From Eubacteriales bacterium (GTDB lineage Bacteria > Bacillota_A > Clostridia > Christensenellales > Aristaeellaceae): 16,129 nt of DNA. Positions within the stretch are counted from its first letter, which is position 1. The number at the start of each line of letters is the position of its first letter. Location: contig JAUMYC010000033.1 of NCBI GenBank assembly GCA_030528845.1, forward strand, positions 1 through 16,129. The letters run 5' to 3'. Shown here piece after piece: positions 1 through 16,129 of this stretch. The position numbers were made by a program, and so were the translations under genes. The notes beneath the pieces were generated by a model. It was not told the DNA's origin and searched no databases. It saw only the letters and a program-made list of their open reading frames with translations.

Positions 1-472
1 GCTTGTAGCACTCGGCGGTGAGCATGCGGTTGACGGAGAAGAGGGCGCCGACGTCGCGCAGGAAGTCGATGTAGTTCAGGCTGCGCAGCCAGTCCGCATT
101 GTTCACGATCACGGCGCAGTTGGGCTTTTCCGGGTCGAAATCCAGAAATTTGGACATCTGCTTTTTAAAGCATTCCACGTTGTGGTCGATATCCTCGACG
201 GTGAGCACCTTGCGCAGGTCGCTCTTGCCGGAGGGGTCGCCGATCATGCCGGTGCCGCCGCCCATGAGCGCGATCGGCTTATGGCCGGCCCTCTGCAGGT
301 GCGCCATGGCCATGACGGGGATATAGTGGCCGATGTGCAGGCTGTCGGCGGTCGGATCGAAGCCGGTGTAGAAGGTGACCATGCCCTCGTCAAAGGCCTT
401 GCGCAGGTCGTCCTCGTAGGTGACCTGAGCGATAAAGCCGCGTTCTTTGAGAATGTCGTATGCGTTTGCCAT
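1..472 (-). CDS. tyrS: Tyrosyl-tRNA synthetase, N-terminal part (cut by window edge)
   Basis: Class I aminoacyl-tRNA synthetase that attaches tyrosine to tRNA-Tyr in the cytoplasm. The 157 visible codons begin [16 protein letters not shown] and contain [16 protein letters not shown], which carries the class I HIGH signature, followed by [18 protein letters not shown], typical of the TyrRS nucleotide-binding fold. The C-terminal catalytic KMSKS loop and the tRNA-binding domain lie beyond base 1. The ATG at 472-470 is chosen because an AAAGGAG Shine-Dalgarno sequence lies about 10 bases upstream and the protein start matches the family. It is the second gene after the aminotransferase, 24 bases past its stop, with no promoter or terminator between them, so it should be read from the T-box leader near 1984. 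Identification is firm; the full length is unknown. Confidence 0.96.
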
Positions 473-496
473 GATCTATACACTCCTTTATCTTGG

Positions 497-1684
497 TTAC
501 ATTGCTTCTTTGATGACCTCGGCGAGGCGGGCCATGCCCTCGTTGATCTGCGGCACGGCCGCGTTGGAGAAATTCAGGCGCAGGGTATTCTGATGGCCGC
601 CTTCGGGATAGAAATGCACGCCCGGGACGAACGCCACGCCCTTTTCGACCGCCTTGTTCAAAAGCGCCAGCGCGTCCATATGCTCCGGAAGGGACGCCCA
701 CACGAACAGGCCGCCCTCGGGTACGGTGTGCCGCGTGCCCTGCGGGAAGAGCTCAAAGCCCTCCAGCATAGCGCCGAGCTGTTCCTTATAAAAGCCGCAG
801 ATTTGGCGGATATGCTCCGGCAGAAGGCCCTGACGCAGATAATCGTCGATGATCGCCTGCGTGATCAGGGGCGAATGCACGTCGGCGGACTGCTTGCCGA
901 TGACCATCTTGCGCAGCAGGGACGCGGGCTTGACCACAGCGCAGCCCACGCGCATGCCGGGCGAGATGAGCTTGGAGAAGCTGGAGAGATAGACCACCCA
1001 GCCCTCCTCGTCGAACGACTGGATGCTCGGCAGCGCCTCGCTGCTGTAGCGCAGGTCGCGGTAGGGGTCGTCCTCGGCGATGACCACGCCGTACTTCGCG
1101 CCGAGAGCGGCGATCGACCTCCTTCTCTCCAGCGTGAGCGTCACACCCGTAGGATTCTGGAAGGTGGGGATGATATAGAGCAGCTTCGGCCGGTGTTTTT
1201 GGATGGCCTCCTCCGCCGCCTCGGGGATCATGCCGTATTCGTCCGTGGGCACGGAGACGATATTCGCGCCGTAGAGACGCATGGCCTGAATGGTGCCCAG
1301 AAACGTCGGGCTTTCGCACAGCACGGTGTCGCCCGGATCGACCAGAGCCTTGAGCAGCAGGTCGATCGCCTGCGTGGAGCCCTGCGTGGGCAGGATGTGC
1401 TCCGGCGTGCAGACGACGCCGCTCGTGTTCAGAAAGGCTGCGGCGCTCTCGCGCAGGGGCGCGAAGCCCTCCGTGCCGCCGTATTGCAGCAGCGGCCTGC
1501 CGTGCTCGCGCACGACCCGCTCGGCGATGGGCGCGATGACGTCCGGCTCCAGCGCCGCGTTGGAGGGGTTGCCTCCCGCGAAGGAGATCATGCCGGGCTT
1601 GCCCAGCAGCTTGAAAATATCGCGGATGGCGCTGCCGGTGACCGGCGCCATATTCCGGGAGAACACCTGTTCGGTAAATTTCAT
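497..1684 (-). CDS. PLP-dependent fold-type I aminotransferase, probably aromatic amino acid specific
   Basis: A 395-residue cytoplasmic aminotransferase of the class I/II subgroup often named 2-aminoadipate or aromatic aminotransferase and related to the MocR effector domain. The landmarks are complete: FAGGNPS near the start, QYGGTEGFAPLR (68-79), QNPTG with Asn177, EDDPY (204-208) with the Asp and Tyr that hold the PLP ring, SSFSK with the Schiff-base Lys238, and Arg245 for the phosphate. A late RLNFSN supplies the usual carboxylate-binding Arg. The start at 1684 has an AGGGGG ribosome binding site and sits just after the T-box terminator. It shares its leader with tyrS. Control by a tyrosine-specifier T-box suggests it makes or turns over tyrosine/phenylalanine (keto acid to amino acid), but that specificity is inferred from regulation, not from residues. 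Confidence 0.93.
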   Translation of the reverse strand: MKFTEQVFSRNMAPVTGSAIRDIFKLLGKPGMISFAGGNPSNAALEPDVIAPIAERVVREHGRPLLQYGGTEGFAPLRESAAAFLNTSGVVCTPEHILPTQGSTQAIDLLLKALVDPGDTVLCESPTFLGTIQAMRLYGANIVSVPTDEYGMIPEAAEEAIQKHRPKLLYIIPTFQNPTGVTLTLERRRSIAALGAKYGVVIAEDDPYRDLRYSSEALPSIQSFDEEGWVVYLSSFSKLISPGMRVGCAVVKPASLLRKMVIGKQSADVHSPLITQAIIDDYLRQGLLPEHIRQICGFYKEQLGAMLEGFELFPQGTRHTVPEGGLFVWASLPEHMDALALLNKAVEKGVAFVPGVHFYPEGGHQNTLRLNFSNAAVPQINEGMARLAEVIKEAM

Positions 1685-1711
1685 TTTATTTTGCCCCCTG
1701 TTCCGTTACAG

Positions 1712-1984
1712 AAAAAAACAAAACCGCCCGCCGGGCCTGCACAGCCCGGAAGGCGGCGTATTCGCACCGCGGTACCACTTCCGTTCGCCGCTGTTTTTAT
1801 GTAAAAAAGCGGCCTCGTCGCGCGCGTTCACGGGCGCACCCGGACAGGACTACGCGCCGCCGAAGCGGCTCTCGCCCTGCCAGCTCCGGGATGTATTCCC
1901 TCTGCCGCCGCCCGCCTCCTTCCACCGACCGGAGGCTCTCTTGAGAGCGCGCCTGCAGGGTACTTCTTCCCCTCACAGCAATTA
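1712..1984 (-). ncRNA. Tyrosine-specific T-box leader (riboswitch) with terminator/antiterminator
   Basis: Read on the minus strand, the leader carries the conserved T-box core AAGTGGTACCGCGG (1780-1767). Its UGGU bulge can pair with an uncharged tRNA ending in ACCA, as expected for tRNA-Tyr with discriminator A. Upstream, the stem I segment GGGAATACATCC places a UAC (Tyr) codon at 1895-1893 in the specifier loop. Downstream, a GC-rich hairpin (about 1756-1724, arms CCGCC..CCGGGC and GCCCGG..GGCGG) is followed by TTTTGTTTTTTT, the intrinsic terminator. Low tRNA-Tyr charging should favour the antiterminator and raise expression of the aminotransferase and tyrS. The stem I boundaries were estimated by eye. 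Confidence 0.93.
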
Positions 1985-1990
1985 TTGCTC

Positions 1991-2019
1991 AATATACCAC
2001 ATTCCTCTGCTCCTGTCAA
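1991..2019 (-). promoter_or_regulatory. Sigma-A-type promoter of the T-box / aminotransferase / tyrS operon
   Basis: Consensus -35 TTGACA (2019-2014), a 17 bp spacer and -10 TATATT (1996-1991) on the minus strand. Transcription would start near 1984, just before the T-box stem I. It lies back to back with the barnase promoter; the two -35 boxes are 8 bp apart. Confidence 0.85.
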
Positions 2020-2027
2020 ACGAATGT

Positions 2028-2056
2028 TTGCACGAACGGCCGCTTTGCGGTATAAT
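2028..2056 (+). promoter_or_regulatory. Promoter of the barnase/barstar unit
   Basis: -35 TTGCAC (2028-2033), a 17 bp spacer and a perfect -10 TATAAT (2051-2056). The predicted start near 2063 falls almost on the AGGAGG Shine-Dalgarno sequence (2064-2069), so the untranslated leader would be only about 16 bases. The unit is divergent from the T-box operon promoter. Confidence 0.8.
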
Positions 2057-2078
2057 AGAGAACAGGAGGCGAAAACGC

Positions 2079-2612
2079 ATGCTGAAAAAATTCCTCGCCG
2101 GGCTCCTTTTGCTGATGCTGCTGCTCGGCGCCTGCTTCGCGCAGACGGAGGAAGTGCTCTTCGACGGAGAATGCGCCATGACCGAAGAGAGCTTCGTCGA
2201 ACGGGGCTGCGACTACTTCTCTTCCGCAGACGTCGCGCTGTATCTGCACGTCTTCGGCGAGCTTCCGCCAAACTACCTCACCAAAGAAGAGGCATGGGAG
2301 CTGGGCTGGGATTCCTCCAAAGGAAACCTCTGGGAGATCGGCTACGGCTTCTGCATCGGCGGCAACTACTTCGGCAACCTCGAAGGTCTGCTTCCGGACG
2401 AATTCGGCCGGACGTGGTATGAATGCGACGCAAACTACGCGGGCGGCTACCGCGGGGCGGAGCGGCTCGTCTTCTCCAACGACGGGCTCATCTTCTACAC
2501 GGCAGACCATTACGAAAGCTTCGAACAGCTCTATGAGGGCTGGTACGATACGGATTATCTTTACGAAGAAGATCAATATGAACAGGAAGGTTGGTGGAAC
2601 TGGGAATGGTAA
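2079..2612 (+). CDS. Secreted or lipid-anchored barnase-type guanyl-specific ribonuclease with acidic tail
   Basis: A 177-residue microbial RNase (N1/T1/barnase family) that would cleave RNA after guanine. Residues 1-21 form an export signal (MLKK, a leucine-rich core, then LGAC/FA); Cys19 in LGAC fits a lipobox, with signal peptidase I cleavage after Ala21 as the alternative. The body aligns along nearly all of barnase: LPPNYLTKEEAWELGW, SKGNLWEI, IGGNYFGNLEG, GRTWYECDANY, YRGAERL and TADHY. Catalytic equivalents are present: Glu115 (barnase E73), Arg125 (R83), Arg129 (R87), His144 (H102) and Lys69 (K27). Barnase R59 is Leu101 here. Odd points are four Cys in the body, about 34 acidic against 6 basic residues in the mature chain, and a 25-residue tail (153-177) of acidic and aromatic residues. 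The ATG at 2079 follows AGGAGG. The stop overlaps the downstream inhibitor gene. Confidence 0.93.
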   Translation: MLKKFLAGLLLLMLLLGACFAQTEEVLFDGECAMTEESFVERGCDYFSSADVALYLHVFGELPPNYLTKEEAWELGWDSSKGNLWEIGYGFCIGGNYFGNLEGLLPDEFGRTWYECDANYAGGYRGAERLVFSNDGLIFYTADHYESFEQLYEGWYDTDYLYEEDQYEQEGWWNWEW

Positions 2613-2869
2613 GGTATGTTGTTGATGGTTCCAAAATGGTAGACCGCGAAACTGCGCACGACGAACTGGCGCGCGCTCTGTCTCTTCCCGAGCATTACGG
2701 GCGCAATCTGGACGCGCTTTGGGACTGCGTCTGCACCATGGAAGCGGACATCGTGCTGGAAAACGCGGCGGCGATGCGCGATGCGCTGGGCGTATACGGC
2801 AAGAAGATCATCTCCGTGTTCACGGACGCAGCCGGGCGCAGCACGCGGTTCTTCTTCACACAATTGTAA
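2606..2869 (+). CDS. Barstar-family ribonuclease inhibitor
   Basis: An 87-residue cytoplasmic inhibitor that plugs the active site of barnase-type RNases and protects the producer. LPEHYGRNLDALWDC (27-41) closely matches the barstar binding helix and loop: Asn34, Asp36, Trp39 and Asp40 correspond to barstar N33, D35, W38 and D39. Barstar Y29 is His30 here and E76 is replaced by Asp74. The ATG at 2606 is preferred: it gives the usual barstar start (MVRYVVDG) and its ATGGTAA overlaps the barnase stop by 7 bases, suggesting translational coupling. An in-frame TTG at 2591 would add five residues but has its AGGAAGG only one base away. A strong terminator follows. Pairing with the upstream RNase as its cognate immunity protein is inferred from adjacency and family. 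Confidence 0.92.
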   Translation: MVRYVVDGSKMVDRETAHDELARALSLPEHYGRNLDALWDCVCTMEADIVLENAAAMRDALGVYGKKIISVFTDAAGRSTRFFFTQL

Positions 2870-2896
2870 GCGCGCGCCGTGACGAGCGGCATGCGA

Positions 2897-2935
2897 AAGC
2901 GGCATTTCTTTCCAAAAAGAAATGCCGCTCTTTTT

Positions 2936-2938
<3 letters not shown>
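2897..2938 (+). terminator. Intrinsic terminator after barstar
   Basis: A perfect 14 bp stem (2898-2911 with 2916-2929, loop CCAA) followed by CTTTTTTTA. On the minus strand the same hairpin lies just after the ATPase stop but has only a short T-run, so it may also end the convergent ABC operon less efficiently. Confidence 0.92.
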
Positions 2939-3700
<762 letters not shown>

Positions 3701-3702
3701 CT

Positions 3703-4734
3703 TTATCCGGCCCTCCTGCTCTGCATGAAAATGGCCACAAACGCGGCCGCGCCCACGAGGCTCGTCACCACGCCGATGGGCAGCTCGCGCGGGCTGAGCA
3801 GCACTCTGGCGATCAGATCGGCCAGCAGCAAAAACACCGCGCCCGAGAACACACTGGCCGGGAGCAGGCGGCGGTGGTTCGGCCCGACGATCATGCGCGT
3901 CATATGCGGCGTGACCAGCCCGACAAAGCCGATGGTGCCGCCGATGGACACGCAGACGCCGATGAGCGCGGAAACGCACACGAGCACCGTCAGCTTCACT
4001 CTCTTCACATGCACGCCGACGGAGCGCGCGTTGTCCTCGCCGATGGCAAAGGCGTTGAGTTCGCGCATGTTGGCAAAGAGCGCCCCGCCGAACACGACCA
4101 GCGCCAGGAGCAGCGCGCCGATCTGCGTATAATCCGCTCCGGCGAGCGAGCCCATCGTCCAGAAGGTGATGGTCTTGACCTGTTCGCCCGCAAAGGTGAT
4201 CACCACGTTGATCAGAGCGCTGGCGAACATGGAGAAGATCACGCCCACGAGGATGATCGTGTTGGTGGAAAGGGAATAATCCAGCCGGTAGGCCAGGCCG
4301 AGGATGAGCAGAAGCGACAAAAACGCAAAGAGCATCGCCATGCCCATCGTGCCCGCAAGGGGCATGCCCGGCAGCCGCAGGCCGAAGGCGATCGCGATGA
4401 CCGCGCCCAGAGACGCGCCGGAGCTCACGCCCAGCGTGGAGCCGTCCGCGAGCGGGTTGCGCAAAAGCCCCTGCATGGCCGCGCCGCAAAGGGAGAGCGA
4501 CGCGCCCGTCAGCGCCACGGCCAGCACGCGCGGCAGGCGCACATGCAGGATAATGCTCGCCTGCATGCCCTCCGGCGGAGTCTGCCCCAGAGCGGCGCTC
4601 GCCAGCACCCGCAGCGTGTCGCCCACGGGCAAAGAAACGCTGCCTACGCAGACGCACAGCAGCATCGTGCACGCCGTGATCAGCCCGAACAGCGCCAGCT
4701 GCGCCGCCCCGAAGCCTTCGTTCTTTCTTTTCAT
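3703..4734 (-). CDS. FecCD-family ABC importer permease
   Basis: A 343-residue polytopic inner-membrane protein of the BtuC/FecCD family, expected to form a homodimer with about ten membrane helices each. Family landmarks seen are LRLPRVLAVALTGASLSLCG (as HVRLPRVLAVALTGASLS here), LADGSTLGVSSGASLGA, and near the C-terminus GLVTPHMTRMIVGPNHRRLLP and RELPIGVVTSLVGA. The start at 4734 follows a weak AGGGGCG and lies 21 bases after the binding-protein stop. It sits between its binding protein and its ATPase in one operon. Transport of a ferric siderophore, haem or cobalamin is a family-level inference. Confidence 0.95.
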   Translation of the reverse strand: MKRKNEGFGAAQLALFGLITACTMLLCVCVGSVSLPVGDTLRVLASAALGQTPPEGMQASIILHVRLPRVLAVALTGASLSLCGAAMQGLLRNPLADGSTLGVSSGASLGAVIAIAFGLRLPGMPLAGTMGMAMLFAFLSLLLILGLAYRLDYSLSTNTIILVGVIFSMFASALINVVITFAGEQVKTITFWTMGSLAGADYTQIGALLLALVVFGGALFANMRELNAFAIGEDNARSVGVHVKRVKLTVLVCVSALIGVCVSIGGTIGFVGLVTPHMTRMIVGPNHRRLLPASVFSGAVFLLLADLIARVLLSPRELPIGVVTSLVGAAAFVAIFMQSRRAG

Positions 4735-4755
4735 GTGTACACGCGCCCCTGTGCT

Positions 4756-5652
4756 TTATTCCGCCGTTCCCCAGATCGCCTCGTAGAGCTCTCTCGCCGC
4801 CAGCGCGAGGCGCGGGCCCGGTCGGGTGAAGGAATCGCTGTCGGTCGCATACACGCGCCCGTCGCGGATCGCGCGGACGCCCTGCCAGCCGGTGCGGCCG
4901 AGGATCTCCTCCACGGGGGTGTATTCCTCGCTGAAGGGCATCATGGTGGTGATGACGACCTGCGGATCCCGGCTGATGACCTGCTCGGCGGAGACCTCCG
5001 CCCAGCCTGTGAGCTCGCCGAAGATATTCTGCAGGCCCAGCAGCGCGCCGATCTCATGCATGAAGGTCTGCTCGCCGCCCGTCCACAGGCCCCACTCCAG
5101 CGGAGAGATCTCATAATAGATCGTCAGCGGCTCCTGCTGCGCGGCCAGCTGCGCCAGCTCGGCAAACTCGCCCTGCATGGAGGCGACGAGCGCCTCAGCC
5201 TCGGCGTTTTTGCCCGTGACCTGTCCGATCATGCGGATGGCCGCATAGACATCTTCGATCGAGCCGGTCTGCGTCTGGATCACGGCAATGCCCGCCGCCT
5301 TGAGCTGTTCGATCTGCTCGAGTGTCTGGTTCATGCTGCTGGTGAGCACGACCTGCGGCTCGAGCGCGATGATCTGCTCGATATTGGTCTCAAAGCCGCT
5401 CTGCACCGCAGGGATCTCCAGCGCCTCGGGCGGATAGTTGCAGTATTCTCCGCGGCCGACGATGGCCTCCTGCGCGCCGATGGCATAAAGGATCTCGCAT
5501 TCGCCCGCCGTGAGCACCACGATGCGCTCCGCAGGGCCTTCGAGCACGGCCACGTCGCCGAACATGTCCGTAATTTCCAGTTCGCGCGCAAAAGCGGGCG
5601 CGCAAAGGAGCAGCGCGCACAGCATCAGAGCAGCCCACATTTTTTTCAGCAT
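4756..5652 (-). CDS. ABC importer substrate-binding protein (BtuF/FepB-like, Peripla_BP_2)
   Basis: A 298-residue exported binding protein that would deliver a metal chelate or corrinoid to the FecCD permease. Residues 1-22 form a signal peptide ending APAFA, then RELEITDMFG and the usual PAERIVVL, LYAIGAQEAIVGR, IIALEPQVVL and, near the end, VRDGRVY-like (AIRDGRVYATD) segments of the class III binding-protein fold. The ATG at 5652 is chosen because GGAGGT lies 7 bases upstream and a signal peptide follows at once; upstream in-frame codons to 5886 would run through the promoter. There is no lipobox (LLLC lacks a small residue before Cys), unusual for a monoderm. No riboswitch or obvious Fur box is visible in the short leader. 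Confidence 0.92.
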   Translation of the reverse strand: MLKKMWAALMLCALLLCAPAFARELEITDMFGDVAVLEGPAERIVVLTAGECEILYAIGAQEAIVGRGEYCNYPPEALEIPAVQSGFETNIEQIIALEPQVVLTSSMNQTLEQIEQLKAAGIAVIQTQTGSIEDVYAAIRMIGQVTGKNAEAEALVASMQGEFAELAQLAAQQEPLTIYYEISPLEWGLWTGGEQTFMHEIGALLGLQNIFGELTGWAEVSAEQVISRDPQVVITTMMPFSEEYTPVEEILGRTGWQGVRAIRDGRVYATDSDSFTRPGPRLALAARELYEAIWGTAE

Positions 5653-5689
5653 TTTTCCTACCTCCACAGACGGATTTCCCACGCATACC

Positions 5690-5717
5690 ATTATAGCACA
5701 ACGCGCGGCGAGCGCAA
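5690..5717 (-). promoter_or_regulatory. Promoter of the ABC importer operon
   Basis: -35 TTGCGC (5717-5712), a 16 bp spacer and a perfect -10 TATAAT (5695-5690) on the minus strand, giving a leader of about 30 bases before the binding-protein ATG. A second TATAAT on this strand at 5803-5798 lacks a good -35. Confidence 0.7.
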
Positions 5718-5893
5718 TCCCCCATCTTCCGGCTGTTCGGCGAAGGAAAATGCTGCGCTCGGCGGGGCCTGCGCTGCCCCTGCATTTATTTTTACCTATT
5801 ATAATACGCCCATGCGCGCCCGTCCCCCGGTTAACGTTGGGAAAAATACAGATATTTTTCTCATTTTTAGCACACACCAGCGCCATTATGTAG
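5718..5893. other. Intergenic region between the divergent ABC operon and pyrophosphatase gene
   Basis: No gene is supported here. The region holds a two-strand TATAAT palindrome near 5797-5806 without convincing -35 partners, and an AT-rich hairpin at 5841-5860 with 8 bp arms GAAAAATA/TATTTTTC. The base composition turns AT-rich towards the pyrophosphatase promoter. Nothing else is recognised. Confidence 0.5.
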
Positions 5894-5899
5894 TATAAT
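5894..5899 (+). promoter_or_regulatory. Probable -10 box of the hppA promoter
   Basis: A perfect TATAAT preceded by an AT-rich stretch, but no good -35 at 16-18 bp (CACACA at 17 bp). It is the best candidate upstream of hppA and would give a leader of about 230 bases. Confidence 0.45.
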
Positions 5900-5904
5900 A
5901 GGAA

Positions 5905-6133
5905 TGAATTTGGTCGTTTTGCAGACGGTGTATATTCCCTTCAAAAAGGACCGCCCGCAAAGCGCTTGCCATGCCTGCGGACAGACGAAAAACCAGTTCG
6001 CATTCCCGGCCCGCGGCCGATTACGAATGCAGAAAAGAGGGCAGAAGCAGCATCCGGTTTTCTCTGTGGCCCGCAAGGCGTATTTCAATACGGTTCATCG
6101 CAAGATGAAGATACAATTAGGAGGTTAGGGACC
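5905..6133 (+). other. Long untranslated leader of hppA, no known element recognised
   Basis: About 230 bases between the predicted transcription start and the hppA ATG. It contains local GC-rich complementarity (for example around CCCGCAAAGCGC and GGCCCGCGGCCG) but I cannot match it to a named riboswitch. A 74-codon open frame (5904-6128) has no ribosome binding site and no recognisable protein content. AGGAGG at 6119-6124, 9 bases before the ATG, is the hppA ribosome binding site. Confidence 0.45.
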
Positions 6134-8278
<2,145 letters not shown>

Positions 8279-8291
8279 CTCCACAAAAGCG

Positions 8292-8330
8292 AACCGCCCC
8301 GCGCGCTCCGGCGCACGGGGCGGTTTTTTT
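8292..8330 (+). terminator. Intrinsic terminator after hppA
   Basis: Arms AACCGCCCCG and CGGGGCGGTT enclose a second GCGC/GCGC stem and are followed by TTTTTTT. It is very stable and lies 13 bases after the hppA stop. Confidence 0.95.
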
Positions 8331-8358
8331 GTGACAGAAAATCAGCGCCGCGCAAAAA

Positions 8359-8582
8359 CCTCCCCTGTGTAAAGGGAAGGGGCCCGCAGGAGCGGTGGGG
8401 CTTACAATCCCTCAGTCAGCTTCGCTGACAGCTCCCTTTGCACAAGGGAGCCTTGTCTGCGAAGCCGATGCCTCCCCTGTATAAGGGGAGGTGTCCCGCA
8501 GAGGCAGTGGAGCTGACAATCCCTCAGTCAGCTTCGCTGACAGCTCCCTTTGCACAAGGGAGCCTTGTCTGCAAAGCCGATG
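8359..8582. repeat. Tandem MITE-like repeat, units 1 and 2 (112 bp each)
   Basis: Unit 1 spans 8359-8470 and unit 2 8471-8582. Their last 67 bases (8404-8470 and 8516-8582) differ at one position; the first parts are more diverged. Each starts with a CCTCCCCTGT..AGGGGAGG-type hairpin (decayed in unit 1), carries GTCAGCTTCGCTGAC as an inner hairpin, and ends with CTCCCTTTGCACAAGGGAG. The two end hairpins resemble each other in inverted orientation, giving imperfect terminal inverted repeats of about 21 bp. There is no coding potential. Confidence 0.85.
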
Positions 8583-8796
8583 CCTCCCCTGTGTAAGGGG
8601 AGGTGGGCAAAATCTTTGATTTTGTCCGGAGGGGTTGTCGGTCCCTCATTCAGCCCCCTTTGCACAAGGGAGCCTTTTCTGCAAAGCCGATGCCTCCCCT
8701 GTGTAAGGGGAGGTGGGCAAAATCTTTGATTTTGTCCGGAGGGGTTGTCGGTCCCTCATTCAGCCCCCTTTGCACAAGGAGCCTTGTCTCCAAGCC
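8583..8796. repeat. Tandem MITE-like repeat, units 3 and 4 (about 110 bp each)
   Basis: Unit 3 spans 8583-8692 and unit 4 8693-8796. They are identical for about 100 bp, including the preceding CTGCAAAGCCGATG, before unit 4 loses one G and drifts. The ends match units 1-2, but the centre is different: GGCAAAATCTTTGATTTTGTCC, a hairpin, replaces GTCAGCTTCGCTGAC. The near-identity suggests recent tandem duplication. Confidence 0.87.
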
Positions 8797-8805
8797 CCGC
8801 GCATA

Positions 8806-8840
8806 CAAAAACAGAGCGTATCTTTTCGATACGCTCTGTT
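8806..8840 (-). terminator. Intrinsic terminator after the YitT-family gene
   Basis: A 13 bp perfect stem (8810-8822 with 8828-8840, AACAGAGCGTATC) followed on the minus strand by TTTTTG. It lies about 55 bases after the gene's stop. Confidence 0.85.
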
Positions 8841-8894
8841 CCCTGTTTTACGAACACCTGCCGAAGCAGAGGTCTTTTTTCTTTCTCTCCGCGG

Positions 8895-9764
8895 TCATCT
8901 GTGTAGCTTTTCCAGCGAGAAGCCGCGCCCGCGCACCTGACTGACCTGCGAGACCGTCATGAAGCACTCTGGGTCGACCCGATGCACGAGCTTCTCCAGA
9001 CGGGAGAGCTCGCGGTCCTCCACGACCGTCATGACCACCTGACGCGGCGCGCGCCGGAAGCCGCCTTCGGCGTTGAGCAAGGTCACGCCACGGTCCAGCT
9101 CCTGCAGGATCGCATCGGAAATCTCGTGCGTGCGCCCGGAGATCACCTTCACTTCGATCCGCTTCGTGCCCAGCATCAGCACCTTGTCGATGGCGACGGT
9201 ATAGATGACGACCATGACGACGCCGTAGAGGAAGTTCTCGATCGGGCTGTAGATCAGCTGCAAAAAGAGAATCAGCACGTCCAGCACATACATGCTCACC
9301 GCCACGGGGATGCGCGTGTATTTCGCCAGCACCAGCGGCGGGATATCCATGCCGCCGGTGGAGGAACCCGTGCGGATGACGAGCCCGAGCGCAATGCCGA
9401 TGCCCAGGCCGCCGAAGACGGAGCAGAGGAACGGGTCGGTGGACAGGATCACGCCCGCCATGCCGCGCTCGCACAGCTCCAGAAACGCAGGCACGAGGAA
9501 GGTGCTCGCGAGGGTCGTCACGGCAAAGCCCTTGCCGAGGATCGCCCAGCCCGTCAGCAGCATGGCGACGTTGATGACGAGCGTCACTGCGGAAATGGAC
9601 ATGCCGAAGATATGATGCGCGGCAAGGCCGATGCCCGTCGCGCCGCCGGTGACCAGATTTGCAGGCACGACAAAGGCCGTGAATGCGGCGGCATAGAGGA
9701 AATTGCCGAAAACGATGATCAGAAGCATCCAGACGATCTGCAGGGGCGTCTTGTCCTTGAACAT
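8895..9764 (-). CDS. YitT-family membrane protein (YitT membrane domain plus DUF2179)
   Basis: A 289-residue protein with an N-terminal block of about five to six membrane helices, including the family-typical FVVPANLVTGGATGIGL and RTGSSTGGMDIPPLVLAKY, followed by a soluble C-terminal DUF2179 domain (from about GTKRIEVKVISGRTHEI to the end). The biochemical role of the family is not established. The ATG at 9764 is preferred because GGGAGG lies about 9 bases upstream and the protein then begins at the first helix; in-frame codons to 9851 would add an unconserved stretch. It has its own promoter at 9886-9914 and terminator near 8840. The nucleoside phosphorylase gene upstream ends at 9927, so read-through from it is possible. 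Confidence 0.92.
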   Translation of the reverse strand: MFKDKTPLQIVWMLLIIVFGNFLYAAAFTAFVVPANLVTGGATGIGLAAHHIFGMSISAVTLVINVAMLLTGWAILGKGFAVTTLASTFLVPAFLELCERGMAGVILSTDPFLCSVFGGLGIGIALGLVIRTGSSTGGMDIPPLVLAKYTRIPVAVSMYVLDVLILFLQLIYSPIENFLYGVVMVVIYTVAIDKVLMLGTKRIEVKVISGRTHEISDAILQELDRGVTLLNAEGGFRRAPRQVVMTVVEDRELSRLEKLVHRVDPECFMTVSQVSQVRGRGFSLEKLHR

Positions 9765-9885
9765 GCTCTTGCCTCCCAACTGAAAAAGTATCTCCCGCGC
9801 GGCGGCAGCCGGCCGGGCCAAAAAAAGTTTGCCAAGGATTTTCCCTGACAAACGTGGATCGAGGCTTTGCGCCTAATACGATTGT

Positions 9886-9914
9886 ATTATACCCATTTTC
9901 TCCGTCGAATGCAA
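9886..9914 (-). promoter_or_regulatory. Promoter of the YitT-family gene
   Basis: -35 TTGCAT (9914-9909), a 17 bp spacer and a perfect -10 TATAAT (9891-9886), starting 12 bases past the stop of the upstream gene. The leader would be about 115 bases; no known riboswitch is recognised in it. Confidence 0.75.
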
Positions 9915-9926
9915 GACTCCCGTCGC

Positions 9927-10703
9927 TCAGAGTGAACGAACGAACTGCGCACAGTCGTCCACGAACGCCTGCCGCTTCTGCGTGAAATCCTCGCTGCCCC
10001 AAGTCCACTGCGCAGTCCCCTCGCGCAGAGGGTGCGCATCCGAGCAGAGCAGCAGCGCGGCCGCAGGCATCCCGTAAAAACGCGCCGCGTTGAGAAGCGC
10101 CGATGCCTCCATATCCACCGCCACGCAGCCCTCCTCGCGCCATGCCGCCTCCTTGGCCATGGTCTGTCGGTATACGGCGTCGCAGGAGACGGTCGGCTCC
10201 GTGCAGACGTCGCCGCCGCGCGAAAAATACGCCTGCGCCGCCCGGTGCAGCGCCTTGTCCGGCCTTGCCCAGCGCGGGCGGGCATAATAATGGAAGGAAG
10301 TCCCCTCCCGGCAGAGGACCTTGCGCGGGACGACGACCGTTCCCACAGACAGCTCCGGCGAGAATCCGCCGCACATGCCCGCCACGATCACTCTCTTCAC
10401 GCCCAGCGCGCGCATGGTCTCGAGCGTGTCCACCGCAGCGGGAGCGCCGAGGCCGCTCTTGACAAAGCAGACGTCGGGCCTGTCCTGCAGGGCGATGCAG
10501 CGCGAGCGCGCGATGAAACAGGGCAGCTCCTGCGCGAGGGTGATCGCCGGTCGGCTCTGTTCGATCTGCTGCAGCGCGCCGCCCATCGCAAAGAGAACGG
10601 CCGTCTCCGGCAGGCGCGGGCATTGCCCGCCGTGCGCGCTGCGCGCATGCCTCTCCGCCGAGATCACCGCCGGCGTTGCGTCGTCCTTTTTCGTCCAAAG
10701 CAT
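9927..10703 (-). CDS. Nucleoside phosphorylase family protein (PNP/UDP phosphorylase superfamily)
   Basis: A 258-residue cytoplasmic protein of the nucleoside phosphorylase/nucleosidase fold, which cleaves the N-glycosidic bond of nucleosides, usually with phosphate. Landmarks are VKSGLGAPAAVDTLE (81-95), VAGMCGGFSPELSVGTVVVP (107-126), the REGTSFHYY segment (132-140), VAVDMEASALLN (194-205) with the Met-Glu pair that binds the ribose, and LLCSDAH (218-224) with the Asp that contacts the purine in related enzymes. The length is usual for the family. The ATG at 10703 has GGAAGG upstream. The gene is divergent from the MocR-type regulator gene, a common regulator-target arrangement, so control by that protein is plausible. 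Whether it prefers uridine or purine nucleosides cannot be read from the sequence. Confidence 0.9.
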   Translation of the reverse strand: MLWTKKDDATPAVISAERHARSAHGGQCPRLPETAVLFAMGGALQQIEQSRPAITLAQELPCFIARSRCIALQDRPDVCFVKSGLGAPAAVDTLETMRALGVKRVIVAGMCGGFSPELSVGTVVVPRKVLCREGTSFHYYARPRWARPDKALHRAAQAYFSRGGDVCTEPTVSCDAVYRQTMAKEAAWREEGCVAVDMEASALLNAARFYGMPAAALLLCSDAHPLREGTAQWTWGSEDFTQKRQAFVDDCAQFVRSL

Positions 10704-10740
10704 ATCTTTTTCCTTCCTTCGCGCTCCGCTTTCCCTTGGC

Positions 10741-10769
10741 AGTATAGCGTATTTTTCTATTGGCTTCAA
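10741..10769 (-). promoter_or_regulatory. Promoter of the nucleoside phosphorylase gene
   Basis: -35 TTGAAG (10769-10764), a 17 bp spacer and -10 TATACT (10746-10741) on the minus strand. It faces away from the regulator promoter that begins 10 bases further on. Confidence 0.7.
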
Positions 10770-10778
10770 GCGCGGCGC

Positions 10779-10808
10779 TTGACTCCCCGCGCTGCGCCGC
10801 GCTACAAT
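10779..10808 (+). promoter_or_regulatory. Promoter of the MocR-type regulator gene
   Basis: -35 TTGACT (10779-10784), an 18 bp spacer and -10 TACAAT (10803-10808). The 9 bases between the two divergent -35 boxes (10770-10778), and the GC-rich spacer CCCCGCGCTGCGCCGCGC, would be where an autoregulator could bind; no operator is proven. Confidence 0.7.
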
Positions 10809-10844
10809 AGAGCAGACCAGAACGCAGATAAAGGAGCAGATCAG

Positions 10845-11942
10845 ATGAAGGATCCGATCGTACCCGGCGCGGGAAAGCCCGTATATCTGCAGCTCTACGA
10901 GCAGCTGCGCGGCGACATCATCGCGGGGATCTACCCCTTCGGCACGAAAGCGCCCTCGAAGCGACTTTTGGCGGAGGAGCTCGGGCTGAGCCTCGCCACG
11001 GTGGAGCACGCCTATCTGCTCCTGTGTGAGGAGGGCTACATCGAGCCGCGCCAGCGCAGCGGCTATTTTGTCTCCTTTCTCCCGGCCGATCCCTTCGCCG
11101 CAGCCGCGCAGCAGCCCTCTCCCCCGCACGCGCCCGCCGCGGAGGGCGGCGGCACGGGCTTTCCGTTTTCCGTGCTCGCCCGCGCCATGCGCAGCGTGCT
11201 GGCGGAATACCGCGAGGCCATCCTCGTCAAAACGCCCAGCAGCGGCTGCATGGAGCTGCGCGCGGCGCTCTCGCAGTATCTCGCGCGCCGCCGGGGTATC
11301 CAAGCGCGCCCGGAGCAGATCGTGATCGGCTCCGGCGCGGAATACCTCTACGGCCTGATCGTCAAAATGCTCGGGAGGGAGCTCGTCTTCGGCCTCGAGG
11401 ACCCGGGCTCCGCGCGCATCCGCGAGGTCTATCTCGCCGAAGGAGCGCGCTGCGAGATGCTGCCCCTCGGCCCGAGCGGCATCGACAGCGCCGCCCTCGC
11501 CGCAACGGGCGCTTCCGCACTGCATATCACGCCCTACCGCTCCTTCCCCAGCGGCGTAACAGCCACGGCCTCCAAGCGGCACGAATATCTGCGCTGGGCG
11601 CAAAGGGAGGGCCGCTGCCTGATTGAGGACGATTTCGAGTCGGAATTCTCCGTGTCCGGCAAGCCGGAGGAGACGCTCTTCTCCCTCTGCGCCAGATCCG
11701 GCGGCGCGGAGGTGATCTATCTGAACACCTTCAGCAGAACGATCTCGCCCTCGCTGCGCGTGGGCTATATGGTGCTGCCGGAACGGCTGCTCCCCCTGTA
11801 TGAGCGCGCCGCCGGGTTTTATTCCTGCACAGTGCCCGCATTTGAGCAGTACGTTCTGTGCGAGCTGATCTCCGGCGGCGATTTCGAGCGCCATATCAAC
11901 CGCGTCCGCCGCCAGAAAAGGCGCGCGCTCGCCGGAAAATAA
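10845..11942 (+). CDS. MocR/GabR-type regulator, short and lacking the PLP lysine
   Basis: A 365-residue transcription factor with a GntR winged helix (1-75: LYEQLRGDIIAG, APSKRLLAEELGLSLATVEHAYLLL, YIEPRQRSGYFV), a linker rich in Ala/Pro (80-104), and a fold-type I aminotransferase-like domain. Family members normally hold PLP through Lys in TFSKT; here the segment is TFSRT with Arg298. The ring-contact motif DDYDSEF is DDFESEF (262-268), with Phe264 for Tyr. The protein stops at 365 after HINRVRRQKRRALAGK, where relatives usually continue for about 90-100 residues with the substrate-carboxylate Arg. It is therefore a complete reading frame but probably not a PLP sensor. The ATG at 10845 has AAGGAG 8 bases upstream. 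It is divergent from the nucleoside phosphorylase gene. Confidence 0.9.
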   Translation: MKDPIVPGAGKPVYLQLYEQLRGDIIAGIYPFGTKAPSKRLLAEELGLSLATVEHAYLLLCEEGYIEPRQRSGYFVSFLPADPFAAAAQQPSPPHAPAAEGGGTGFPFSVLARAMRSVLAEYREAILVKTPSSGCMELRAALSQYLARRRGIQARPEQIVIGSGAEYLYGLIVKMLGRELVFGLEDPGSARIREVYLAEGARCEMLPLGPSGIDSAALAATGASALHITPYRSFPSGVTATASKRHEYLRWAQREGRCLIEDDFESEFSVSGKPEETLFSLCARSGGAEVIYLNTFSRTISPSLRVGYMVLPERLLPLYERAAGFYSCTVPAFEQYVLCELISGGDFERHINRVRRQKRRALAGK

Positions 11943-11979
11943 AAAAATGGAACGCTCTACGGGGCGTTCCGTTTGTTTC
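11942..11979. terminator. Bidirectional terminator between the regulator and glycosyltransferase genes
   Basis: Stem GGAACGCTC/GGGCGTTCC-type (11949-11957 with 11962-11970) closed on the plus strand by a C(TACG)G tetraloop. Plus-strand T-run is weak (GTTTGTTT); on the minus strand the hairpin is followed by ATTTTTTT, so it serves the glycosyltransferase gene best. Confidence 0.85.
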
Positions 11980-13542
11980 TCAGGGCACGGCGTAAACGAA
12001 ATTCATCGGGAAGTCAAACTCCGAGACCACGCCGTTGATCCAGAAGCCGAACAAAGGCACATAATACGCCGGATACGAACGCCCGACGAAGAAGGCTTCG
12101 TTTTCCTCCTTGAACTGCGCCCAGCCGTCGATCAGCCGCTGCATCCCCTCGTCTTCGATGGGGAAGAGATAGGGCTTGGCGCGGCCCGACTCCAGCGGGC
12201 CCGTGACCACGACGTCGCCGCTGTGCAGCTGCGGGAAGCCGTTCTGCTCGAGCTGCTCCTGCTCGACGAGCATTGCCTCGGGATACTGCTCGCGGAAGCT
12301 CGTCCAATGGCCCGTCATGTAGCGGTCCGTGACCAGCCCGAGCATGCGGCCCTCGCAGGCGATCTGCTTCGCGTGCGCGATGTGTGCCTGCAGCGTCGGC
12401 TGCGCCGTGTCCGGCAGATACGCGCCGATCAGCAGCGCCCCGCGCAGAACCGTCAGTCCAAGCAGCGCGCCGGCCAGAGCACGCTTGCTGTGCAAAAGCC
12501 GCTCCGCGCCATAGGCCGTGTAGAGCAGCGCGATGCAGAAGAAGGGATAGAGCGTGCGCATGAACATGGCGGTGACAAAGAGATTATACAGGGCAAACGC
12601 CGCCGCCGCCACAGGCAGCGCGACCCCGAAGAACGCGCGCAGAGGCGTTTTTTCCCGCCCGCGCAGGATCGCGCGCAGCGCGGCAAACGCCGCGACGGGC
12701 GCGAGCAGCAAGTCGGAATAGCCCAGCCAATAGATCAGCAGAGAGGCCGCATGGTTCAGCGGGCCGCCCACCTCCGTGCGGTTGCCCTTGAGCATATAGG
12801 CCCTGAGCTCGCGCTCGGCGACCTCGACCAGATAGCGCCAGTCGCGCAGCACCTCCGGCGAGAGCAGCAAAAACGCCGCCAGCACGAGCGCGACGCCCGC
12901 AAGCGTCAGCCCCGCGCGCTGCTTTGCGCCCTTTTTGCACAGGAACACCGCACACAGCGGCAGCACAGAGAAAAACAGCAGCGGATATTTCACCGCGCCC
13001 AGCGCGCCCACCAGCGCCGCCGCCCCGAACAGCCAGCCGTTTTTCCCGCCCTCGATCCAGCGGGCCGTCCAGTCGATCAGCAGCATCAAAAGGGCAAAGG
13101 AGATCGCCTCTCCCGTGCCGTAGCGCGACTGCTCGATGTGCAGCAGCGAAAACGCCAGCAGCACGGCGTAGATCGGCAGGCTCCTGCCTCCGCCGAAGTA
13201 CCGCCGCAGGATCCGCAGACCCACGGCCCCGCCCAGCGTAAAGTACGCCACCGAGGCGAGCCGGTTCCACACCCGGGCGGATTGCTCTGCCCCCGAGAGG
13301 AGCCCGACGAGCTCGGCCAGCAGCTGAAAGGGCAGAAAGAAAAAATACGCCCCCTCCGGATAGGGCTTCGTCTCGGTATATTCCGCGCCGTGCAGCAGCA
13401 CGTCGCGCAGAGAAGTCGCCCCCTGCACGAACACATGCTCGTCCGGATGGTTGCGCATCTCATGCGTCAGGATGGGCAGGCGCGTGACGAGCACGAGCGC
13501 GAGCAGCAGCCCGACGGCCGTCCAGAACCCCTTTTTGCGCAC
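11980..13542 (-). CDS. GT-C fold membrane glycosyltransferase (GT39/PMT/ArnT-like)
   Basis: A 520-residue polytopic membrane protein resembling the lipid-phosphate-sugar dependent transferases. The N-terminal helix is followed by RLPILTHEMRNHPDEHVF with the Asp-Glu pair (34-35) that forms the catalytic site in this class, then many hydrophobic helices (about 10-12), and a C-terminal extracytoplasmic region. It would move a sugar from a polyprenyl phosphate carrier to a cell-surface acceptor; donor and acceptor are unknown. The start is GTG at 13542 with AGGGGGAG 5 bases upstream. The ATG at 13584 lies upstream of the -10 box and is excluded. It has its own promoter, divergent from the acyltransferase gene, and terminates at about 11950. 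Confidence 0.82.
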   Translation of the reverse strand: MRKKGFWTAVGLLLALVLVTRLPILTHEMRNHPDEHVFVQGATSLRDVLLHGAEYTETKPYPEGAYFFFLPFQLLAELVGLLSGAEQSARVWNRLASVAYFTLGGAVGLRILRRYFGGGRSLPIYAVLLAFSLLHIEQSRYGTGEAISFALLMLLIDWTARWIEGGKNGWLFGAAALVGALGAVKYPLLFFSVLPLCAVFLCKKGAKQRAGLTLAGVALVLAAFLLLSPEVLRDWRYLVEVAERELRAYMLKGNRTEVGGPLNHAASLLIYWLGYSDLLLAPVAAFAALRAILRGREKTPLRAFFGVALPVAAAAFALYNLFVTAMFMRTLYPFFCIALLYTAYGAERLLHSKRALAGALLGLTVLRGALLIGAYLPDTAQPTLQAHIAHAKQIACEGRMLGLVTDRYMTGHWTSFREQYPEAMLVEQEQLEQNGFPQLHSGDVVVTGPLESGRAKPYLFPIEDEGMQRLIDGWAQFKEENEAFFVGRSYPAYYVPLFGFWINGVVSEFDFPMNFVYAVP

Positions 13543-13572
13543 AGCGTCTCCCCCTTTTCTCAGATCGAACCT

Positions 13573-13601
13573 ATTATACCGCATGCGGCGCCGTTTGACA
13601 A
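13573..13601 (-). promoter_or_regulatory. Promoter of the glycosyltransferase gene
   Basis: -35 TTGTCA (13601-13596), a 17 bp spacer and a perfect -10 TATAAT (13578-13573) on the minus strand. Its -35 overlaps the opposite-strand -35 at 13595-13600 by 5 bp. Confidence 0.82.
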
Positions 13602-13623
13602 ACCGGGCAAAGGCGGATATAGT
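13595..13623 (+). promoter_or_regulatory. Promoter of the acyltransferase gene
   Basis: Perfect -35 TTGACA (13595-13600), a 17 bp spacer and -10 TATAGT (13618-13623), giving a leader of about 30 bases before the ATG at 13660. Confidence 0.82.
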
Positions 13624-13659
13624 GGAACAGTCAAACACTTTCGCAAAGGAGAATTCCGC

Positions 13660-14889
13660 ATGACGAACGAACGCTTCGCAGCCCTGCTGCGCCATTGCGG
13701 GCCCATCGCTCCGGAGGGCGCCGAGCGCTTTATCGCAGACCTTGCCCCGGACGGCGAGCCGCGCCTCTTCGACCACAGCCTGCTCGAGCAGGTGCTCCGC
13801 GAAAACCATGTGCCGGAGGACAGGGCGCAGGCGCTGCGCGGGGCGCTGCATGTGATCGAACAGGACGAAGAGCTCGTCGAGCTCAGCCGCGTCCTCAGCC
13901 GCGACGCGCACCGCGCGCACAACCGGGCCGAGGCCTGTGAATATGAACAGCCGCTGCCCGTCTGCCTCGAAGGCTTCCCGCAGCAGGCCTTTCCCTTCCT
14001 GTTCGCCCTCGCCTGCACGGAACAGGGCCGCCGCCAGCTGCGCGAGCGCGGCGTGCCGGAGGAATACGACGCGGACATCCCGGAGCGAATGATCCGCAAG
14101 CAGCTGCGCAAATTTGTCGAGACGGGCGACATCTCCTTTGACGATTTCCCGTGGGATATCGGCTTTTACAGCGCCGCCATCTTCTTTCTGGATCGCTTCT
14201 ATTTTATTCCCTATCTGCACAGCGCGCCCGAGGCATGGCGCAACTCCGCCACGGGCGAGGTCGTCGCGCTCTGGCCCGCAGGCGAGCGCATCCGCCGCGA
14301 CGGCCAGCTCGACGGCGTGAACGGCGTCTTCGACCCGGATGCCTTCACCACGACCCGCACGGAGACGGACGAGCTCGTCTCCGCCCATCCCGTCGACCCG
14401 CGCGGCCTCGTGCTGCCGCAGCCCGTCGCGCTGCAAAAGGGCCTGTGGCGGCGCGTGCTGGGCGAAGGGGACTATCTGCTCGCGCTGCACATCCCCGGCG
14501 GAGAGGGCTACACGCCCGAGCGCGTCCGCTCCTCCTGCGAGGCGGCGCTCGCCTTTTACGACAAATATTTCCCGGAGCTGCATATAAAGGGCTTCTGGAG
14601 CGAGAGCTGGCTGTACGACCCCGGCCTGTCCGCCGTGCTCAGGCCGGACAGCCGCATTCTGCAGGTGCAGCGCCAGTTCTATTGCTATCCCACCCCGGAG
14701 GGCGAGGAAATGATCAAGCTGGAGGTCTTCGGCACGGACGAGCTCGACCCTGCCGCCGTCGAATGCTCCTCCAGTCTGCAGAAAAACCTGTGCGCGGCGT
14801 GGCTCGCGGGCGCGCATTTCCATACCACCGGCATGTTCCTGCTGCGCGAGGAGGTCGCCCGCGTGGGGAGCGCGCCGTACCGCGCATAA
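13660..14889 (+). CDS. Acyltransferase domain protein (NAT-like N-terminal plus GNAT-like C-terminal domain)
   Basis: A 409-residue soluble protein with no signal peptide or membrane helix. The N-terminal part (1 to about 140, helical, with FAALLRHCG and LFALACTEQGRRQLRERGVPEE) is followed by DFPWDIGFYSAAIFFLDRFYF and by a C-terminal region with LLALHIPGGEGYTPERVRSS, LHIKGFWSESWLYDPGLSAVLRPDS read in segments, and ILQVQRQFYCYP. This pattern fits the uncharacterised two-domain family usually annotated as acyltransferase domain-containing protein with a GNAT-like C-terminus. The substrate is unknown. The ATG at 13660 has AAAGGAG 8 bases upstream. It is divergent from the glycosyltransferase gene; no strong terminator is visible before the GntP promoter. 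A surface-modification role with the neighbour is only speculation. Confidence 0.78.
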   Translation: MTNERFAALLRHCGPIAPEGAERFIADLAPDGEPRLFDHSLLEQVLRENHVPEDRAQALRGALHVIEQDEELVELSRVLSRDAHRAHNRAEACEYEQPLPVCLEGFPQQAFPFLFALACTEQGRRQLRERGVPEEYDADIPERMIRKQLRKFVETGDISFDDFPWDIGFYSAAIFFLDRFYFIPYLHSAPEAWRNSATGEVVALWPAGERIRRDGQLDGVNGVFDPDAFTTTRTETDELVSAHPVDPRGLVLPQPVALQKGLWRRVLGEGDYLLALHIPGGEGYTPERVRSSCEAALAFYDKYFPELHIKGFWSESWLYDPGLSAVLRPDSRILQVQRQFYCYPTPEGEEMIKLEVFGTDELDPAAVECSSSLQKNLCAAWLAGAHFHTTGMFLLREEVARVGSAPYRA

Positions 14890-14946
14890 ACGCGCCTGCA
14901 TCTTTATGCCGAATTAACTTTTTGACCGAATGCCGCCGTATTTCGC

Positions 14947-14975
14947 TTGCTTTTCATAACATAAGGCTGTATAAT
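14947..14975 (+). promoter_or_regulatory. Promoter of the GntP-family permease gene
   Basis: -35 TTGCTT (14947-14952), a 17 bp spacer and a perfect -10 TATAAT (14970-14975). Transcription should begin near 14982, giving a leader of about 90 bases. Confidence 0.75.
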
Positions 14976-14982
14976 CTGGTTG

Positions 14983-15007
14983 AATCCGGCAAATTTTGCC
15001 GGATTTT
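14983..15007 (+). promoter_or_regulatory. Hairpin at the very 5' end of the gntP-type message
   Basis: A perfect 10 bp stem (14983-14992 AATCCGGCAA with 14996-15005) followed by a short T-run (TTTT, then CC). It starts at about the first transcribed base. It may protect the message end or act as an early terminator; the weak T-run and lack of an alternative fold favour stabilisation. Confidence 0.6.
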
Positions 15008-15070
15008 CCAGCTGTCATGCGGAAATATTCGTTTTTTTCGCGGGCAACAAAAGATTAGGAGGGTACAATC

Positions 15071-16129
15071 ATGACCGGTCTTCCTCTGATTATCGCCTTC
15101 GTCATCGCAGTCATCCTGATGATCGTGGCGATCTCCAAATTCAAGGTGCATCCGTTCCTCTCCATCATGGGCGTTTCTCTCGTGCTGGCGCTGGTCGCCG
15201 GCATCCCGGTGACGGAGATCCCCGGCGTCATCGGCGCGGGCTTCTCCGGCACGTTCAGCTCCATCGGTATCGTCATCATCCTCGGCGCGTTCATCGGCTC
15301 CGTTCTGGAGAGCACCGGCGCCGCGCTGAAGCTGGCCGACATGGTCATCAAGCTGGTGGGCAAAAAGCGCCCCGAGCTGGCCATGGAACTCATGGGCTGG
15401 GTCGTTTCCATCCCGGTCTTCTGCGACAGCGGCTTCGTCATCCTCGATCCGATCCGCCGCGCGCTCGTGCGCCGCACCGGCGTCTCCTCCGTGGCGATGA
15501 CCGTGGCTCTGTCCACCGGTCTGTACATCTCCCACGTCTTCATCCCGCCGACGCCCGGCCCCATCGCCGCCGCGAGCACTCTGGGCATTGGCGAAAACCT
15601 GCTGCTGGTCATGGGCCTGGGCCTGCTCTGCTCCATCTTCCCGCTGCTGGCCGGCCTCGGCTATGCCAAGCTCATCGGTAAGCATGTCAAGAGCGCGGAC
15701 GAGCTCGAAGGCGGCAAGGGCGAAGTCGTGAAGACCTACGAAGAGCTGGTCGCCGAATACGGCAAGCTGCCCTCCGGCCTGAACTCCCTCGCTCCGCTGG
15801 TCGTTCCGATCATCTTCATGGCTCTGGGCACCGTCAAGAGCATGGCCGGCCTCACCGGCGCTTTTGCCGACCTGCTGGCCTTCCTGGGCACCCCCATCAT
15901 CGCTCTGACCGTGGGCACCATCCTCGCCATCATCCAGCTGTTCACCTCCAAGAAGATGGACAAGTTCTATGAGCTGACCAACGACACGCTCAAGACCGTC
16001 GGCCCGATCCTCTTCGTCACCGCTGCCGGCGGCGTGCTGGGCAAGGTCATCTCCTCCACCACCATGATCGCCTACATCACCGAAAACGCGTCCTTCCTGA
16101 TGAGCATGGGCATCTTCTTCCCGTTCCTG
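15071..16129 (+). CDS. GntP-family permease (gluconate:H+ symporter family), cut by window edge
   Basis: The first 353 residues of a polytopic transporter of the gluconate permease family, which takes up gluconate, glycerate or related organic acids with protons. Family landmarks seen are ILGAFIGSVLESTGAALKLAD, split as ILGAFIGSV and LESTGAALKLAD, PVFCDSGFVILDPIRRALVRR, and YISHVFIPPTPGPIAAASTLGI; the last two are characteristic. A hydrophilic loop (about 205-235, with KSADELEGGKGEVVKTYEEL) divides two hydrophobic blocks. Family length is about 440, so roughly 90 residues lie past base 16129. The ATG at 15071 follows AGGAGG with 7 bases between. Like hppA it uses mostly C-ending codons, suggesting high expression. 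The substrate is not determined; no sugar-acid catabolic genes are seen beside it in the window. Confidence 0.92.
   Translation, partial: MTGLPLIIAFVIAVILMIVAISKFKVHPFLSIMGVSLVLALVAGIPVTEIPGVIGAGFSGTFSSIGIVIILGAFIGSVLESTGAALKLADMVIKLVGKKRPELAMELMGWVVSIPVFCDSGFVILDPIRRALVRRTGVSSVAMTVALSTGLYISHVFIPPTPGPIAAASTLGIGENLLLVMGLGLLCSIFPLLAGLGYAKLIGKHVKSADELEGGKGEVVKTYEELVAEYGKLPSGLNSLAPLVVPIIFMALGTVKSMAGLTGAFADLLAFLGTPIIALTVGTILAIIQLFTSKKMDKFYELTNDTLKTVGPILFVTAAGGVLGKVISSTTMIAYITENASFLMSMGIFFPFL

What the first reader, a model, noticed from the sequence alone, without database searches (positions are those of the whole stretch)
2079..2869. Barnase and barstar homologues encoded as a translationally coupled pair
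The RNase stop and inhibitor start overlap in ATGGTAA (2606-2612). In the classic Bacillus case the two genes are, to my knowledge, not arranged this way. Toxin first and antidote coupled by overlap implies inhibitor synthesis depends on translating the RNase to its end. The RNase has an export signal and all main catalytic residues, and the inhibitor keeps Asp36, Trp39 and Asp40, so the pair looks functional: a secreted RNase with self-immunity, possibly for nucleotide scavenging or competition.
Basis: partly seen in the sequence, partly recalled or inferred. Interest (0 to 1): 0.72.

Follow-up and report, generated by a model that had tools for sequence, protein, structure and literature searches.

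The report
Overlapping barnase and barstar gene pair
A Clostridia-type bacterium encodes an exported RNA-cutting enzyme and, overlapping its last codons, the inhibitor that would protect the cell; such pairs are common in its relatives, so this is an ordinary family member with an unusually tight junction and one changed contact residue.

Summary
A barnase-family RNase with an export signal (2079-2612) and a barstar (2606-2869) overlap in ATGGTAA, between a promoter-like site and a terminator-like site.

It is not a new kind. In a non-random survey, 135 of 142 distinct RNase ORFs have barstar just downstream, and 30 of 134 called junctions overlap. Simple toxin-then-inhibitor barnase-barstar pairs are in print (PMC3482391). 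An RNase-inhibitor operon is published for B. licheniformis; that paper says barnase and binase lack it (PMC5021464).

Two features stand out. The barstar start has a weak Shine-Dalgarno (130 of 133 others score stronger), and the 7-nt overlap recurs only in the nearest relative found. This favours termination-reinitiation, untested. Also, the barstar-contact Arg59 is Leu here.

Across 112 pairs, RNase 59 and barstar 38, a known contact, covary most of 5254 column pairs after correction, though raw mutual information ranks the pair only 573rd.

In passing: all 23 distinct tandem-domain RNases in sister genomes have one domain without the catalytic His, and all precede a barstar.

The parts
2027..2056 (+). 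promoter-like site TTTGCA-18-TATAAT in front of the RNase gene
   Evidence: 10 of 12 matches; 3 sites found in the stretch against 0.5 (sd 0.6) in shuffles; consensus match only
2064..2069 (+). Shine-Dalgarno AGGAGG of the RNase gene
   Evidence: anti-SD duplex energy of the stretch -10.3 kcal/mol
2079..2612 (+). barnase-family RNase, 177 aa with stop codon
   Evidence: PF00545 E 1.5e-15; barnase in PDB E 3.6e-31; fold match
2079..2141 (+). export signal MLKKFLAGLLLLMLLLGACFA; cleavage after CFA by signal peptidase I or, alternatively, before Cys19 at the lipobox LGAC
   Evidence: sequence, predicted helix 2-20, lipobox pattern in 2 of 98 listed relatives; cleavage site inferred
2223..2534 (+). 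RNase domain, residues 49-152
2379..2381 (+). codon of Leu101, where barnase has Arg59
   Evidence: alignment
2535..2609 (+). acidic, aromatic C-terminal tail (residues 153-177); start ordered, end (166-177) predicted disordered
2584..2590 (+). AGGAAGG inside the RNase tail, 15 nt before the barstar ATG, further than usual for a Shine-Dalgarno
2606..2612 (+). overlap ATGGTAA of barstar start and RNase stop
   Evidence: same seven bases in L111
2606..2869 (+). barstar homologue, 87 aa with stop codon
   Evidence: PF01337 E 1.1e-20; fold match
2898..2929 (+). intrinsic-terminator-like hairpin followed by a T run
   Evidence: 14 pairs; but 1 found against 1.8 (sd 1.4) in shuffles, so the pattern alone is not significant

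Best explanation
This is a chromosomal-type two-gene unit for an exported guanyl-type RNase and its cytosolic inhibitor. The RNase is made with a Sec-type signal and leaves the cell (or stays on its outer face); barstar, without a signal, stays inside and blocks any RNase that folds before export by covering the active site. The genes are read as one message. Ribosomes that finish the RNase stop at TAA and restart at the overlapping ATG, so barstar is made mainly in proportion to completed RNase. The RNase most likely degrades RNA outside the cell, for nutrients or against neighbours. Shown: the two families, the overlap, the kept active-site residues, the weak barstar Shine-Dalgarno, family-wide covariation at the known contact. 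Inferred: export, co-transcription, reinitiation, inhibition, purpose.
For: Families and folds. Active site K27, E60, E73, R83, R87, H102 kept. Unit boundaries: promoter-like and terminator-like sites around the pair only. Reinitiation: barstar anti-SD energy -4.9 against a median of -10.2 kcal/mol; 130 of the other 133 starts score stronger; the one other 7-nt overlap, L111, the closest relative found, also scores weakly, -5.6. The closest database relatives of the RNase (P0003, P0005, P0011, P0012, P0018, P0025) end in Trp and barstars P0122, P0123, P0124 and P0127 begin Met-Val, which is what a kept ATGGTRA overlap would encode (inference; their DNA was not seen). Binding across the family: over 112 single-domain pairs RNase 59 x barstar 38 ranks 1 and 59 x 76 ranks 8 of 5254 column pairs after APC correction; 30 shuffles of partners gave at most z 1.9 for that pair against 6.98 observed, and at most 5.84 for any pair. 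PMC11408511 (passages) names cation-pi R59-W38 and ionic R59-E76 contacts in barnase-barstar.
Against: Nothing measures transcription, translation, export, RNase activity or binding. The terminator pattern is no more frequent than in shuffles. Raw mutual information for 59 x 38 ranks only 573 of 5254 and shuffling also breaks relatedness; barstar 38 also covaries with RNase 86 and 78. The window pair itself has Leu at 59, so the best-supported contact is altered here. The Shine-Dalgarno score leaves out AGGAAGG at 2584-2590, 15 nt from the ATG, and start choice in the survey favours strong sites. Junctions vary even inside the genus of L111 (+13 and +12 nt with a Shine-Dalgarno in L112 and L113), so a strict overlap is not needed for function. 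RNase and barstar are both acidic (pI 4.05 mature and 5.2), unlike cationic Bacillus RNases (abstract of PMC8837141), so the classical charge attraction is weaker.
Confidence: 0.75

Rival explanations
1. Same RNase-inhibitor pair, but barstar is translated mostly by its own initiation (from AGGAAGG at long spacing, or at an upstream in-frame GTG 2594 or TTG 2591); the overlap is just compact packing.
For: AGGAAGG at 2584-2590. Short spacing and overlap are frequent in the family: 30 of 134 overlap, 130 of 134 lie within -20 to +25 nt, and most other overlapping junctions carry a good Shine-Dalgarno inside the RNase tail. The window itself holds another overlap, 3703-3706 in an iron-uptake-type operon.
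Against: The spacing to ATG is 15 nt, to GTG 3 nt and to TTG 0 nt, none usual. The barstar family model starts at the ATG, and close relatives start Met-Val there.
Confidence: 0.3
2. A type II toxin-antitoxin module or an anti-phage defence pair acting inside the cell.
For: Toxin plus protein inhibitor in one unit; barnase and barstar are often called a toxin-antitoxin pair (abstract passage of PMC8625414).
Against: The RNase has an export signal; toxin comes first; no PADLOC model matches either protein at E 0.01; no match in 50,697 phage records and none confirmed in viral contigs.
Confidence: 0.06
3. A polymorphic-toxin cassette delivered into rivals by a dedicated secretion system.
For: Toxin-then-immunity order is typical of such systems, and barnase domains occur in them (PMC3482391).
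Against: No trafficking domain: only a signal peptide and one RNase domain with a tail. The paper itself sets simple barnase-barstar pairs apart as an incipient form.
Confidence: 0.07
4. The pair is decaying: Arg59 to Leu weakens substrate or barstar binding and one partner is on the way to loss.
For: Leu at 59 in 1 of 119 distinct single-domain RNases, the window. PMC6385678 (passage): changing R59 to Ala cuts the association rate more than 9-fold in barnase.
Against: Both frames are open and all other key residues are kept. Position 59 is naturally variable: R 83, Y 31, N 2, L 1, F 1 of 119, one fragment without the position. A near-identical copy, P0001, keeps Leu, as does a different relative, P0120.
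Confidence: 0.08

Closest known systems
Barnase and barstar of Bacillus amyloliquefaciens (and binase of B. pumilus)
   Same: Same folds and catalytic residues; barstar D35, W38, D39 kept.
   Different: Adjacent and overlapping here; PMC5021464 says an operon with the inhibitor is not characteristic of barnase and binase. Arg59 is Leu; RNase acidic; extra tail; Asp for barstar E76.
Balifase and YrdF (barstar orthologue) of B. licheniformis
   Same: RNase and inhibitor genes in one operon (PMC5021464, abstract passage and section 3.2).
   Different: Different lineage; the passages seen do not describe an overlap or translational coupling.
Simple barnase-barstar toxin-immunity gene pairs (PMC3482391)
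   Same: Toxin first, inhibitor second, called widely distributed in 2012 (section 41).
   Different: The paper does not, in the passages seen, discuss start-stop overlap or Shine-Dalgarno strength.
L111 (genome G454, unnamed), nearest relative found
   Same: RNase 64% identical over residues 1-177, same ATGGTAA junction, weak Shine-Dalgarno.
   Different: Arg at position 59; none of the six window neighbours that I searched with is found in the 12.5 kb around it.

Membership tests
Barnase-type (N1/T1) RNase | PF00545 domain over the curated cut-off | tested here: met
   57.9 bits against 24
Barnase-type (N1/T1) RNase | catalytic Glu73, Arg83, Arg87, His102 and Lys27 | tested here: met
Barnase-type (N1/T1) RNase | Arg59 of the guanine-binding loop, a main barstar contact | tested here: not met
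   Leu101; but 31 of 119 distinct single-domain relatives have Tyr and 4 others a further residue, so not family-defining
Barnase-type (N1/T1) RNase | barnase fold | tested here: met
Barnase-type (N1/T1) RNase | export from the cell | tested here: inconclusive
   signal-like N-terminus by sequence and predicted helix; no signal-peptide predictor or experiment
Barnase-type (N1/T1) RNase | guanyl-preferring RNA cleavage | not testable with these tools
   needs an assay
Barstar | PF01337 domain and barstar fold | tested here: met
Barstar | Asp35, Trp38 and Asp39 | tested here: met
   across 135 survey barstars D35 is kept in 135, D39 in 134, Trp38 in 44
Barstar | inhibits the cognate RNase | not testable with these tools
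   family covariation at the contact is indirect support
Polymorphic toxin system | N-terminal trafficking or presentation domains | tested here: not met
   only PF00545 found at E up to 1 in the 177-aa protein
Type II toxin-antitoxin module | toxin acts inside the producing cell | tested here: inconclusive
   export signal argues against; localisation not measured

The most novel reading that the evidence does not exclude
In this lineage the enzyme-inhibitor interface is being re-specified at one hot spot (RNase 59 with barstar 38 and 76); the window, Leu59 with Trp38, is one such state, held together by inhibitor synthesis that depends on reinitiation. In sister genomes the process has gone as far as splitting the jobs: one fused barnase domain cuts RNA and a second, dead domain with Arg59 or Lys59 is kept as the docking site of the following barstar.
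Probability: 0.2. Interest if true: 0.65.

Novelty: new member of a known kind. Interest (0 to 1): 0.3.

Why it matters
Barnase and barstar are a textbook protein pair, studied mostly from Bacillus, where the two genes are apart. The survey shows that in many Clostridia and related Firmicutes the pair is a compact toxin-then-inhibitor unit, so hundreds of natural, matched pairs with different contact residues are at hand to test how a tight interface changes without losing protection. The window gives a clear case for measuring reinitiation-dependent inhibitor synthesis.

Tried and rejected
A start-codon-hiding hairpin (2596-2632), which would give coupling by unfolding: z -1.50, 17 of 200 shuffles fold as well, z +1.29 in a 91-nt context, and no such hairpin in L111. 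Rejected.

A mobile-element origin: no phage record match, none of 55 viral-contig candidates confirmed, 4 of 72,556 plasmid records with partial matches under 60% identity. Not supported.

Conserved neighbourhood as a clue to function: of eight close loci searched with six window neighbours, only L158 shares a clear one (sodium pyrophosphatase, 74%), and L155 has a weak ATPase match (29%). Uninformative.

Tail as barstar mimic: residues 166-177 are predicted disordered (pLDDT under 50), so no support; not excluded. Complex prediction was not run: the structure tool folds one protein per job.

Literature: eight searches. Barstar with 'translational coupling' gave one paper, a review not opened; barnase with 'tandem' and 'pseudoenzyme' gave none. 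Open-licence papers only, so no claim of absence from print.

Limits of the survey: loci L001-L080 are the best 80 of 553; L081-L134 are best matches in 396 and 200 genomes (one search gave the same family list again); L135-L153 were picked because their genomes showed two matches. Rows were made distinct by the last 120 residues. One row without a start (L078) was left out of junction counts; the seven without barstar are L033, L053, L056, L058 (a 39-aa piece at a contig edge), L068, L152 and L153.

Full report
WHAT IS THERE. One search shows an RNase gene at 2079-2612 and a barstar gene at 2606-2869 on the + strand, sharing ATGGTAA. Pfam names both above cut-off, PDB sequence searches find barnase and barstar, and the two predicted folds match the solved ones. 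NCBIfam and PADLOC have no matching model at E 0.01. The pair lies between a promoter-like site (2027-2056) and a terminator-like hairpin (2898-2929); the terminator pattern by itself is no more frequent than in shuffles. The upstream T-box leader (1746-1985, minus strand) belongs to the divergent aminotransferase (497-1684).

RESIDUES. Barnase K27, E60, E73, R83, R87 and H102 are kept; R59 is Leu101. Among 119 distinct single-domain RNases the site holds R 83, Y 31, N 2, L 1 (the window), F 1, and one edge fragment without it. Barstar D35, W38 and D39 are kept, E76 is Asp, Y29 is His. The mature RNase is acidic (pI 4.05), as are 110 of 118 survey domains under pI 6, whereas the Bacillus enzymes are called cationic (abstract of PMC8837141, seen). 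The RNase ends in a tail whose first part (to about 160) is confidently predicted and whose end is not.

SURVEY. From 153 loci plus the window, 142 distinct RNase ORFs were found; 135 have barstar on the same strand within 400 nt. A start was called for 134: 30 overlap, 130 lie between -20 and +25 nt. An earlier pass on the first 80 loci alone gave barstar in 76, starts for 75 and overlap in 20. The survey is chosen by similarity, not at random, and related genomes are not independent. So adjacency and tight spacing are the rule here.

JUNCTION. Seven-base overlap occurs only in the window and L111, the closest relative found by whole-genome search (64%). Both have weak anti-Shine-Dalgarno energies (-4.9 and -5.6; median -10.2; 130 of the other 133 are stronger than the window). 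Most other overlapping junctions hold a good Shine-Dalgarno in the last RNase codons. The two other genomes of L111's genus have +13 and +12 nt gaps and a Shine-Dalgarno. I infer that barstar in the window depends mainly on termination-reinitiation; the alternative of AGGAAGG at 15 nt spacing remains. A hairpin over the start is not significant.

DO THEY BIND? Not tested directly. In 112 single-domain pairs, RNase 59 x barstar 38 is first of 5254 column pairs after APC (z 6.98), 59 x 76 is eighth; raw mutual information ranks 59 x 38 only 573. In 30 partner shuffles the pair reached at most z 1.9 and any pair at most 5.84. Arg59 goes with Trp, Tyr or Phe at 38 in 77 of 79 pairs; Tyr59 goes with other residues in 24 of 29 (Fisher p 5e-17 ignores relatedness). 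These are contacts named for the solved complex: R59-W38 cation-pi and R59-E76 ionic (PMC11408511, passages). The window combines Leu59 with Trp38, without a charge at the contact.

WHAT IS KNOWN. PMC3482391 (section 41 read) describes widely distributed simple barnase-barstar pairs as an incipient toxin-then-immunity order and explains that export removes the need for ready-made inhibitor. PMC5021464 (abstract passage and section 3.2) reports the RNase-inhibitor operon of B. licheniformis as unique among the Bacillus cases compared. The present pair is therefore a new member of a known kind.

TANDEM RNASES. In 23 of 23 distinct tandem-domain loci one domain keeps His102 with Tyr59, the other has lost His102 and has Arg59 (21) or Lys59 (2); the dead domain comes first in 5 and second in 18; all 23 precede a barstar. 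The dead domains form one clade (23 of 23, support 0.935). Barstar 38 is Tyr or Phe in 20 of these 23 and His in 3, like the partners of Arg59. Among 26 tandem entries in an earlier set (20 database proteins and 6 loci), P0023 and P0111 have two intact domains and P0002 has a dead domain with Tyr59, so the rule has exceptions. A dead domain kept for docking barstar is a hypothesis.

VERDICT. Observation confirmed, interpretation partly supported, interest 0.3.

Noticed in passing
related loci L089, L091, L094, L103, L126, L134, L135-L151: Tandem barnase proteins with one intact domain (His102, Tyr59) and one dead domain (His102 lost, Arg59 or Lys59) in 23 of 23 distinct loci, each followed by one barstar; dead domains form one clade but sit first in 5 and second in 18. 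Database exceptions: P0002, P0023, P0111.
   Followed up: partly
L033, L053, L056, L068, L152, L153: Intact RNase ORFs without a barstar detected within 400 nt downstream on the same strand; whether barstar lies elsewhere in these genomes was not searched.
   Followed up: no
L011, L013, L031, L064 junctions: The Shine-Dalgarno of barstar (GGGGAGGA) is formed by the last RNase codons and barstar starts right after the stop, so the RNase C-terminus doubles as a ribosome site.
   Followed up: partly
1746-2056: A T-box leader (minus strand) for an aminotransferase, with promoter-like sites on both strands whose first hexamers (2014-2019 and 2027-2032) lie a few bases apart.
   Followed up: no
2079-2141: The signal region reads LGAC, a possible lipobox, so this RNase might be lipid-anchored; the pattern is in 2 of 98 listed relatives, one of them the near-identical P0001.
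   Followed up: partly
2942-5886, minus strand: Iron-siderophore-type ABC uptake genes (PF00005, PF01032, PF01497), ATPase and permease overlapping at 3703-3706.
   Followed up: no
5966-8278: Membrane pyrophosphatase (sodium-translocating type by NCBIfam); a 74% match lies beside the pair in L158.
   Followed up: no
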